Shown piece by piece: positions 1 through 64,000 of a stretch of 64,000 bases of DNA. Location of the stretch: assembly GCF_014651515.1 (NCBI RefSeq), contig NZ_BMXA01000002.1:248001-312000 (forward strand). The letters run 5' to 3'. The notes beneath the pieces were generated by a model that worked only from the letters and a program-made list of their open reading frames with translations, was not told the origin of the DNA and ran no database searches. The stretch comes from Arenicella chitinivorans (GTDB lineage Bacteria; Pseudomonadota; Gammaproteobacteria; Arenicellales; Arenicellaceae). A program made the position numbers and the translations under genes. Position 1 is the first letter of the stretch; each line of letters opens with the position of its first letter.

Positions 1-391
1 CATCTGCGATCTGAATGATCGGGCGTTCCGCATCCTGCGGTAAGGTGGACAGCGCGTCCACGCGGATTTTAACGTCGCTCAGAATTTCCTGGTCGTCGTA
101 ACCTCCTTCGATCTGAGCGAACACCATGGACATTGCTTCGGCCGAGCGAGAGGTGATTTTCTCGATACCTTCGATGTCAGAAATGGCTTCTTCAATGCGG
201 GTGGTGATGGTTTCTTCAATGGACTTTGGGTTTCCCCCGGGTAGCACGGTGGTAATGGTGATCGTGTCGAGCTGAAAATCAGGCAACAATTCCAGCGCGA
301 TATCGCGTGACAACGCCATGATGCCCATAATCACGATGCCAATCATCAACAGATTGGCTGCAACGTGGTTTCTAGCAAACCATTGAATCAT
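1..391 (-). CDS. RND efflux permease, second copy (partial, N-terminus only)
   Basis: This is the N-terminal 130 codons of a second inner-membrane RND permease; the rest lies beyond the window edge. Reading the minus strand from the ATG at 391 gives MIQWFARNHVAANLLMIGI, which closely resembles the start of the neighbouring permease: a first membrane helix, then the periplasmic porter region. The start codon overlaps the stop of the upstream permease as ATGA, so the two are probably translationally coupled. Systems with two permease genes, such as MdtBC or MuxBC, are known to form mixed trimers; applying that here is an inference. Substrates cannot be read from the sequence. Confidence 0.9.
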   Translation of the reverse strand, partial: MIQWFARNHVAANLLMIGIVIMGIMALSRDIALELLPDFQLDTITITTVLPGGNPKSIEETITTRIEEAISDIEGIEKITSRSAEAMSMVFAQIEGGYDDQEILSDVKIRVDALSTLPQDAERPIIQIAD

Positions 392-3300
392 GAGTTACTC
401 CCGTAAGTCTCGCGCAGCATTAGCTCGCGATGCGTGTTATCGCCATGCCAAAAGTTCAGCATGCTGTGTTTGAACTGGTAGGCCAAAATGTAATTGATTG
501 GCACAATAATCAGTGTGACGAAAGTGGCGAATAGAATGCCAAACCCGAGTGAGATCGCCATCTGCTTTAAAAACTCTGCTTGCGTGCTGAAGTCCAGCAA
601 TAAAGGCGTGAGGCCCGCGAAGGTTGTGAGCGACGTCAGGAGCACCGGGCGGAAGCGAATTGCACCGGCACTCAATACCGCGTCCAACACAGACATGCCC
701 TCTTTACGCCGCTGATTAATGGTATCGACCAAAACCAGACTGTCATTCACTACCACACCTGCCAGCGCCAGCATGCCAACAATGCTCAGAAAGCTCAGGT
801 CACGTTGCAGCAGCATGTGGCCTAAAATTGCGCCAACAATGCCAAAAGGAATGACCGACATCACAATAAACGGCTGACCGTACGATTTAAACGGAATCGC
901 CAATAATGCGTAGATCGCAATGAGCACAATAACAGTGCCAGAGGCCAATCCGGCATTGGACTCTGCTTGTTCTTCCGCTTCGCCTTTGAACTGGTAGGAT
1001 ACGTCCGGATAACTCTGCTGGACCTCCTGCATAAAGGATTCGAGCTCGCGCATGATTGCGCCCATGTCGGCGATGTCTTTATCTACGTCTGCGCGTACGT
1101 TCAAAATACCTTTGCGATTTAGACGATACAAAGTGGTTGGGCTCGACCCAGTGCTCAAGTCTGCAATATCTGCCAATGGAATTTTCGTTGCGCTGTTGGC
1201 TACGCGGATCGGCAATTGCTTTAAATCTTCGATCGCTGAGCGATACGCCAGTGGATAGCGAACCATCACACGAATATCATTTCGGCCTTTCTGAATACGT
1301 TGTGCCTGAAAGCCAAAAACACCGTTGCGCACCTGTTCGGCCACGTCAGCTAGGCTTAGGCCCAGCGCATAGGCTGCTGGCTTGAGTTCAATATTAAGCT
1401 CTTCTTTACCGCCAAAATAATTGTCCTGAATATCGTAGATTGGAGGAAACTCGCGAAGCTTCTCACGCAGTAATTCGATTACCGCGCCTGCGCGATTGAA
1501 ATCTGGGCTCGACAATTCAATATCGATCGGACTAACGCCACCGCCAGTTTCAGCGCGCACACTGAATTTTTGCATGCCAGGGATTTCACCGATGGCAGCC
1601 CGCACTTCACGACCCAGCTCCGAGGCCGTGATATCGATATGGCGCTCTGGCGGCGGTATAATCTCTACGCTAACTCGACCGACTGACGGTTTATTCACGC
1701 GCCCAGCACTGCCGCTGGTGGAAAAAACGTGTCGAATAATGGAGACGCCACTTTCTGGGTCGCGGTATTTCTCCTGCAGAGCTTGTACCTCCCGAGTGAT
1801 ATTCTGAATGTGTCGATGCGTGGTGGCAAACGCAGTGGTGTCGGGCATCTCCAGCGAAAAGCGAATTTCCTCGGACTGCACTCGTGGCCATAGCGTAAAC
1901 CGAATATGGCCGAGTTGCGCGTAAGCAATCACCACGGTGGACACTGCGAGCAATAGGGCAACGGTGATGGCTTTGTTGCTCACGCAACGTTGTAAGAACG
2001 GTTGGTAGTACCGGTCAATGGCGTTTTCCAGTCCGCGCGAAATGCGCATCTGAGTACGTGCCAGCCAACCTGATGCTTGTGACTCATCTCGTGGTTTGAT
2101 ATGGCTCAAGTGCGCGGGCAACACTAACTTGGACTCGATCAATGACATTAACAGAACTGGAATAACCACCATGGGTATCTGCGCGGCAAGAAACCCCTGT
2201 CGGTTATTGCCCAAATCCGCCAGCGGCGAAAAAGCCACTACGGTGGTCAGAATGCCAAAGGTCACGGGTAATGCAATCTGCTTGGTGCCCGTAATGGCTG
2301 CGGTTAGTGAGTCTTCGCCATCACGCATTCGCCGATAAATGTTTTCTCCCGTCACGATGGCATCATCGACCACGATCCCGAGCACGGTGATAAAGGCGAA
2401 CAGGCTAACCAGGTTAAAGGTGCCGCCGACGAAGGGCATAAAAATTAAAGCCCCCATAAAGCTTACTGGTACGCCGAGAAACACCCAAAAAGCCACGGCA
2501 GGGCGTAGAAACAGGGACAATAAAATCAGCACCAGAATCCCACCTTGGATGCCACTGCTTACCAAGGTAGAAAGGCGTGCTTTGATGAGTACGGCGTCGT
2601 CATCCCAAAATTCCAGACTGATACCTGCCGGTAGTTTTTCGTCGGCGCTGGCAAGGTAGCTGTGTACCGCGTCTGCAACTTCAATTGCGCTTTGGTCCCC
2701 AATGCGGATAACCTCAAGCATGACAACTGGGCGCCCGTTGAACTCTGTGATCAGCGGCGTTTCTTCAAAGCCGTCATCAATCTGAGCGATATCGCCGAGT
2801 CGAATCGGTCGACCTTCGCCGTCAGTCAAAATCGGAATTTGTGCAAAGGCGTCGGCATCGTACGCTTGTCCGGCAGCGCGTACCAGTACGTCGCCACTAC
2901 GAGACTGAATATTTCCGGCCGAGATATCGGCCGAGCCTTCGCGAATTTTCTGTCCGACCTGCGCCAGGGTTAAGCCATATTTGTCCAGCACTTCAGGCGG
3001 AACTTCCACGCTGATTTCGTAGTTCGCAGTGCCATCGAACTCCACCGTGGTAATGACGGGGTTGGTGAGCAGATCGTTGCGTACTTGGTCTGCTGCACCA
3101 CGCAGTTGTTTGGCGTCGATCTCGTATGCTGGGTCGCCAATGACCGCTACGAAGATCACGCCAGAATTGCGCTGATTAATCGAAACCACGGGTTTTTCAG
3201 CGGCGGTCGGCAATGTGTTGAGAGCATCTACTCGAAGCTTAATATCGTTCAAGACCTTGCGCTTATCAAACCCGGCATTGACCTCAGCGATAACCTGCGA

Positions 3301-3561
3301 ACTTCCCTCGGAAGACTGGCCATAGATTTTACCGACGCCTTCAAGGTCATAAATTGCCTGCTCGACGCGTGTGGTGATACCGTCTTCGACTGATTTGGGT
3401 GTGGCACCACGGAAGGCGGTCCGTACCGTGATACGGTCGGATTCAAAGGATGGAAAGACCTCCATCGGTATCGATCGTATGGCGGATGCACAGCCCGCAA
3501 TGATAATGCCAATCATTAATAAGTTGGCTGCCACTGGGTTTCGTGCGAACCATTCAATCAT
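388..3561 (-). CDS. RND efflux transporter permease (AcrB/MdtB-like)
   Basis: A complete 1057-residue inner-membrane proton-driven exporter of the RND superfamily. Length, the first helix after MIEWFARNPVAANLL, two large periplasmic loops and a second block of helices near residues 870-1030 fit the family. The acidic pair in GIVVDDAIVTGEN, near residue 400, matches the TM4 proton-relay aspartates. It lies between the adaptor gene (44 bp upstream) and a second permease that overlaps it by 4 bp. The four genes together make a tripartite efflux system. Substrate is unknown; lipophilic toxicants or antibiotics are typical for the family. Confidence 0.95.
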   Translation of the reverse strand: MIEWFARNPVAANLLMIGIIIAGCASAIRSIPMEVFPSFESDRITVRTAFRGATPKSVEDGITTRVEQAIYDLEGVGKIYGQSSEGSSQVIAEVNAGFDKRKVLNDIKLRVDALNTLPTAAEKPVVSINQRNSGVIFVAVIGDPAYEIDAKQLRGAADQVRNDLLTNPVITTVEFDGTANYEISVEVPPEVLDKYGLTLAQVGQKIREGSADISAGNIQSRSGDVLVRAAGQAYDADAFAQIPILTDGEGRPIRLGDIAQIDDGFEETPLITEFNGRPVVMLEVIRIGDQSAIEVADAVHSYLASADEKLPAGISLEFWDDDAVLIKARLSTLVSSGIQGGILVLILLSLFLRPAVAFWVFLGVPVSFMGALIFMPFVGGTFNLVSLFAFITVLGIVVDDAIVTGENIYRRMRDGEDSLTAAITGTKQIALPVTFGILTTVVAFSPLADLGNNRQGFLAAQIPMVVIPVLLMSLIESKLVLPAHLSHIKPRDESQASGWLARTQMRISRGLENAIDRYYQPFLQRCVSNKAITVALLLAVSTVVIAYAQLGHIRFTLWPRVQSEEIRFSLEMPDTTAFATTHRHIQNITREVQALQEKYRDPESGVSIIRHVFSTSGSAGRVNKPSVGRVSVEIIPPPERHIDITASELGREVRAAIGEIPGMQKFSVRAETGGGVSPIDIELSSPDFNRAGAVIELLREKLREFPPIYDIQDNYFGGKEELNIELKPAAYALGLSLADVAEQVRNGVFGFQAQRIQKGRNDIRVMVRYPLAYRSAIEDLKQLPIRVANSATKIPLADIADLSTGSSPTTLYRLNRKGILNVRADVDKDIADMGAIMRELESFMQEVQQSYPDVSYQFKGEAEEQAESNAGLASGTVIVLIAIYALLAIPFKSYGQPFIVMSVIPFGIVGAILGHMLLQRDLSFLSIVGMLALAGVVVNDSLVLVDTINQRRKEGMSVLDAVLSAGAIRFRPVLLTSLTTFAGLTPLLLDFSTQAEFLKQMAISLGFGILFATFVTLIIVPINYILAYQFKHSMLNFWHGDNTHRELMLRETYGSNS

Positions 3562-3605
3562 TTGTCACACCTCGCGATTAATCACGCTGTTTCGGAGCAC
3601 ATGGC

Positions 3606-5030
3606 TTAATTGTCTGCGCTCGTGCTCTCTGCCGTGGAAACGGCCTCGGTCGCGCTGTCGCCATTGCTTTCACCGGCGTCTGCGGTCGGTTCGAGCGGTG
3701 CGACGTTCTCATCTGCAGATTCAGTCGTTACCGGCGCGGTTTCTGCCGGTTGGCTCTCCGGTTGCTCCGGCGCACTATTGGGCTGCGCCAGACCGGGGTC
3801 TGACAGCTTGACTTTGGCGCCGGCCAAGGTGCTGTTCAATGACGTTGTCACTACTAGGCGACCTGCTTCTAAGCCAGACTCAATTAACGCGTTTTGGTCG
3901 TCTTGCCATAAAACTTTTACCGGAACACGAACCAACTTGAGGTTATCCGCAGCGAATACGTACGACCCCTCGCGCAGCGCTTTATTGGGAATCACAAACG
4001 CGTTTTCGACGGTGCGCCCTTGAATGCGCGCATTCACAAATTGACCGATCCGCAATGGCGGTTTGTTACCGGTGGTGTTAAACGGGTCAATCACGCTGGC
4101 GATAATATCGATTTGCCGCGTGTTTAGATCAAAGGTACTGTCGGTGCGTGTCACGAGCGCGTCCCAGGTGTAACGAGTGCCGCCGACCTCAGAAGACAAA
4201 GTGACGTTGAACGGGTCCGCATTGGGGTTGGATAAATTATCCAGTCCCAGCTGCGCGAATTCATCCTGACTCAGTGGTAAACGTGCTTCAACTCGATCAG
4301 TTGCAAAGATTTCTGCGACCACGGTACCAACACTCAAGTATTGCCCGAGTACGGCATCGCGGCGAATGACGCGTCCCGTGTATGGCGCTTTGATGCGAGT
4401 CCGTTCCAAATTGAGTTTGGCGGTTTCCAGATTGGCTTCGGCTGACGCTAACTGCGCACGCGCGGCGCTGAGTTGCGGCTTACGTGCGACCAATTCTGGC
4501 GGTGTGCCGGTGTTTCCGAGTCGTTCCCAGTCGCGAATTGCTTGTTTGGCATTCGCTTGCTCTTGTCGAAAAGTCGCCTGTGCTTGTGATACCGCGGCGG
4601 CGGCTTGACTGAGTGCAGCCTGGTAATCGCGTTGATCGACCTCAATCAGGACATCACCCTTGCTAAAGGTACCGCCGGTTTTAAAATTATCGGAAACGGA
4701 GACAATTTCTCCGCGTATCTGTGATACCAGATTGCCGCGCGTGTCGGCTTGAATCGTGCCACTGGTATTGACCACGATCGGGTAATCCGATGGGGCAACT
4801 TGGATGACATCCACTTTTACCGTTGTCTCAGGGATTGGCCGCTTCTTGGCCTCTGGCTGTGACAGAACCAGTAACGTGATGACCGCGATGGTGACACCGA
4901 CAATAGAAAGCACAATCCGCGCTTTGCGCGGTATCACTGAGAGGGCGGATTTGAAGGCTGATTTTCGGTTATTGCTGTCGTATTGGGTGTCGAACGAGTT
5001 GCTCGAAGGGTGCTCTAGATCACTGCTCAT
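3606..5030 (-). CDS. RND efflux periplasmic adaptor (membrane fusion protein)
   Basis: This 474-residue adaptor would bridge the RND permease and the outer-membrane channel. A single N-terminal membrane anchor sits near residues 38-57. It is followed by a lipoyl/barrel-sandwich region (VDVIQVAPSDYPIVVNTSG), an alanine- and glutamine-rich alpha-hairpin near residues 135-210, the returning lipoyl half (IKAPYTGRVIRRDAV) and beta-barrel domains. The C-terminal 70 residues or so are an acidic Pro/Glu/Ser/Thr-rich tail, probably disordered, which is longer than usual for the family. It lies between the outer-membrane factor gene and the permeases on the same strand. Confidence 0.92.
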   Translation of the reverse strand: MSSDLEHPSSNSFDTQYDSNNRKSAFKSALSVIPRKARIVLSIVGVTIAVITLLVLSQPEAKKRPIPETTVKVDVIQVAPSDYPIVVNTSGTIQADTRGNLVSQIRGEIVSVSDNFKTGGTFSKGDVLIEVDQRDYQAALSQAAAAVSQAQATFRQEQANAKQAIRDWERLGNTGTPPELVARKPQLSAARAQLASAEANLETAKLNLERTRIKAPYTGRVIRRDAVLGQYLSVGTVVAEIFATDRVEARLPLSQDEFAQLGLDNLSNPNADPFNVTLSSEVGGTRYTWDALVTRTDSTFDLNTRQIDIIASVIDPFNTTGNKPPLRIGQFVNARIQGRTVENAFVIPNKALREGSYVFAADNLKLVRVPVKVLWQDDQNALIESGLEAGRLVVTTSLNSTLAGAKVKLSDPGLAQPNSAPEQPESQPAETAPVTTESADENVAPLEPTADAGESNGDSATEAVSTAESTSADN

Positions 5031-5097
5031 TAGTCATTATCATGTGCTTGCCACCGTCGCCTTGAGCAAACCCTTCAAGTTTGTCGACATTGTAGAG

Positions 5098-6684
5098 TTA
5101 CTCGGTTTTGGAGGCGGATTCAGGTTCCTCTACCAGGTCGCTTGTCGTCTGCGCGGCAATCGGGCCTGGAAGCAATTGATTTTCACTGCGACTTTCTTCA
5201 GTCGCAAAGTCACCACCCAGCGCGAGATGAATACCGATACGGTTTTGCAGTAAGGCGTTGCGAATATTGATTTCGGTGCGCATCGAGTCAAACAAACTAC
5301 GTTGTGACTGCAATACGGTGGTGTAGTTTTCGATTCCCGTTTGGTATCGATCCAGCGCCAGGTCAAGACCGCCTTGCGCCAGTCGCACGGCTTCTTTAAT
5401 CGCGGTGTGTTGACGGCGCAAGATGGACTCGCGTGACAGAGAGTTCTCGACTTCTTCAAACGCATTCAAGGTGGTTTTCACCAAATTAGCGTAGGCCTGT
5501 TCAGCTTGATAGTAAGCCTGTTCTTCACGCGATTTTAGGGCGCCGGCTTGGAAGACCGGCTGCGCGATGCCGGCGACCAGAGTCGTAACTAGATTATTGT
5601 TCTCAAACAACTGATTGAAACTATCGCGGCTGTCTCCAATAGAACCGGTGAAATTAATGCTTGGGTAGCGATCACGGTTGGCCGCTTTGGCGTTGGCAAC
5701 CTGTGATTCGTATTGAAACTGGCTGGCTTTGATGTCTGGGCGGCGTGTTAAAAGCTCCGCGGGTAGACCGGCTGGAATCGGGTCGGTCAGGGCTGGTAAC
5801 TTGGCATCGAAGCTCATCGACAAAGTCGGATACTCTCCAAGTAGCGTCTTGAATGCGCGTAGAGAGCTGATGTAGTTAAATTTTGAGTCAGACAAATCTG
5901 CGATTTGACGTTGTACGTCGGTGCGACTCAAATAGACGTCCAGTGCTGAACGTAATCCGCGCTCGTAATTCTCTTCAATTAGTTTGGCGGTGTTTTGAAA
6001 ACTTTCAAGGCGTTGTTCAGCCAGATCCAATTGGAGTTTGTTGGTCATCAAATTGAACCAAGCGCGGGTCACATTGGCGACCAGCGACAACTCGGCGGCG
6101 TTGTACAGCTCAGCCTGGGCCTGCGCTGACAGTGCCGTGGCTTTCTTGCGTTGCGTGAGTTTGCCCCATACGTCGGCTTCCCAAGCGATGTCGAGTGTGC
6201 CACTGACGGTGCGCACTTCGGTGGTGATCCCGTCCGTTTCAGTATCTCGGCGTGTGCTTTGGACGCCGGCTTGTACGTTTGGCCACAGACTGGCACCGGT
6301 CACCGTGACTTGTTCAATCGCAGACTTTAATTGCGCTGCGGAGCTCCACAGGTCTGGGTTGTTTTGTAATGCAGTCTGCACATAGGTTTCTAGCTCGGGG
6401 TCGTCGAACTGGCTGAGCCAACCACTTTGCACGGATTCTTCAGTGATGGTTGGTTCAAGCGCTTGTGATTCCTCCGCGGTTGCGGCGGGCGTCTGCTTTT
6501 GTGCCTGTGTGGTCTGCCAAGCTTGTGGAACCTCGACCTTCGGTTCACTGGGCAGCTTATCCAAGTTGGTCGCGCAACCACCGAGTAACAACATGGCGGC
6601 AATGCCCGCAACGCGTAATGGGGTAAGCGTGGATGGCTGAGGCAGGTTGGACACGGGTGAGGTGAGGTTGGTTCTATTTCTCAT
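5098..6684 (-). CDS. RND efflux outer-membrane factor lipoprotein (OprM/NodT family)
   Basis: This 528-residue protein is the outer-membrane exit duct of the efflux system. The N-terminus carries a lipoprotein signal with lipobox LGGC near residue 37, followed by two TolC-like repeats rich in alpha-helix. The segment LPAELLTRRPDIKASQFQYE is the typical OMF motif preceding the second repeat. It is the first gene of the minus-strand cluster, so the promoter should lie in the 425-bp gap upstream. Some 30 residues precede the hydrophobic stretch, so the true start may be slightly further in. Confidence 0.92.
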   Translation of the reverse strand: MRNRTNLTSPVSNLPQPSTLTPLRVAGIAAMLLLGGCATNLDKLPSEPKVEVPQAWQTTQAQKQTPAATAEESQALEPTITEESVQSGWLSQFDDPELETYVQTALQNNPDLWSSAAQLKSAIEQVTVTGASLWPNVQAGVQSTRRDTETDGITTEVRTVSGTLDIAWEADVWGKLTQRKKATALSAQAQAELYNAAELSLVANVTRAWFNLMTNKLQLDLAEQRLESFQNTAKLIEENYERGLRSALDVYLSRTDVQRQIADLSDSKFNYISSLRAFKTLLGEYPTLSMSFDAKLPALTDPIPAGLPAELLTRRPDIKASQFQYESQVANAKAANRDRYPSINFTGSIGDSRDSFNQLFENNNLVTTLVAGIAQPVFQAGALKSREEQAYYQAEQAYANLVKTTLNAFEEVENSLSRESILRRQHTAIKEAVRLAQGGLDLALDRYQTGIENYTTVLQSQRSLFDSMRTEINIRNALLQNRIGIHLALGGDFATEESRSENQLLPGPIAAQTTSDLVEEPESASKTE

Positions 6685-7979
<1,295 letters not shown>

Positions 7980-7984
7980 ACCCC

Positions 7985-9301
7985 ATGCGCATTGTCACAC
8001 AAACCTTGTTGCTGATCAGTATGGCGTTAGGTGGTGTGGCTGAGTCCGGCAAGGCTGCGGAGTTGGAGTGGGATTGCGGATGGTATCGCGGCGATTTAGT
8101 GGCCGGTGTGCCAACCGGCGAAGGTGAACTCGAATGCGATGAATTTGTGTATTCCGGTTCCTTTGTTGATGGCCTTCGCCAAGGCGAAGGCACGATTGAT
8201 TTACGCGCTTCCGGGCGCTATGTTGGTCAGGTTGAGGATGGCGTGCCGAAGGGCAAAGGCATATTTTACCGGCCATCCGGTGAGTGGTTTGAGGGGCAAT
8301 TTTCGGGCTGGCAGTTAACCGGGCGTGGCACGTTACACAGCCCGGCGGGCTACTATCTCGAGGGCGAGTTTGTGGATGGCGTGCTTCAGCAAGAAGGGCT
8401 TTTGGTCTTTGAAAACGGCGATCGCTACCAAGGGGACTTTCGTGATAATCAACCGCACGGCCGAGGTCGCTTTAAATTTCACGACGGCACTGAATACATT
8501 GGCGAGATCGTTGCTGGACGATTTCATGGGCAGGGATTGATTCGACTCTCCACTGGCGTAACCTATGAAGGTGTGTTTGATTCCGGGCGTCAGACGGGAG
8601 AGGGGACTATGACGTGGCCCGATGGGAAGCTGGCTAAGGGCTATTTTGTGGATGGCAAACTTCAAGGGCAAGGTGAAGTGAAATTTCCTAATGGTGATCG
8701 CTATGTTGGTGCGTTCGACGACGGTGTGCCGCATGGCCAAGGGCGATACACTTGGCTTAGCGGAGATGTGTATGCCGGCACCTTCGAACAACACGCGATT
8801 ACCGGCCGAGGCGAGCTCGAGTGGGTCAATGGAAATCGTTACAAAGGTCAAGTCAAAGACGGAAAAATGCATGGCGATGGCGTATTGATATTACGAGACG
8901 GAACGCAGTACGCTGGGCAGTTCTTGCTTGGGGATATCACGGGCGAAGGCACACGCACGCTGGCCACTGGCGAAGTCTATGTCGGTCAACTTATTGAAGG
9001 GTTGCCGCACGGTGACGGCAAGCAAACATACCCCGATGGCAGTATCTTTATAGGCGAATTCAAACGTGGATTGCGAGACGGCAATGGCGAGCTAATTCAG
9101 ACTGCAGATGGACTGCGTTATGTTGGCGAGTTCGAGAACGACCAGCCGCACGGCGTTGGCTCCATTTATAAAGACGACGAGATGGTCTACTACGGTAAGT
9201 TTGCTAGAGGTAAGCGCGCTGGAAAACTCAAATTCAAAGGGCGTCATCAACAGCGTCAAGGTCAGGACACTGAGGATGAGGTGGATGACTGGGAGTCTTG
9301 A
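7985..9301 (+). CDS. Exported MORN-repeat protein (17 repeats)
   Basis: This 438-residue protein is almost entirely MORN repeats. After an N-terminal signal-like stretch (residues 1-24, ending near SGKAAEL) about 17 consecutive units of roughly 23 residues follow the pattern Y.G.F..G..HG.G, such as RYVGAFDDGVPHGQGRYT. The C-terminal 30 residues are basic, then acidic. MORN proteins are elongated beta-sheet scaffolds associated with membranes or protein assembly in other organisms; the bacterial role is mostly unknown. It sits 5 bp after argB and its TGA overlaps the modA ATG by one base, so it is probably co-transcribed with both although no functional link is obvious. Confidence 0.88.
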   Translation: MRIVTQTLLLISMALGGVAESGKAAELEWDCGWYRGDLVAGVPTGEGELECDEFVYSGSFVDGLRQGEGTIDLRASGRYVGQVEDGVPKGKGIFYRPSGEWFEGQFSGWQLTGRGTLHSPAGYYLEGEFVDGVLQQEGLLVFENGDRYQGDFRDNQPHGRGRFKFHDGTEYIGEIVAGRFHGQGLIRLSTGVTYEGVFDSGRQTGEGTMTWPDGKLAKGYFVDGKLQGQGEVKFPNGDRYVGAFDDGVPHGQGRYTWLSGDVYAGTFEQHAITGRGELEWVNGNRYKGQVKDGKMHGDGVLILRDGTQYAGQFLLGDITGEGTRTLATGEVYVGQLIEGLPHGDGKQTYPDGSIFIGEFKRGLRDGNGELIQTADGLRYVGEFENDQPHGVGSIYKDDEMVYYGKFARGKRAGKLKFKGRHQQRQGQDTEDEVDDWES

Positions 9302-10062
9302 TGAGTTTTTGGGCTAGACTTGTGCCGATGTCGGGCACGCTAACGCGTTGCTTATTGCTCGGGTCGGTGTTGCTTGTCTCGGGGGGGGGCGTTGCGCAGG
9401 CAGACCCACTTCGCGTGGCGGTAGCCAGTAACTTCATGGGTGTGGCAACGCAGCTGGCTGCCAACTTCGAGGCTGAATTCGGATACCCTGTGACATTAAT
9501 TAGTGGTTCGACTGGAAAGCATGCGCTGCAAATCCAACACGGTCTCTCGGTTGATCTTGTGTTGGCTGCCGACGTTGAACGCCCTGCCTTGTTGGAGCAG
9601 CAGGGTCTGACCATACCCGGGACGCGATTTACCTACGCTTTGGGGCGGTTGGCCTTATGGCAACCACAGGCAGTATCGCCCGGTCCTGAAACCATATCTC
9701 ACAGTGACGGTGCTACGGTGGCGCTGGCGAATCCCAAACTGGCACCGTATGGACTGGCAGCTCAACGGGCTTTGATACGCTTGGATCCAGCGGTAAGCGT
9801 GAAACGCGTGTACGGCGAGAATGTGGCCCAGGCTTATCAGTTTGTCTATTCCGGTAATGCGCAACTCGGGTTGGTAGCCTACGCGCAGGTGTTATCACAG
9901 CCTCCAACGTCTTACTGGCTGGTTCCGGGATCTTTGCACGCGCCGATTGAGCAACAGGCAGTCTTGTTAAAAGAGACGCACGTCGGCCGTGCGTTTTGGC
10001 GTTATTTGCAGAGCGAGAAAGCGCTGGAGCTGATCCGTGAACATGGATACGATACGCCGTGA
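9301..10062 (+). CDS. modA: Molybdate ABC transporter substrate-binding protein
   Basis: ModA is the periplasmic molybdate (and tungstate) binding protein. Starting at the ATG at 9301 it has 253 residues, with a signal peptide ending near GGGVAQA and a mature start DPLRVAVASNF. The family pattern of SNF and SGSTGKHALQIQHG, which contacts the oxyanion, is present. A TTG at 9298 gives one extra residue, but the ATG overlapping the upstream TGA is preferred. modB and modC follow with overlaps, forming a complete importer. Molybdate would serve molybdopterin enzymes encoded elsewhere. Confidence 0.93.
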   Translation: MSFWARLVPMSGTLTRCLLLGSVLLVSGGGVAQADPLRVAVASNFMGVATQLAANFEAEFGYPVTLISGSTGKHALQIQHGLSVDLVLAADVERPALLEQQGLTIPGTRFTYALGRLALWQPQAVSPGPETISHSDGATVALANPKLAPYGLAAQRALIRLDPAVSVKRVYGENVAQAYQFVYSGNAQLGLVAYAQVLSQPPTSYWLVPGSLHAPIEQQAVLLKETHVGRAFWRYLQSEKALELIREHGYDTP

Positions 10063-10742
10063 TGCTCTCTGATTCCGACATAACCGCACTGATACTCACA
10101 CTCAAGCTGGCCGCGCTCAGCACGTTGATATTAATGATGTTGGGGTTGCCATTGGCCTGGTGGTTGGCGCGTACGCAGTGGCGCGGTCGATTCCTTGTCG
10201 AAGCACTGGTGGCTTTACCGCTCGTGCTGCCGCCGACGGTACTTGGCTTTTATCTGCTGATTGCGTTCAGCCCGAATGCATGGTTGGGTCGCTGGTATCA
10301 GCACATTACCGGGTCACAACTGGCGTTTTCGTTTAGCGGGCTGGTGATCGGTTCGGTGTTGTATTCGCTGCCATTTGTGGTGCAGCCTTTGCAAACTGCA
10401 TTCAGTGCGATCAAGTCCGATCTAATCGATGCAGCAGCGACCTTGCGAGCCAGTCCGATTGACCGTTTTTTTAACTTGGTGTTGCCGTTGGCACGGCCCG
10501 GTTTGGTCGCGGCAATGGTATTAGGTTTCGCGCATACCCTGGGTGAATTCGGCGTGGTGTTGATGATCGGGGGTAATTTGCCCGGCGAAACGCAAGTCGC
10601 ATCGGTTGCCATGTATGAGCACGTTGATACATTACAGTTCGAAAACGCGCATGCACTCGCAGGGACGTTATTGTGTTTGTCATTTGTGTTGCTTGTTGGT
10701 GTGTACGCGACACACAAACGCTATTCGGTGCTACGCTGGTGA
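10059..10742 (+). CDS. modB: Molybdate ABC transporter permease
   Basis: This 227-residue inner-membrane permease of the molybdate importer has about five or six hydrophobic helices. The cytoplasmic EAA-type loop is visible at IDAAATLRASPIDRFFNLVLP, where the ATPase docks. It begins with GTG at 10059, overlapping the modA stop as GTGA, or with ATG at 10062. Its own stop overlaps the modC GTG, so the three genes are translationally coupled. Confidence 0.93.
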   Translation: MMLSDSDITALILTLKLAALSTLILMMLGLPLAWWLARTQWRGRFLVEALVALPLVLPPTVLGFYLLIAFSPNAWLGRWYQHITGSQLAFSFSGLVIGSVLYSLPFVVQPLQTAFSAIKSDLIDAAATLRASPIDRFFNLVLPLARPGLVAAMVLGFAHTLGEFGVVLMIGGNLPGETQVASVAMYEHVDTLQFENAHALAGTLLCLSFVLLVGVYATHKRYSVLRW

Positions 10743-11818
10743 GTTTAGAGCTGAAGTTGGATATGCATCGCGGTGACTTTGCCTTGCAATTAGAGCTTAG
10801 CTTGGCGGCTAGCGGCGTCAACGCATTCTATGGACCTTCGGGTTGTGGTAAAACCAGCGTGTTAAGGACGATTGCTGGCTTGGACCGGGCGTCCGCTAAT
10901 CGCGTTCGTTTTCAGTCCACTATCTGGCAGGGCGCAGACACCTTTGTGCCTGCGCATCGCAGAGGTGCCTTGTTGGTGTCACAGCACAGTGACTTGTTTC
11001 CGCACCTGAATGTGCGGGGTAATTTGAAGTTTGCCGCGTCACGAGCGTCGCGGCCGTCGGCGCGTTTCGCGCTAAACGACGTGGTCGCACACTTGGGTCT
11101 GGAGTCGCTGTTAGATCGGCCAATCACCAATTTGTCCGGCGGTGAGCGGCAACGAGTCGCGATCGCGCGCGCTTTGTGTGGTGTGCCAGATATTCTCTTG
11201 ATGGACGAACCACTCGCAGCATTGGATCAAGCGGCGAAGCAAACGCTATTACCGTACTTGGAGCAGCTGTCTCGGCACTTTGATGTGCCCATTGTCTATG
11301 TGACGCATTCGCTGGATGAGATTGCGCAATTAGCAGATTATCTGGTTGTCATGGCACGCGGTGCAATCGCGTATCACGGTGACACAGCGGCCATGCTGAC
11401 ACGTTTGGATACGCCATTAGCGCAGGCCGAGTCGGCCGAATCGGTCGTGCAAGCCTGCGTCATTGCGCACGATAACGCGTTCGGTTTGAGTTATTTGGAT
11501 TCGCCGATTGGGCGAGTCAGCCTGTTGCAGAGAGCGTTGCCGGTTGGCGCTGAAGTGCGACTTAGAATTGCAGCACGCGATGTCAGTATTACGCTCGAAC
11601 AACAAACTGGCTCAAGTATTTTGAACGTGTTTCCGGCGGTAGTGGACTCTATGGTGGCTTTGTCGCCAGCGCTCACACTGGTGCGTGTGCTGGCGGGCGA
11701 AAATCCGGCGACCGCAGTACCCGTGGTCGCGCGGATTACCAGTTTGTCGGCCAGTAGACTTGCTTTGCAACCGGGAAAGTCGGTCTTTATTCAAGCCAAA
11801 AGTGTGGCGTTATTCTGA
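10739..11818 (+). CDS. modC: Molybdate ABC transporter ATP-binding protein
   Basis: ModC powers molybdate import. With GTG at 10739, overlapping the modB TGA, it has 359 residues; an in-frame start further up at 10673 lies inside modB and is unlikely. Visible motifs are Walker A GPSGCGKTS, the signature LSGGERQRVAIARAL, Walker B ILLMDEPLAALD and the switch histidine in VYVTHS. The last 130 residues or so, rich in short beta strands, match a molybdate-binding TOBE-like domain, which distinguishes ModC from generic ATPases. Confidence 0.94.
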   Translation: MSLELKLDMHRGDFALQLELSLAASGVNAFYGPSGCGKTSVLRTIAGLDRASANRVRFQSTIWQGADTFVPAHRRGALLVSQHSDLFPHLNVRGNLKFAASRASRPSARFALNDVVAHLGLESLLDRPITNLSGGERQRVAIARALCGVPDILLMDEPLAALDQAAKQTLLPYLEQLSRHFDVPIVYVTHSLDEIAQLADYLVVMARGAIAYHGDTAAMLTRLDTPLAQAESAESVVQACVIAHDNAFGLSYLDSPIGRVSLLQRALPVGAEVRLRIAARDVSITLEQQTGSSILNVFPAVVDSMVALSPALTLVRVLAGENPATAVPVVARITSLSASRLALQPGKSVFIQAKSVALF

Positions 11819-11836
11819 TGCGAAAGTGAGAAGCTA

Positions 11837-12742
11837 ATGGGTATTGGTGAAGTGTTTGCAATTGCCTGTGCGCTCATGTGGGCGAGCGCGGTGGTGTTGT
11901 ATAAATACGTTGGCGACAGCATGAGTGCCAACACGCTGAATCTGGTTAAGAACCTGATCGGTCTGGGCTTATTGATCCCCACGGCATTGGTGGTGGAAGG
12001 TTTGACTCTGCCCAGTTTAAGTGGCGAGCAATGGTTGATTCTGGTGGCCAGTGGGTACGGGGGGATCGCGATCGCCGATACCTTTTATTTGCAGGCTCTG
12101 CGACATTTAGGGGCTGGGCGAACCGCGATTGTTGCTAGTTTGTACAGCCCTTTCGTGGTGATCTTATCGATTTTGTTTCTTGGTGAATCCTTGGCCTTAT
12201 GGCAGTGGCTGGGCTTTTTGTTGGTGCTGTTGGGTATTCTGATCGCGGTATACCAGCGACGATATCAGGCAGTGGATCGGGAGCAACTGGTGGTGGGCGT
12301 AGCGTTGGCTTCCAGTTCGGTGTTTCTGACGGCGGCCGGCGTGGTCGCGATGAAGCCGATTCTGGATAACAGCGGTTTCTTTTGGATGGTCAGTTTGCGC
12401 TTACTGGCTGGGATCGTGGGGATGGTGTTGTACATCGTACTACGCGGACAGATTCAATCCACTTGGCGGGTTGTGACCCAAGAACAACATCCGTGGTTAT
12501 GGATTGTCGTGGCTGCTGTGCTTGGTACGTACTTCGCGATGTTGTTCTGGCTCGGCGGTTTTAAGTATACCGATGCCTCCGTGGCTTCAGTCCTCAATGA
12601 GACCGCCAACATGTTTATAATTGTGATGGCCTGGTTGTTCCTCAAGGAAGAACTAAACCGACGCAAAATTATTGGTGTAATGCTGACTTTTATTGGTGTG
12701 GTGGTGTTTCTGGGGCTAGTGACGCCACCGGGTGCCGCTTAA
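11837..12742 (+). CDS. EamA/DMT-family membrane transporter
   Basis: A 301-residue inner-membrane protein with ten predicted helices arranged as two homologous EamA halves: the first near residues 5-135 and the second near 150-297. A conserved-type Pro/Gly pattern occurs near SLYSPFVVILSILFLGE and again at NETANMFIIVMAWLFLKEE. Members export amino acids, nucleotides or other metabolites, but substrate cannot be predicted. It lies 18 bp after modC and may be co-transcribed. Confidence 0.88.
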   Translation: MGIGEVFAIACALMWASAVVLYKYVGDSMSANTLNLVKNLIGLGLLIPTALVVEGLTLPSLSGEQWLILVASGYGGIAIADTFYLQALRHLGAGRTAIVASLYSPFVVILSILFLGESLALWQWLGFLLVLLGILIAVYQRRYQAVDREQLVVGVALASSSVFLTAAGVVAMKPILDNSGFFWMVSLRLLAGIVGMVLYIVLRGQIQSTWRVVTQEQHPWLWIVVAAVLGTYFAMLFWLGGFKYTDASVASVLNETANMFIIVMAWLFLKEELNRRKIIGVMLTFIGVVVFLGLVTPPGAA

Positions 12743-12751
12743 TCGGCACCC
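12730..12751. terminator. Hairpin between convergent genes
   Basis: GGGTGCCG and CGGCACCC form an 8-bp GC-rich stem with a 6-base loop. It spans the stop of the EamA gene and faces the end of the convergent serine hydrolase gene. No T-run follows on either strand, so it is at best a weak or RNA-stabilising 3-prime hairpin. Confidence 0.4.
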
Positions 12752-12772
12752 AGGGGGGGGCGTTGCCACTGG

Positions 12773-13921
12773 CTAGTCAATCAGGCTCAATCCGACCGAC
12801 ACATATTCCGGAACCGTGTCCTTTACGTGGTCGCGGGCAGGGTCGGTTCGCTCGCCGAGCCGTACGACAACCATATTGTGCTCCGGGATCACCACAATGT
12901 GTTGCCCCAGGTGACCGCTAAACCAGTAGTAGCCGGGGTTCTTGTGCATACCCAGCCAGGTCGATAGCCCGTAGTGCTCAACCAGTCCAGGTTGAATCAT
13001 TTGTTGAATGAAATCGGCGGGCACCAGTTGTTGTGCATTCCATCGTCCTTGGTTCAACATCAATTGGCCTAATCGTGAGTAGTTGCGCGCATTGGTATTG
13101 AGACAGCAGAACACCAACTCCATACCGTTGTCATCCAGATGCCACAAGGCGTCATCGTTCATCTGCATCGGCTGCCACAGTTTCTCGCTGAGGTACTGAC
13201 TTAAGGTCTCAGCCGCACCAGCCTGCTGTAATGCGCGTAGCAGGAAGATACCCATCAGCTCGGTGGATGCGCTGGAGTAGTACCAGTAACTGCCGGGTTC
13301 GGAGGTGAATTTCCCATTGAGTAGAAAACTCCGAATATCGTCGCCATACAACAATTCGACCGTTGGACTGAAGGGCGAATAGTAGTGCTCATCCCATTCA
13401 TAGCCCGAATCCATGGCGGAGAGCTGACCGATGGTGGCTCTGCTGCCTAAGGGGTCGGATTTGAATTCTGGCAGAAAGTCCGTGATGGGTTGATCCAGCC
13501 CTTTGACATGACCTTCCTCGATAGCGATACCCAGCATCAGAGTGGTCACCGTTTTCGCCATTGAAAACGAGTTAGTCTTGCTGCGATTTGAATACCCATC
13601 GAAATAGGTTTCGTGCAAGACTTGGCCATCTTTGAGCACCAGAAATGCGGCAGAGTCGTACGCGATTAACTGTTCGACGAACTCCGGTGGCAGTGGTGCT
13701 TTATTGTAATCTGGGTGTTGGCTCAATTCGGATGGGTTGGCGGTGGTAATGACCCGCGTGGCAAACTCAGGATGGTCATTGATGTTGGCAGTTACATGCC
13801 CTGCCATATAAGTACGCTGAAGGCTGGTGATGATGTAGCCATGCCCGGTTGCATACAGTCCGACCAGCAGAAGCAGGATCAGCGCAGCAATTAGCAGCAG
13901 ACTTCGAGAGAGTAGTTTCAT
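12773..13921 (-). CDS. Serine hydrolase, class C beta-lactamase family
   Basis: A 382-residue penicillin-binding-like hydrolase. An N-terminal hydrophobic segment (residues 5-25) anchors or exports it to the periplasm. Ser120-x-x-Lys123 (SMAK) is the nucleophile motif and Tyr215-Ser-Ser217 matches the YxN/YxS motif. GHLGQH near residue 340 takes the place of the KTG/HxG motif. Such proteins are often esterases, peptidases or amide hydrolases rather than resistance enzymes. It stands alone, convergent with the EamA gene. Confidence 0.88.
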   Translation of the reverse strand: MKLLSRSLLLIAALILLLLVGLYATGHGYIITSLQRTYMAGHVTANINDHPEFATRVITTANPSELSQHPDYNKAPLPPEFVEQLIAYDSAAFLVLKDGQVLHETYFDGYSNRSKTNSFSMAKTVTTLMLGIAIEEGHVKGLDQPITDFLPEFKSDPLGSRATIGQLSAMDSGYEWDEHYYSPFSPTVELLYGDDIRSFLLNGKFTSEPGSYWYYSSASTELMGIFLLRALQQAGAAETLSQYLSEKLWQPMQMNDDALWHLDDNGMELVFCCLNTNARNYSRLGQLMLNQGRWNAQQLVPADFIQQMIQPGLVEHYGLSTWLGMHKNPGYYWFSGHLGQHIVVIPEHNMVVVRLGERTDPARDHVKDTVPEYVSVGLSLID

Positions 13922-13985
13922 AGGGGAATTTCGTGGTTATGTCGGGCGGCTACGTGGTCGACCCGTACGTATTATTAGTGTTGTT

Positions 13986-14462
13986 TTAAGCAGATGTCTG
14001 CAGCGGCAATACACATTTATTGATGGGCTGGCGTAACACGAAGCTAGTGTGAACACCGCTGACACCATCGAGCTTGGTAAGTCGACGTAGCAGAAACTCT
14101 TCATAGTGTCGCATATCTCGTACCAGAACTTTGATTAAAAAATCCGAATCTTGCCCCGTGACCACATAGCATTCCATGACCTCAGGTAAGGCCGCAGCAG
14201 CGTGTTCAAATTTTTCGAAACGATCTGCCGTGTGTCGATCCATGGTCACGCTGATCATCGCGGTTAGATTTAATCCCAGTTTTTCGGCATCCAGCACGGT
14301 GATATGCTGTTTGATAATGCCAGCGTCTTCTAGCTGCTTGACGCGCCGCGCACAGGGGGTTGCCGACAGGTTGACGCGTTCCGCAAGTTCCAGGTTGCTC
14401 ATGCGCGCGTTCTGTTGCAATTCTCGAAGAATGTGTCTATCTATGTTGTCAATTTTAGCCAT
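13986..14462 (-). CDS. Lrp/AsnC-family transcriptional regulator
   Basis: A 158-residue feast/famine regulator. The ATG at 14462 gives MAKIDNIDRHIL, the usual family start; an upstream in-frame ATG at 14474 adds four residues. The helix-turn-helix lies at residues 20-45 (NLELAERVNLSATPCARRV) and is followed by the RAM ligand-binding domain, including VTGQDSDFLIKVLV. It is transcribed divergently from leuA, about 135 bp apart. Control of leuA, as with Lrp in other bacteria, is plausible but not proven. Confidence 0.92.
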   Translation of the reverse strand: MAKIDNIDRHILRELQQNARMSNLELAERVNLSATPCARRVKQLEDAGIIKQHITVLDAEKLGLNLTAMISVTMDRHTADRFEKFEHAAAALPEVMECYVVTGQDSDFLIKVLVRDMRHYEEFLLRRLTKLDGVSGVHTSFVLRQPINKCVLPLQTSA

Positions 14463-14553
14463 AAAATCTATCAAATCATAAAAACGTAGTGTTTATGTCT
14501 AATTATTGTCGCTTTAATTTCTAGAATAGTCAAAAGCGCTAACACGACTTTCG

Positions 14554-14559
14554 TATAAT
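14554..14559 (+). promoter_or_regulatory. Candidate minus-10 element for leuA
   Basis: A perfect TATAAT lies 39 bases before the leuA ATG in the gap shared with the divergent Lrp gene. No strong minus-35 hexamer is seen 16-18 bases upstream, which would fit an activator-dependent promoter. No leader peptide rich in leucine codons was noticed. Confidence 0.35.
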
Positions 14560-14597
14560 TCAGTCTTGACTGCAAACACCGATTTCAAAGTATAGAC

Positions 14598-16274
14598 ATG
14601 AGCCGTTTCGACCACCGCAAATACACACCCATTCAACCGATTCACAAGCCCGACCGCCGCTGGCCGAATCGTGTGATCGAAGCCGCGCCACAATGGTGCA
14701 GTGTGGATCTGCGCGATGGGAATCAAGCCTTGATTGAGCCGATGTCGCCCGAGCAGAAGTTAGAGATGTTTGAGATGCTGGTGGATGTCGGGTTCAAGCA
14801 AATCGAGATTGGTTTTCCTGCTGCGTCTCAAACTGATTTTGATTTCGTGCGTAAATTGATTACCGAACAACGCATTCCAGACGACGTCACGATTCAGGTA
14901 CTGACCCAGGCGCGAAAACCCTTGATCGAACGAACCTATGAATCGCTTAAAGGTGCGTCGCGTGCGATTGTGCATGTTTATAACTCCACCTCCACTGTGC
15001 AGCGTGAGCAGGTATTTAAAATGTCGCGTGAACAAATCAAACAAATTGCCGTCGACGGCGCGACCTGGGTGGGAGAAGGGGCGGCGCGGCAGCCTGAAAC
15101 CGACTGGCAGTTTCAATATTCACCGGAGAGTTTTACCGGTACCGAAGTGGATTATGCGGTCGAAGTTTGTAATGCGGTGATTGATGTTTGGCAGCCGACG
15201 TCAGATAAAAAATGCATCATCAATTTGCCCGCCACGGTGGAGGTCGCCACGCCGAATGTGTATGCCGATCAGATTGAGTGGTTTTGCGAGCAAGTATCGC
15301 GACGTGATTCGGTGATTGTCAGTCTGCACACGCATAATGATCGAGGTTGTGGCGTTGCGGCCTCTGAGTTGGGCGTGCTGGCTGGGGCGGATCGTGTTGA
15401 AGGCACCTTGCTGGGTAATGGCGAGCGAACCGGTAATATGGATATTGTGACTATGGGTATGAATATGTATAGCGCAGGCGTTGATCCAGAGTTGGATTTT
15501 TCACATATGGATCGCATTATTAATGTGGTTGAAAAATGCACGCAGTTGAAGGTGCATCCACGTCATCCTTACGCGGGCGAACTGGTGTTCGCGGCATTTT
15601 CCGGCAGTCATCAGGACGCAATTAACAAATGCCTGGCGCAATATCAGGAAGGCGAAACCTGGGAAGTCGCCTACTTGCCGATTGATCCACGCGATCTAGG
15701 GCGTAACTACCAACAAGTCATTCGAATTAATTCACAGTCTGGCAAGGGCGGTGTGGCTTATGTTCTGGAGCAAGAGCACGCCATCAAGATGCCGCGCTGG
15801 TTGCAGGTGGATTTCAGTCCAGTGGTGCAGGTCTTTGCCGAAGACTGCGAGTCCGAAGTTACTGCCGATCAGATCGTGTCGCTATTCGAAAAAACGTATA
15901 TCGAGCCAGACAACGCCATTGCGTTAAAGAGTTACCAAGTGAATCGGGAGTCAGGCCTCGATGCAATGCAGGCGGTTCTGGTCGCAAATCACGCGGAGCA
16001 CCCAATCCAAGGCGAGGGGCGTGGAGTGTTGGAGGCATTCGTGAGTGGTTTGAATCGACATACTCAACACGACATTGTGATTATTGAGTACGATGAGCAT
16101 ACGCTTGGGCACGATGATGCATCGGAAGCCATTGCTTATGTGCAAGTCAGTGTCAATGCGCAGCGTGTTTGTGGCGTCGGTCGAAGCCGAGACATTCTTG
16201 GTGCCACATTCATTGCGATTTTGAACGCGTTAGCGCGTGCTGAAAATATTAATGCGATGCGTTTGAGTGCGTAG
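14598..16274 (+). CDS. leuA: 2-isopropylmalate synthase
   Basis: LeuA condenses acetyl-CoA with 2-oxoisovalerate, the first committed step of leucine biosynthesis. At 558 residues it is the longer form also found in actinobacteria and many proteobacteria. WCSVDLRDGNQALIEPM contains the catalytic/metal DLRDGNQ motif, and HTHNDRGCGVAASELG supplies metal-binding histidines. The C-terminal 130 residues or so form the LeuA allosteric domain for leucine feedback. The start MSRFDHRKY is the ATG at 14598, divergent from the Lrp-type gene. Confidence 0.95.
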   Translation: MSRFDHRKYTPIQPIHKPDRRWPNRVIEAAPQWCSVDLRDGNQALIEPMSPEQKLEMFEMLVDVGFKQIEIGFPAASQTDFDFVRKLITEQRIPDDVTIQVLTQARKPLIERTYESLKGASRAIVHVYNSTSTVQREQVFKMSREQIKQIAVDGATWVGEGAARQPETDWQFQYSPESFTGTEVDYAVEVCNAVIDVWQPTSDKKCIINLPATVEVATPNVYADQIEWFCEQVSRRDSVIVSLHTHNDRGCGVAASELGVLAGADRVEGTLLGNGERTGNMDIVTMGMNMYSAGVDPELDFSHMDRIINVVEKCTQLKVHPRHPYAGELVFAAFSGSHQDAINKCLAQYQEGETWEVAYLPIDPRDLGRNYQQVIRINSQSGKGGVAYVLEQEHAIKMPRWLQVDFSPVVQVFAEDCESEVTADQIVSLFEKTYIEPDNAIALKSYQVNRESGLDAMQAVLVANHAEHPIQGEGRGVLEAFVSGLNRHTQHDIVIIEYDEHTLGHDDASEAIAYVQVSVNAQRVCGVGRSRDILGATFIAILNALARAENINAMRLSA

Positions 16275-16383
16275 AGTTAACGCACAGTCGCTGGATTAAA
16301 TCGTTGTTACTTTACACTCTGTGAACACCAAGTGTGAAATCCTGCGCGTATCGACTCACTCTAAAACTAATGTAGGGTTACTT

Positions 16384-16851
16384 ATGAAACGTACTTTAGC
16401 ATCGGCAACGATAGCACTGATGGTGGCGGGTTTATCTGCCTGTGCCGTGAACCAGAATGGCACAGTCGGACCTGATCCCAATGTGTTCAATAAAGAAAAT
16501 GTGATTCCGCTTGGTGGCGGGATTCTAGGTGCGGTGGTTTGTAACAAGCTGTTCAAAGGTCACGGTAGTCGTGATGGTTGGACTGCCGCTTGTGGTGCCG
16601 CAGGTTACTTTGCTTCAACGGCATTTGTGAAGAAACACAATCAGGCTCTTGAGAGTAATAAAGTTGGTCAGACCACGTATTGGAATGATCCCGATGGTAA
16701 GGCGCATTCGGTGACTCCAACACGCACGTACTATGAAGGTAATATGCCGTGCCGTGATTTTCGTCAGACGGTCGAAATCGACGGTCAAACGGAAATTATG
16801 CAAGGCAAGGCGTGTCGCCAAGCCGACGGGACTTGGAAGCTGGTCAGTTAA
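16384..16851 (+). CDS. 17-kDa surface-antigen-like lipoprotein
   Basis: A 155-residue putative outer-membrane lipoprotein. The ATG at 16384 starts a lipoprotein signal, MKRTLASATIALMVAGLSAC, with lipobox LSAC; an earlier in-frame start at 16321 would spoil it. A glycine-rich hydrophobic segment (PLGGGILGAVVC) and the ending PCRDFRQTVEIDGQTEI...ACRQADGTWKLV match the rickettsial 17-kDa antigen-like family. Function is unknown beyond envelope association. A strong terminator follows. Confidence 0.75.
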   Translation: MKRTLASATIALMVAGLSACAVNQNGTVGPDPNVFNKENVIPLGGGILGAVVCNKLFKGHGSRDGWTAACGAAGYFASTAFVKKHNQALESNKVGQTTYWNDPDGKAHSVTPTRTYYEGNMPCRDFRQTVEIDGQTEIMQGKACRQADGTWKLVS

Positions 16852-16876
16852 GGCCGGTTTATCCAAACAGCACAAG

Positions 16877-16923
16877 GCTGTGTGTTCAGGCGAGTATTGC
16901 TCGGTTGGCACACAGCTTTTTTT
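16877..16923 (+). terminator. Rho-independent terminator after the 17-kDa lipoprotein gene
   Basis: GCTGTGTG (16877-16884) pairs with CACACAGC (16909-16916), with a 24-base loop, followed by seven T residues. It ends the plus-strand transcript just before the convergent carbonic-anhydrase-like gene. Confidence 0.8.
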
Positions 16924-16938
16924 GAGTCTAACGCAGGT

Positions 16939-17463
16939 CTAGTCGTCAATCCGCACTAAACCTGTTCGATAACGTGCGCCGTTATCAACATAGTGTTTGG
17001 CACCTTCAGCTAGCCGTACCTGCAGTTTTTCATCTAAGGTTTTAACCACCTTAGCAGGAGAACCCAGCACCATCGAGCCGTCTGGTATTTCCATGTTTTC
17101 AGTCACCAGCGCATTCGCACCAATCAGGCAATTTCGTCCAATGCGTGCCCCATTCAGGACCACGGCGTTCATGCCGATCAAGGTGCCTTCGCCAATAACA
17201 CATCCGTGCAACATAACTTTGTGACCAATGGTGACATTGGCGGCAATCTCAATGGGGTAGCCAGGGTCAACATGCAGTACTGAGCCGTCCTGCACATTAC
17301 TGTTTTCACCGATCACAATGGGTTCATTATCAGCGCGAAGCACGCAGTTGAACCAAACGCTGGCGTTGGCTGCCATTTTAACCGCCCCAATTAACGATGC
17401 CGAAGGCGCAACAAAGCAGGTGTCGGCAATTTCGGGTTGGGTGTCATCAAGTTTAAAAATCAT
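16939..17463 (-). CDS. Gamma carbonic anhydrase-like hexapeptide-repeat protein
   Basis: A 174-residue left-handed beta-helix protein of the gamma-carbonic anhydrase/YrdA/PaaY group. Hexapeptide repeats span most of the chain, for example SVLHVDPGYPIEI and NVTIGHKVMLHGCVIG; these segments contain the three histidines expected to bind zinc at trimer interfaces. The gene starts 2 bp after the oadB stop on the same strand, so it is very likely the last gene of the oad operon. Interconverting CO2 and bicarbonate next to a decarboxylase is a reasonable inference, but many family members have no measured activity. Confidence 0.85.
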   Translation of the reverse strand: MIFKLDDTQPEIADTCFVAPSASLIGAVKMAANASVWFNCVLRADNEPIVIGENSNVQDGSVLHVDPGYPIEIAANVTIGHKVMLHGCVIGEGTLIGMNAVVLNGARIGRNCLIGANALVTENMEIPDGSMVLGSPAKVVKTLDEKLQVRLAEGAKHYVDNGARYRTGLVRIDD

Positions 17464-17465
17464 CG

Positions 17466-18638
17466 TTACATTCCCGATACCAGGCTGATCATTACGCCCG
17501 CAGCAACTGCGGAGCCAATGACACCAGCTACATTGGGCCCCATGGCGTGCATGAGCAAAAAGTTTTGTGGATTCGCTTCCAGTCCAACCTTATTGGCAAC
17601 ACGCGCTGCCATTGGCACCGCGGATACGCCAGCAGCGCCAATCAACGGGTTGATTTTCTGTTGCGAAAAGCGATTCATGAGTTTGGCCATTAATACGCCG
17701 GCGGCTGTGCCAATGCAGAATGCCACGGCGCCTAGTCCCAGTATCCCGAGTGTTTCAAGATTGAGGAATTTTTCGGCGCTCATCTTTGAGCCGACACCTA
17801 AGCCGAGGAAGATCGTGACCACATTGATGAGTGCGTTTTGAGTGGTGTCACTGAGCCGGTTTACCACACCACACTCGCGCATCAAGTTTCCAAAACAGAA
17901 CATGCCGAGCAGCGGAGCGGCGTCGGGCAGCAAAAATGCGACCAGTACCAACAAGGTTAGCGGAAACACGATTTTCTCAAGCTTACCAACTGGCCGCAGT
18001 TGCTCCATCTTGATTTCGCGTTCTGCGGAGGTGGTCAGTGCGCGCATGATCGGTGGTTGAATGATCGGCACCAGCGCCATATACGAGTAGGCCGCGACCG
18101 CGACGGCACCGAGTAATTCCGGTGACAGTTTGCTGGTTACGAAGATTGCGGTCGGCCCGTCTGCGCCACCGATAATGCCAATTGAGGCGGCGTCTCGAAT
18201 CGAAAAATCCATGATGCCGAAATGCCCCAACGTCACTGCACCGAGCACGGTGGTAAAAATACCAACTTGCGCCGCCGCACCAAGCAATAAGGTGCGTGGA
18301 TTGGCCAGGAGCGGACCGAAATCGGTCATCGCGCCAACCCCCATGAAAATGAGCAACGGAAACAGGCCGGTTTCAATGCCTGCGTGGTAAATGTAATACA
18401 GTAAGCCGCCGGGGCTTTCCAGATTACCAGCGGCGTCAAAGACTGGGGCCAACTCAAAGCCCGCGCCGGGAATGTTTGCGAGCAGCGTGCCGAACCCGAT
18501 GGGGACCAGCAGTAGCGGTTCAAAGCCTTTGCGAATGGCTAGAAAAAGCAGCCCGAGACCAACCAATAACATCACCAGTTGGCCGCCTTGTACCTGCGCT
18601 ACGCCGGAGCTGAGCCAGAGATTATTTAACTGTTCCAT
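17466..18638 (-). CDS. oadB: Oxaloacetate decarboxylase beta subunit (Na+ pump)
   Basis: The 390-residue integral membrane subunit decarboxylates carboxybiotin and couples this to Na+ export. About nine to eleven helices are visible, along with family blocks [35 protein letters not shown] (near residue 75-110) and [14 protein letters not shown], which contains the conserved Asp of the sodium path. It lies 9 bp after oadA and 2 bp before the carbonic-anhydrase-like gene. Methylmalonyl-CoA or glutaconyl-CoA decarboxylase beta subunits are homologous, but the adjacent OadA settles the substrate. Confidence 0.94.
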
Positions 18639-18647
18639 GCGGCAGCC

Positions 18648-20462
18648 CTACGCGAGTGTGAGTAGCGTGTCACCAACCGCCACGGTGTCACCGGATTTGA
18701 CGGCGACTTCAGCGATCTGTCCATCACGCGGTGCTGAAATATTGGTTTCCATTTTCATCGCTTCCAGCACGATGATGGTTTGGCCTGCTGTGACTGTGTC
18801 GCCCGGTTTGACCGGGATGGTGATCACGTTGCCTGCCAGTGGCGCAGTCACCGGTTCTGACTTTGTTGCCGGTGTCGCCGTGACTGATTCGCTTTTGTTC
18901 GGTGTGGTTTGCGCTTGACCTACAGGCGCGATGCCAGATAGATCACCGCCGGCGCTAACCGTGACGGTGTATGCAGTCCCGTCCACGTCCACGGTGTAAA
19001 TTTCTTGCCCGTCTTCGCTGGTGACGATGGCTTTTGATTTTGTGATTTCACTGCCAGGAGCAGGTTCGAAGGCCGATGGGTTATCGCGGTTTTGCAGGAA
19101 TTTCAGTCCCACTTGTGGAAACAACGCGTAGGTCAATACATCGTCCACATAATCTGATTGGGGTTTGGTGCGTAATGCATGTTGTTTAACCAGGCCGTCG
19201 AATTCTTGTGTGAGCTTATCCAACTCGTCTGACAGTAAGTCCGCAGGGCGGCAAGTGATCGCTTGCTCGCCATCATCGAGCACACGTTGTTGTAGTTCAG
19301 CATTGACCGGCGCCGGTGTGGCACCATACTCGCCACGCAGGACGCCAGCGGTTTCCTTCGCAATGTTTTTGTAGCGTTCACCCATCAGCACATTAATGAC
19401 CGCTTGTGTACCAACAATTTGCGACGTTGGTGTGACCAAGGGAATGAAACCGAGGTCTTCGCGCACGCGAGGAATCTCTGCCAACACAGCATCAAGCTGA
19501 TCTTCAGCGCCTTGTTGTTTAAGTTGGCTTTCCATATTAGTTAGCATGCCGCCCGGTACTTGGGCGACCAGAATGCGCGAGTCGACGCCGCGCAGTGACC
19601 CCTCAAACTGAGCGTACTTTCTACGCACGGTGCGAAAATAGCTGGCAATGTTCTCCAGCTTCGCGATATCTAGGCCGGTATCACGTTCGCTGCCTTCAAA
19701 AATCGAGACCACTGACTCGGTGGCGGAGTGCCCATAGGTCATCGACATCGATGAAATCGACGTGTCGACGGTGTCAATTCCAGCTTCGACGCATTTGGTG
19801 ATGGTGGTGGTACTGAGTCCCGTTGTAGCATGCGCGTGCAACTGAATCGGAATATCCACGCACTTCTTGAGTTCGGTGACCAGCTCAAAGCCAACATACG
19901 GCTTGAGTAGACCCGCCATATCTTTGATGCATATCGAATCCGCACCGGCGTCTTCCAGTTGCTTAGCCAGGTCCAACCAAAGTTGTGTATTGTGTACCGG
20001 GCTGACGGTATAACTGAGCGTGCCTTGTGCGTGTTTACCAACTTGATTCACAGCTTTCAGCGCTGTGGTCATGTTGCGCATATCGTTCATGGCGTCAAAC
20101 ACGCGGAATACGTCAATGCCATTGACCGCACATCGTTCGACGAATTTGGTGACCACGTCGTCAGCGTAATGACGGTACCCAAGTATATTTTGCCCGCGAA
20201 ACAGCATTTGCTGTGGCGTGTTGGGCATGGCTTTTTTGATTTCACGAATACGGTCCCAAGGGTCTTCCCCAAGATAGCGTATGCAAGCATCAAAGGTCGC
20301 GCCGCCCCAAGACTCCATCGACCAAAACCCGATTTTATCGAGTTCTGCGGCGACTGGCAGCATGTCGTCGATTCGCATACGGGTTGCGAGCAGGCTTTGA
20401 TGTGCGTCTCGGAAGACGACTTCGGTAATGCCGAGTTTTTGTGAACCAGATTTAGTTTGCAT
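18648..20462 (-). CDS. oadA: Oxaloacetate decarboxylase alpha subunit
   Basis: This 604-residue subunit transfers the carboxyl group of oxaloacetate to biotin, giving pyruvate. The carboxyltransferase TIM barrel occupies residues 1-280 ([16 protein letters not shown] with metal-binding Asp; later HAHATTG supplies metal histidines). A PYC_OADA-type domain follows. A Pro/Ala/Thr-rich linker near residues 505-535 leads to a C-terminal biotinyl domain with Lys570 in EAMKME. It lies between oadG and oadB on the same strand. Confidence 0.95.
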
Positions 20463-20485
20463 AATGTGGTGACGCGGACGGGTAA

Positions 20486-20728
20486 TTAGCGTTGGCGGTA
20501 CAGCGCGATCGCTTTTTCGATGGCGCGGCGATGATTTTCAGGAATCGTGGTGTCGAGGCTGATGGCGGCCGATTGCGGTGTTGGCAAGTCTACGTCATCG
20601 TCACTAAAGCGCGTCACAATGCGCGACATCAAGACAGTAGCAAAAACTAGAATAGTCAAAAAAACAAACACCGTGCCCATGCCGTAAAGCATAAGGTTCA
20701 ATCCTTGGTCGATCAGGGTTTCTTGCAT
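20486..20728 (-). CDS. oadG: Oxaloacetate decarboxylase gamma subunit
   Basis: An 80-residue small membrane subunit with one N-terminal helix (residues 12-35) and a polar cytoplasmic tail ending [12 protein letters not shown]. In the family it links alpha and beta subunits and helps assemble the pump. It is first in the operon, 23 bp before oadA. Size, single helix and position support the call; the sequence itself is poorly conserved. Confidence 0.88.
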
Positions 20729-20813
20729 GACGCGTTATCGCCTCCCAGCAGGTTTTTAATCGGGTGTGCGCACCATTCTACCGTAAATCGATGCGCACGT
20801 TGTTTTGGCTGCG

Positions 20814-22070
20814 TTAGCTGATAAATGCGCAGGCAGCTTGATACAAATACTCACAATCTTTGGTGCCCGCGGTTTCGCGAATTGAATGCATCGCCCATTG
20901 TGGTGCACCAACGTCTAAGGTTTCGATACCAAGCTCGGTCGCGGTAATGGGGCCGATGGTGCTGCCGCAGGCCATATCGCTGCGCACCACGAATTTCTGT
21001 AGCGGAACCCCGGCTGCCTGACAGCGTTTCTGAAACTTGGCAGAGCTGACGCTGGTGGTAGCATAGCGTTGGTTGTTATTTATCTTGATCACTGGACCGG
21101 CGTTCAGAATCGGGCCATGGTTTTTGTCGTGTTTGTCCGCGTAGTTAGGGTGAATACCGTGTGCATTGTCACACGATAGTAGTGACGAGCGACTAATAAG
21201 TTGTGTCAATTGCACTGCGCTATGAGTTAAGCGTTCCAATACTGATTTCAAAAACGGGCCATGCGCACCGCTGGCAGATGACGAGCCGACTTCTTCGTGG
21301 TCATTGGAGATAAATAGGGCGGCTTGATCTGATTGGCTGTCCAGAAGCGCGCGTGCCCCGATGTAGGTGCTGAGTAGGTTGTCTAGGCGTGCCGCGCAAA
21401 TAAATTCGTTATTCAAACCAACCACGGAAGGCGCTTGGGTGTCGTAGCATGAAAGCTCGTACTCGAGTACATTCGCCATAGACTCGCCGCACTCAGCCAG
21501 CAGTAGGTCATCAAAACTTTGCTCTGGCTGCTGCGACAAAATCAGTGGCAGATGCGTCTGGGGGTTGATGACACGTGAGCTGTTGGCTTCACGATCAAGG
21601 TGAATTGCGAGATTTGGGATAACAGCCACGGGACGCTTGAAATCGATCAATTTGCTAACCACATTGCCGTGTTTATCTGTGCCGCTGACTCGACCTGCTA
21701 TCGAGAGGTCGCGGTCTAGCCACGGGTGCAGCAACACACCGCCATACACTTCGACACCGAGCTGTGCATAACCGTGTGTTTTGACGTCAGGGTTGGGTTT
21801 GATACGCAGGCAAGGGCTGTCTGTGTGCGCGCCAACCATTTGCATGCCTTGCATCCAGTCTTTGCCGGTGCGAAAAGCAATTATCGAGGAATCGTTGCGC
21901 GTCACCACGTAGGCGCTGTTTGGCTTTATATCCCAGTTATCCCCTTCATTGAGCACGTCAAAGCCAGCGTCGGCAAACATGATCTTGAGGTTTTGGGTGG
22001 CGTGAAACGGCGTCGGTGATGCGGCAATAAAGTCGCACAGACCTGCGATTATGGGGTTCGGCATAGACAT
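20814..22070 (-). CDS. M18-family aminopeptidase
   Basis: A cytoplasmic dinuclear-metal aminopeptidase, 418 residues from the ATG at 22070 (MSMPNPIIAGLCDFI); an upstream in-frame start would add 36 residues overlapping the divergent gene and absent from the family. MVGAHTDSPCLRIKP carries the first metal His and Asp. NDHEEVGSSSASGA carries the catalytic Glu pair, and DNAHGIHPNY and SDMACGSTIGP complete the set. Related to yeast aspartyl aminopeptidase and E. coli-type ApeB; it would remove acidic N-terminal residues from peptides. Confidence 0.93.
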   Translation of the reverse strand: MSMPNPIIAGLCDFIAASPTPFHATQNLKIMFADAGFDVLNEGDNWDIKPNSAYVVTRNDSSIIAFRTGKDWMQGMQMVGAHTDSPCLRIKPNPDVKTHGYAQLGVEVYGGVLLHPWLDRDLSIAGRVSGTDKHGNVVSKLIDFKRPVAVIPNLAIHLDREANSSRVINPQTHLPLILSQQPEQSFDDLLLAECGESMANVLEYELSCYDTQAPSVVGLNNEFICAARLDNLLSTYIGARALLDSQSDQAALFISNDHEEVGSSSASGAHGPFLKSVLERLTHSAVQLTQLISRSSLLSCDNAHGIHPNYADKHDKNHGPILNAGPVIKINNNQRYATTSVSSAKFQKRCQAAGVPLQKFVVRSDMACGSTIGPITATELGIETLDVGAPQWAMHSIRETAGTKDCEYLYQAACAFIS

Positions 22071-22134
22071 CGGTGTTAAAGTTGGTCGAATATCTCTATT
22101 ATAACCTGTATCGCTCAATAACCACATTCGGTCC

Positions 22135-22608
22135 GTGCTGAGATCTTTACTTGTCATTGCGCTGGTAGCAGCGCTCATTTACGCTTATAAACGGTGGCAA
22201 TCTGTGCCGACTGACGCACGTCGCCCGCTGTATAAAAAATGGGCTGTCTACGGTAGTCTGGGTGTGGTCTTGGCACTGGTCGTAGCGGGTCGTGCACATT
22301 GGGTTCTCGGAATAATGGCGGGTCTGCTGGCGATTGCTGCGCGTGCCATACAGTTTGCTCCGTACGTGCCGATCTTCAAACGGTTTATGGTCGGAGCGGA
22401 TGCAACTGACTCAGACGGGCCCAACTCAGTAAGCACAAGTATGACACGCTCGCAAGCCGCGGAAATACTCGGTGTTGACGAAAATGCGCCTGTGGCGGAA
22501 GTCAAAGCAGCACACAAATCATTAATGCAGAAAATGCACCCAGACCGTGGTGGCTCGCCCGCCTTGGCTAAACAAATCAATCGCGCCAAAGACGTGCTCC
22601 TCGGTTGA
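22135..22608 (+). CDS. Membrane-anchored J-domain protein
   Basis: A 157-residue protein with two or three hydrophobic segments (about residues 3-18, 37-53 and 55-72) and a C-terminal J domain. The invariant HPD is at residues 135-137 in MHPDRGGSP, so it should recruit and stimulate an Hsp70 (DnaK) at the inner membrane. The layout resembles Tim14/Pam18-like bacterial proteins. It starts with GTG at 22135, divergent from the aminopeptidase gene 64 bp away. Confidence 0.88.
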   Translation: MLRSLLVIALVAALIYAYKRWQSVPTDARRPLYKKWAVYGSLGVVLALVVAGRAHWVLGIMAGLLAIAARAIQFAPYVPIFKRFMVGADATDSDGPNSVSTSMTRSQAAEILGVDENAPVAEVKAAHKSLMQKMHPDRGGSPALAKQINRAKDVLLG

Positions 22609-22633
22609 GGTTTCCGTTTTAGACGGTGACTAT

Positions 22634-22669
22634 TTAGAAAAGGAATTCTAATTAGGGCGCGGATTCTAA
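22634..22669 (+). promoter_or_regulatory. Shared phasin-promoter element, copy 1
   Basis: A 36-bp block upstream of the first phasin gene that recurs upstream of the second phasin gene at 24310-24345, identical at 30 of 36 positions. It contains TTCTAATTAGGGCGC and three TTAGAA/TTCTAA half-sites; the first two form an inverted repeat. A TATTAT starts 11 bases after its end, at the same offset as TAAACT in copy 2. It is probably an operator or activator site for co-regulating the two genes, perhaps bound by the TetR-type regulator between them. Confidence 0.65.
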
Positions 22670-22729
22670 AATCCGATCGTATTATGCATGGCATTGACAT
22701 AAACCCGATTTGAATTTTGGAGGCCAGTT

Positions 22730-23266
22730 ATGGCAACTAAGAAGACCAGTGCTGCGAAAACCAGCACCGCTAAAGTAAAAAAAGCATCTGCAAAAGCGAA
22801 AGTTGAAATGAAAGAAGCTGTTGACGCAGTTGAAGATGTCGTGGATGCGGTAGAAGACGCTGTTGAAACGGCTGCGGAAGGCGTTTTGGCTAAAGTGAAC
22901 GCCAACGTACAGAAAGCACAGCATGTGGCCAAGCAGGTTTGGTTCGCGGGTTTGGGCGCAGCCGGAAAAACGTATGAAGAAGTTGTTGGTCGGTATAACG
23001 CCCTGGGCGATGAGCTGCAATCACGCTACACCAAGTTGAACAACGACGGACAAGACTTGGTTGAAGACCTCGTTGCGCGTGGTGAGAAAGTTCAAGATCA
23101 GGCGGAAGCGCGTTTGAAAGAAGGCCGTTCAACGGTTGAAGACAAAATTGAAGAAGCGAAGGGCAAGTTGGTCGGTTTGAGTGCAAAGGTAGATATTCCT
23201 GCACGTTTACAGGACTTATCAGCCAAGCTGGATTCGCTGAGTAAAGACCTTAAGAAATCCGCATAA
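22730..23266 (+). CDS. Phasin (PHA granule-associated protein, PhaI/PhaF type)
   Basis: A 178-residue granule-coating protein. A short Lys/Ala-rich N-terminus (residues 1-26) leads to amphipathic helices. The core VAKQVWFAGLGAAGKTYEEV...LVEDLVARGEKVQDQAE is the typical phasin segment of PhaI/PhaF proteins, and a heptad-like helix ends the chain. It would coat polyhydroxyalkanoate granules in the cytoplasm. The gene has a good AGG-type ribosome site 8 bases before the ATG, its own element upstream and a strong terminator after it. PHA synthase genes are not in the window. Confidence 0.85.
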   Translation: MATKKTSAAKTSTAKVKKASAKAKVEMKEAVDAVEDVVDAVEDAVETAAEGVLAKVNANVQKAQHVAKQVWFAGLGAAGKTYEEVVGRYNALGDELQSRYTKLNNDGQDLVEDLVARGEKVQDQAEARLKEGRSTVEDKIEEAKGKLVGLSAKVDIPARLQDLSAKLDSLSKDLKKSA

Positions 23267-23313
23267 TCTCGGATTCATTCCTCCTAGGCGGGTCTCAAGA
23301 CCGGCTTTTTAAG

Positions 23314-23346
23314 AAGGTTCGTCGATTCCGACGGACCTTTTTTTTT
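23314..23346 (+). terminator. Rho-independent terminator after first phasin gene
   Basis: AAGGTTCGTCG and CGACGGACCTT pair around ATTC with one mismatch, followed by a run of T residues to 23346. A weaker GGTCT/AGACC hairpin with T residues lies just upstream near 23291-23310, so there may be tandem terminators. Confidence 0.85.
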
Positions 23347-23427
23347 GCGCTGTTGCGGTCGTTATATCCCACGTTGCATTATGTAATTGTATTGTGAAAC
23401 ACAACGGTTTCGACATACACTCTTCGC

Positions 23428-24006
23428 ATGGCGAAAATGCGAACACGAGACCTGATTCTGGATGTCGCGCTGGTGCTACTCAATGAGCGCGGCGAAAGTG
23501 TTGTGACCAGTGTGGATCTGGCGCATGAAATGAATATCAGTCCCGGCAACCTCTACTATCACTTTAAGGGCAAGGAACAAGTTGTCGAGGAGTTGTACGC
23601 CCAGTTTCACGCTCGAGTATTGGTGGCTTTGCAGCAGATTACTGCACAGGCACGTGGCAACCCTAAAGAAACGCTGGCCGGGCTGACGGTGGTATCTGAC
23701 ATACTCCAACAATTTCGTTTCATCAGTCAGGATTTGCGTGGGATACATAAACGCTATGTTTCACTGCGCGATGCCATCGCCAAACTCTTGAGTCTGCTGT
23801 ATCAGACTCTAAGCAGTTTAGTGAAGCTGATTATGGACAAGGCCCAGGTGGCCGATTCGTCCAGCGCTTCCGAGATGTTGGCTGACAACCTGCTATATAC
23901 CTTGATCAGTTATGGTAGTTACGATGATTTGATTACCACCAAGAAAACGCAAACCAGCATTGAAGAGCACCTGTACTTACATTTTTTACCTTTCCTTGAA
24001 GACTGA
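23428..24006 (+). CDS. TetR-family regulator (PhaD-like)
   Basis: A 192-residue TetR/AcrR regulator. The N-terminal helix-turn-helix lies near residues 25-50 (SVDLAHEMNISPGNLYYHFK), and the C-terminal helical domain would bind an effector. Pseudomonas PHA clusters contain a TetR-like regulator, PhaD, that controls phasin genes; placement between two phasin genes supports a similar role here, by inference. The next gene starts 6 bp downstream and is surely co-transcribed. Confidence 0.85.
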   Translation: MAKMRTRDLILDVALVLLNERGESVVTSVDLAHEMNISPGNLYYHFKGKEQVVEELYAQFHARVLVALQQITAQARGNPKETLAGLTVVSDILQQFRFISQDLRGIHKRYVSLRDAIAKLLSLLYQTLSSLVKLIMDKAQVADSSSASEMLADNLLYTLISYGSYDDLITTKKTQTSIEEHLYLHFLPFLED

Positions 24007-24012
24007 GACCCC

Positions 24013-24294
24013 ATGAGTAATATTCACGTAAAACGCGAACTCGACCTAAATGCAGAACAATGTTCTGCCCTGGCAGAGAAACTGCTGGATAAGCTGACGG
24101 CTAAGTTCGGCGGCAGCTATAAACCCGATGGGGAAAACTATCGCTATCGCCATACAGCCGGCGTGGATGCCACGGTTGAACCACGTGCTGGTGAGTTGAC
24201 CGTGAACGTAAAACTCGGCTTTATGACACGCGCATTAGCGCCACAGCTCGAGCGTGAAATGAACAAGGTTTTGGATGAGCATTTGCCCGCCTGA
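24013..24294 (+). CDS. Polyhydroxyalkanoic acid system family protein
   Basis: A 93-residue protein resembling the PHA-granule-region family often encoded beside phasins. MSNIHVKRELDLNAEQ and YRYRHTAGVDATVEPRAGELTVNVKLGFM alternate helix and strands as in that family. No catalytic residues are evident. It follows the TetR gene after 6 bp. A role in granule assembly or regulation is inferred from context only. Confidence 0.8.
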   Translation: MSNIHVKRELDLNAEQCSALAEKLLDKLTAKFGGSYKPDGENYRYRHTAGVDATVEPRAGELTVNVKLGFMTRALAPQLEREMNKVLDEHLPA

Positions 24295-24309
24295 CAGCGC
24301 TTTACACGA

Positions 24310-24345
24310 TTAGAATTTGGATTCTAATTAGGGCGCAGTTTCTAA
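24310..24345 (+). promoter_or_regulatory. Shared phasin-promoter element, copy 2
   Basis: This is the counterpart of the 22634-22669 element. The left part TTAGAAT-TTGG-ATTCTAA is here a perfect 7-bp inverted repeat, then TTAGGGCGC and a third TTCTAA half-site. A TAAACT lies 11 bases after the end, a possible minus-10. No minus-35 consensus is seen, which suits activator control. Confidence 0.65.
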
Positions 24346-24426
24346 CTTGCAACGTTAAACTTCTTGCCATCTAAAACACGAACCGTGCATGGTTGACATG
24401 ATCGGCACACATTCAGGTGAACAAAT

Positions 24427-25146
24427 ATGGCAGACGACAAAAACGCTGTAGAGCAAGTTGCTGAGAAAGCAGCTGAAACCAAAAAAGTAGCCAAAAAGGC
24501 CGCCAAAAAGGTGACTAAGAAAGTAACTAAAAAGGTGAGCAAGAAGGCTGCAAGTGCAAAAACCGCGGCTAAGAAAGCGACCAAAAAGGTCACTAAGAAA
24601 GCCACGACTGCAAGCAAGAAAGCGACTAAGAAAGTAAGCAAGAAAGCTGAGTCAGTGAAAAAGGCGGCAACTAAAAAAGCCACTGCGGCCAAGAAAACTG
24701 CGAACAAAGCCACCAAGGCTGAAGCTAAAAAAGTCGAGAACCGCATCGAGCAACTGCAAGCCATGTTGAAAGATAACCTCTCTGGCTTGAGTGGCGACAA
24801 AGCTGAAGCGATGGCAAAGAATATCTGGTTGGCAGGTCTAGGTGCCTATTCACGTGCTTATGAGGAATTGTCAGAGCGCTATGAAGATGTGCAAGACAAG
24901 TACGAAGAGATCAATGCTGAAGGTCAAAAGGTGTTTGCCGACTTGGTGCAACGTGGGCAGTCCATGCAGGGCGAGTTGGAAACCAGCGTTAGCAAGGGTC
25001 GGGAGTCACTTGAGGATCGTGTTGAAGAGTTCAAAGAGCGTTTCGGTGGTGGTTTGTCTTCCTTCGTAGACATCCCAGAACGACTTCGTGAAGCTGCTGA
25101 GAAGGTAGAAGAAATTAGTCAGCGCCTGCGTGGCAAGAAAAAATAG
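24427..25146 (+). CDS. PhaF-like phasin with N-terminal histone-like Lys/Ala domain
   Basis: A 239-residue bipartite protein. Residues 18-105 or so are a Lys/Ala/Thr repeat of AKKA/TKKV type, like histone H1 or the nucleoid-binding part of Pseudomonas PhaF. Residues 108-239 are a phasin domain (NIWLAGLGAYSRAYEEL, then VFADLVQRGQSMQGELE) with a coiled-coil end. PhaF of Pseudomonas has the basic domain at the C-terminus; here the order is reversed. It may tether PHA granules to the nucleoid for segregation. The low-complexity DNA makes a long antisense frame that is not a gene. Confidence 0.85.
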   Translation: MADDKNAVEQVAEKAAETKKVAKKAAKKVTKKVTKKVSKKAASAKTAAKKATKKVTKKATTASKKATKKVSKKAESVKKAATKKATAAKKTANKATKAEAKKVENRIEQLQAMLKDNLSGLSGDKAEAMAKNIWLAGLGAYSRAYEELSERYEDVQDKYEEINAEGQKVFADLVQRGQSMQGELETSVSKGRESLEDRVEEFKERFGGGLSSFVDIPERLREAAEKVEEISQRLRGKKK

Positions 25147-25170
25147 TCAGTACTGCTGAGGCGAAAATAG

Positions 25171-25204
25171 AAGTGGTGTGCTTTCAGGGTGCACCACTTT
25201 TTTT
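25171..25204 (+). terminator. Rho-independent terminator after PhaF-like gene
   Basis: AAGTGGTG and CACCACTT form an 8-bp stem, with an apical loop of about 13 bases, followed by a T-run to 25204. Confidence 0.8.
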
Positions 25205-25225
25205 ATTGCGCGTGACTAGTGCTTG

Positions 25226-25253
25226 ATATATAGTTGAGTAATCAACTATATAT
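25226..25253 (+). promoter_or_regulatory. MarR operator palindrome
   Basis: ATATATAGTTGA, the spacer GTAA, then TCAACTATATAT is a perfect 12-bp inverted repeat ending 14 bases before the MarR-type ATG. MarR regulators usually repress their own promoter through such dyads, and A/T-rich promoter hexamers overlap it (TTGATA at 25223-25228). Autoregulation is therefore likely. Confidence 0.75.
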
Positions 25254-25267
25254 TGCGAGAAAATTAA

Positions 25268-25684
25268 ATGTCTCAATCCGCGTTAAATTTTATGATGTCG
25301 CTCAATTCACTGTACGGGCGCGTTAGTAAGCGTCTTGGTCTGTCGCTCTCGATTCATGGCGTCAGTCTAAGCGAGTTTTATGTACTGCATGAGCTTGCCG
25401 AGGCGCCAGGCAATACGTTAAACCGAGTGGGCCTAGCGCATGCTGTGAACCTGAGTGCGTCGGGCGTGACGCGTTTGCTGAATCCACTGGAAAAACTGCA
25501 CTTGGTGGAGAAGCAGAAGAACGCGCGCGATGCCCGTGTGAGTCTGGTGCATTTGACCGAGGTCGGTCTGGAAACGTATGACAATGCCAAGCTCACCTAT
25601 ACAGAAGCGGCCAAGGCGATGTTGAGCGGCGTTGATTCTAATGAGCTGGCGCTTTTGACACCCTTGTTCGACAAGGTGGCGTAA
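25268..25684 (+). CDS. MarR-family transcriptional regulator
   Basis: A 138-residue winged-helix regulator. The recognition region covers residues 55-100: GLAHAVNLSASGVTRLLNPL is the HTH and KNARDARVSLVHLTEVGLE the wing with the DxR motif typical of MarR proteins. It stands alone with a perfect palindrome at its promoter. Ligand and other targets are unknown; neighbouring genes give no hint. Confidence 0.9.
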   Translation: MSQSALNFMMSLNSLYGRVSKRLGLSLSIHGVSLSEFYVLHELAEAPGNTLNRVGLAHAVNLSASGVTRLLNPLEKLHLVEKQKNARDARVSLVHLTEVGLETYDNAKLTYTEAAKAMLSGVDSNELALLTPLFDKVA

Positions 25685-25987
25685 ACAGTGATCAGCGTTG
25701 TTTAACGATTCTTTGGTCAGCGTGCCATTTGGCGTCCTATTTTGAGACCGGATTACGGTAGTCTAAGAGAGCCAGTGTGTCGGCGAGTTGCGGCACGCCA
25801 GACCATAGTTTTGACATCGCTGCGACATCAGAGAGTGCTATGCTGCCTAAAATAATCGTACTCCAGCAGCAAACCTACTACCAAATACAAGCTCGTGGTC
25901 TCTCTCTTTATGGTGACCTCCGTGAGTCATGCGGCATCAATTGATCCCACACAACAACGTTCGATAAGCCAATTCAGCGAGGGCCTT

Positions 25988-26491
25988 ATGTGTTGGATGC
26001 GATTACTCACCATCAGTTTACTCACACTGATGCTCGTCTCGTGCGCTGCGAGTCAAGTCAAGAATACGTGTGCTGTGGCCGAGCCGTTGCCTCTCATCTA
26101 CGTCAACACAGCCGATGTCGCACGCTATTGGAAACCGACAAAAAGCCGGCAAGTTGTTCATTTTCCAAAACGCATAGAAGCAGCGCTCGCGTCAGGTAGA
26201 TTGGCTGGCTTCTTAGTATCCGAGCAGACCATTTTAGCGGATGGCAGCGTGGCTGACGTCGATGTGCTGGGATACTATCCGGATGAGGCAGTGTTAACGA
26301 TGCATTTAGAGTATCGCAACCCGATCTCGTTTAAGCCGGTAACCTGCCCAGTACAGCCTATTCGATATCGTGGTCCTCACTTTTATGGTAACGGTGACAA
26401 GACTTACGATACTATGAAGGCCATCTACGATGAATATATTAGGACGCTTGAGACCATGGAGTCCGATGCCAATTCAATGAGTCGGCCTTGA
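25988..26491 (+). CDS. Lipoprotein, possible TonB C-terminal-like fold
   Basis: A 167-residue lipoprotein from the ATG at 25988 (MCWMRLLTISLLTLMLVSC, lipobox LVSC). An earlier in-frame start at 25895 would place 31 residues before the signal. The segment TILADGSVADVDVLGYYPDEAV followed by RNPISFKPVTC weakly resembles TonB C-terminal domains of the ADGSV-then-FxP kind, but there is no membrane anchor or Pro-rich linker. Two or three cysteines could form disulfides. Function unknown. Confidence 0.6.
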   Translation: MCWMRLLTISLLTLMLVSCAASQVKNTCAVAEPLPLIYVNTADVARYWKPTKSRQVVHFPKRIEAALASGRLAGFLVSEQTILADGSVADVDVLGYYPDEAVLTMHLEYRNPISFKPVTCPVQPIRYRGPHFYGNGDKTYDTMKAIYDEYIRTLETMESDANSMSRP

Positions 26492-26575
26492 AGGATAAAT
26501 ATGGCGCTGAGTCTACTTGCTTTTCATTGCGGCGATTAGGCGCACTATAATTTCAATACTCAAGGCAGGGTATGC

Positions 26576-27610
26576 ATGGACATTTCAAAACAAACCTTAA
26601 CTGCAGCGGTGGCTGAGAGAATCCTCTCTTCGGAGCAAGCGGATGCCTTGTATGCATTTTTACGTTCTCGATCAGAGCATAAGCCGGCGTTCACCTTTAC
26701 CCATGTTCTTTATTACTTGGGCGGTTTGATTGCGATCGGTGCCATGACGTTGTTCATGAATTTGGGTTGGGAAGCGTTTGGTGGTGCCGGTATTGTGTCG
26801 ATTTCGTTGCTCTACGGGGCGGTAGGCATCCAGTTGGTTAACTCGTTCAGTCGTAAGAGCTTGATTATTCCTGCGGGTATTTGCGCGACCTTTGTTGTGA
26901 GTCTGACGCCGCTAGCGATTTATGGCCTACAGCAATGGTTGGGCGTATGGCCAGACGAGACGGTATATCGTGACTACCATCGCTATGTGAAATGGCATTG
27001 GTTGTATATGGAACTAGGCACTTTGGCAGTGGGGCTTATTCTCGCGAGGAAGTACCAATATCCGTTTATGGTGATGCCGATAGCAATCACGCTTTGGTAT
27101 ATGAGTATGGATCTGTCGGTCATTATTACTGGTGAATATCAGACCTGGGAAATCCGCAAATTGGTGTCGATGGTGTCAGGCGTACTCCTCATCGCGCTTG
27201 CAATCTGGGTAGACATCCGTGCACATCGAAAGGCTGACTATGCTTTTTGGCTCTATATCGTTGGTGTATTGGCATTCTGGGGCGGCTTATCCCTACAACA
27301 CTCGGATAGTGAGCTGGCTAAATTCGGATACTTTTGTATCAATCTCGGTCTAATTGGCGTCGGGGTGGTGCTCGTGCGCAAAGTGTTCGTGGTGTGTGGT
27401 GCGCTTGGATGTTGTTTTTACCTGGGATACCTCGCATCCGACGTGTTTAAAGACAGTTGGTTGTTTCCGGTGGCCTTAAGCGTGATTGGCTTAGGTGTTA
27501 TTTATTTAGGGGTGGTGTGGCAGAAGAATGAAGAGGCGATTACTCGGGCAGCACACAGCATACTGCCGGAACCGTTACGACGGTTGCTGGAATCCAAGTC
27601 ACTCAACTGA
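26576..27610 (+). CDS. Polytopic membrane protein, DUF2157-like
   Basis: A 344-residue membrane protein with about nine or ten helices. A soluble N-terminus of about 40 residues (ISKQTLTAAVAERILSSEQADALYAFL) resembles the short helical domain in DUF2157-like proteins. The first helices begin at HVLYYLGGLIAIGAMTLFMN. No transporter signature is seen. It lies alone between the lipoprotein and the DoxX-like gene. Function is not known. Confidence 0.65.
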   Translation: MDISKQTLTAAVAERILSSEQADALYAFLRSRSEHKPAFTFTHVLYYLGGLIAIGAMTLFMNLGWEAFGGAGIVSISLLYGAVGIQLVNSFSRKSLIIPAGICATFVVSLTPLAIYGLQQWLGVWPDETVYRDYHRYVKWHWLYMELGTLAVGLILARKYQYPFMVMPIAITLWYMSMDLSVIITGEYQTWEIRKLVSMVSGVLLIALAIWVDIRAHRKADYAFWLYIVGVLAFWGGLSLQHSDSELAKFGYFCINLGLIGVGVVLVRKVFVVCGALGCCFYLGYLASDVFKDSWLFPVALSVIGLGVIYLGVVWQKNEEAITRAAHSILPEPLRRLLESKSLN

Positions 27611-27865
27611 GATTTGGCCTTCAACAATGTTAGGGGCGTTACACGTTACGGTCTGTCCGATATGAGTAGCGGTCAAATAGGTCAAGGTTTTCGCGGCCTA
27701 CCTCGGTGCCAATTTGCGCTTGGGAGAGCAAGCGAAGTGTATTCACAGCGCGACACAAGAGATCGTAAAATAAAGGCTGGGCTTATTCTGGTATGCTGAC
27801 TTATGAACGGCGAGTAAGTCAGGCCAAATACCGTGGCAGACCATTAATTTTTAAGGAGCGACGAC

Positions 27866-28327
27866 ATGACGAATGTGATTATTATCCTTGCTCTGTTGAT
27901 TAGCCCAATGGCGATCGAATTTATGTATTCGAAAGCGACGGGTCGACCAACATCAGTGCGGCGTTCTGCTTGCTGGGGGTTGGGCATCGCGTTTTTGTTT
28001 TTTGCCCTAGGACATTTCGTGAAAACCCAAGGTATGGTCGATATGTTGCCTGCCTGGGTTCCCGCACGTGAGCTCCTGATTTACCTGACCGGCATGCTTG
28101 AGCTAATCATCGGTATTGGCTTATTTATTCCCCGCTTTCAGACAACAGCCGCCATGCTTGCGCTTGCTGTCTTTGTGCTGTTTTTTCCGGCCAACATCTA
28201 TGCCGCGATGAATGGCGTCGGGCTAGGAGGGCATCAGTCTGGGCCAGCCTATCTGTTGATTCGCGGCCCGCTTCAGCTCGTACTCATCGGATGGGCCTAT
28301 TATCTTTGTATCCGCGAAAAGCAGTAG
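27866..28327 (+). CDS. DoxX-like membrane protein
   Basis: A 153-residue protein with four hydrophobic helices, in the size and layout of DoxX/DUF417-type proteins. LGIAFLFFALGHFVKTQGMVDMLP and the ELIIGIGLFIPRFQTTAA helix pair resemble that family. A strong AAGGAG ribosome site precedes the ATG. Members are linked to redox or thiosulfate metabolism in some organisms, but the role here is unknown. Confidence 0.7.
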   Translation: MTNVIIILALLISPMAIEFMYSKATGRPTSVRRSACWGLGIAFLFFALGHFVKTQGMVDMLPAWVPARELLIYLTGMLELIIGIGLFIPRFQTTAAMLALAVFVLFFPANIYAAMNGVGLGGHQSGPAYLLIRGPLQLVLIGWAYYLCIREKQ

Positions 28328-28356
28328 GTTGCTGTCTAGTTTGAGTGTGTTGAATT

Positions 28357-29673
28357 TTGCATAACGTCATCTATTGGCTCAAAGTCGCCTTGATTAATGT
28401 GGCGGTGCTGTTCGTGTTGCTCGAACTCACAGCCTTTTCTATTTACCGAATCCAGTACGGTGCCAACTTCTACCAGCATCCACCACAAGTAGAGCTTTTG
28501 CCGGAGGTAGTGCAAGGCAGGGTCGCGTTAAAAAAGTATTTGCACCCGTACTTTGGTTATCTGAATTACCCTCCGGGTGCACGTTTTGGGAATCGTAAGT
28601 ACAATAATTTTGGCTTCCATTCGGCCGGTGTCGATTACCCCTATGTAAAGTCCGCTCCCAACGAGTACGTTATTGGTATATTCGGCGGTTCTGTGGCACA
28701 ACAAATCTTTGTTAAAAGCCGAGCTGACATCATTCGCGGCCTGAAGGCCGATGAAAGATTCAAAGACAAGGAAATTGTTGTTTTAACGTTTGCACAAGGC
28801 GGATACAAACAACCACAGCAGTTGCAACTGTTGACCTATTTTTTATCCATCGGGCAGCAGTTTGACACGGTGATTAATTTGGATGGGTTTAACGAAATCG
28901 TGCTGTCGGAGAAGAATAGTCGACAAGGCCTGTCAATCACGATGCCAAGTGCCGGGCATATGCTCGAAATGATGGATATTCTGAATCAGTCAGAATTAAG
29001 CTCCGAAAAAATCGAAGCATTGGCCGACATAAGTCGCTTAAAACGCAAGATCAATCGGATGGCTGAGTCTGCTAATCAGAGTAAACTTGCGTGCAGTTGG
29101 CTCTGGGCTACCACACTGCGAAAACGGGCATATCGTACACTGAACGAGAGCATTGTTGCGTACCAATCGATACCCTCTCGACCGTCGGAAGACTCCGTGG
29201 TGTACCTTAATCCAAGCCTTGAGCCGCTGACCCGAGATCAGGCCTTGGAGAAGGCAGCGGACTATTGGCGGGACGCGTCGATTTTGATGCATAAGGTTGC
29301 GACGGCCAATAACATCAAGTACGTTCATATTTTGCAACCTAATCAATACTTTGGTAACCGCGTCTTTGGACCAGAGGAATCAAACGTGGCGATTGATCAT
29401 TCACATAACTACAGCGCCAATGCCATTGAAGGCTATCCGCGGCTGGCTGCGCGAATCGATGACTTCGAGCAGCACGGTGTGCACTTTGCTAGCGGATTGG
29501 GGATTATGGATAGCGAGCCGGGCATGGTCTATGCTGATGCATGTTGTCACTTCAATTCCACCGGAACTAAGTTGATTGCAGAATTCATTGTTAAGCAGGT
29601 GCTTGATGCGCATCGATATCCGTTTAAAAGTCACGCTGTAAATCTTGTGGAGCAAGTCGTTGATGCGGATTAA
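28357..29673 (+). CDS. SGNH/GDSL hydrolase-like protein, membrane-anchored
   Basis: A 438-residue protein with an N-terminal helix (residues 5-27) and an SGNH-type domain. The nucleophile block is YVIGIFGGSVAQQI near residue 105 (GGS in place of GDS). NLDGFNE near residue 180 supplies the block with Asn, and DACCHFNSTG near residue 405 carries the C-terminal Asp and His. The probable role is an acyl-hydrolase or acyltransferase acting on envelope glycans. It uses TTG at 28357; no ATG fits better. AAGGAGAAGG directly follows the stop. Confidence 0.72.
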   Translation: MHNVIYWLKVALINVAVLFVLLELTAFSIYRIQYGANFYQHPPQVELLPEVVQGRVALKKYLHPYFGYLNYPPGARFGNRKYNNFGFHSAGVDYPYVKSAPNEYVIGIFGGSVAQQIFVKSRADIIRGLKADERFKDKEIVVLTFAQGGYKQPQQLQLLTYFLSIGQQFDTVINLDGFNEIVLSEKNSRQGLSITMPSAGHMLEMMDILNQSELSSEKIEALADISRLKRKINRMAESANQSKLACSWLWATTLRKRAYRTLNESIVAYQSIPSRPSEDSVVYLNPSLEPLTRDQALEKAADYWRDASILMHKVATANNIKYVHILQPNQYFGNRVFGPEESNVAIDHSHNYSANAIEGYPRLAARIDDFEQHGVHFASGLGIMDSEPGMVYADACCHFNSTGTKLIAEFIVKQVLDAHRYPFKSHAVNLVEQVVDAD

Positions 29674-29772
29674 AAGGAGAAGGTCTAATCGCTCGTACTC
29701 GTTGGGTGTGAGTTAAACAAGTTCTCATCACGGATACTGCCGTCCCGAAAACACACACCCGTAGAGTTTCTT

Positions 29773-29943
29773 GTGGTGATGGGGTTCTTCTTGCTTATTC
29801 TTAGCGCGCTACTGTGGGCTGGCTACAACGCACGAGTAGGCGCGCTGGTCTACTTGTATTGGGCGGCCACCATAGTGATCGGGTTAGCCGTATGCGTGGA
29901 GTTGTATTTTGTATATTTAAATTGGCTCAACCGTTCTTCCTAA
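29773..29943 (+). CDS. Small two-helix membrane protein (unlisted ORF)
   Basis: From GTG at 29773 (or ATG at 29779) a 56-residue frame encodes two hydrophobic helices (about residues 3-18 and 23-48) and ends NWLNRSS. The frame stays open about 84 bases further upstream. A very strong ribosome-site sequence, AAGGAGAAGG, lies at 29674-29683, but no start codon is at the right distance for this frame. No family recognised; either a small gene with an unusual start or a fragment. Confidence 0.35.
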   Translation: MVMGFFLLILSALLWAGYNARVGALVYLYWAATIVIGLAVCVELYFVYLNWLNRSS

Positions 29944-30302
29944 TGCAGGCTTTGCTAGCTCACCAGGTATAGCGCTTCACCTATCAGCTTGTCCTCGCTC
30001 AATCCGGTGTGCTAGTACTGCTTGATATGTACCGTCGCGCTCAACCCCTCATCCGCTGAGTCGCGTAAATCTGTCTCGCCAGTGCTTGTTACACCGTAAA
30101 ATGTACTCACGCGCGAGACCAAGGCAGCATGCATATTTGAGCGTATGGTCGGGCGTGTCTCATCATAATTTACAGTTGTTTGGGATATCGGGTGATATTC
30201 CCTATTTTTATTTCTGACATAGCACAAAATCCGCTGTTTTGGTGTCCTCAGCAAGGAATCCCGCATATTTATTTGATAGACTCCGCGCGCTTTTAATAGA
30301 CA
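29944..30302. other. Intergenic region before TonB receptor gene
   Basis: About 360 bp without a supported gene. An 84-codon antisense frame at 30012-30266 has atypical composition and no ribosome site. The segment must hold the promoter of the TonB-dependent receptor; A/T-rich DNA occurs near 30170-30225, but no convincing promoter pair or hairpin was identified. Confidence 0.4.
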
Positions 30303-30317
30303 GTGTGTGGGGTAAAA

Positions 30318-32639
30318 ATGGGAAACACGACGTTTTATAGGCGCAGTGCGCTAGCTGTGGCGGTATCAACCGCTGCGTTTTCAGGGGCATACTCTTTCGC
30401 TCAGGAAAATTCCGTAGAATCAGAAGAGATCTACGTTGAGTCAGAAGAACTCTTTCTTGAAGAGTTAATTGTAACCGCCCAAAAGAAATCTGAAAGTATT
30501 CAGGATATTCCGATTGCGATTGCCGCCTTTTCCGATGAGGAAATGAACGCTCTGGGAGTAACGCAGTCGGGTGAGCTTGGTCAATTTGTTCCAGGGTTGG
30601 AGATTGGTAACTCCAGCGGAGAAGGGAGTCAACTGCTTTTATTTCTGCGCGGTGCCGGTCTTAATGATTTAAACACCAACAATGCAGGGCCGGTCGGCTT
30701 GTATTCAGATGAAGTGTACGTGAGCTCTCCGGCACTCAGTCCTTTTCAACTATTCGATGCTGAGCGCGTTGAGGTTCTGAAGGGTCCACAGGGCACCATT
30801 TATGGACGCAACACCACGGGTGGCGCTGTAAAGTTTATTACCAAAAAGCCAACTAAAGAAACTCAGGTTTCAGGTAAGTGGCGCTTTAGTAATCGCGGTC
30901 GTTCCGTGATCGAAGCCGCGGCTTCTGGGGCATTATCAAAGAATGTCAGCGCCCGCGTCGCGGTGGCGAAAACAGACTCCGATGGTTATGGCAAAAATCT
31001 AATTGACGGTTCAACCGTCAATGGCAGCGACAATACGGCGTACCGCGCTTTGTTCTCCATTGAGCCAAACGAAGACACACGCATTCTGGTTAATGTGCAT
31101 GGCGCTAAAGTCGATTCGCCAAACAGTAGTTTTAGTCCGTTGGGTACATTGGACCCGGTGACGGGCGCAACCTGCAGTGACCAAAGGATCGCCAACAATG
31201 AATGTGTTGATGTGTTGGGATATCGCGCACCAGAAAATGAGCTGGACGGCAATTACAATGGTATCGGACGCATCAACTTGGATTCGATAGGTGGCTACAT
31301 CGAGGTCGATTATGACCTGAGTGATGACATCACCTTTACGTCAGTCACATCCTACGATGATTTGGAACGCACCTTGCCGGAAGAGTCGGATGGTGCGCCA
31401 GCAAGCATGTTGCATATTGATTACGGCGTTGCGTCAAAGACCTTCAGTCAGGAATTTCGTGTAACTGGTGCCACTGATGCGTTTGATTGGCTTGCCGGCG
31501 TGTTTTATCTCGATGAAGAAATCGTTCAAGATCAAACTTTGGATCTCTTCCGATCGTTACGTTCGACGACCGGCGGTCTGGCCGATCCGAACGGCGAGGT
31601 TAACGGGATTCCGGTTTTATTCGCCCGTTCTTACAACGTGCAGGACCTACAAACCACCGCGGTGTACGGGCAGGCAAATTACATCGTCAATGACGAGTGG
31701 TCAGTTACTGTTGGCGGTCGCATCACCGATGAGCAACGTCAATTCGACGCGCTGGGGCAGCTTGAGGAACCCGAAACGTTCGGACCAAACGCGATCGATG
31801 TATACCGATTCGATGACCTGGAGACCAGTGCGACTGAGTTCTCATATCGCTTGGGCGCGGAATACCGACCTGACGGCGGCACACTTTATTACGCGTCAGT
31901 GGCATCCGGGTTCAAGAGCGGTGGCTTCAATGGCGGCTTTTTGAATATTGACCCCGCAATTGCTGATCGCCAGATCCAACCATTCGATCCAGAGTTTGTG
32001 ACGGCGTATGAAGTTGGTATGAAAGCAGACTTTTTTAATTCTAAAATGCGTCTGAATGCGTCTTTGTTCTACAACGACTTTAAAGACCTTCAGGTTTTCA
32101 CTTTGGTAAATAGCGGAAGCACACCGATCTTAGTTCTGGATAATGCGAGTAACGCGAATTCCACCGGCGTGGAACTGGATTTTTCCGCTGTATTGGCTCA
32201 AGGCTTAACGGCGAATCTGAATGCCGCATTCATCAGCAGTGAATTAGAAAACTTCATTGATGAGACCACAGGGCAAGACTATTCGGGTAACAAGCTGACT
32301 CAAACGCCGGACACCTCGGTGAGCGGTTACGTAAACTATGAGTACCCTCTGAGTTTTGGCGGTTACGTGACCGCGCAAGCCGGGTTTGCTTACAAGGATG
32401 ATTTGTTCTTCTCAACAGACAACAATCCATTCGTGGCACAGGAGGCTTACACACTCGTGAGCGGTCGAATCGCTTATATCAGTCCCGCTGAGACCTGGTC
32501 AGTGGCGTTATTCGTGAATAATCTCACGGACCAACGTTATCAGACCAACGTGTCCGATATTCGTGACCTGACGGGCTCCTATGTACGCACCTATGGCTTG
32601 CCACGGACGTACGGTTTAGAGCTATCGGTTGACTTCTAG
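30318..32639 (+). CDS. TonB-dependent outer-membrane receptor
   Basis: A 773-residue TonB-dependent transporter. The ATG at 30318 gives MGNTTFYRRSALAVAVST, a signal peptide ending near SFAQ. A TonB-box-like LEELIVTAQKK (about residues 45-55) and the plug domain (ERVEVLKGPQGTIYGRNTTGGA, about residues 150-175) precede the beta barrel. The last strand ends with the expected aromatic residue (YGLELSVDF). The plug resembles receptors for iron chelates or plant-derived compounds. No regulator or transporter partner is adjacent, so substrate remains open. Confidence 0.93.
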   Translation: MGNTTFYRRSALAVAVSTAAFSGAYSFAQENSVESEEIYVESEELFLEELIVTAQKKSESIQDIPIAIAAFSDEEMNALGVTQSGELGQFVPGLEIGNSSGEGSQLLLFLRGAGLNDLNTNNAGPVGLYSDEVYVSSPALSPFQLFDAERVEVLKGPQGTIYGRNTTGGAVKFITKKPTKETQVSGKWRFSNRGRSVIEAAASGALSKNVSARVAVAKTDSDGYGKNLIDGSTVNGSDNTAYRALFSIEPNEDTRILVNVHGAKVDSPNSSFSPLGTLDPVTGATCSDQRIANNECVDVLGYRAPENELDGNYNGIGRINLDSIGGYIEVDYDLSDDITFTSVTSYDDLERTLPEESDGAPASMLHIDYGVASKTFSQEFRVTGATDAFDWLAGVFYLDEEIVQDQTLDLFRSLRSTTGGLADPNGEVNGIPVLFARSYNVQDLQTTAVYGQANYIVNDEWSVTVGGRITDEQRQFDALGQLEEPETFGPNAIDVYRFDDLETSATEFSYRLGAEYRPDGGTLYYASVASGFKSGGFNGGFLNIDPAIADRQIQPFDPEFVTAYEVGMKADFFNSKMRLNASLFYNDFKDLQVFTLVNSGSTPILVLDNASNANSTGVELDFSAVLAQGLTANLNAAFISSELENFIDETTGQDYSGNKLTQTPDTSVSGYVNYEYPLSFGGYVTAQAGFAYKDDLFFSTDNNPFVAQEAYTLVSGRIAYISPAETWSVALFVNNLTDQRYQTNVSDIRDLTGSYVRTYGLPRTYGLELSVDF

Positions 32640-32706
32640 TCAGTGTCGATCGAATGCCCGTGGCATGGGCCTCGGGCGCAGACTTAACCTATGCGGGGGA
32701 AATGTG

Positions 32707-33036
32707 ATGCGTATACATCGAATTATTTTGTCGTTTGTTATTTTCTTACTGGTGCCAGGGGTACATGCTGCCGAAGTCCGATCAATTTCTAGGGAAGTCA
32801 AAAGCGAACTAGATGGCGAAACGATCTGGACCGTGCATGTGAAATGCGCTGGGATTTCTGAAGAGCGTTCTATCGAACGCACTGATTCCAGTCGAAAATG
32901 GTGTTCCGAAGATTTGCCAACCATGTGCTCAAGAAAGAAGGTGAAAGCAGCAAACAACGTTTGTGGCTCGCACTTTGAGCGCCTGGTCGGCGAGTATCGG
33001 GTCGAAAAAGCGAAGCAGGAAGCCGAAGCGAACTGA
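32707..33036 (+). CDS. Small secreted cysteine-containing protein
   Basis: From the ATG at 32707 (MRIHRIILSFVIFLLVPGVHA) a 109-residue exported protein with a clear signal peptide. The mature part has four cysteines (CAG, CSED, MCSR, VCGS), likely forming two disulfides in the periplasm, and a charged helical C-terminus. An earlier in-frame start overlaps the receptor stop and lacks a signal. No family was recognised. Confidence 0.6.
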   Translation: MRIHRIILSFVIFLLVPGVHAAEVRSISREVKSELDGETIWTVHVKCAGISEERSIERTDSSRKWCSEDLPTMCSRKKVKAANNVCGSHFERLVGEYRVEKAKQEAEAN

Positions 33037-33116
33037 ATCAGCGACGCGACGATGAGTGTGCTCTTTCAAGCACAATATAGGTTGGCTTGAAAGAGTTACC
33101 GCTGGGCGGCGGAGTG

Positions 33117-33605
33117 TTACTGGCAGTTGGTGCCTTGATTCGTGCTACAACGCCAACTGCTGGTAATTTGTTCGCCGTTGGCTGGCATGATCGTGCCGCT
33201 CGGTAACTCGACCGTAGCGACCAGAAAATCACAGTCACCGGTGGAGGTCGGCACAGTCACGCGTAGCGATGTGTCGCCCGCCGTGACATCGACGACATGG
33301 GATTGCGCGCCGTCACTGTCGGCAAACACACGATAAGTTCCTGCGGGTAGATTCTCCGCTGATGCGGTGCCACCACTCTCTCCGCAATTTGCCAACACAT
33401 TGTCGTTGTCATCAACAATCAAAACAAAGCGAGAAAAGGGGTTGTCTCCATCCAGTGAGGCCGCAATGATGTTGCTGACCGCGGTCGTTGAAGTCTGTGC
33501 GTGAGCGGGTACAACAATGGCGTTGACCAACGGTTTGTGCCACAAAGGCAGCGCTGCACCGCTGATCAGCGCGGTTGCGAGTGAACGTCTTTTTGAATTA
33601 TTCAT
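33117..33605 (-). CDS. Exported protein with Tat-like signal
   Basis: A 162-residue protein. The N-terminus KRRSLATALISGAALPL has twin arginines and a cleavage-like AHA near residue 36, suggesting Tat export. The mature part is predicted beta-rich (FVLIVDDNDNVLANC, then GTYRVFADSDGAQSHVVDV), like a small immunoglobulin-like or carboxypeptidase-regulatory domain, and ends in a cysteine-rich tail. It lies divergently from the collagen-like gene. Function unknown. Confidence 0.6.
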   Translation of the reverse strand: MNNSKRRSLATALISGAALPLWHKPLVNAIVVPAHAQTSTTAVSNIIAASLDGDNPFSRFVLIVDDNDNVLANCGESGGTASAENLPAGTYRVFADSDGAQSHVVDVTAGDTSLRVTVPTSTGDCDFLVATVELPSGTIMPANGEQITSSWRCSTNQGTNCQ

Positions 33606-33712
33606 TGTGTTTCGGCTCGTTGATGTTTTTTTGGGGGGTTAAAAGCAGGCAGGCCATTAATTTATGTTAACATTTCATTGACTGATGAATATATAGAAAA
33701 AGGAATGGGTCA

Positions 33713-34921
<1,209 letters not shown>

Positions 34922-34952
34922 CACGCGACGGCAAGGTCTCTTCAAACGCAAA

Positions 34953-36590
34953 ATGAAATCTGCTTTTTGGGTGGCGGTGACAAGCATAGTTGCCGCCGTG
35001 ATTCCTCATGGTGTGACGAGCGCATCGACGTTTTCAGATTTGCCTATTGTCATTGCCATCGTCGACGACGGCTTTAATCATAACCACCGTCTGCTCCAAG
35101 GCATGGTGTGGCGAAACCCGGGGGAAGTCCCCAATAACAGGCTCGATGATGACGCAAACGGTGTGGTGGATGATCTCGTCGGCTGGGACGTCTCCGATAT
35201 GGATGGGACCGTATTGCCCGCTGTCGATCGGCAGTCGGAATTGCATCACGGTACCTTTATTGCCGGGGTAATCGCCGAGATAATTCGAGATCAACTGGGT
35301 GAGCGAGATGATTACCCCATTAAACTGATGTTTGTTAAAGCCGTGTCTGATGCGTCTATCCGCGACACCGTCGAAGATGGCTACCGAGCGTTGGACTATG
35401 CGCTCAAAAGCGGCGCAAACGTGGTGAACTTGAGTTGGAGTGGTGGTCTTGTCGACGATCAAGCCAAAAGCGCGTTAGCAGGTATTGCTGATAGTCACGC
35501 ATTCGTGGTGGCTGCGATGGGCAATTACTATCAGGACGGACAGATTTACCCAGCTGCACACAGTCAGGTATTCGCGGTGACTGGTGTTGATGAAAGGGGT
35601 ATTTCGATTGACGGAAACCTAGGTGAGGAGGCGGACCTAACAGCCATGGGCGCAGAGACGGAGTCGGCGGACGTGGCCAGTAATAACGGCGTTCGCCGAG
35701 ACCGAGGCACCTCGATAGCCACCGCACGTGTCTCGGCTGCGGTGGCATTGATGAAACTGGCACGCCCAGCAGTCAGTAAGCTCGAGATAGAATCATGCCT
35801 GAGTATGACGTCGTATGCTGTCGACAAGCTGAATCCACTTTTTCCTGGCCAGTTTGGTGCTGGTGCGTTGAATATTTCGGCGGCAATAAATTGTGTTAAA
35901 GCAGGGTTGCCGCTCAACCACACGTTTAGCAACCCAGAAGGCGTGCTGCTATTTACCAAAGGTAAGGCACGCAAAGCTGAGCTGAATTGGCGAATACAGC
36001 CTGAAGGCGCATATTCTGGTGTTGTGCTCAAGCCCTTCTTCGAAGGCAAGAATAAGTCTGTGCACGTGACGATCTCCTCGTTAGACGGTGAACACTTATG
36101 GCAAGGCAAAGCCGATGCGCTGCCGCATGAGTTGGAGTTTTCCAGTCACGCTATTCAGATCAAGTTACAAGCCAAAGGTCGCAAAGATTTTCGCTTTGGT
36201 ATGCGCTATGCGTTCAAGTTGGTTCAACTCTCTAAACGCTATTGCCAGGGGCTTCAGCGCATCGAAGCTGAAGGCGTGTACACTGATGGCAGCGTAGGCA
36301 GTGACTATGCGCATTTGAGTGATTGTCAGTGGCTGGTGGTTCCGCCTGAAGGTGAAAACGCGCAGATCACATTCACCAAGCTCGACACGGAACTGCATCA
36401 TGACATCATTCACCTATTTGCCGGTCAGACCACGGAACAGCGCAACTTACTGTTGAAATTGAGCGGACGTGAACTTCCGCCGCCGCTGTTGGTGAAAGGC
36501 GGGCATCCTGCATTACTTTGGTTTGTAAGCACCCGTGAGAACAGTGGGACCGGTTTTGAATTCAAGGTAGACTATGTAGAACCCGAGTAG
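34953..36590 (+). CDS. Secreted S8 subtilisin-like protease with C-terminal CUB-like domain
   Basis: A 545-residue exported serine protease. Signal peptide residues 1-24. Catalytic residues are in place: Asp38 (IVDDG), His99 (HHGTFIAG), oxyanion Asn191 (MGNYY) and Ser254 (GTSIATARVS). There is no obvious pro-domain. A DDDANGVVDD loop near residue 66-75 may bind calcium. The C-terminal 130 residues (CQGLQRIEAEGVYTDGS..., DCQWLVVPPEGENAQITF) resemble a CUB domain. The Ser-motif ends ATARVS rather than the usual AAPHVAG. It follows the collagen-like gene by 31 bp. Confidence 0.88.
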   Translation: MKSAFWVAVTSIVAAVIPHGVTSASTFSDLPIVIAIVDDGFNHNHRLLQGMVWRNPGEVPNNRLDDDANGVVDDLVGWDVSDMDGTVLPAVDRQSELHHGTFIAGVIAEIIRDQLGERDDYPIKLMFVKAVSDASIRDTVEDGYRALDYALKSGANVVNLSWSGGLVDDQAKSALAGIADSHAFVVAAMGNYYQDGQIYPAAHSQVFAVTGVDERGISIDGNLGEEADLTAMGAETESADVASNNGVRRDRGTSIATARVSAAVALMKLARPAVSKLEIESCLSMTSYAVDKLNPLFPGQFGAGALNISAAINCVKAGLPLNHTFSNPEGVLLFTKGKARKAELNWRIQPEGAYSGVVLKPFFEGKNKSVHVTISSLDGEHLWQGKADALPHELEFSSHAIQIKLQAKGRKDFRFGMRYAFKLVQLSKRYCQGLQRIEAEGVYTDGSVGSDYAHLSDCQWLVVPPEGENAQITFTKLDTELHHDIIHLFAGQTTEQRNLLLKLSGRELPPPLLVKGGHPALLWFVSTRENSGTGFEFKVDYVEPE

Positions 36591-36676
36591 TTCGCTTCGG
36601 CTTTCGCTACAAGTAAGGATTCGATTTGTCTTCGAGCTACTCAATTATGCTTGGATACATGGACAATGGAGGGAGT

Positions 36677-37549
36677 ATGATGCGTTTTATGAGTGTGGTT
36701 TTTGGACTCTTCTTGGCTGGCTGTGCAGCCAAGCATGATTCTGCAATTCTAGTTTTTACCGGCTCGGCACCAGCCGATTACCAATCACTGCCTCAATCTG
36801 TGCAGTTATTAGCGTGCAACAATACCCAAATTAATACGGAGATGGCATGGAACCAAAGAACTTTAAAGTCAGTTCCATATGGTTGGCAGACGGACGGTAA
36901 GGACGAGTTTTTTATCAGTAAATATTACGTCGCGTCACCGCCCGTGCCTAAGACTTTCAAACCGGGCAAGCCGATAACGCTTGGCGTGCTTTCACAAGAC
37001 CATTTTTCACTGTACGAAGATGATGAGGTGGTGCCGATTTTTTTCGATTACACGTTGTTGGATCCGATCAAGTTGGCTGACATCAAAGTCGACTATGGTA
37101 ATCGCCTTGATGGCGTGGCCGCTTGCGCTGATTATGGTATCAACACGATCCCGATTAATATTCGATGCCCGTCGTTCAAATATCGGGGCAGCGATCAATA
37201 TGGTCTGGGCAAGGGCATTGCTCAGCTGTCGAGAGAACAGGAAAATCGTGTCTTGACGGATCATGGTCACTTGTTTATTCCCTTGCGAATCGAACCCGAA
37301 TCAAATCCCCATATAGATCCGCCGCTGGAAGGTTGTACAGCCGAGATTTTGAATGACATTATCCTTGAACATCAGGTTTACTTTGGAACCGCCGCAAATC
37401 ACGTTAGCAAGATAGACCTAACCAAGGCGTATCGCCAATTTGTCAGTCACCAAACACCGATCACGCTCTATTGTCGCCCACGTCCTCAGGATCAATTAGC
37501 CGCAGGTTGCGCACCGCTATTGCCGCTCGACCCCGAGAAATCAGAATGA
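36677..37549 (+). CDS. Uncharacterised lipoprotein
   Basis: A 290-residue lipoprotein from the ATG at 36677 (MMRFMSVVFGLFLAGCAAK, lipobox LAGC), preceded by the strong ribosome site GGAGG. Upstream in-frame starts at 36626 are less likely. The mature chain is rich in beta strand and loops and has several cysteines in the second half (VAACADYG, IRCPS, EGCTAE, LYCRP). No domain was recognised. It follows the protease gene on the same strand after 86 bp. Confidence 0.7.
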   Translation: MMRFMSVVFGLFLAGCAAKHDSAILVFTGSAPADYQSLPQSVQLLACNNTQINTEMAWNQRTLKSVPYGWQTDGKDEFFISKYYVASPPVPKTFKPGKPITLGVLSQDHFSLYEDDEVVPIFFDYTLLDPIKLADIKVDYGNRLDGVAACADYGINTIPINIRCPSFKYRGSDQYGLGKGIAQLSREQENRVLTDHGHLFIPLRIEPESNPHIDPPLEGCTAEILNDIILEHQVYFGTAANHVSKIDLTKAYRQFVSHQTPITLYCRPRPQDQLAAGCAPLLPLDPEKSE

Positions 37550-37910
37550 AGAAAGTGTGCATTGATGGTGCCTCCAGCATGGTTAGCGCAATACATGATC
37601 GAGCCGACACTTGCAGGTGGGTGTGATGTCCGTGGCGTGTGCACGTTGGTGATCCAATCCTGCAGAGCATTTTGACTCGGCGTATTGGCTTTATCCTGTT
37701 TATGGCCGCGGCCTTGGAGAACGATGCACTGATTCACCAAGCGCCCGCAGAGTTAGTTTGTCAAACGGAAGCAGTTTATGCGCACCGTTTTTCGGTCTAG
37801 ATAACCCCTCTCGCTAGCAAACGTGCCCTTTTGTAAACACGCGTAAACGACCCTACATTCTCCCTTCAAGCTGTTTTAAAACTAGCTTGAAGGGGAACCC
37901 AGATTAGCCG
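37550..37910. other. Gap with a possible short ORF
   Basis: About 360 bp without a supported gene. One plus-strand frame runs from GTG at 37639 to TAG at 37800 (53 codons, VHVGDPILQSILTRRIG...), without a clear ribosome site or recognised family; it could be a gene remnant. Two antisense frames overlap the lipoprotein end and look like shadows. A perfect hairpin near 37862-37894 is listed separately. Confidence 0.4.
37862..37894. terminator. Perfect 11-bp hairpin downstream of patatin gene
   Basis: CCCTTCAAGCT pairs exactly with AGCTTGAAGGG around the 11-base loop GTTTTAAAACT, which itself contains the small palindrome GTTTTAAAAC. It sits 17 bp beyond the patatin stop. No T-run follows on the minus strand, so it may end transcripts with Rho help, protect the 3-prime end, or be a protein site. 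Confidence 0.5.
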
Positions 37911-39419
37911 TTAGTTGGCCGATTTTTTGCTCGCGACTAACTCAAATTTCTTATTGGTGACTTGCCGACGAGGATGTGCAGCACGTCGACCACCATTGAT
38001 GACGCGCTCGTCGAGTTCTTCGATCAAGTGATTAAGCGTGCGGCTGATGTGGGTTTGGATACGGATTCGCTCAATTTTTGGCCAGGTGGCGCGTTGGCCA
38101 TCGTTGATGAGTTCCAATACTTCTTCCGCCGTGTGGGCGGTCAGAATTTCAGTGGGACTCAAGAATCGTTTGGACGGCAATAAGTTGATGTCGCCGGTAT
38201 ACGTTTGCGACACCACGGAGATATAACCATTAATCAGCTTGCTCAAATACGATTCGCTGCTCAGTGGTCGCTGAATCAGGTGCGATGCCGCAAGCCCCCA
38301 GTCTTTCATGGTTTTTAACGCGGTTTCGCTGATGGTGGAAACGACGCCTTTGTCACCTTTCTCGGCGCTCAAAAATGGCAGCGCCAGTGGATTGGTTTGG
38401 CTCACAATAAAGTGGTTTACGCCGTAAAGGCGCGCCAATCGTTTCATCGGTAAATCGTCGGACAGGGAACCATCGACCCATTTACGCGACGGCAAATACG
38501 GCACGCGATTGCCTTTCACATCGCGCGCCGCTAGTGACACGGGTGGAAACACGCCGGGAATACAGCAGGATGCGAGTACTGCTTCACGGAGCATCACATT
38601 GGGTGACGCAATCGCGTTCAGCAGGCGCGACTTTTGATGCCGCTCGTGCGGTGCCACCGAGATGTTAATTTTTAACCCCGAGATTTGATATGCCTCTTCA
38701 AAGGTCACATCAGGAATGATTTTTTCGATGATTTTGATTAAATCATTTTTACGCAGATTGCGCTTTTTACCCGGTGAAAGGTTACGCAGAATGGCTTTGA
38801 TGTCTTCTTCGAATTCGAGAAAAGCCGGTTCAAAAATCTCTCCGAGTTGCTCGGGTTTTCGTGTGCCGGCTACCGCGGCAATCAAGGCGCCACCGCTGGA
38901 GCCCGAAATCACATCTGGAATTAAGTGCTCTTCCCAAAGGGCTTTCAGTACGCCGACATGGAAAAACAAAAAGGTACCTGAGCCGGAAAACATCAGAGCA
39001 GACTGGCCAAAACATAAGTGTGCTCGATGGAAAAAGTCGATTTTCTCTCTGAGTGTCACGCCTTTGATATTCGGTTTAGCCAGATGCTTGAGTGCGGAGG
39101 CAACTTCCTCTGTGTAGTCAACAACGAGTTGCTTGGTGCCAAATTTAGCTTTGCGATATAGAGAGGACCGTCCCATGCCCCCTAGGTTGCCGTGAATACC
39201 TTCGTTCAGGGTAAAGAGTAGGCCGTGGTTGTCGTTAGCACGCCGCATAACCTGCAAGATGTCCAGACGCCGCCGGATAGCCGCGTAATCATATCGGCGA
39301 CTTTTTTCGCTTTGTTTCCAGCGTTCCAAGCCGGTACGCTCATCGTAAGCGATGGCGGCTTCTTTCCACTCTTCGTAGGTTTCGGCCTCGGCCATTTTAC
39401 GCTCTAGCGCTCTAGACAT
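37911..39419 (-). CDS. Patatin-like phospholipase with DUF3336 domain
   Basis: A 502-residue lipid acyl hydrolase. Residues 10-130 resemble the DUF3336 domain found before patatin in fungal and bacterial triacylglycerol lipases. The patatin domain has GSGTFLFFHVGVLKALW (residues 146-162; GSGTF as a variant oxyanion loop), nucleophile Ser175 in GSSGG and the catalytic Asp in VDGSLSDDLP near residue 315. It could act on phospholipids or stored neutral lipids, which would suit an alkane- and PHA-using cell. The ParA-type gene lies upstream on the same strand. Confidence 0.9.
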   Translation of the reverse strand: MSRALERKMAEAETYEEWKEAAIAYDERTGLERWKQSEKSRRYDYAAIRRRLDILQVMRRANDNHGLLFTLNEGIHGNLGGMGRSSLYRKAKFGTKQLVVDYTEEVASALKHLAKPNIKGVTLREKIDFFHRAHLCFGQSALMFSGSGTFLFFHVGVLKALWEEHLIPDVISGSSGGALIAAVAGTRKPEQLGEIFEPAFLEFEEDIKAILRNLSPGKKRNLRKNDLIKIIEKIIPDVTFEEAYQISGLKINISVAPHERHQKSRLLNAIASPNVMLREAVLASCCIPGVFPPVSLAARDVKGNRVPYLPSRKWVDGSLSDDLPMKRLARLYGVNHFIVSQTNPLALPFLSAEKGDKGVVSTISETALKTMKDWGLAASHLIQRPLSSESYLSKLINGYISVVSQTYTGDINLLPSKRFLSPTEILTAHTAEEVLELINDGQRATWPKIERIRIQTHISRTLNHLIEELDERVINGGRRAAHPRRQVTNKKFELVASKKSAN

Positions 39420-39596
39420 AATGTGTACCCCTATGCATTGTCCTCGCCCTTTGCCTTTTCCTCTACGTACAGGGAAAAGTAATTACGGCAGGCGATGTTA
39501 TAAACTACAGCTCCGTCACCGTGCATGGGAGTGCTGTGCGGAGTTAACCCAAGGCGCTACCTTGCCAGACGCTACTGACATGGGTAACACCGTCGA

Positions 39597-40394
39597 CTAG
39601 CGCATCGTTTTGTTGCGCCGTTTGCGATTAATTGCATTGTACAGGTCCACAAACTCTTGTGTGACCTTATGTTTCGGGTCCAGGTAGATCAACGGTGTGT
39701 GCGCGGCGTGGGATTCTTTGACCTTGACGGATGAGGAGATAAACGGCTCCAGTAGCTTAAACTTGGATTGGCTGAGCTCATCGACCGCCTGTTGTGGTAG
39801 TTTGGCGCGGGCTTGAAACTGATTGACAACTACGCCTTCAATTTCCAGCTCCGGGTTGTGATCTTCGATAATTTCGTCTAATTCCTCCATGAGATCCAGC
39901 ATTGCATCGCGCGCGAACACATCGCAGTCGTAAGGCAACAGGCAGCGATCAGCGCTAATCAGGGCGGACAATGTGAAGAAATTAAGGGCGGGTGGTGTAT
40001 CTATGTAAATTTCGTCGAACTCGTCATCCAGTGTGTTGAGAAAATCACGCAGTTTGTAAATCTTGTGTTTTGCTTCTAGCTTGGCTTCAAGGTCGACCAG
40101 TGAATAGCTAGCGGAAATCAGCGATAAGTTTTCAAACTGAGTCTTACGGATATAGTCATCGGACGTGAAATCACGGTAATTGCGCGAGATCGTCGATTCC
40201 ATGAACTCGGCGATGCCGACCACATTGTCTTTCCCGTCGTGGCCTAAGTAGGTCGTGGTATTCGCCTGCGGATCCAGATCAACAACCAAAACATGCTTAC
40301 CCTGACTCGCAGCGATAGCAGCCAGATTGCAGGTGATCGTGGATTTGCCGACGCCACCCTTTCGATTAAACACAACACGTTTCATACCACTCAT
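39597..40394 (-). CDS. ParA-family ATPase (orphan)
   Basis: A 265-residue Walker-type ATPase. Deviant Walker A KGGVGKST (near residue 12), the DPQAN motif near residue 42 and IYIDTPPALNF match ParA/Soj proteins. The C-terminal part is basic (NRKRRNKTMR), possibly for non-specific DNA binding. No parB or parS-like repeats adjoin it, so it is unlikely to be a complete partition locus. It could position another cargo. The start may be MKR, three residues in. Confidence 0.87.
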   Translation of the reverse strand: MSGMKRVVFNRKGGVGKSTITCNLAAIAASQGKHVLVVDLDPQANTTTYLGHDGKDNVVGIAEFMESTISRNYRDFTSDDYIRKTQFENLSLISASYSLVDLEAKLEAKHKIYKLRDFLNTLDDEFDEIYIDTPPALNFFTLSALISADRCLLPYDCDVFARDAMLDLMEELDEIIEDHNPELEIEGVVVNQFQARAKLPQQAVDELSQSKFKLLEPFISSSVKVKESHAAHTPLIYLDPKHKVTQEFVDLYNAINRKRRNKTMR

Positions 40395-40506
40395 TCTATA
40401 TCAAACTGCGCAATGAATAGGTGTCCGGCGACTGAATTTAGAATCAGATTTCAAATTCGATGGTCACCGGACATTGATTATCCGGTCGTCTGGCCTGAGA
40501 TTTTGC

Positions 40507-41604
40507 TTACAGGGCGACCAGCATTTGCTTACTGAATGGAGTCAGATTTTCTAGCTCGTTGTTCTCCACTTTGCGCACCCAATCTGGGTTGGCGATCAAG
40601 GCGCGGCCAACCGCCACCAGATCAAACTCTTCCGCGTCCAGACGTTGCAACAGGTTATCGAGACTGGCGATTTCACCGTCTTTGAAGGCTTTGTCGCCAG
40701 GCTCGGGCAAGAAGTCGGCATTCAAGCTCACGCTGCCGACCGTAATGGTTGGCTTGCCGGTCAGTTTTTTGGTCCAGCCGGCAAGATTTAAATCGCTGCC
40801 ATCGAATTCTGGCTCCCAGAAACGGCGTGTTGAACAATGGAAAATATCCACACCAGCCGCAGACAATGGCGCCAGGAACTCGCCCAGTGCTTCCGGCGTT
40901 TCGGCTAGTCGCGCGGTGTAGTCTTGCTGCTTCCATTGCGAAAATCGGAAAATAATTGGGAAGTCAGCCGCTACGTTAGCACGGATACCTGAAATGATTT
41001 CGCAGGCAAAGCGCACGCGGTTCTCCAAGCTGCCACCGTATTCGTCAGTTCTGTGGTTGGTGCCTTCCCAGAAAAATTGATCCAGCAAATAGCCATGCGC
41101 ACCATGAATCTCAATGGCATCAAACCCAATACGCTCGGCATCAACGGCCGCTTGGACGAAGGATTGTACGACCTCGTCAATGTCCTCTTTGGTCATTGCG
41201 TGGCCAGTTACTTTGCCTGGGAACGCCATCCCAGATGGGCTGTAGCCAGGTGTTTCTCCGCCGGGTTCAATGCCCGGTCGGCGAATCCCGCCAACGTGCC
41301 ACAATTGGGGTGCGATTTTGCCGCCTTCCGCGTGTACCGCATCGATGACCTTTTTCCAACCCGCAAGTGGCTCTTCACCAGCGATCAACGGTACATCGGG
41401 GTAGCCACTGGCTGCCTTATGGCCAACGCAGGTGCCCTCGGTGATGATTAAGCCGACACCGCCTGCGGCACGCTGGCGGTAGTATTCAACCACCGCGTCA
41501 TTGGGCACGTTGCCTGGTGACATACTGCGCGTCATGGGGGCCATCAATACGCGGTTCGGCAAAGTCATGTTGCCCAACGAAAAAGGGGAAAGTAATGTAG
41601 TCAT
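40507..41604 (-). CDS. NADH:flavin oxidoreductase, old yellow enzyme family
   Basis: A 365-residue FMN-dependent ene-reductase. MTTLLSPFSLGNMTLPNRVLMAPMTRS is the normal N-terminus; APQLWHVGG, FDAIEIHGAHGYLLDQFF and TDEYGGSLENRVRF are family blocks, with the His pair and FMN contacts visible. FDLVAVGRALIANPDW near the end binds the FMN phosphate. It reduces activated C=C bonds with NAD(P)H. It lies 18 bp after the phosphotransferase gene on the same strand, so the two are probably co-transcribed. Confidence 0.92.
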   Translation of the reverse strand: MTTLLSPFSLGNMTLPNRVLMAPMTRSMSPGNVPNDAVVEYYRQRAAGGVGLIITEGTCVGHKAASGYPDVPLIAGEEPLAGWKKVIDAVHAEGGKIAPQLWHVGGIRRPGIEPGGETPGYSPSGMAFPGKVTGHAMTKEDIDEVVQSFVQAAVDAERIGFDAIEIHGAHGYLLDQFFWEGTNHRTDEYGGSLENRVRFACEIISGIRANVAADFPIIFRFSQWKQQDYTARLAETPEALGEFLAPLSAAGVDIFHCSTRRFWEPEFDGSDLNLAGWTKKLTGKPTITVGSVSLNADFLPEPGDKAFKDGEIASLDNLLQRLDAEEFDLVAVGRALIANPDWVRKVENNELENLTPFSKQMLVAL

Positions 41605-41622
41605 AATTATTTAGCTTGCTTT

Positions 41623-42633
41623 CTATTGTGTTAACGTCAGCGCAGTTGCGGCCAATGGTTCAACCAACTGACCGTAATCTGCGGCATTTTTACTCGAGGC
41701 ATTGCCTTGCTGAGCGCGTTTCGCTACGCCCTGGCAAATGGCGGCTAGCCGAAACAGACTGAACGCCAGATACACGTTCCAGTCTGGGATGGTGTCAATC
41801 CCCATTTGCTCGCAATACATGGCAACGTAATCGGTTTCATCTGGGATGCCTAGCTTCGCCAGGTTTACTCCGTGTAAGCCGGGCAGACCTTTGCCGCGTG
41901 GTAGATAATACTGCATGCACTGGTAGGCCAGATCGGCAAATGGGTGGCCAATGGTGGATAGCTCCCAGTCCAGCACAGCCAGCGCTCGTGGCTCGGTATG
42001 GTGAAACATCAGGTTGTCCAGGCGATAATCACCATGCACGATGGAAAAGCGACCGTCGTCCGCGGGCAGGTTGGCGGGCAACCACTCGATCAAGGTGTCC
42101 ATGGCGGCAATCTTGCCGAGTTCCGATGCTTGATACTGCTTAGTCCAAGTATGCGTCTGGCGGGCGAAATAGTCACCGTGCTTGCCGTAATCCGATAGCC
42201 CAACCGAGTCTATGTCGACGCTGTGCAGGGCGGTCAATACACGGTTCATTTCATGATACAGCGCGGTGCGTTCTGCGGGTTCGCACTCCGGTAAAGTCGG
42301 GTCCCAGAGAATTCGCCCGTCAAGATATTCCATGACATAAAACATGCTGCCAATGACGCGATCATCGGTACAAAGTACATAAGGCTTGGCGACTGGAACG
42401 GGGCTGTCTTGCAAGGCCGACAATAACCGAAACTCGCGATCGACAGCATGTGCGCCTTTGAGGGTTTTGCCGGGGGGCTTGCGTCGTAGTACGTAGGTCT
42501 GAGTCGGCGTGCTCAACTTAAATGTGGGGTTCGATTGCCCACCAGGGAACTTGGCCACGCTTAACGGTGGGGTAAAATCTGGTAGTTGTGCGCTGAGATA
42601 CTCGGTCAGCTTCGCTATATCAATGTCCGACAT
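41623..42633 (-). CDS. APH-type phosphotransferase (ACAD10/11-like kinase)
   Basis: A 336-residue kinase-fold protein. FPGGQSNPTFKL and YVLRRKPPG are the nucleotide loop and lysine region; IVHGDYRLDNLMFH carries the catalytic Asp, and VLDWELSTIGHPFADLAY the metal-binding Asp. This is the ACAD10/ACAD11-associated type, linked to hydroxy-acyl-CoA breakdown, rather than an antibiotic-resistance enzyme. Neighbours are OYE and, further off, alkB, so a role in fatty or branched acid oxidation is plausible. Start ATG at 42633. Confidence 0.88.
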   Translation of the reverse strand: MSDIDIAKLTEYLSAQLPDFTPPLSVAKFPGGQSNPTFKLSTPTQTYVLRRKPPGKTLKGAHAVDREFRLLSALQDSPVPVAKPYVLCTDDRVIGSMFYVMEYLDGRILWDPTLPECEPAERTALYHEMNRVLTALHSVDIDSVGLSDYGKHGDYFARQTHTWTKQYQASELGKIAAMDTLIEWLPANLPADDGRFSIVHGDYRLDNLMFHHTEPRALAVLDWELSTIGHPFADLAYQCMQYYLPRGKGLPGLHGVNLAKLGIPDETDYVAMYCEQMGIDTIPDWNVYLAFSLFRLAAICQGVAKRAQQGNASSKNAADYGQLVEPLAATALTLTQ

Positions 42634-42716
42634 ACGTGTTCCAGTGTTGTAATTCTGCTAGGGAGTGTACAACAAGAACTCTGTGAATCTCATTCACCCA
42701 AGTTATTGTTAGTCCA

Positions 42717-43754
42717 TCAACGTGGTGATTTTTGTGTGCTGGCGGCTTGCCGCCAACGCGTTGGGCTCACACCACACCAGCGTTTGAAGGCGCGGATAAA
42801 GTTGGCAGATTCTCGATACCCCAAGCAGTAGGCGATATCCGCCACACTGAAATGCGTCTCCTTGAGAAGCGCGTAAGCACGCTGTTGGCGGGCAATTTGA
42901 ACTAATTGCTTGTAGCTGGTGTTTTGTTCGCTGAGCTTTCTCGCCAGTGTGCGGGTCGACGTGTGTTGTTGCTCCGCCAGTTGCGTCAAGCTCGGCGGCA
43001 CCGTGTCTGCCATACTGGGTGACTGTGAGGAAAAATGATGTGCCAAAATAAATCGCACGCGTTGTACCACGTCATTTTGAGCGCTCAGTTGTGACTGGAT
43101 TTCATCGCACTTGGCAAGATTAGTGCGAAACGTGGCGGGGTCCGAGAGAGGCGAGCTGATCTGCAGCCACGAGACTGGCATGCTAAGACGCGTGCTGGCA
43201 CTGTCGTAGCTACAAGGAATCCCATACAGCGCACTAAGTTGTTCGCTGTATGCCGGTTGTGCGTGTGCAAAGGCAATGCGTGCATGCGCGCCAAGCGAAT
43301 GCATCACAATCGCTTCTGACAGTTTTTGGGCCACACGTATTGCCATTTCGGCCAGCCACCGCGCCAACAACGGGTGGCCGGTTTGATCGTGAATAATCAG
43401 GTGTGCCAGTGCGTCGTCCTCTGTGAATTCTGCGGTATAAGTCGAGGTTCGAACTGCACCGTAGTCGGACCAGACGCTAAGCGCCATGCGTAAATCGGCC
43501 GCGCTCAACATTGCAAAGCCCAGTGGCCCGTGACTGGCGATCGAAATTTGTTCGCCGTAGGTGAGCAACCAAGAGTCCACACCGTGCGACACACAGGCTT
43601 CGAATATCCGCTCAATATCCGCCTGATACACGAACTCGGAGTCGAGCATGGATTGCAAGCGTACGCCAAACACTGTCTTCAATAAAGGCAGCAATGTTGG
43701 GTCACTGCGCAACATTCGCAGGTACGTGGACGCGAGATAGGGTGTGTCGCTCAT
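42717..43754 (-). CDS. AraC-family regulator, divergent from alkB
   Basis: A 345-residue regulator from ATG at 43754 (MSDTPYLASTYLRML). The N-terminal 200 residues match an arabinose-binding-type ligand domain. The C-terminal AraC double helix-turn-helix covers residues 250-340 (RTLARKLSEQNTSYKQLVQ and FSVADIAYCLGYRESANFIR, then FKRWCGVSPTRWR). It is divergent from alkB with a 108-bp gap. AraC-type activators control alkane hydroxylase genes in several bacteria, so control of alkB is a good inference. Confidence 0.9.
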   Translation of the reverse strand: MSDTPYLASTYLRMLRSDPTLLPLLKTVFGVRLQSMLDSEFVYQADIERIFEACVSHGVDSWLLTYGEQISIASHGPLGFAMLSAADLRMALSVWSDYGAVRTSTYTAEFTEDDALAHLIIHDQTGHPLLARWLAEMAIRVAQKLSEAIVMHSLGAHARIAFAHAQPAYSEQLSALYGIPCSYDSASTRLSMPVSWLQISSPLSDPATFRTNLAKCDEIQSQLSAQNDVVQRVRFILAHHFSSQSPSMADTVPPSLTQLAEQQHTSTRTLARKLSEQNTSYKQLVQIARQQRAYALLKETHFSVADIAYCLGYRESANFIRAFKRWCGVSPTRWRQAASTQKSPR

Positions 43755-43862
43755 GGGTTTACTATACGAGCATTTGGCAGTTAATGACAATTAGATTGTC
43801 ACTTATTGAAATTTCCTCCGTCGTAGCTTTGGAGTAAAGTGATTCATCAGGAGGAGAAGACC

Positions 43863-45062
43863 ATGACAACCTATGTAGTTGATCACCCAGAGAAGGGGCA
43901 TATTCAGTATCGAGATAAAAAGCGCTGGCTGTGGTGCGGTGCCATTCTGTTTTCGTTAATGCCTTTGCCCATCATCGCGGCTTTCGTGTGGAGCGATAAT
44001 CCCTGGGTATTAATTTTGCCGCTGGAAATCTCATTTATTCTGATTCCGATTATTGATCATTTCGTTGGCGTGGACACCAATAATCCGCCCGAAGAAATAG
44101 TGCCGCAGCTCGATGCGGACCCGTATTATCATCGTCTTATACTGCTTTCCGTGCCGGTGCACTTTATTACCATCTTCACCGGCGCCTGGCTGGTTGGCAC
44201 GCACCCATTACCGCTTGGCTTTCTGATTGCCTTCGCTATTGTGATGGGGCTCTACAGCGGTATGAGCATTAATACTGCGCATGAGATTGGGCATAAGAAC
44301 ACCAAACGTGAGCGCTTGCTCTCTCGCTTTGCGCTCGCAGTCACTGGCTATGGTCATTTCTGTAGTGATCACAATTTTGGCCATCATCGTGATGTTGCCA
44401 CGCCGGAAGATCCAGTCAGTGCGCGCATGGGAGAGTCGGTTTACCGATTTATGTTGCGAGAAATACCGGGCGCACTGAAGCGTGGTTGGGAGGCAGAAGC
44501 CGCGCGCTTACGCCGTCGCAAGAAACCAGTCTGGAGTCATCACAATCATATCTTGCAGTCGTACGCTATTACGCTGGCCTATCAGGGGGGGCTGGTCCTT
44601 ATTTTTGGGTGGATACTGATTCCGTTTTTTGTGATTCACAATGGCTTCGCCTGGTTCCAGCTTACCAGTGCGAACTACATTGAGCATTACGGTTTGTTGC
44701 GGGCCAAAAAGCCCAATGGCCGATACGAGCGCTGCCAGCCACATCATTCCTGGAATGCGAACCATACGTTCAGTAACCTCATGTTGTTTCAATTGCAACG
44801 CCACTCTGATCACCATGCTAATCCAGCGCGCTCGTTTCAAAGTCTTCGCAGTTTTGATGATTTGCCAGAGTTGCCCTTCGGCTACTTCACCATGTACATG
44901 ATCGCGTACATCCCGGCATTGTGGTTCCGTGTTATGGATCCGATATTGATGGCCATTCCGCACATCAATGGTAACTTGAGTAACGTTAACCTAGACCCGA
45001 AGCGGGCCGATGAGTACCGCGCCAAATGGGGCGATACTGACACCCAAAAGTCAGCTGCCTAG
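43863..45062 (+). CDS. alkB: Alkane 1-monooxygenase
   Basis: A 399-residue integral membrane non-heme diiron hydroxylase that oxidises medium or long n-alkanes to 1-alkanols. Start ATG at 43863, with AGGAGGAGA upstream; an in-frame start at 43839 lies before that ribosome site. The eight-histidine signature is present: HEIGH (residues 140-144), HNFGHH (170-175) and HSDHH (314-318), with about six helices around them. Rubredoxin and rubredoxin reductase, needed for electron supply, are not nearby. A strong terminator follows. Confidence 0.93.
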   Translation: MTTYVVDHPEKGHIQYRDKKRWLWCGAILFSLMPLPIIAAFVWSDNPWVLILPLEISFILIPIIDHFVGVDTNNPPEEIVPQLDADPYYHRLILLSVPVHFITIFTGAWLVGTHPLPLGFLIAFAIVMGLYSGMSINTAHEIGHKNTKRERLLSRFALAVTGYGHFCSDHNFGHHRDVATPEDPVSARMGESVYRFMLREIPGALKRGWEAEAARLRRRKKPVWSHHNHILQSYAITLAYQGGLVLIFGWILIPFFVIHNGFAWFQLTSANYIEHYGLLRAKKPNGRYERCQPHHSWNANHTFSNLMLFQLQRHSDHHANPARSFQSLRSFDDLPELPFGYFTMYMIAYIPALWFRVMDPILMAIPHINGNLSNVNLDPKRADEYRAKWGDTDTQKSAA

Positions 45063-45081
45063 CGCCAATATCGAGTCATAA

Positions 45082-45110
45082 AAAAAGCCTCACATCTGGT
45101 GAGGCTTTTT
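45082..45110. terminator. Bidirectional terminator between alkB and CsgG-like gene
   Basis: GCCTCAC and GTGAGGC pair around ATCTG, flanked by A-run on the left and T-run on the right. It can terminate alkB on the plus strand and the convergent CsgG-like gene on the minus strand. Confidence 0.9.
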
Positions 45111-45136
45111 AAGTCTTACAAGCGATCGACCGAAGG

Positions 45137-45844
45137 TTAGTCGAGATCAATGCCGTCGCTTAAGCTCTCGCGACGTTTACGCTCTTTCTCTTCGTATTTG
45201 TCTAGGCAGCGGCCCTTGGTCACCATTGAGCATTCGAGGTAGCCAGAGATTTCGGCGACGACCGCGCGGATAGCTTTGCCCGCCGGTGTCTTTTTCTCGT
45301 TGGCTAACGCGCCACCAAAACCATTGCGTCGAAGACCGATGCTCATACCCATGCCGCCTGACCGTGCTTCTACTGTGCGTGTGTCGACAATTTCACCAGT
45401 CGTGGAATCAACCACGCGTAAGTCCACTGCAATATAGGCTTTCTTGCGTTTGCCGCCTAGCGATACGCCTTTATATGAGATGCCGCCGCCGGTGGAGTTA
45501 ACATTAGATTCGAAGGCGCTTACCGTGGCAGTAACTAAGTACTGTGCACCAACCATCTTCCCCATCTTGGCAGCCTTACTACCACTGACGCGCCCCGAGG
45601 CCGCCAGATCCTGTTCACCTAGAACCGACGCGAGCTTCTCGCGCTCAATCATGCGAAACTTTTTGCCGCTGGCGAGTTCATTGGTCAGCATGCCACCGAG
45701 TTCCCGGCCCACATTACTGCCCCACCAATAGGCTGAACTTTGATTTCGGAAGTCGAGTACCGCCATGGTTGGCTTGTCAGCCAAGGCGGTATTCGAAAAT
45801 AAAACGGCGACTAGTAGTAGCCCCAAGGTATTGGCAAATTTCAT
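45137..45844 (-). CDS. CsgG/HfaB-like exported protein
   Basis: A 235-residue exported protein with signal peptide residues 1-22 (ending ALA, then DKPTMAVLDF). The fold resembles CsgG/HfaB-type: AVLDFRNQSSAYWWGSNVGREL, then FRMIEREKLASVLGEQ, then VGAQYLVTATVSAFE. No lipobox cysteine is seen, unlike E. coli CsgG. It carries Gly-rich loops and a basic/acidic C-terminus. No curli subunit genes are adjacent, so a role in curli export is doubtful; an envelope-associated function is more likely. Confidence 0.75.
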   Translation of the reverse strand: MKFANTLGLLLVAVLFSNTALADKPTMAVLDFRNQSSAYWWGSNVGRELGGMLTNELASGKKFRMIEREKLASVLGEQDLAASGRVSGSKAAKMGKMVGAQYLVTATVSAFESNVNSTGGGISYKGVSLGGKRKKAYIAVDLRVVDSTTGEIVDTRTVEARSGGMGMSIGLRRNGFGGALANEKKTPAGKAIRAVVAEISGYLECSMVTKGRCLDKYEEKERKRRESLSDGIDLD

Positions 45845-46038
45845 GGTTTGTTTCTCCCCACGTGTTCTTCTCTAGCTTAAAATTTGAAACGAAACGGTGT
45901 TGCGACTGGCTTAAAAAACCGTGCTAAATCGAGTCTAGCAACTGATTTCAGGGGTGAATATCCCCTAACTAGGTGAAATTCACCGGTCAAAATCAGCCAG
46001 ACTACAATTTTGTGGGGGTAGCGCATGATGCGCTAAGT

Positions 46039-46764
46039 CTAGGGTTGGGAACGGGTTTTATCGATCGCCGAGAGAATACCGCGTAGAATATTTAGCTCCA
46101 GCACGTCGGGTTCTGCGCGCGTGAATAGGTGTCGCAGTCGCTGCATTGTTTCACCCTGATGAGGACGCAAAAATTGAATGTCACCGAGTACCTGTTCCAG
46201 GTGACCATAAAACCGTTCGATGTCTGCCGAAGTCGGTAAATCACGCGGTGGTGAAACAACAGGGTTTGTGGCCACGCCTTGAGTCGCCGCTTTATACACC
46301 TCATACGCCAAGGTTTGCACCGCGGCGGCCATATTCAATGAGCTGTACTGCGGGTTGGCCGGAATCGTGACACGGTATTTAGCATGCTTGATATCCTGGT
46401 TATGCAATCCCATGCGCTCTGGGCCAAAGATCAGCGCAACCGGCCCTTTTTGTGCGTCCTGTACTAACAAAGAAGCAGCGGCTTCTGGATCTAATTCTGG
46501 TAAATCGTATCCCCGCGGGCGTGCGGTGCTTGCAATCACGGTGGTGCAATCCGCGATCGCTTCGGGCAGGGTGTCAAACGTGCGCGCGTTGGCCACCATA
46601 TCCGTCGCACCAGCCGCCATTTTGACAGCTTCTTCGGACGGAAAATCGCGAGGCGCCACCAAGGCCAAATCAGTCAAGCCCATGGTCTTCATCGACCGCG
46701 CCGCAGACCCAATATTGCCCGGATGAAATGTGCGTACCAATACAATGCGGATATTGTCCAACAT
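46039..46764 (-). CDS. trmJ: tRNA (cytidine/uridine-2'-O)-methyltransferase
   Basis: A 241-residue SPOUT-class methyltransferase that 2'-O-methylates position 32 of tRNA using S-adenosylmethionine. Start MLDNIRIVLVRTFHPGNIGS at the ATG at 46764; an earlier in-frame start gives an atypical 23-residue extension. NIGSAARSMKTMG, ALIFGPERMGL and IPANPQYSSLNMAAAVQ are the SPOUT knot motifs 1-3. In many gammaproteobacteria trmJ is near iscR or suhB, but here those are absent. Confidence 0.93.
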   Translation of the reverse strand: MLDNIRIVLVRTFHPGNIGSAARSMKTMGLTDLALVAPRDFPSEEAVKMAAGATDMVANARTFDTLPEAIADCTTVIASTARPRGYDLPELDPEAAASLLVQDAQKGPVALIFGPERMGLHNQDIKHAKYRVTIPANPQYSSLNMAAAVQTLAYEVYKAATQGVATNPVVSPPRDLPTSADIERFYGHLEQVLGDIQFLRPHQGETMQRLRHLFTRAEPDVLELNILRGILSAIDKTRSQP

Positions 46765-46935
46765 GGGTGACCTACTTAAGGAATATGCAATCAAAACAAA
46801 CCGCAAGGTACACGAGACTCGACCCAAGACCAAGCCGGATTAACCAAAAATGCCTCAGCTTAAAGGCCAATCCAACCTTGTGCATCTCGAGCCAGTTAAA
46901 TAGTGTCGTCCTCGCTAGGAAGACTAAACTCACTG

Positions 46936-47468
46936 CCATTCAAACTCAGATTAGCCCCACCATCACCCTAAGTTAGCCCAACCCCACAGTCACACTAAGT
47001 CAGTTCAACCCTGCAATCACCCTGAGCCAGACAACCCCACCGTCACCCTGAGCCAGACCAACCTCGCCGTCACCCTGAGCCAGACCAACCTCGCCGTCAC
47101 CCTGAGCCAGACCAACCTCACGATCACCCTGAGCCAGACCAACCTCACGATCACCCTGAGTCAGACCAACCTCACGGTCACCCTGAGCCAGACAACCTCA
47201 CGGTCACCCTGAGCCAGACAACCCCAACGTCACCCTGAGCCAGACAACCCCACCGTCACCCTGAGCCAGACCAATCCCACCGTCACCCTGAGCCAGACCA
47301 ACCCCACCGTCACCCTGAGCCAGACAACCCCACCGTCACCCTGAGCCAGACCAACCTCGCCGTCACCCTGAGCCAGACCAACCCCACCGTCACCCTGAGC
47401 CAGACAACCTCGCCGTCACCCTGAGCCAGACCAACTTCGCCGTCACCCTGAGCCAGACCAACCCAACT
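46936..47468. repeat. 26/27-bp tandem repeat array (minisatellite)
   Basis: About 17 clear copies plus two or three decayed ones at the left end. The unit is GTCACCCTGAGCCAGACC followed by AACCTCGCC or AACCCCACC; 26-bp variants lack one C in CCAAC. The left copies (46936-47013) are degenerate; the right copies are cleaner and run straight into a REP-like palindrome at 47469. No unique spacers occur, so this is not CRISPR. Antisense frames through it are by-products of repetition. The array fills most of the 820-bp gap between trmJ and the TonB receptor. Confidence 0.9.
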
Positions 47469-47501
47469 GTCATCCTGAGGCGCAACGCGCCGAAGGATCT
47501 C
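47469..47501. repeat. REP-like palindromic element, copy A
   Basis: A 33-bp imperfect palindrome: GTCATCCT-GA-GGCGC-AAC-GCGCC-GA-AGGATCTC. Arms ATCCT/AGGAT and GGCGC/GCGCC pair, with a GA/GA internal mismatch. Three further copies occur at 52205, 52839 and 52980. Its left arm GTCATCCTGAG is nearly the first 11 bases of the adjoining tandem unit. Confidence 0.85.
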
Positions 47502-47644
47502 ATCCCCCAAAACCCAATCCATCCTTCAACCAATAACCAAGCAGGAAAATCCCGCCAAGCATCGCTATACTTTACGACAGGAGGGAGGCAATCACACGAC
47601 TCGCATCAGGTCACGCCGCGCATGGACTGGTCGGCAGTTATGCT

Positions 47645-47691
47645 TGAATACGTATGCAGAATATTCCCCCTAGTCATGAATACGTATGCAG
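47645..47691. promoter_or_regulatory. Twin operator-like sites before TonB receptor
   Basis: TGAATACGTATGCAG occurs twice exactly, at 47645-47659 and 47677-47691, 32 bp apart (about three DNA turns, so the same face). Each has the core palindrome ATACGTAT with a central CG, as in many LacI-family operators. They lie about 85-130 bp before the receptor ATG. LacI-type regulators commonly control such receptors, but none is in the window. Confidence 0.55.
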
Positions 47692-47776
47692 CTGCTTCCT
47701 TGGTTTGCAGCATTCCAATACGATTATTGAGCGATTATTACAATATTATCAAATTGAATTACTCAAGAGGAAGATC

Positions 47777-50569
47777 ATGAAGATGGTAACTCATAAAAAC
47801 AGCAAGACTGGCCGCAATGTGGCTGGTAAAGCTGCAGGGTCAAAGGTGGCGGGGTTTTACCGAACAACTCTCTCCACGTGTATTGCAGCGGCCATCGCAG
47901 GCGTTGCAGCGCCAAGCGTTATGGCACAGAGCGATGACGATAGCGTATTAGAAGAAGTGGTTGTTACCGGCTACCGTGCCAGTATTCGTGACTCGATCGA
48001 TCAAAAGCGTTTTTCGGATGTGGTCGTTGAATCGATCAGCGCGGAAGACATTGGTAAATTGCCAGATTCCAGCATCGCCGAATCCATTGCGCGCCTGCCG
48101 GGTTTAGCCGCACAGCGTCTGGACGGTCGTGCCAGCTCGATTTCAGTGCGTGGCTTCAACGAAGATTTCTCTACTACGACATTTAATGGTCGCGAGCAGG
48201 TGTCGATCGATGACAACCGTGGTGTTCAATTTGACTTGTACCCGTCTGAAATTATGTCAGCGGTAACGGTCTACAAAACGCCAACCGCGTCATTAGTGAA
48301 CCAAGGCATCGCTGGCACCATCGATCTGCAAACCGTGCGTCCTCTGGATCGTCGCGAAAGCGTGACCGCGCTGAACATCTCGGCTGAGAAAAACAGCCTG
48401 AATAACCTGAACGCAGACGGCGAAGACACTGGTTACCGTGGTACGTTTTCTTACATCGACCAGTTCGCCGATGACACCGTCGGTGTGGCATTGGCGCTGT
48501 CGACCTTTGAGTCACCAAATAATGAAGAGCGTTGGAATGCCTGGGGCTACCCAACTGACGATGCAGGCAACAACGTACTGGGCGGTGCTAAGCCATTCGT
48601 TCGTTCATCGAACCTGCAACGTGACACCTTTATGGGTGTGATTCAGTACGAGCCAACTGAAAACCTTTCGATCACTGCAGACGCGCTGTACATTGACTTT
48701 CTAGACGAAAAAATTCTGCGTGGTATCGAGATCCCTGGCGCTATCTGGGGCGGTGGTTTCGGCACCGAATTCACGCCGGGCACGGTTGAAAACGGCTTCG
48801 TGACTAGTGGTACCCTGTCAAACGTGATGGGTGTGGTGCGCAATGACTTCGAACAACGTGACGCAACGCTGAAAAACTTCGGTTTGAATGTAGAGCTGGC
48901 GTTAAACGAAAGCATGACACTCGAAGTCGACGCCAGTACCTCACAAACAGAGCGCACGGTGTGGAGCCTAGAGAGCTACTCAGGCACCGGTCGTGGCACT
49001 GGCGTAGGTGCGACTGATACACTGGCGTTCACCATGGACGGTCAAGAAGGCGTTACGTTCAATAATCAATTGAACTACGCAGACCCTGCGCTGGTACAAC
49101 TGGGCGCGGCCTTGAGCTGGGGTAACGGCAGTACGGTACCGTCGGATGGTCAAGACGGATTTATCAACATTCCAGAAGTTGACGACGAGTTGAATGCATT
49201 CCGGGTCGACTTGTCGAAAGACTTCAACGAAGGCTTCCTGACCAAACTGACTTTCGGTATGAACTACTCCGATCGTACCAAGGAAAAACGCGATTCAGGC
49301 TTCTTCCTTACCCTGAATGATTACCCCAACCGTACTGGTGTGCCGGCGGGTTATGAAGTTGCGCCAACCTCGCTGGAGTTCTTGGGCTTGGGCAGCATGT
49401 TGTCGTACGACTCATTCGGCTTGTATCGCGACGGTTTCTACACCGAAACGGACGAGAGCCTGACCTCAAACAATCGTCTGATCAACACGTGGTCGGTGAA
49501 CGAGAAAATTACCACGGCGTTTGTGCGTGCAGACTTCGCAACCGAAGTAGCAGGTATGCCACTGACCGGTAACGTCGGCCTACAATATGTCGACACAGAC
49601 CAAACTTCCGTTGGCAACGCGGTTACCAGCGATAATGGGTTCGCCGTCGCGCAATCACGCGAAGCCGGCGCCAACTACGACCACACTCTACCAAGCTTGA
49701 ACATGTCGCTGGAATTGTCAGACACACAAAAAGTGCGTCTGGGACTGGCACGCACGATCTCGCGCTCGCGTATGGATCGGATGAACGCTGGATTCGGTTA
49801 TAACTTTGACTCGGCATTGAACGCGGCAGGCTTGCCACCGTTCTCAGCAGAAGGCGGTAACCCAGAGTTGCGACCCAACGAAGCAGACCAGTTCGACCTG
49901 AGCTATGAATGGTACTTCAGCGATGAAGGTTACGTGGCCGTTGCGTACTTCTACAAAGACTTACGCGCGTGGCAAGAACAGATCGAGATCGTTACTGACT
50001 TCAGCGGCATCATTCCTCCAGGCGCAGAAGGATTGGTAAACAATACCACTGGCGTGACACGTGCTTGGGTGGATAACACCACGGGCAGTATCGATGGCTT
50101 CGAGTTAACCGGTGTTCTGCCAGGCAACCTGATCTCCGAGACGCTTGACGGATTTGGACTCAGTGTGAGTGCCTCTTTCCTCGACAGTGAGTTGGATTCT
50201 GCCATCGACGGTGGCCCAATCGTGGTACCTGGTTTGTCCGAAGAAATTGTCAATGCCACCTTGTTCTACGAGAAGAACGGCTTCAGCGCACGTGCCAGCG
50301 TACGTGATCGTGAAGACTTCCTCGGTGAGCGGTTTGGTATCTCGTTTAGCCGTCAGTTTACCACGGTGAAAGGTGCGACTATTTGGGACGCGCAAGTTGG
50401 CTATGACTTTGGCGAAGCTGGTATCGAAGCCTTAGATGGCCTTGCGATCTCATTCCAAGCGCAAAATCTCACCGACGAGCCGTACACTACGGTCAGTGGC
50501 GATGGGTTCATCACAGATTTTCAACGCTATGGTCGAACCTATTTGATCAATGCGCGCTACCGTTTCTAA
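47777..50569 (+). CDS. TonB-dependent receptor, Xanthomonas/Caulobacter type
   Basis: A 930-residue outer-membrane transporter from the ATG at 47777, preceded by AGAGGAAG; an earlier in-frame start at 47654 adds 41 unlikely residues. Long signal region ending near PSVMAQ; TonB-box region LEEVVVTGYRASIRDSIDQKR; plug with DIGKLPDSSIAESIARLPG and SSISVRGFNED, typical of the subfamily linked to carbohydrate uptake. The barrel ends YGRTYLINARYRF with the terminal Phe. The next gene is a tryptophan-halogenase-like enzyme, a recurring pairing in polysaccharide loci. Confidence 0.93.
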   Translation: MKMVTHKNSKTGRNVAGKAAGSKVAGFYRTTLSTCIAAAIAGVAAPSVMAQSDDDSVLEEVVVTGYRASIRDSIDQKRFSDVVVESISAEDIGKLPDSSIAESIARLPGLAAQRLDGRASSISVRGFNEDFSTTTFNGREQVSIDDNRGVQFDLYPSEIMSAVTVYKTPTASLVNQGIAGTIDLQTVRPLDRRESVTALNISAEKNSLNNLNADGEDTGYRGTFSYIDQFADDTVGVALALSTFESPNNEERWNAWGYPTDDAGNNVLGGAKPFVRSSNLQRDTFMGVIQYEPTENLSITADALYIDFLDEKILRGIEIPGAIWGGGFGTEFTPGTVENGFVTSGTLSNVMGVVRNDFEQRDATLKNFGLNVELALNESMTLEVDASTSQTERTVWSLESYSGTGRGTGVGATDTLAFTMDGQEGVTFNNQLNYADPALVQLGAALSWGNGSTVPSDGQDGFINIPEVDDELNAFRVDLSKDFNEGFLTKLTFGMNYSDRTKEKRDSGFFLTLNDYPNRTGVPAGYEVAPTSLEFLGLGSMLSYDSFGLYRDGFYTETDESLTSNNRLINTWSVNEKITTAFVRADFATEVAGMPLTGNVGLQYVDTDQTSVGNAVTSDNGFAVAQSREAGANYDHTLPSLNMSLELSDTQKVRLGLARTISRSRMDRMNAGFGYNFDSALNAAGLPPFSAEGGNPELRPNEADQFDLSYEWYFSDEGYVAVAYFYKDLRAWQEQIEIVTDFSGIIPPGAEGLVNNTTGVTRAWVDNTTGSIDGFELTGVLPGNLISETLDGFGLSVSASFLDSELDSAIDGGPIVVPGLSEEIVNATLFYEKNGFSARASVRDREDFLGERFGISFSRQFTTVKGATIWDAQVGYDFGEAGIEALDGLAISFQAQNLTDEPYTTVSGDGFITDFQRYGRTYLINARYRF

Positions 50570-50634
50570 GTAGCGCGACCTACCCCTTGCCGCGCCACCG
50601 ATTCCTACCCAGATTGGCGGACGGCAACAGAAAG

Positions 50635-50667
50635 ACCCTGTGGACTTCGGTTTACAGGGTTTTTTTG
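50635..50667 (+). terminator. Terminator between TonB receptor and halogenase-like gene
   Basis: ACCCTGT (50635-50641) pairs with ACAGGGT (50654-50660) around a 12-base loop, followed by a T-run. It lies only 34 bp before the halogenase-like ATG, so it could make most transcripts stop after the receptor gene and reduce downstream expression. Confidence 0.75.
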
Positions 50668-50700
50668 TACTGATTGAAACAAGCCTTTACACTTCAAAAC

Positions 50701-52200
50701 ATGACTGAACAACGTATCAATAAGGTCGTCATCGTTGGCGGTGGCACCGCAGGTTGGATTACCGCTGCGGTGCTGGCGCGATTGCTGGGCAAAAACCTTA
50801 ACATCACCTTGATCGAATCCGATGCCATCGGCACGGTCGGGGTTGGCGAAGCGACCATTCCACCGATCCTCACGCTCAATAAAGCATTGGGAATTGATCA
50901 GCTCGAGTTTATGACCCAAACCAAGGCTACCATCAAACTCGGTATTGAGTTTGAGAACTGGCGAAATCCGGGGCATCGCTACATGCACGCATTTGGCAAT
51001 CTTGGGCGCGATTACCCGTTTTGTGGCTTCGAACAACTGTGGTTACGCGGTCTGCGTGAAGGTTGCAGCACCGACTTTTGGGATTATTCGCTTAATTATC
51101 AGGCTGCCAAGCAAGGCAAGTTCGCCTTGTTGGAGTCGATCCCCAAAACCGACATGCAGGGCATCATTTATGCCTATCATTTTGATGCCGGTTTGTACGC
51201 GAATTTTCTGCGTGATTTGAGTATCAAAGCCGGTGTGGAACGAATTGAAGGCAAAATAAAACAGGTACAACAACACCCAGAATCTGGGTTTATCGACCAG
51301 CTGGAGCTCGAGGATGGTCAAGCCGTGGCGGGCGATCTGTTTATCGACTGCTCTGGCTTTCGTGGCTTACTGATCAAGCAAACACTCGGGGTTGAGTATG
51401 AGGACTGGTCCAACTGGTTGTTGAATGATTCCGCACTGGCGGTGCAGTCCGAAGCCACATTGCCGATCAAACCCTATACGCAATCCATTGCGCACCAAGC
51501 CGGCTGGCGCTGGCGCATTCCGTTAACGCATCGCACTGGCAATGGTGTGGTGTTTAGTTCCGACTTTATGCAAGCGGCGGAGGCGGAGCACATACTGCGC
51601 ACCGAACTTGACGGCGAGTTGCTCGGCGAACCAAGGTTGATTAAATTCAACACCGGTAAGCGGCGTGAGGCCTGGCACAAGAACTGTGTTGCCATCGGTT
51701 TGTCCTCCGGTTTTTTGGAACCACTGGAATCCACCAGCATTCACATGATCCAAACTGCTGCGATCCGTCTGCTCAAGCTGTTCCCACACACTGGCATCAA
51801 AGACGCCGAGGTCGCCGAATACAATCGTCAGACCAACGACGAAATCGACCACATTCGTGACTTCATCATCCTGCACTATCACGCCACCGAACGCGACGAC
51901 AGCGACTACTGGCGTCATTGCCGGTCCATGTCGATTCCAGACAGCTTGCAGCACAAGATTGAACTGTTCCAGCAAACCGGCAAAGTCAGCACACCAACTG
52001 AACACCTGTTCTCCGACGTCGCCTGGCAACAAGTCATGATCGGGCAGGGTATCGAACCCCAGGGGTATCATCCACTGGCAGACGCCATGAGTTCAGCGCA
52101 ACTGGTCGAATACCATCGTAATATCAAAAGCATCATCAATCAGGTGGTTGAGAAGCTGCCTAAGCACCAGGATTTCTTAGAGGCAGTGCATAAAAGATAG
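50701..52200 (+). CDS. Tryptophan 7-halogenase-like flavin-dependent enzyme
   Basis: A 499-residue protein from the ATG at 50701. The FAD motif GGGTAGW is at residues 13-19 and GWRWRIPL carries the WxWxIP halogenase signature near residue 265. Lys79 (TKATIKLG) aligns with the catalytic lysine of PrnA-type halogenases, and GFLEPLESTSIH carries the family Glu-Ser. Substrate is unknown: genes of this type beside TonB receptors are usually not in secondary-metabolite clusters, and no such cluster is visible here. No flavin reductase adjoins. Confidence 0.88.
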   Translation: MTEQRINKVVIVGGGTAGWITAAVLARLLGKNLNITLIESDAIGTVGVGEATIPPILTLNKALGIDQLEFMTQTKATIKLGIEFENWRNPGHRYMHAFGNLGRDYPFCGFEQLWLRGLREGCSTDFWDYSLNYQAAKQGKFALLESIPKTDMQGIIYAYHFDAGLYANFLRDLSIKAGVERIEGKIKQVQQHPESGFIDQLELEDGQAVAGDLFIDCSGFRGLLIKQTLGVEYEDWSNWLLNDSALAVQSEATLPIKPYTQSIAHQAGWRWRIPLTHRTGNGVVFSSDFMQAAEAEHILRTELDGELLGEPRLIKFNTGKRREAWHKNCVAIGLSSGFLEPLESTSIHMIQTAAIRLLKLFPHTGIKDAEVAEYNRQTNDEIDHIRDFIILHYHATERDDSDYWRHCRSMSIPDSLQHKIELFQQTGKVSTPTEHLFSDVAWQQVMIGQGIEPQGYHPLADAMSSAQLVEYHRNIKSIINQVVEKLPKHQDFLEAVHKR

Positions 52201-52204
52201 TTCA

Positions 52205-52235
52205 GGTCCTTCGACGCGTTACGCCTGAGGATGAC
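52205..52235. repeat. REP-like palindromic element, copy B (divergent)
   Basis: GGTCCTTCGACGCG and TTACGCCTGAGGATGAC form a diverged copy in the orientation opposite to copy A. It begins 4 bp after the halogenase stop, a typical place for REP elements. The flank after it (GGTTTGGGTTGAAGG) matches, in reverse complement, the CCAACCC-type sequence beside copy A. Confidence 0.7.
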
Positions 52236-52403
52236 GGTTTGGGTTGAAGGTGAGATGGCTCTTGATGTTGAGGGTCTTTTCTCCACTCAGACGCACAAAG
52301 TCCGCCTTTTAGGTGCCAGTCAAGTAGTGAGGAATCTGACAACCAAAAAGCTGCGGTGCGGTGCTCTCCAGTGCCACCGCACCGCAACCAACCCTGCCGA
52401 TGC

Positions 52404-52754
52404 TTATAACGGATACGGCACATCGGAGAGTAACTTTGCCATGCCATTAAGTACCCGGTAGAAAGCCCAAAGCCAAACCACGCCCCAAATGACCAGACCA
52501 ACTCCGATGAACAGCAGCAGCGCGCCGATAATGGTCCAGAACAAACTCCACCAGAACACGCGCGTCGCGTTTACCAAATGGCTGTGGTAAATCGTTCCGT
52601 ATGCACCACCTTTTTGGATCATCGCCCAAATCGCGCCGAACAATAACGGAATCGCCGTAAACAAACCGACAACCAGCAAAATATACGAAATCAGCGCATG
52701 CGATTTATACTCGCTGTCGCCAACATTAGCAGTCGTGGTAATTAACGCACTCAT
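52404..52754 (-). CDS. DUF4870-type membrane protein
   Basis: A 116-residue membrane protein from the ATG at 52754 (MSALITTTANVGDSEYK), preceded by AGGA; an earlier in-frame start adds eight residues. Three helices are evident (ALISYILLVVGLFTAIPLLF, then RVFWWSLFWTIIGALLLFI and VGLVIWGVVWLWAFYRVL). The arrangement and the HSHLVNATRVFWW segment match DUF4870-like proteins of unknown function. It is convergent with the halogenase gene. Confidence 0.7.
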   Translation of the reverse strand: MSALITTTANVGDSEYKSHALISYILLVVGLFTAIPLLFGAIWAMIQKGGAYGTIYHSHLVNATRVFWWSLFWTIIGALLLFIGVGLVIWGVVWLWAFYRVLNGMAKLLSDVPYPL

Positions 52755-52838
52755 AAAAATTTTCCTCATGTAACCCAATCACATAATCGTGTTGTTATTA
52801 GCTTAGATGCAAAAACTTCCGATTTGGATTCAGTAGGG

Positions 52839-52871
52839 GAGATCCTTCGGCGCGAAGCGCCTCAGGATGAC
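52839..52871. repeat. REP-like palindromic element, copy C
   Basis: GAGATCCTTCGGCGC, loop GAA, then GCGCCTCAGGATGAC. It is the exact reverse complement of copy D at 52980-53012, with 108 bp between them. Such an inverted pair resembles a REPIN/BIME, the form that RAYT transposases mobilise in other bacteria. Confidence 0.85.
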
Positions 52872-52979
52872 ATCGATTGGTGGTTGGGGAGTTGGGAGTT
52901 GAGTAGGATTCATCAAATGTCGATCGTTAAGTCAATCAGCGAACAATCAGTACTAATAAACACAAAACAAACCGATAAC

Positions 52980-53012
52980 GTCATCCTGAGGCGCTTCGCG
53001 CCGAAGGATCTC
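52980..53012. repeat. REP-like palindromic element, copy D
   Basis: GTCATCCTGAGGCGC, loop TTC, then GCGCCGAAGGATCTC. It is identical in inverted orientation to copy C and differs from copy A only in the loop (TTC for AAC). Confidence 0.85.
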
Positions 53013-53236
53013 ACCAACTCTAAAAAACAATCCAAAACCCCACTGCCAAAATTCAGAATCCACCAATACCAAGCAAAAAACGCACTGACGCAGATTGTCC
53101 ACATCCCCGCAACACCGCGCCAAATAAGCCTTCTTAGACGCCAATAATTGACACAAGTCAGTCGGGACTTTAGTCTATTGTTGGCCTTTAGGCCCAGTGA
53201 TTTACTGGACACATAACAACGTGCCGGAACAGAATC

Positions 53237-53569
53237 ATGGGCTTTAAAATTAATGCTAAAGATCTCAAAAAAGACATGCTTTCAGAGCAAGGAAAAGCCA
53301 TGTTGTCGGAATTTGCGCTCATTTGGCACAGCCGCACGGGCGAGGTAATTGACCTGGACGCCAACGACACCATCATCCGCCTTTTCAGAGCCGCCGAGCG
53401 GACCAACAGCCGCCGATTGCGTTCCATCTACCTGCACCTCAGAGCCGAATTAAGTAACAAGATCGAACACGCCATACCGCAGTGTGATGGCATGATGATA
53501 GAACGCTTCATGTCACAAGTAGCCGGAGACAACATCGCAAAGTCGATGCCCGGCGCCAGAGCAGCATAG
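53237..53569 (+). CDS. Small hypothetical protein at island edge
   Basis: A 110-residue protein, MGFKINAKDLKKDMLSEQGKA onward, mostly helical and charged, with no membrane segment or recognised domain. FRAAERTNSRRLRSIYLHLRAEL near the middle is basic. It is the first gene after the inverted REP-like pair and precedes the Mrr-type gene by 250 bp. It may belong to the defence island, but nothing in the sequence defines a function. Confidence 0.5.
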   Translation: MGFKINAKDLKKDMLSEQGKAMLSEFALIWHSRTGEVIDLDANDTIIRLFRAAERTNSRRLRSIYLHLRAELSNKIEHAIPQCDGMMIERFMSQVAGDNIAKSMPGARAA

Positions 53570-53818
53570 TAAAAAAAAGTAAACCACGGGTAGGAGTGGG
53601 TCGTATTGCAAAGTACGAACGGAGGCTGGAGTGCCATGGACGGTTTCAACAAATCAGTAGCTAATTTGGCACTGCAACCAACAACAAAAATCCTGGCAAT
53701 CTCAAAACCAACCCCAACCCGCACACAAAAACAAAACCGACCTACGGCCCTTCAAAATTTCCGAACCCATCGCTAAACTAATATCAGGAACCAAAGCAAA
53801 GGGGGCAAAAGGAACCAC

Positions 53819-54676
53819 ATGGCAAGGAGAAAACGCAGGGACCAGTCCGGCGCAGAAGTATTATTCGGTATCATCGTTATCATTCCCATTTTACTGTATC
53901 TCAACGGAGTTTCAGTCGGCACTGCGTTAACCTGGGGAGCAATAATAATCGTTAGCTTCTTACTTATGGCATTATCAATCTGGTTCATACATGGGCTAAC
54001 TAAACCAAGTCCACCGCTCGACTTGACAGGTGCGGGTAAAACGCACTCCAAAGCGCATAGAGCAAAATCCAGAGCTAAGAACCAACGCGCCACCAAACTT
54101 CCGATAATCTCTCCAGAACCAACTCAACCGCCACAACACTGGTCGACCGAACTCATCGGCCAACTCGAATGGCGTGTATTCGAAAAGCTCTGCACCAGGC
54201 TCTGGGAGCTCAAAGGATTCAACGCCAAAGAAACACAAACGGGTGCCGATGGCGGCGTCGACTTCTATCTCTACGCCAACACCACACAACAAAAGATCGG
54301 CGCGGTGCAATGCAAAAGCTGGGGCAAAAAACAAATCGGCGTAAGTGTTATCCGCGAGCTACAAGGCGTCGTCGCAGCAGAACAACTTAAACTCGGGCTG
54401 TTAATGTACACAGGTCAGCTTTCGAAAGACGCACAAAACTTTCTCCAGCAACCCAGCGTCAGCATCAAAGCGCAAAATCAGCACGACATCTTAAGCGAAA
54501 TACAAAAACTCCCCACTGAAACCCAAGCCAGCTTACTGCGAGAAACCACCCAGGGTGACTACACAACACCGTCGTGCCCAAACTGTGATCAAAAGTTGGT
54601 TCAACGCACGGCCAAGAAAACAGGAAAAGTGTTTATGGGGTGCGTCAACTTCCCGCGTTGTCGATACACTATATGA
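53819..54676 (+). CDS. Membrane-anchored Mrr-type endonuclease with zinc ribbon
   Basis: A 285-residue three-part protein. Two membrane helices (about residues 13-28 and 37-56) anchor it. A basic linker (60-100) leads to an Mrr_cat nuclease domain (110-215) with WRVFEKLCTRLWELKGF, catalytic-type Asp/Gln-x-Lys in GADGGVD (142-148) and QCK (164-166). A C-terminal zinc ribbon has Cys253, Cys256, Cys275 and Cys281, as in topoisomerase-I-type fingers. Mrr-family enzymes cut modified or foreign DNA; a membrane tether suggests action at the point of DNA entry. Its stop overlaps an in-frame ATG of the next frame. Confidence 0.85.
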   Translation: MARRKRRDQSGAEVLFGIIVIIPILLYLNGVSVGTALTWGAIIIVSFLLMALSIWFIHGLTKPSPPLDLTGAGKTHSKAHRAKSRAKNQRATKLPIISPEPTQPPQHWSTELIGQLEWRVFEKLCTRLWELKGFNAKETQTGADGGVDFYLYANTTQQKIGAVQCKSWGKKQIGVSVIRELQGVVAAEQLKLGLLMYTGQLSKDAQNFLQQPSVSIKAQNQHDILSEIQKLPTETQASLLRETTQGDYTTPSCPNCDQKLVQRTAKKTGKVFMGCVNFPRCRYTI

Positions 54677-54700
54677 CGGCTGTTGTTCAATTAAATACAT

Positions 54701-54736
54701 TGTTCATTATTAATGAACATGTTAAATTGTTGAACA
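54701..54736 (+). promoter_or_regulatory. AbiE-type operator palindromes over the antitoxin start
   Basis: TGTTCATTA-T-TAATGAACA (54701-54719) is a perfect 9-bp inverted repeat. A second, shorter dyad TGTT-G-AACA (54728-54736) ends on the first base of the antitoxin ATG, and a further TGTTCA half-site lies upstream near 54684. Type IV antitoxins such as AbiEi repress their own operons through inverted repeats, so this is a likely autoregulatory operator. Confidence 0.7.
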
Positions 54737-55758
54737 TGATTGAAAAGAAAATACTAGATGCTGCTATTCAACAATTCAACTTGCAGGCCAAAATCGAATT
54801 AACGAATTTGGAGTATGAAGGTGAAGTGGATGGTGAAGTTGTCGATGCCATTCTGGAGTTAAAGCCGGGAGGGCGACGACTGCTGGCCGAAGTGAAAAAC
54901 TGGGTAGCCCACAAAGACATCGGTGCGGTGATTCACCAACTGCAAGGATTGCCACAAGGGTATGATCGAATTCTGGTCGCTGATTATGTGAATCCGCCAA
55001 TGGCTGAGAGACTCAAGAAGCAAAACGTCAACTACATGGATGCCGCCGGGAATGTATTTTTAAATCTGCCTGGCACCTATGTGCAAATTGAAGGTCGAAA
55101 ACCTGACCGCGATCAAAACTTTGAGAAACCGGGCAAAGCATTTACTGCAACCGGGTTAAAAGTGGTCTACGCGCTATTAACCAAGCCCGAACTCCTCAAT
55201 GCCACCTACCGAGAGGTTGCGGAGCAGGCCAATGTAGCCTTAGGTGCAATCGGTGAAATACTCAAAGACCTAACAACGCAGGATTTCCTGGCCGGTGGCA
55301 GAAGGAGCACCAAGAGAGAATTTGTGGACAAACGAGCCCTCATTGATAAATGGGTCGAGGAGTATCCCAAGCTTCGACAAAAAATCCATCTTGGTGCCTT
55401 TTACGCCAACAAACCAAATTGGTGGGATAATCCAGACTTAACCCAGTACGGCGCACTACTGGGCGGTGAATTAGCCGCAGCAAAAACCACCAATCAACTA
55501 AAACCCAAGATAGCCACAATTTATTTAGACGAGGCGCAGCGAGACACGTTTCTTAAAGACCATCGCTTACAAAAAGCAGAGGGCGAAAACACGCTTACCG
55601 CGCCGAATGTGCAATTGTTCGCCAAATTTTGGGGCGACCAAGATCACGAAACGGAGTTAACTAACCACTTACTCACTTATGCCGATTTGCTGGCATCAGG
55701 GGACGTGCGTAACAGAGAGGTCGCGAATGAAGTCGCTAATACCTACCTTTACGATTAA
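54736..55758 (+). CDS. AbiEi-type antitoxin/transcriptional regulator
   Basis: A 340-residue protein from the ATG at 54736 (MIEKKILDAAIQQFNLQAKI); earlier in-frame starts at 54640 and 54673 overlap the Mrr gene and the operator. Residues 20-120 form a nuclease-like or REase-like fold (LLAEVKNWVAHKDIGAVIHQL), and a winged helix follows near 150-210 (YREVAEQANVALGAIGEIL). This matches the AbiEi_2 antitoxins of type IV toxin-antitoxin systems. Its gene overlaps the start of the truncated toxin-like gene by 32 bp. Confidence 0.75.
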   Translation: MIEKKILDAAIQQFNLQAKIELTNLEYEGEVDGEVVDAILELKPGGRRLLAEVKNWVAHKDIGAVIHQLQGLPQGYDRILVADYVNPPMAERLKKQNVNYMDAAGNVFLNLPGTYVQIEGRKPDRDQNFEKPGKAFTATGLKVVYALLTKPELLNATYREVAEQANVALGAIGEILKDLTTQDFLAGGRRSTKREFVDKRALIDKWVEEYPKLRQKIHLGAFYANKPNWWDNPDLTQYGALLGGELAAAKTTNQLKPKIATIYLDEAQRDTFLKDHRLQKAEGENTLTAPNVQLFAKFWGDQDHETELTNHLLTYADLLASGDVRNREVANEVANTYLYD

Positions 55759-56020
55759 ACCAGACGCCTTTGAGCAGGGCTTTGAAGCCTGCTTTCGTGC
55801 GGTAGAATCCGTTGCGTACGAATTGGGTATAGACTACGTGGTGGTCGGTGCGACGGCCAGAGACTTGGTAATGCAGTCGGTGCTGAAGGCAGAAGTTGAG
55901 AGAGCAACCAAAGACATCGACTACAGTATCAATATTAGCTCTTGGGATGACTTCGACCGTTTCAAGACCGAAATATCGAACCGTGGATTGAAGAGCGGAA
56001 GAAGAACAATAAAAAGTTAG
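55727..56020 (+). pseudogene. Truncated AbiEii-type nucleotidyltransferase toxin
   Basis: From ATG at 55727 (MKSLIPTFTIKPDAFEQGF; ribosome site AGAGAGG) only 97 residues remain. They include the nucleotidyltransferase start VVVGATARDLVMQSV and the metal-binding TKDIDYSINISSWDD, which matches AbiEii-like toxins paired with AbiEi. Such proteins usually run to 220-300 residues; this copy stops at SGRRTIKS, after which the sequence switches to the helicase operon. It is probably inactive, being cut by the insertion of the downstream cassette. Confidence 0.72.
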
Positions 56021-56030
56021 GAAGCTTTGA

Positions 56031-59000
56031 GTGTTATTAGATAATAAAAACAATGGGTATGTCGGCGACGAACTAAAAAAGCGCTCATTTGAGGAAAATA
56101 AGCTAGCCGTACTTTCTAGCCTCTTTACACTGTACGGGTTCGCTTCACTCAAAAAGGAATTGTCCAAACTTCAAGAAACTCGACTATTCCTAACGGATTG
56201 GCAAAGTGAACTTAGCCTTCAATCCATCATCGGCAATGAACAGGAACTGAGGCTCATAAATCGACTAGACCAAAAACGAATAGCGGCTGAGTGTGCCCGC
56301 TGGCTGAAAAAAGAGGGGCTTAAAGCCAGAGTACATGTTAAGGCTAGCAAGCACCGACAAGCTGGCCCTAACCTAATACACCTTCAGTCTACCGACGGGA
56401 GTTTTGCGGTTCATGGTAGCGCGACCCTCTCACCAAGTGGGCTTGGCGATGTTCGCTCTGACAGCCTCCAAATGAATACAGGCATCTCAGATACAGAAAC
56501 CACTAAGCAGTTAATGACGTGGTTCGACGGCATATGGGCGGATGAAACAAGTGCTAGAAATATAAAAGATGAGCTGATTGAAAAGCTTGATTTTATCGCC
56601 GCCGATCAGCCTGCGAACTTCATCTATTTCCTTACGCTCTACAATATTTTCAAAGACTTCCTAGAAGATATCGATGAAGAAAATATCATCAAAAGCAAAA
56701 CTGGTTTTAAAGACACCATAGTTTGGAACAAACTCTACAAATTCCAAAAGGATGGCGTTTTAGGCGCGATTGATAAGCTGGAAAAACACAACGGCTGCAT
56801 CATTGCCGATAGCGTAGGTTTGGGTAAAACCTTCGAAGCGTTAGCGGTAATTAAATACTACGAGTTACGAAATGACCGTGTACTGGTTCTTTGCCCCAAA
56901 AAGCTAAGGGATAACTGGACGGTTTACACAATAAACGATAAACGCAACCTGCTTGCGAATGACCGCTTTAATTACGATGTGCTCAATCACACCGACCTGA
57001 GCCGCACTAAGGGTTTGTCGGGTGAAATTAATCTCGAAACCCTCAATTGGGGCAACTATGATCTGATTGTTATTGATGAGTCCCACAATTTCAGAAACAA
57101 CCCCAATAAAGCTGATGGCAAGACCCGATACGAACGACTGCTAGACGATATTATTCGTTCAGGCGTTAAAACCAAAGTGTTAATGCTCTCTGCCACACCC
57201 GTTAATAACCGCATGAACGACCTGAAAAATCAGGTCGCGTTTATCACCGAAGGGCGAGATGATGCGTTTGTAGATTCTGGCATCAAGAACATCGATAGCA
57301 CTTTACGGTTGGCACAGAAGCAATTTAATCAATGGGCGAAAGAACCCGCTGAAAGCCGCACTACAGCGACCTTGCTAGACAGCATGAGCTTTGACTATTT
57401 CAAGCTTCTGGATATCGTCACCATTGCTCGATCACGTAAACACATTGAAAAATACTATGGAACCGCCGATATCGGCAAATTCCCCAAGCGTTTGCCGCCC
57501 AAAAACGTCTATGCAGATATCGACCTATCAGATGAATTCCCACCACTCAAAGACGTTAACAAGACTATCAGGCGCTTATCTTTGGCTGGATACTCGCCGT
57601 TAAAATTTGTTCGCAACGACCTCAAGGCAGAATACGCAAGACGATACGATAAAGCCGTTGGTGGTGGTAAAGGGGTATTCAAACAATTAGACCGTGAAGA
57701 AAGTCTAATTCACCTCATGCGCGTTAACCTACTAAAGCGTATGGAAAGCTCAATCCACTCTTTCACGCTAACGGCAACCAAGCTAGCTAATCAGGTGGAA
57801 AGCTTGCTCGCAAAGATCGACGCCCATGAAAGTGATGAGCTATTTGAATTAAACATTGAAGAAATTGAAGACGTAGAACTCAACGCGCCAGAGTTTGAAC
57901 CATACATGCTGGGCAACAAAACCAAAGTGCTCATTCAAGATATGGACTTAATTCGCTTCAGACAAGAACTTGAAGCCGACCGCGTGTTGCTCGATAGTAT
58001 TATCGATGATGCGAAAAAAGTCACTGCCGCACGAGATGCAAAACTTGAACTGCTCAAGCAAGAAATTAAGTCAAAGGTTCATGCACCGCTAAACCCCGAT
58101 AACAAAAAAGTCATCATCTTTACCGCGTTTGCGGATACAGCTCAGTATTTATATGCCCATCTCGTCGAGTGGGCACAGAAAGAGCTAGGTATTCACAGCG
58201 CACTCATAACAGGCGGCGGAACGAATAAAACCACACTGGCTGGTGTTGGCTCTGATTTGAATAATCTGCTTACCGCCTTTTCGCCAGTTTCCAAAGAGCG
58301 CAATAAGGTTGCACCCGATGCAGTGGGTGAAATCGATTTACTCATAGCAACCGACTGTATCAGTGAAGGGCAGAACCTACAGGATTGTGACACACTGATT
58401 AACTACGATATTCACTGGAACCCAGTGCGTATCATTCAGCGCTTTGGCCGTGTAGACAGGCTTGGCTCTAAAAATACCCAGATTCAGCTAGTCCACTTCT
58501 GGCCTAACATGGAGCTTGATGAGTATATCAATCTAGAAGCCAGAGTCTCTGGCCGTATGGTGCTTCTCGATATCTCTGCAACAGGTGAAGAGAACGTAAT
58601 CGATGAGAATGCGACCGAGATGAACGACCTCGAATATCGCCGTAAGCAATTACAGCAGCTCAAAGATACAGTTGTTGATCTGGAAGACATGCCTGGCGGT
58701 GTATCGATTACAGACCTCACCCTTAATGACTTCCGCATGGATTTGTCGGATTACATGAATAAGGATCACCGATCTAACATGGCGAAGCTGGAGCAAGCGC
58801 CATACGGCCTATATTCGGTTGTGCCACTGGATGAGGATTTAAAGAATGATGGCATTACGCAAGGTGTCGTTTTCTGCTTAAAGAATATTCGACAAGGCGT
58901 CGATGCCGTACCCGTCGATGATAACTACCCATTAGCGCCATATTTTCTCGTCTATGTTTCGGACAATGCCGTGGTAGAGCTGAACTTCACACAGAGCAAA

Positions 59001-59312
59001 AAGGTGCTGGACTTACTTAAACGACAAGCCTTCATCCACAGTGAAGTAGAAACAGATTGCGTTGAAGTTATAAACAGCAAGACAAATAGCGGTCGCGATC
59101 TTGAGCATTACCAACACTTACTAGCCATTGCAGTTGATAGCATTGCAGGTAAAAGTGAAGAAAAAGGTGTTGAGAGCCTATTCACCAAAGGTGGAACGGT
59201 ACTCACTGCCACCAGTAGCCAAGGCATAGAAGACTTCGCGGTAGTTTCCTATCTTATATTGGTGGAAAGCGCTGCGGCTGGTTCTGGTAAAAGGGAGGCA
59301 TCGCAAGCATGA
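56031..59312 (+). CDS. PLD-like/SNF2-type helicase
   Basis: A 1093-residue protein. Residues 1-170 are a phospholipase-D-like module (LAVLSSLFTLYGFASLKKEL; HVK at 102-104; GSATLSPSGL at 129-138, as in PLD GSxNLTxxGL). The superfamily 2 helicase core has Walker A DSVGLGKT (260-267), DESH (349-352), SATP (387-390) and motif VI QRFGRVDRLG near residue 805. A C-terminal domain follows. It starts at GTG 56031, preceded by AGGA. It is first of a tight operon with DUF4391, Mod, a DUF262 protein and a Res-like gene, and its stop overlaps the next start as ATGA. Confidence 0.88.
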   Translation: MLLDNKNNGYVGDELKKRSFEENKLAVLSSLFTLYGFASLKKELSKLQETRLFLTDWQSELSLQSIIGNEQELRLINRLDQKRIAAECARWLKKEGLKARVHVKASKHRQAGPNLIHLQSTDGSFAVHGSATLSPSGLGDVRSDSLQMNTGISDTETTKQLMTWFDGIWADETSARNIKDELIEKLDFIAADQPANFIYFLTLYNIFKDFLEDIDEENIIKSKTGFKDTIVWNKLYKFQKDGVLGAIDKLEKHNGCIIADSVGLGKTFEALAVIKYYELRNDRVLVLCPKKLRDNWTVYTINDKRNLLANDRFNYDVLNHTDLSRTKGLSGEINLETLNWGNYDLIVIDESHNFRNNPNKADGKTRYERLLDDIIRSGVKTKVLMLSATPVNNRMNDLKNQVAFITEGRDDAFVDSGIKNIDSTLRLAQKQFNQWAKEPAESRTTATLLDSMSFDYFKLLDIVTIARSRKHIEKYYGTADIGKFPKRLPPKNVYADIDLSDEFPPLKDVNKTIRRLSLAGYSPLKFVRNDLKAEYARRYDKAVGGGKGVFKQLDREESLIHLMRVNLLKRMESSIHSFTLTATKLANQVESLLAKIDAHESDELFELNIEEIEDVELNAPEFEPYMLGNKTKVLIQDMDLIRFRQELEADRVLLDSIIDDAKKVTAARDAKLELLKQEIKSKVHAPLNPDNKKVIIFTAFADTAQYLYAHLVEWAQKELGIHSALITGGGTNKTTLAGVGSDLNNLLTAFSPVSKERNKVAPDAVGEIDLLIATDCISEGQNLQDCDTLINYDIHWNPVRIIQRFGRVDRLGSKNTQIQLVHFWPNMELDEYINLEARVSGRMVLLDISATGEENVIDENATEMNDLEYRRKQLQQLKDTVVDLEDMPGGVSITDLTLNDFRMDLSDYMNKDHRSNMAKLEQAPYGLYSVVPLDEDLKNDGITQGVVFCLKNIRQGVDAVPVDDNYPLAPYFLVYVSDNAVVELNFTQSKKVLDLLKRQAFIHSEVETDCVEVINSKTNSGRDLEHYQHLLAIAVDSIAGKSEEKGVESLFTKGGTVLTATSSQGIEDFAVVSYLILVESAAAGSGKREASQA

Positions 59313-60151
59313 CAAGTAATGCCACATCTACCCGCTCTATTAGCTTTGACAATTTTCTTGAATATTTAGGCGTTCCAAGCTCATGCGAGCTGAACAAGCC
59401 CATTTTCAAGAAGATGTTTTCAGAAGCTACGAATGGCAAAAAATCCATTCTGGATGCTGCCGATAAAAAAGCCCTAAAAGACAATGTTGAAAAAATACGC
59501 TGGCTCTACACCCTAAAGCCAAACACGATCAATATAGCGCCGTACAAAGACAGCGAACGTGAATACCCCGAGATAGCTATTTTGCACGTCGAGCTATCAA
59601 ACTCTGTAAGTAACAAAAACATATACCAGCGAATAGCGCATTTTATCAATCGCGCCATTCCATACCCGCTCGTAATTCTTTTTACCTGTGAAAAAGACGG
59701 CTCACAAAGCCTATCGTTAGTACTGGCTGATAAACGCATTAATCAAGCAGATAAAGAGAAATGGGTTATAGAAGACAGCATACATTCGTATTGGATCAAT
59801 TTGGCCTCAGTAAGCGCAGCGGAGATGAGCTTCTTTGAAAGCCTCAAAATAAATAACCTGCCGTTCACCAATTTCTTTGCCTTCTATCAGGCTTTGATAG
59901 AGAGGTTGATAGCCATTAAGTGCGCTGAGCATAATGGTGATTTTTCTCTTATGAAGACTGGCCAACCAAATGAAAAAGCGTCCAGTACCGCGAGGTTAGA
60001 TAGATTGCGAGAGTTGGAAAGGCTTGAGGCACGGCGATTAGAAATATCGAACAAGCTGAAAAAAATAAAACAGATGGGTAAGCAGGTTGAGCTGAATACT
60101 CAAATCAAAAAGATCAATGATGAGATTGCCAAGATCAAAGGCAGTCTTTAG
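59309..60151 (+). CDS. DUF4391 protein
   Basis: A 280-residue protein typical of DUF4391: a helical N-terminus (FDNFLEYLGVPSSCELNKPIFKK), then IRWLYTLKPNTINIAPY, then a core with EIAILHVELSNSVSNKNIYQRIAHFINRAIPYPLVILF. Residues 225-280 form a charged coiled coil. The family recurs between helicase and methyltransferase genes in restriction-like operons; biochemical function is not known to me. Start overlaps the helicase stop as ATGA, so the two are translationally coupled. Confidence 0.82.
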   Translation: MTSNATSTRSISFDNFLEYLGVPSSCELNKPIFKKMFSEATNGKKSILDAADKKALKDNVEKIRWLYTLKPNTINIAPYKDSEREYPEIAILHVELSNSVSNKNIYQRIAHFINRAIPYPLVILFTCEKDGSQSLSLVLADKRINQADKEKWVIEDSIHSYWINLASVSAAEMSFFESLKINNLPFTNFFAFYQALIERLIAIKCAEHNGDFSLMKTGQPNEKASSTARLDRLRELERLEARRLEISNKLKKIKQMGKQVELNTQIKKINDEIAKIKGSL

Positions 60152-60172
60152 AAAGAATATTGTAGGTTTAAA

Positions 60173-62086
60173 ATGGGAAGCGAAATGAAAAAAGTAGAGT
60201 TAGAAGACGGCCAAAGCGCCGATATCGTATCTGAAAATATTTCAAAACTGAAAGAGCTGTTTCCCGATGCCTTTTCAGAAGGCGGTGTGAACTTTGACAC
60301 CCTTCGTCAATTGCTGGGTGATGCATCTGTTTTGGATGAGGGAGAAGAAAAATACGGCCTTAACTGGCACGGTAAAAAGAAAGCGCGTCAGATCGCATTA
60401 ACACCATCCACTGGTACACTACTGCCATGTCCAGATGAGAGTGTCGATTGGGATACTACTCAGAATTTATTTATTGAGGGCGATAACCTTGAAGTTCTGA
60501 AGCTTCTGCAAAAGAGCTACGCCAACAAAGTCAAGATGATCTATATCGATCCGCCCTATAACACAGGGAAAGAATTCATTTATCCAGATAAATTTCAGGA
60601 GAATCTAGACACCTATTTAAAGTACACGGGTCAGGTAGATGATGATGGTGTGAAGTTTTCTTCGAATACTGAGACAACAGGTCGAAAGCATGCAAACTGG
60701 CTCTCAATGATGTACCCGAGGCTTAGGTTGGCAAAAAATTTACTCCAGCAAGACGGTGTTATTTTTATATCGATTGACGATAACGAGCAAAGCAACCTTA
60801 AAAAAATATGTGACGAAATATTTGGAGAAGAAAACTTTATAGATACTGTTATTTGGCAAAAAGTTTATGCCCCCAAAAGTAGTGCCAAGCACTTTTCTCA
60901 GGATCATGACTTTATATTGGTATATGCAAAAAATTCTGACGAATGGATGCCGGGATTGTTACCGAGAACTGAAGCTCAAAACTCAAAATACAAGAATCCA
61001 GATGATGACCCAAGAGGCCCATGGAGACCTAATAACTTGGCAGCTAGGAATTATTATAGCAAAGGCACTTATTCAATAACTTGCCCAAGTGGTCGAGTAG
61101 TAGAAGGTCCGCCAAGAGGCCTTTATTGGAAATACTCGGAGGAAAAGTTTTGGGAGATGGATAAGGACAATAGAATTTGGTGGGGACAAGACGGAAATAA
61201 TGTGCCAGCCCCTAAGATATTCTTATCAGAAGTAATGCAAGGCCGAGTTCCTCAAACTCTTTGGAAGTTTGAGGATGTAGGCCACACTCAAGAAGCTAAG
61301 AGAGACCTCGTAGACAAAGTTGAGTTTGCAACTTCCGGCTCAGTTTTTGAGACTCCAAAGCCGACCAGACTTATAAAAAGAATGCTTCAAATTGGATGTC
61401 CGAAAGAAGACCCAGGAATAGTTTTAGACTTTTTTTCAGGGTCGTGTAGCACTGCCGATGCAGTATTTCAATTGAATTTGGAAGAGGGAGTAAATCGTCG
61501 CTTTATTATGGTTCAGCTTCCTGAGCCTACTGGTTACGAAGATTATGAAACTATCGCCGATATTGGGAAAACTAGGATAAAGTCATCTGCTTCGAGGATT
61601 CGTATAGCCGCGGAAAATGCCGAAGATCTTCTTACTGAGAATGTTGAAGTTGACGTTGGATTTAGAGTTTTTAAGCTAGGTGGATCGAATATCCAAGCGT
61701 GGAATCCCGACCGAACAGACCTTGAAGCAAGCCTTCTTTCTCATGAAGAGCACCTTATTGAGGGTCGCACCGAACAGGATGTTCTATATGAATTATTGTT
61801 AAAACGTGGCGTGGACCTAGCCGTACCTATCGAAAGCCGTGAAGTTTCTGGTAAAAATATCTATAGCATCGGCTATGGCGTTCTCTTCGCCTGTTTGGAT
61901 GAATCGATTAGTCGTGAGCAAGTCGAGGACATAGCACAAGCCATTATCGCTTGGCATGGCGAGCTTGCGCCAAGCTCCGATACTCATGTGTTCTTCCGTG
62001 ATAGCGCTTTCCGTGACGATGTTTCAAAAACTAACATGGCCGCCATTTTAGAGCAAAATGGCATTACCCATGTTCGCAGCTTATAA
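60173..62086 (+). CDS. Type III-like DNA methyltransferase (Mod, beta class)
   Basis: A 637-residue site-specific DNA N-methyltransferase. Motif IV DPPYNTG is at residues 126-132, before motif I (DFFSGSCSTADA, 419-430), the beta-class order of type III Mod subunits; a target-recognition region lies between. FIEGDNLEVLKLL and ISIDDNEQSNLKKICDEIF are other Mod blocks. Motif I has CS where most relatives have GT. Start ATG at 60173 or 60185 (MKKVELED; better GGGAAG site). Likely methylates adenine and partners with the Res-like gene downstream. Confidence 0.92.
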   Translation: MGSEMKKVELEDGQSADIVSENISKLKELFPDAFSEGGVNFDTLRQLLGDASVLDEGEEKYGLNWHGKKKARQIALTPSTGTLLPCPDESVDWDTTQNLFIEGDNLEVLKLLQKSYANKVKMIYIDPPYNTGKEFIYPDKFQENLDTYLKYTGQVDDDGVKFSSNTETTGRKHANWLSMMYPRLRLAKNLLQQDGVIFISIDDNEQSNLKKICDEIFGEENFIDTVIWQKVYAPKSSAKHFSQDHDFILVYAKNSDEWMPGLLPRTEAQNSKYKNPDDDPRGPWRPNNLAARNYYSKGTYSITCPSGRVVEGPPRGLYWKYSEEKFWEMDKDNRIWWGQDGNNVPAPKIFLSEVMQGRVPQTLWKFEDVGHTQEAKRDLVDKVEFATSGSVFETPKPTRLIKRMLQIGCPKEDPGIVLDFFSGSCSTADAVFQLNLEEGVNRRFIMVQLPEPTGYEDYETIADIGKTRIKSSASRIRIAAENAEDLLTENVEVDVGFRVFKLGGSNIQAWNPDRTDLEASLLSHEEHLIEGRTEQDVLYELLLKRGVDLAVPIESREVSGKNIYSIGYGVLFACLDESISREQVEDIAQAIIAWHGELAPSSDTHVFFRDSAFRDDVSKTNMAAILEQNGITHVRSL

Positions 62087-62098
62087 AGGAGTATAAGA

Positions 62099-63790
62099 AT
62101 GAGCAAAAAGATCAGCGGTGCAGAGTATCCCCTTGCAAAAATATTCAGTTCGGAGTTTGAATATGTCATTCCATCCTACCAGCGTCCATACGCTTGGACT
62201 GTCGACCAGGCTTCAGAGCTTTTCGATGATTTGTTTGATTTCTATAGCACTGAGCCCGACGAAGGCTATTTTTTGGGCAGTATCGTATTGATAAAAAAGG
62301 AAGACAACCCATATTCCGAAGTCATTGATGGGCAACAGCGCCTTACAACACTCACAATATTGCTTGCAGTTATCACATCAAATCTTGATCCAGAAGATAG
62401 AGCCGATTTTACAAACTATCTAAAAGAACCGGGTAGAAAGTCACAAGGGCTTGAACCAAAGCCACGATTAATGCTGCGGGAAAGAGATCGAGTCTTTTTT
62501 ACGCAGTATATTCAAAACCAGAGTTTTGAAGCCTTGTTTGATAAAGATGAGACTCAGCTTCAAAATGAGTCCCAAAAGAACATCATGAAGAATGCACTTT
62601 TACTCTCCAAAAAAATTGACTCTGCATTCAAAGGTGAGCAATCGAAGATATTAGAGTTTGGTTCGTTTTTGGTTCAGCGGTGCTTCCTTGTAGCAGTTTC
62701 TACTCCAAGCCAGCAATCAGCATTTCGCGTTTTCTCAGTCATGAATAGTCGTGGCTTGGACTTACAACCAACAGATATCATTAAAGCGGATATTATCGGG
62801 AAATTGCAGTCTGAGAAGGAGCGGGATGATTACAACGAACGATGGGAAGATATGGAAGTCGAGCTAACGCGCAGTGGATTCAATGATCTTTTTACCTACG
62901 TTCGAATGATCTATGCGAAGGAGAAAGCCAAGCGATCATTGCTTGAAGAGTTTCGTGAGCACGTACTAAAGAAAGTATCTGAACCCAACACGCTTATCTC
63001 GGAAGTGCTCGAACCATACGCGAATGCCCTTGCCATTGTGAGGCAGAGTTCTTATGAGGCAGTGTCTCACGCCGAGGGAGTAAACAGGTATCTACGCTGG
63101 CTCAACAGGATTGATAACTCTGACTGGATTCCAACAGCGATCCAGTTTTTATCCGCAAAGAAAGACGATCCGGAATACGTGGCGTGGTTTTTCCAGAGTT
63201 TAGAGAGATTAGCCGCGTTTATGCACGTGTGCGCTCTAAATATTAACGAACGTATTGAGCGTTACAACGAGGTGCTTTTAGCGCTAGAGGGTGATCATTC
63301 CTTAGCATCCCCTGTTAAGGCGGTAGAGCTAACTGAGGTTGAAAAAGAAAAAATGCGTAATGCCCTAGCTGGTAACATTTACGAGCTTACTCCGCGGAGG
63401 CGCAATTACCTAATACTTCGCCTTGATGCATTCCTATCTGATGGGGCTGCGTCTTATGACCCAACAGTTCTGACCATTGAGCACGTATTACCGCAAACGG
63501 TGGACCCCGCTAGTGATTGGGCTTCTTTATGGCCTGATCCGCAGCAAAGGAAAGAGTGGGTACATAAGATAGCTAATCTAGTACCTTTGAACAGACGGAG
63601 AAATTCTCAAGCTCAGAACTATGACTTTGTTAGAAAGAAAGACGCTTACTTTGCTGGTAAGAAAGGAGTGTCTTCCTATGTGCTGACAACACAAGTTCTA
63701 AAAAGCTCCGAATGGACTCCGGATTATCTTGCCACGAGGCAGGATGAATTACTGGATGTTCTCGAAGACAATTGGAGGCTAAGAGCTTGA
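62099..63790 (+). CDS. GmrSD-like DUF262/DUF1524 nuclease
   Basis: A 563-residue protein. The N-terminal DUF262 (ParB/Srx-like) has IPSYQRPYAW (24-33) and IDGQQR (76-81). The C-terminal part is a DUF1524 HNH-type nuclease with TIEHVLPQ and NLVPLNRRRNSQ near residues 457-500. This fusion is the GmrSD layout, type IV restriction that cuts modified DNA. It lies 12 bp after mod and 1 bp before the Res-like gene, in place within the operon. Confidence 0.88.
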   Translation: MSKKISGAEYPLAKIFSSEFEYVIPSYQRPYAWTVDQASELFDDLFDFYSTEPDEGYFLGSIVLIKKEDNPYSEVIDGQQRLTTLTILLAVITSNLDPEDRADFTNYLKEPGRKSQGLEPKPRLMLRERDRVFFTQYIQNQSFEALFDKDETQLQNESQKNIMKNALLLSKKIDSAFKGEQSKILEFGSFLVQRCFLVAVSTPSQQSAFRVFSVMNSRGLDLQPTDIIKADIIGKLQSEKERDDYNERWEDMEVELTRSGFNDLFTYVRMIYAKEKAKRSLLEEFREHVLKKVSEPNTLISEVLEPYANALAIVRQSSYEAVSHAEGVNRYLRWLNRIDNSDWIPTAIQFLSAKKDDPEYVAWFFQSLERLAAFMHVCALNINERIERYNEVLLALEGDHSLASPVKAVELTEVEKEKMRNALAGNIYELTPRRRNYLILRLDAFLSDGAASYDPTVLTIEHVLPQTVDPASDWASLWPDPQQRKEWVHKIANLVPLNRRRNSQAQNYDFVRKKDAYFAGKKGVSSYVLTTQVLKSSEWTPDYLATRQDELLDVLEDNWRLRA

Positions 63791-63791
63791 T

Positions 63792-64000
63792 ATGATGAAG
63801 CTGCATTTTGAAGATGATCTCGATTATCAGAAGGCCGCGATTGATTCAGTCGTGAACCTGTTTAAAGGGCAGGAAATATCACGCTCTGAGTTCACGGTGA
63901 CGATACCCAAGGAACAAACAGCGGACTGGATAGAAACGGGCTCTGGCCGGATGGAAAGTGGTTTAGGTATTGGAAATAGACTGATATTGATTGATGAGGA
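63792..64000 (+). CDS. Type III-like restriction subunit Res (partial, N-terminus only)
   Basis: Only the first 69 codons are in the window: MMKLHFEDDLDYQKAAIDSV followed by VNLFKGQEISRSEFTV, then GIGNRLILIDE. The LDYQ-AI-SV block is the Q-motif-like start of type III Res helicase/nucleases. Start ATG at 63792 or 63795, one base after the DUF262 stop, so it is surely in the same operon. Helicase and nuclease domains lie beyond the window edge. Confidence 0.75.
   Translation, partial: MMKLHFEDDLDYQKAAIDSVVNLFKGQEISRSEFTVTIPKEQTADWIETGSGRMESGLGIGNRLILIDE

Follow-up and report, generated by a model that had tools for sequence, protein, structure and literature searches.

A minisatellite apparently derived from a single arm of a REP-like palindrome in Arenicella chitinivorans, and the tag-side half-REP arrays of other bacteria

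The short extragenic palindromes that most resemble the element studied here are the CGTC REPs. As described in the main text of Di Nocera, De Gregorio and Rocco 2013 (PMC3733652), these carry an unpaired CGTC (or TGTC, CCTC) tag at one end, a stem of 8-9 bp that nearly always starts with AT, a loop of 4-5 bases and a short unpaired tail, most tails fitting CCA. According to the same text they occur mostly as inverted pairs with the tags outside, HT dimers being negligible and clusters rare, and no dedicated transposase was known for them in 2013. Consensuses are published for four CGTC families. The neisserial dRS3 repeats are equated there with CGTC-1, and the known GTAG REP/BIME clusters repeat whole REPs, not halves; that main text nowhere uses the words half, truncated or slippage. 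No description of half-REP arrays was found in the literature searched (REP sequence, half or truncated REPs, GIY-YIG, CGTC REPs, dRS3), most subscription papers lying outside the scope of the search.

The window analysed, a stretch of 64,000 nucleotides of Arenicella chitinivorans, contains at 47469-47501 (plus strand) an intact REP-like palindrome, GTCATCCTGAGGCGCAACGCGCCGAAGGATCTC, made up of the tag TGTC, the stem ATCCT-GA-GGCGC / GCGCC-GA-AGGAT and the tail TCTC, with a predicted DNA hairpin of -8.9 kcal/mol. Like the CGTC REPs, which are found in many phyla, it is a short extragenic palindrome with an unpaired TGTC tag and a stem starting with AT; it differs from them in the tandem GA mismatch that divides the stem into 5 + 5 bp, in its predicted loop of 3 bases and in its tail, TCTC instead of CCA. 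REPINs/BIMEs with RAYT also have REP pairs as small mobile units, but their tag is GTAG, whereas it is TGTC or CGTC here, and no Y1 transposase gene was found beside the REPs described here (0 of 12 Y1 loci).

On its tag side this REP closes a tandem array of 19 half-REP units (46962-47468, plus strand), which splitting at the anchor resolves into 13 copies of 27 bp and 6 of 26 bp, each consisting of the arm RTCACCCTGAG and the spacer CCAGACCAACCYCRCS. TRF placed the array at 46955-47479 (period 27, 19.7 copies, score 714). The initial annotation had described a minisatellite beside a REP-like palindrome at 46936-47501, and the TRF array, the 19 units and the intact REP confirm it; its starting point is explained by a degenerate outermost unit at 46935-46961 (plus strand), a probable 20th, in which 17 of 27 positions agree with the unit in register. 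Copies had also been described as clean near the palindrome and degenerate at the far end, which is true for the three outermost anchored units (46962-47041, plus strand), with 2, 2 and 1 arm mismatches against 0-1 in the remaining 16. The array lies between a gene for a SpoU-family methylase (46039-46776, minus strand) and a gene for a TonB-dependent receptor (plus strand), which are divergently transcribed. As stops are present in all six frames across it, the array has no coding role.

The units share the tagged left arm of the REP in register, with 1 mismatch in 11. Allowing up to one mismatch, the window contains 18 copies of GTCATCCTGAG where 0.97 would be expected, and 15 of the 18 are supplied by the array and its REP. 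Among 200,000 shuffled units none carried the arm in register at up to one mismatch, and 3 carried it in any register on that strand (1.5e-5). The unit does not reproduce the REP arm as it now stands: clean units read GTCACCCTGAGCCAG at the position where the REP reads GTCATCCTGAGGCGC, and not one of the 16 is an exact match to today's arm. This difference implies that the last expansions copied a diverged half-REP, from unit to unit. The proposal that the array grew from the REP-like arm is thus well supported, by the register, by the same site in a sister species, by other REPs of the same genome and by many other bacteria. The accompanying suggestion that amplification began at the REP end holds in part, since the far end is degenerate, but recent growth went from unit to unit.

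The same REP is present at the same site in the sister species (G006), where the flanks align at 83% over 147 columns upstream and at 89% over the REP and downstream. Two clear half-REP copies of period 27, and a third, degenerate one recognised by eye, stand at this site, in a draft assembly of 390 contigs and 82% completeness in which copy number may be underestimated. The half-REP arm there, GTCATCCTGAGGCG, is identical to the arm of the G006 REP, while the spacers differ from each other and from that of the window. In G005 the same gene pair encloses an intergenic space without a REP, and no REP was seen in the intergenic space displayed for G017. The REP was therefore gained before A. chitinivorans (G000) and G006 split, and the arrays then diverged separately: an array grew at a resident REP independently in two species at one site. 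As in other bacterial minisatellites and VNTRs, the units are 26/27 bp long and head to tail, variants are shuffled and copy number varies between species (19 here, two clear and one degenerate in G006); the window array differs in that the founder palindrome is still attached at one end. Ahead of the receptor gene, a direct repeat of TGAATACGTATGCAG (47645-47659 and 47677-47691), conserved in G006, G005 and G017, is probably an operator. Because the annotated start of the gene, at 47654, falls within the first copy, the true start is probably further downstream.

Two pattern searches recovered 21 intact REPs in this genome (7 with GAAGGATC, 14 with GAAGAATC), the tags of the others being mostly CGTC. 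Arm-like arrays on the tag side, at up to 3 mismatches, accompany four of the 21, so that adjoining arrays are not confined to the window: besides the window REP, these are C3:455678 (7 or more units, period 22, with the arm kept and differing spacers), C7:123471 (3-4 units, period 26) and C7:122584 (2 degenerate units). The G006 orthologue of the C7:123471 REP has at most one degenerate half copy. A diverged arm-like array, 23 bp x 2.4, is found on the tag side at C2:1012237. At C2:322604 (L434 near 1500, minus strand) an 8-bp x 11.6 array of CGTCACAC sits directly on the tag side and retains the tag only, with one genuine right-arm half on the other side of the REP, and the C8:1261 REP has a 30-bp x 2 repeat that lacks the arm.

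Within the window, two further intact REPs, 52839-52871 (minus strand) and 52980-53012 (plus strand), are inverted partners with their tags facing inward. The former has no half-REP copy; the latter has none within 3 mismatches save a 3-mismatch match 50 nt away. CCAACC-type sequence had been noted in the flanks of these other REPs, and it is indeed present as CAACTCCCAACTCCCCAACCACC on the tag side of the first, but nothing of the kind flanks the second. The best Rfam match over this pair (MIR8643, 52840-53011) scored 30.4 bits, the gathering score being 135, and was taken as a chance hit on the inverted repeat. A degenerate REP at 52206-52235 (minus strand), just after a tryptophan-halogenase gene, has an intact REP as its equivalent in the sister species. 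A search for the window unit itself returned, in the whole genome, 17 array units at up to 2 mismatches and two scattered 2-mismatch words; the unit was absent from the rest of this genome and from 60 relatives, so it was never met there away from its REP.

Half-REP arrays are not restricted to this genus. When GTDB representatives were scanned for two exact left arms separated by 5-35 bases, at least 120 stretches emerged, and the 80 loci listed belong to Bacillota, Bacteroidales, Acidobacteria, Gamma- and Alphaproteobacteria, Actinomycetota, Planctomycetes, Cyanobacteria, Patescibacteria and others. Among these 80 there were 127 arm pairs, in which the first copy was a half in 124, with the right arm following directly in 74 of the 124. 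When 86 chains were followed to their end under a loose right-arm pattern, 2 ran off a contig and were dropped; of the 84 complete ones, 81 ended in a right arm and 3 did not. Periods across organisms ranged from 17 to 45. Half copies on the tag side also occur in a second CGTC-REP family, GTCATTCCCGC..GCGGGAATCC (56 half and 18 full pairs), whose consensus we take to be that of dRS3 and which has a perfect stem, unlike the window's family. Spacers are pyrimidine-rich, the fraction being 0.64 in the window's family and 0.79 in the second, compared with 0.48 and 0.50 in the DNA 21-40 bases upstream.

These half copies are strongly, though not absolutely, confined to the tag side. Across 369 genomes of the class, left-arm pairs gave 115 matches in 7 genomes and right-arm pairs 4 matches in 3 genomes. 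Three of the four right-arm pairs proved to be complete REPs, in tandem or abutting, and the fourth was the real half at C2:322604; at least 3 of the 38 left-arm matches listed, of 115, were likewise tandems of full REPs. Counted by genome the difference is small (7 vs 3, p = 0.34), the excess being one of matches, mostly in G416 and G174. In viral contigs the window's family gave 28 left-arm stretches against 1 right-arm stretch, which was not a REP, and the second family 45 against 8, the 8 comprising three whole REPs, one real right-arm half and four unrelated sequences. Over 90 REPs in 0.70 Mb of G416, a count in which both ends of one paired element enter as two REPs, tag-side halves were found at 22 of 90 and tail-side halves at 0 of 90 (p = 1e-7). 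When REPs were picked regardless of arrays (80 loci listed of 107 and of at least 120 stretches, duplicates and REPs with less than 80 nt of flank being dropped), a tag-side half was present at 13 of 188 and a tail-side half at 1 of 188 (p = 0.0015), or 5/87 and 8/101 against 1/87 and 0/101 by family. The genuine right-arm halves are thus one in this genome, one in L322 and one in the array-blind sample. This genome hinted at a tag-side hotspot for tandem repeats of every kind, but the array-blind sample did not bear it out: TRF repeats reaching the arm numbered 14 against 7 of 188 there, with no significant one-sidedness in either family (p = 0.21 and 0.75).

Unit length tracks REP size (rho 0.46, n = 123, p = 6e-8). 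In 113 of 123 cases the copied part extends at most 3 nt beyond the hairpin apex. The correlation of shared prefix with apex is weak (rho 0.23, p = 0.012), and an 11-base search anchor forces a shared prefix of at least 11 in most REPs. A breakpoint lying exactly at the apex was consequently not retained, the relation being weak and partly forced by the anchor. In two sets of single-half arrays the spacer matched the DNA upstream of the half over a mean suffix of 2.18 bases against 0.85 expected (n = 77) and of 2.32 against 0.82 (n = 25). Matches of at least 4 bases were seen in just 14 of 77 and 5 of 25, and matches of at most 1 base in 44 of 77 and 11 of 25, so that most single-half arrays are not visibly simple tandem duplications; L194, L259 and L276 are clear cases among the minority in which the spacer repeats upstream DNA. 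In G416 the same upstream DNA is seen both with and without an added half. These with-and-without pairs and the repeated spacers would fit a copying process that halts in the palindrome and restarts slightly upstream. A gradient from clean to degenerate units ran in the expected direction in 6 of 12 arrays and against it in 1, with 5 ties (p = 0.11); arrays of at least 5 units gave 6 for, 0 against and 3 ties (p = 0.03). Both tests exclude the first unit, the 15-array version (p = 0.004) being biased by a finder whose limit was 1 mismatch for the first unit and 4 for those after it. The gradient across other arrays is accordingly suggestive, not firm.

We consider it somewhat probable (about 60%) that the minisatellite descends from one arm of the REP-like palindrome, by polar duplication of the tag arm with a short pyrimidine-rich flank and then by ordinary slippage. 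A CGTC-type REP would have arrived between trmJ and the TonB-dependent receptor gene in the ancestor that A. chitinivorans shares with G006, and its tag and left arm, with about 12 bp of pyrimidine-rich neighbouring DNA, would have been duplicated on the tagged side, leaving half-REPs (a left arm without a right arm) in tandem just upstream of the intact REP. Once two arms were adjacent, units could slip or recombine unequally in the ordinary way, and in A. chitinivorans this may have raised a diverged half-REP (GTCACCCTGAGCCAG) to 19 copies, the older units at the far end meanwhile decaying. Slippage between units suffices for the 19 copies. The first half may have been a copying accident that stopped inside the palindrome and restarted a little upstream, and the asymmetry presumably resides in the REP itself, as a strand-specific hairpin or through an enzyme recognising the tagged arm. 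The d(GCGAAGC) hairpins are specially stable; strand-specific stability was rejected as the source of the asymmetry on DNA nearest-neighbour energies, the predicted means for the two strands (-4.2 vs -3.8 kcal/mol) differing too little. More tentatively, and with less than even odds in our judgement, tagged REPs of at least two CGTC families in many phyla may continually shed one-sided half-copies and so found minisatellites, which would need a process that distinguishes the tagged arm, such as a tag-nicking or tag-binding enzyme or a one-strand hairpin.

The tag-side rule would be accounted for directly if half-REPs were surplus termini of a mobile element, a postulated enzyme for the movement of CGTC REPs recognising the tagged arm, making or capturing extra arms, and the composite moving as a unit. 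Two places in G383 share a half-REP, a spacer and a REP pair and differ from the outermost tag outward, the order half, spacer, REP recurs at several places in the contig IMGVR 3300037258_000931, and many paired REPs of G416 have an identical half and spacer on both outer ends. The G383 and G416 composites seem moved or mirrored as units, so a mobilising enzyme may have a role. Paired elements may, however, merely carry halves made earlier by slippage, and no such enzyme was found: a Y1 transposase was rejected as mover, with none of 12 Y1 loci in 5 genomes lying near a CGTC REP; single-domain GIY-YIG genes come within about 1.5 kb of a CGTC REP at 4 of 13 loci fetched from REP-bearing genomes, and the only GIY-YIG of the array-rich G416 is UvrC. 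We regard such an origin as unlikely on balance. Still less probable is that the repeated arms are a row of protein-binding sites (transcriptional or nucleoid, for example) under selection, in which the spacing matters and not the spacer. The arm is retained while spacers differ in G006 and at C3, and the window array does lie between two divergently transcribed genes, but periods vary from 17 to 45 between organisms, halves accompany a minority of REPs (13/188), the G005 locus lacks the REP, and anchored searches favour conserved arms by design. Unit-to-unit growth, units that no longer match the REP arm exactly, the CGTCACAC array that keeps the tag only and the armless repeat at C8:1261 would all suit an ordinary minisatellite whose last unit by chance resembles, or received, a REP. 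That account, the least probable of all, is largely refuted by the sister species, where a like arrangement occupies the same site; similar arrangements beside further REPs in the genome and across many phyla, and a register match unreached in 200,000 shuffles, also oppose it.

If the minisatellite did descend from the REP arm, the locus is a visible birthplace of a bacterial minisatellite with its founder attached, the relatives showing no half, one, few or many. Half-REP arrays are also ready-made variable markers. The one-sidedness of half-REPs at CGTC REPs gives a direct clue to the way these elements are copied, and is a more interesting result than the window array itself.

Several further observations concern the arrangement and neighbourhood of REPs. 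An inverted partner stands on the tail side of 54 of 90 sampled G416 REPs; the window pair (52839-53012) has its tags inside. Paired REPs in G416 (L351 and others) bear matching half-REP arrays on both outer ends within longer inverted flanks, as if copied from side to side. On the C7 contig, copies of a second REP-like repeat (TCATTGCGAG...GTGGCAA) lie interspersed among the CCTGAG REPs (L075 7781, 8253, 8431), and L075 4703-5493 is a 199-bp x 4 tandem repeat whose unit contains the REP-like GTCATTCTGAGCTGCAACCCGGTGAAGTATCT. A single-domain GIY-YIG nuclease gene lies between CGTC-type REPs in this genome (L075 7606-8577, equal to G000:C7:122584-123501) and in G006 (see also L108), and such a gene adjoins half-REP arrays in L148 (1397-1672) and L129; it is possibly a partner gene of CGTC-type REPs. 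Elsewhere in the window, 34010-34316 is a putative collagen-like coding repeat of 45 bp x 6.8.
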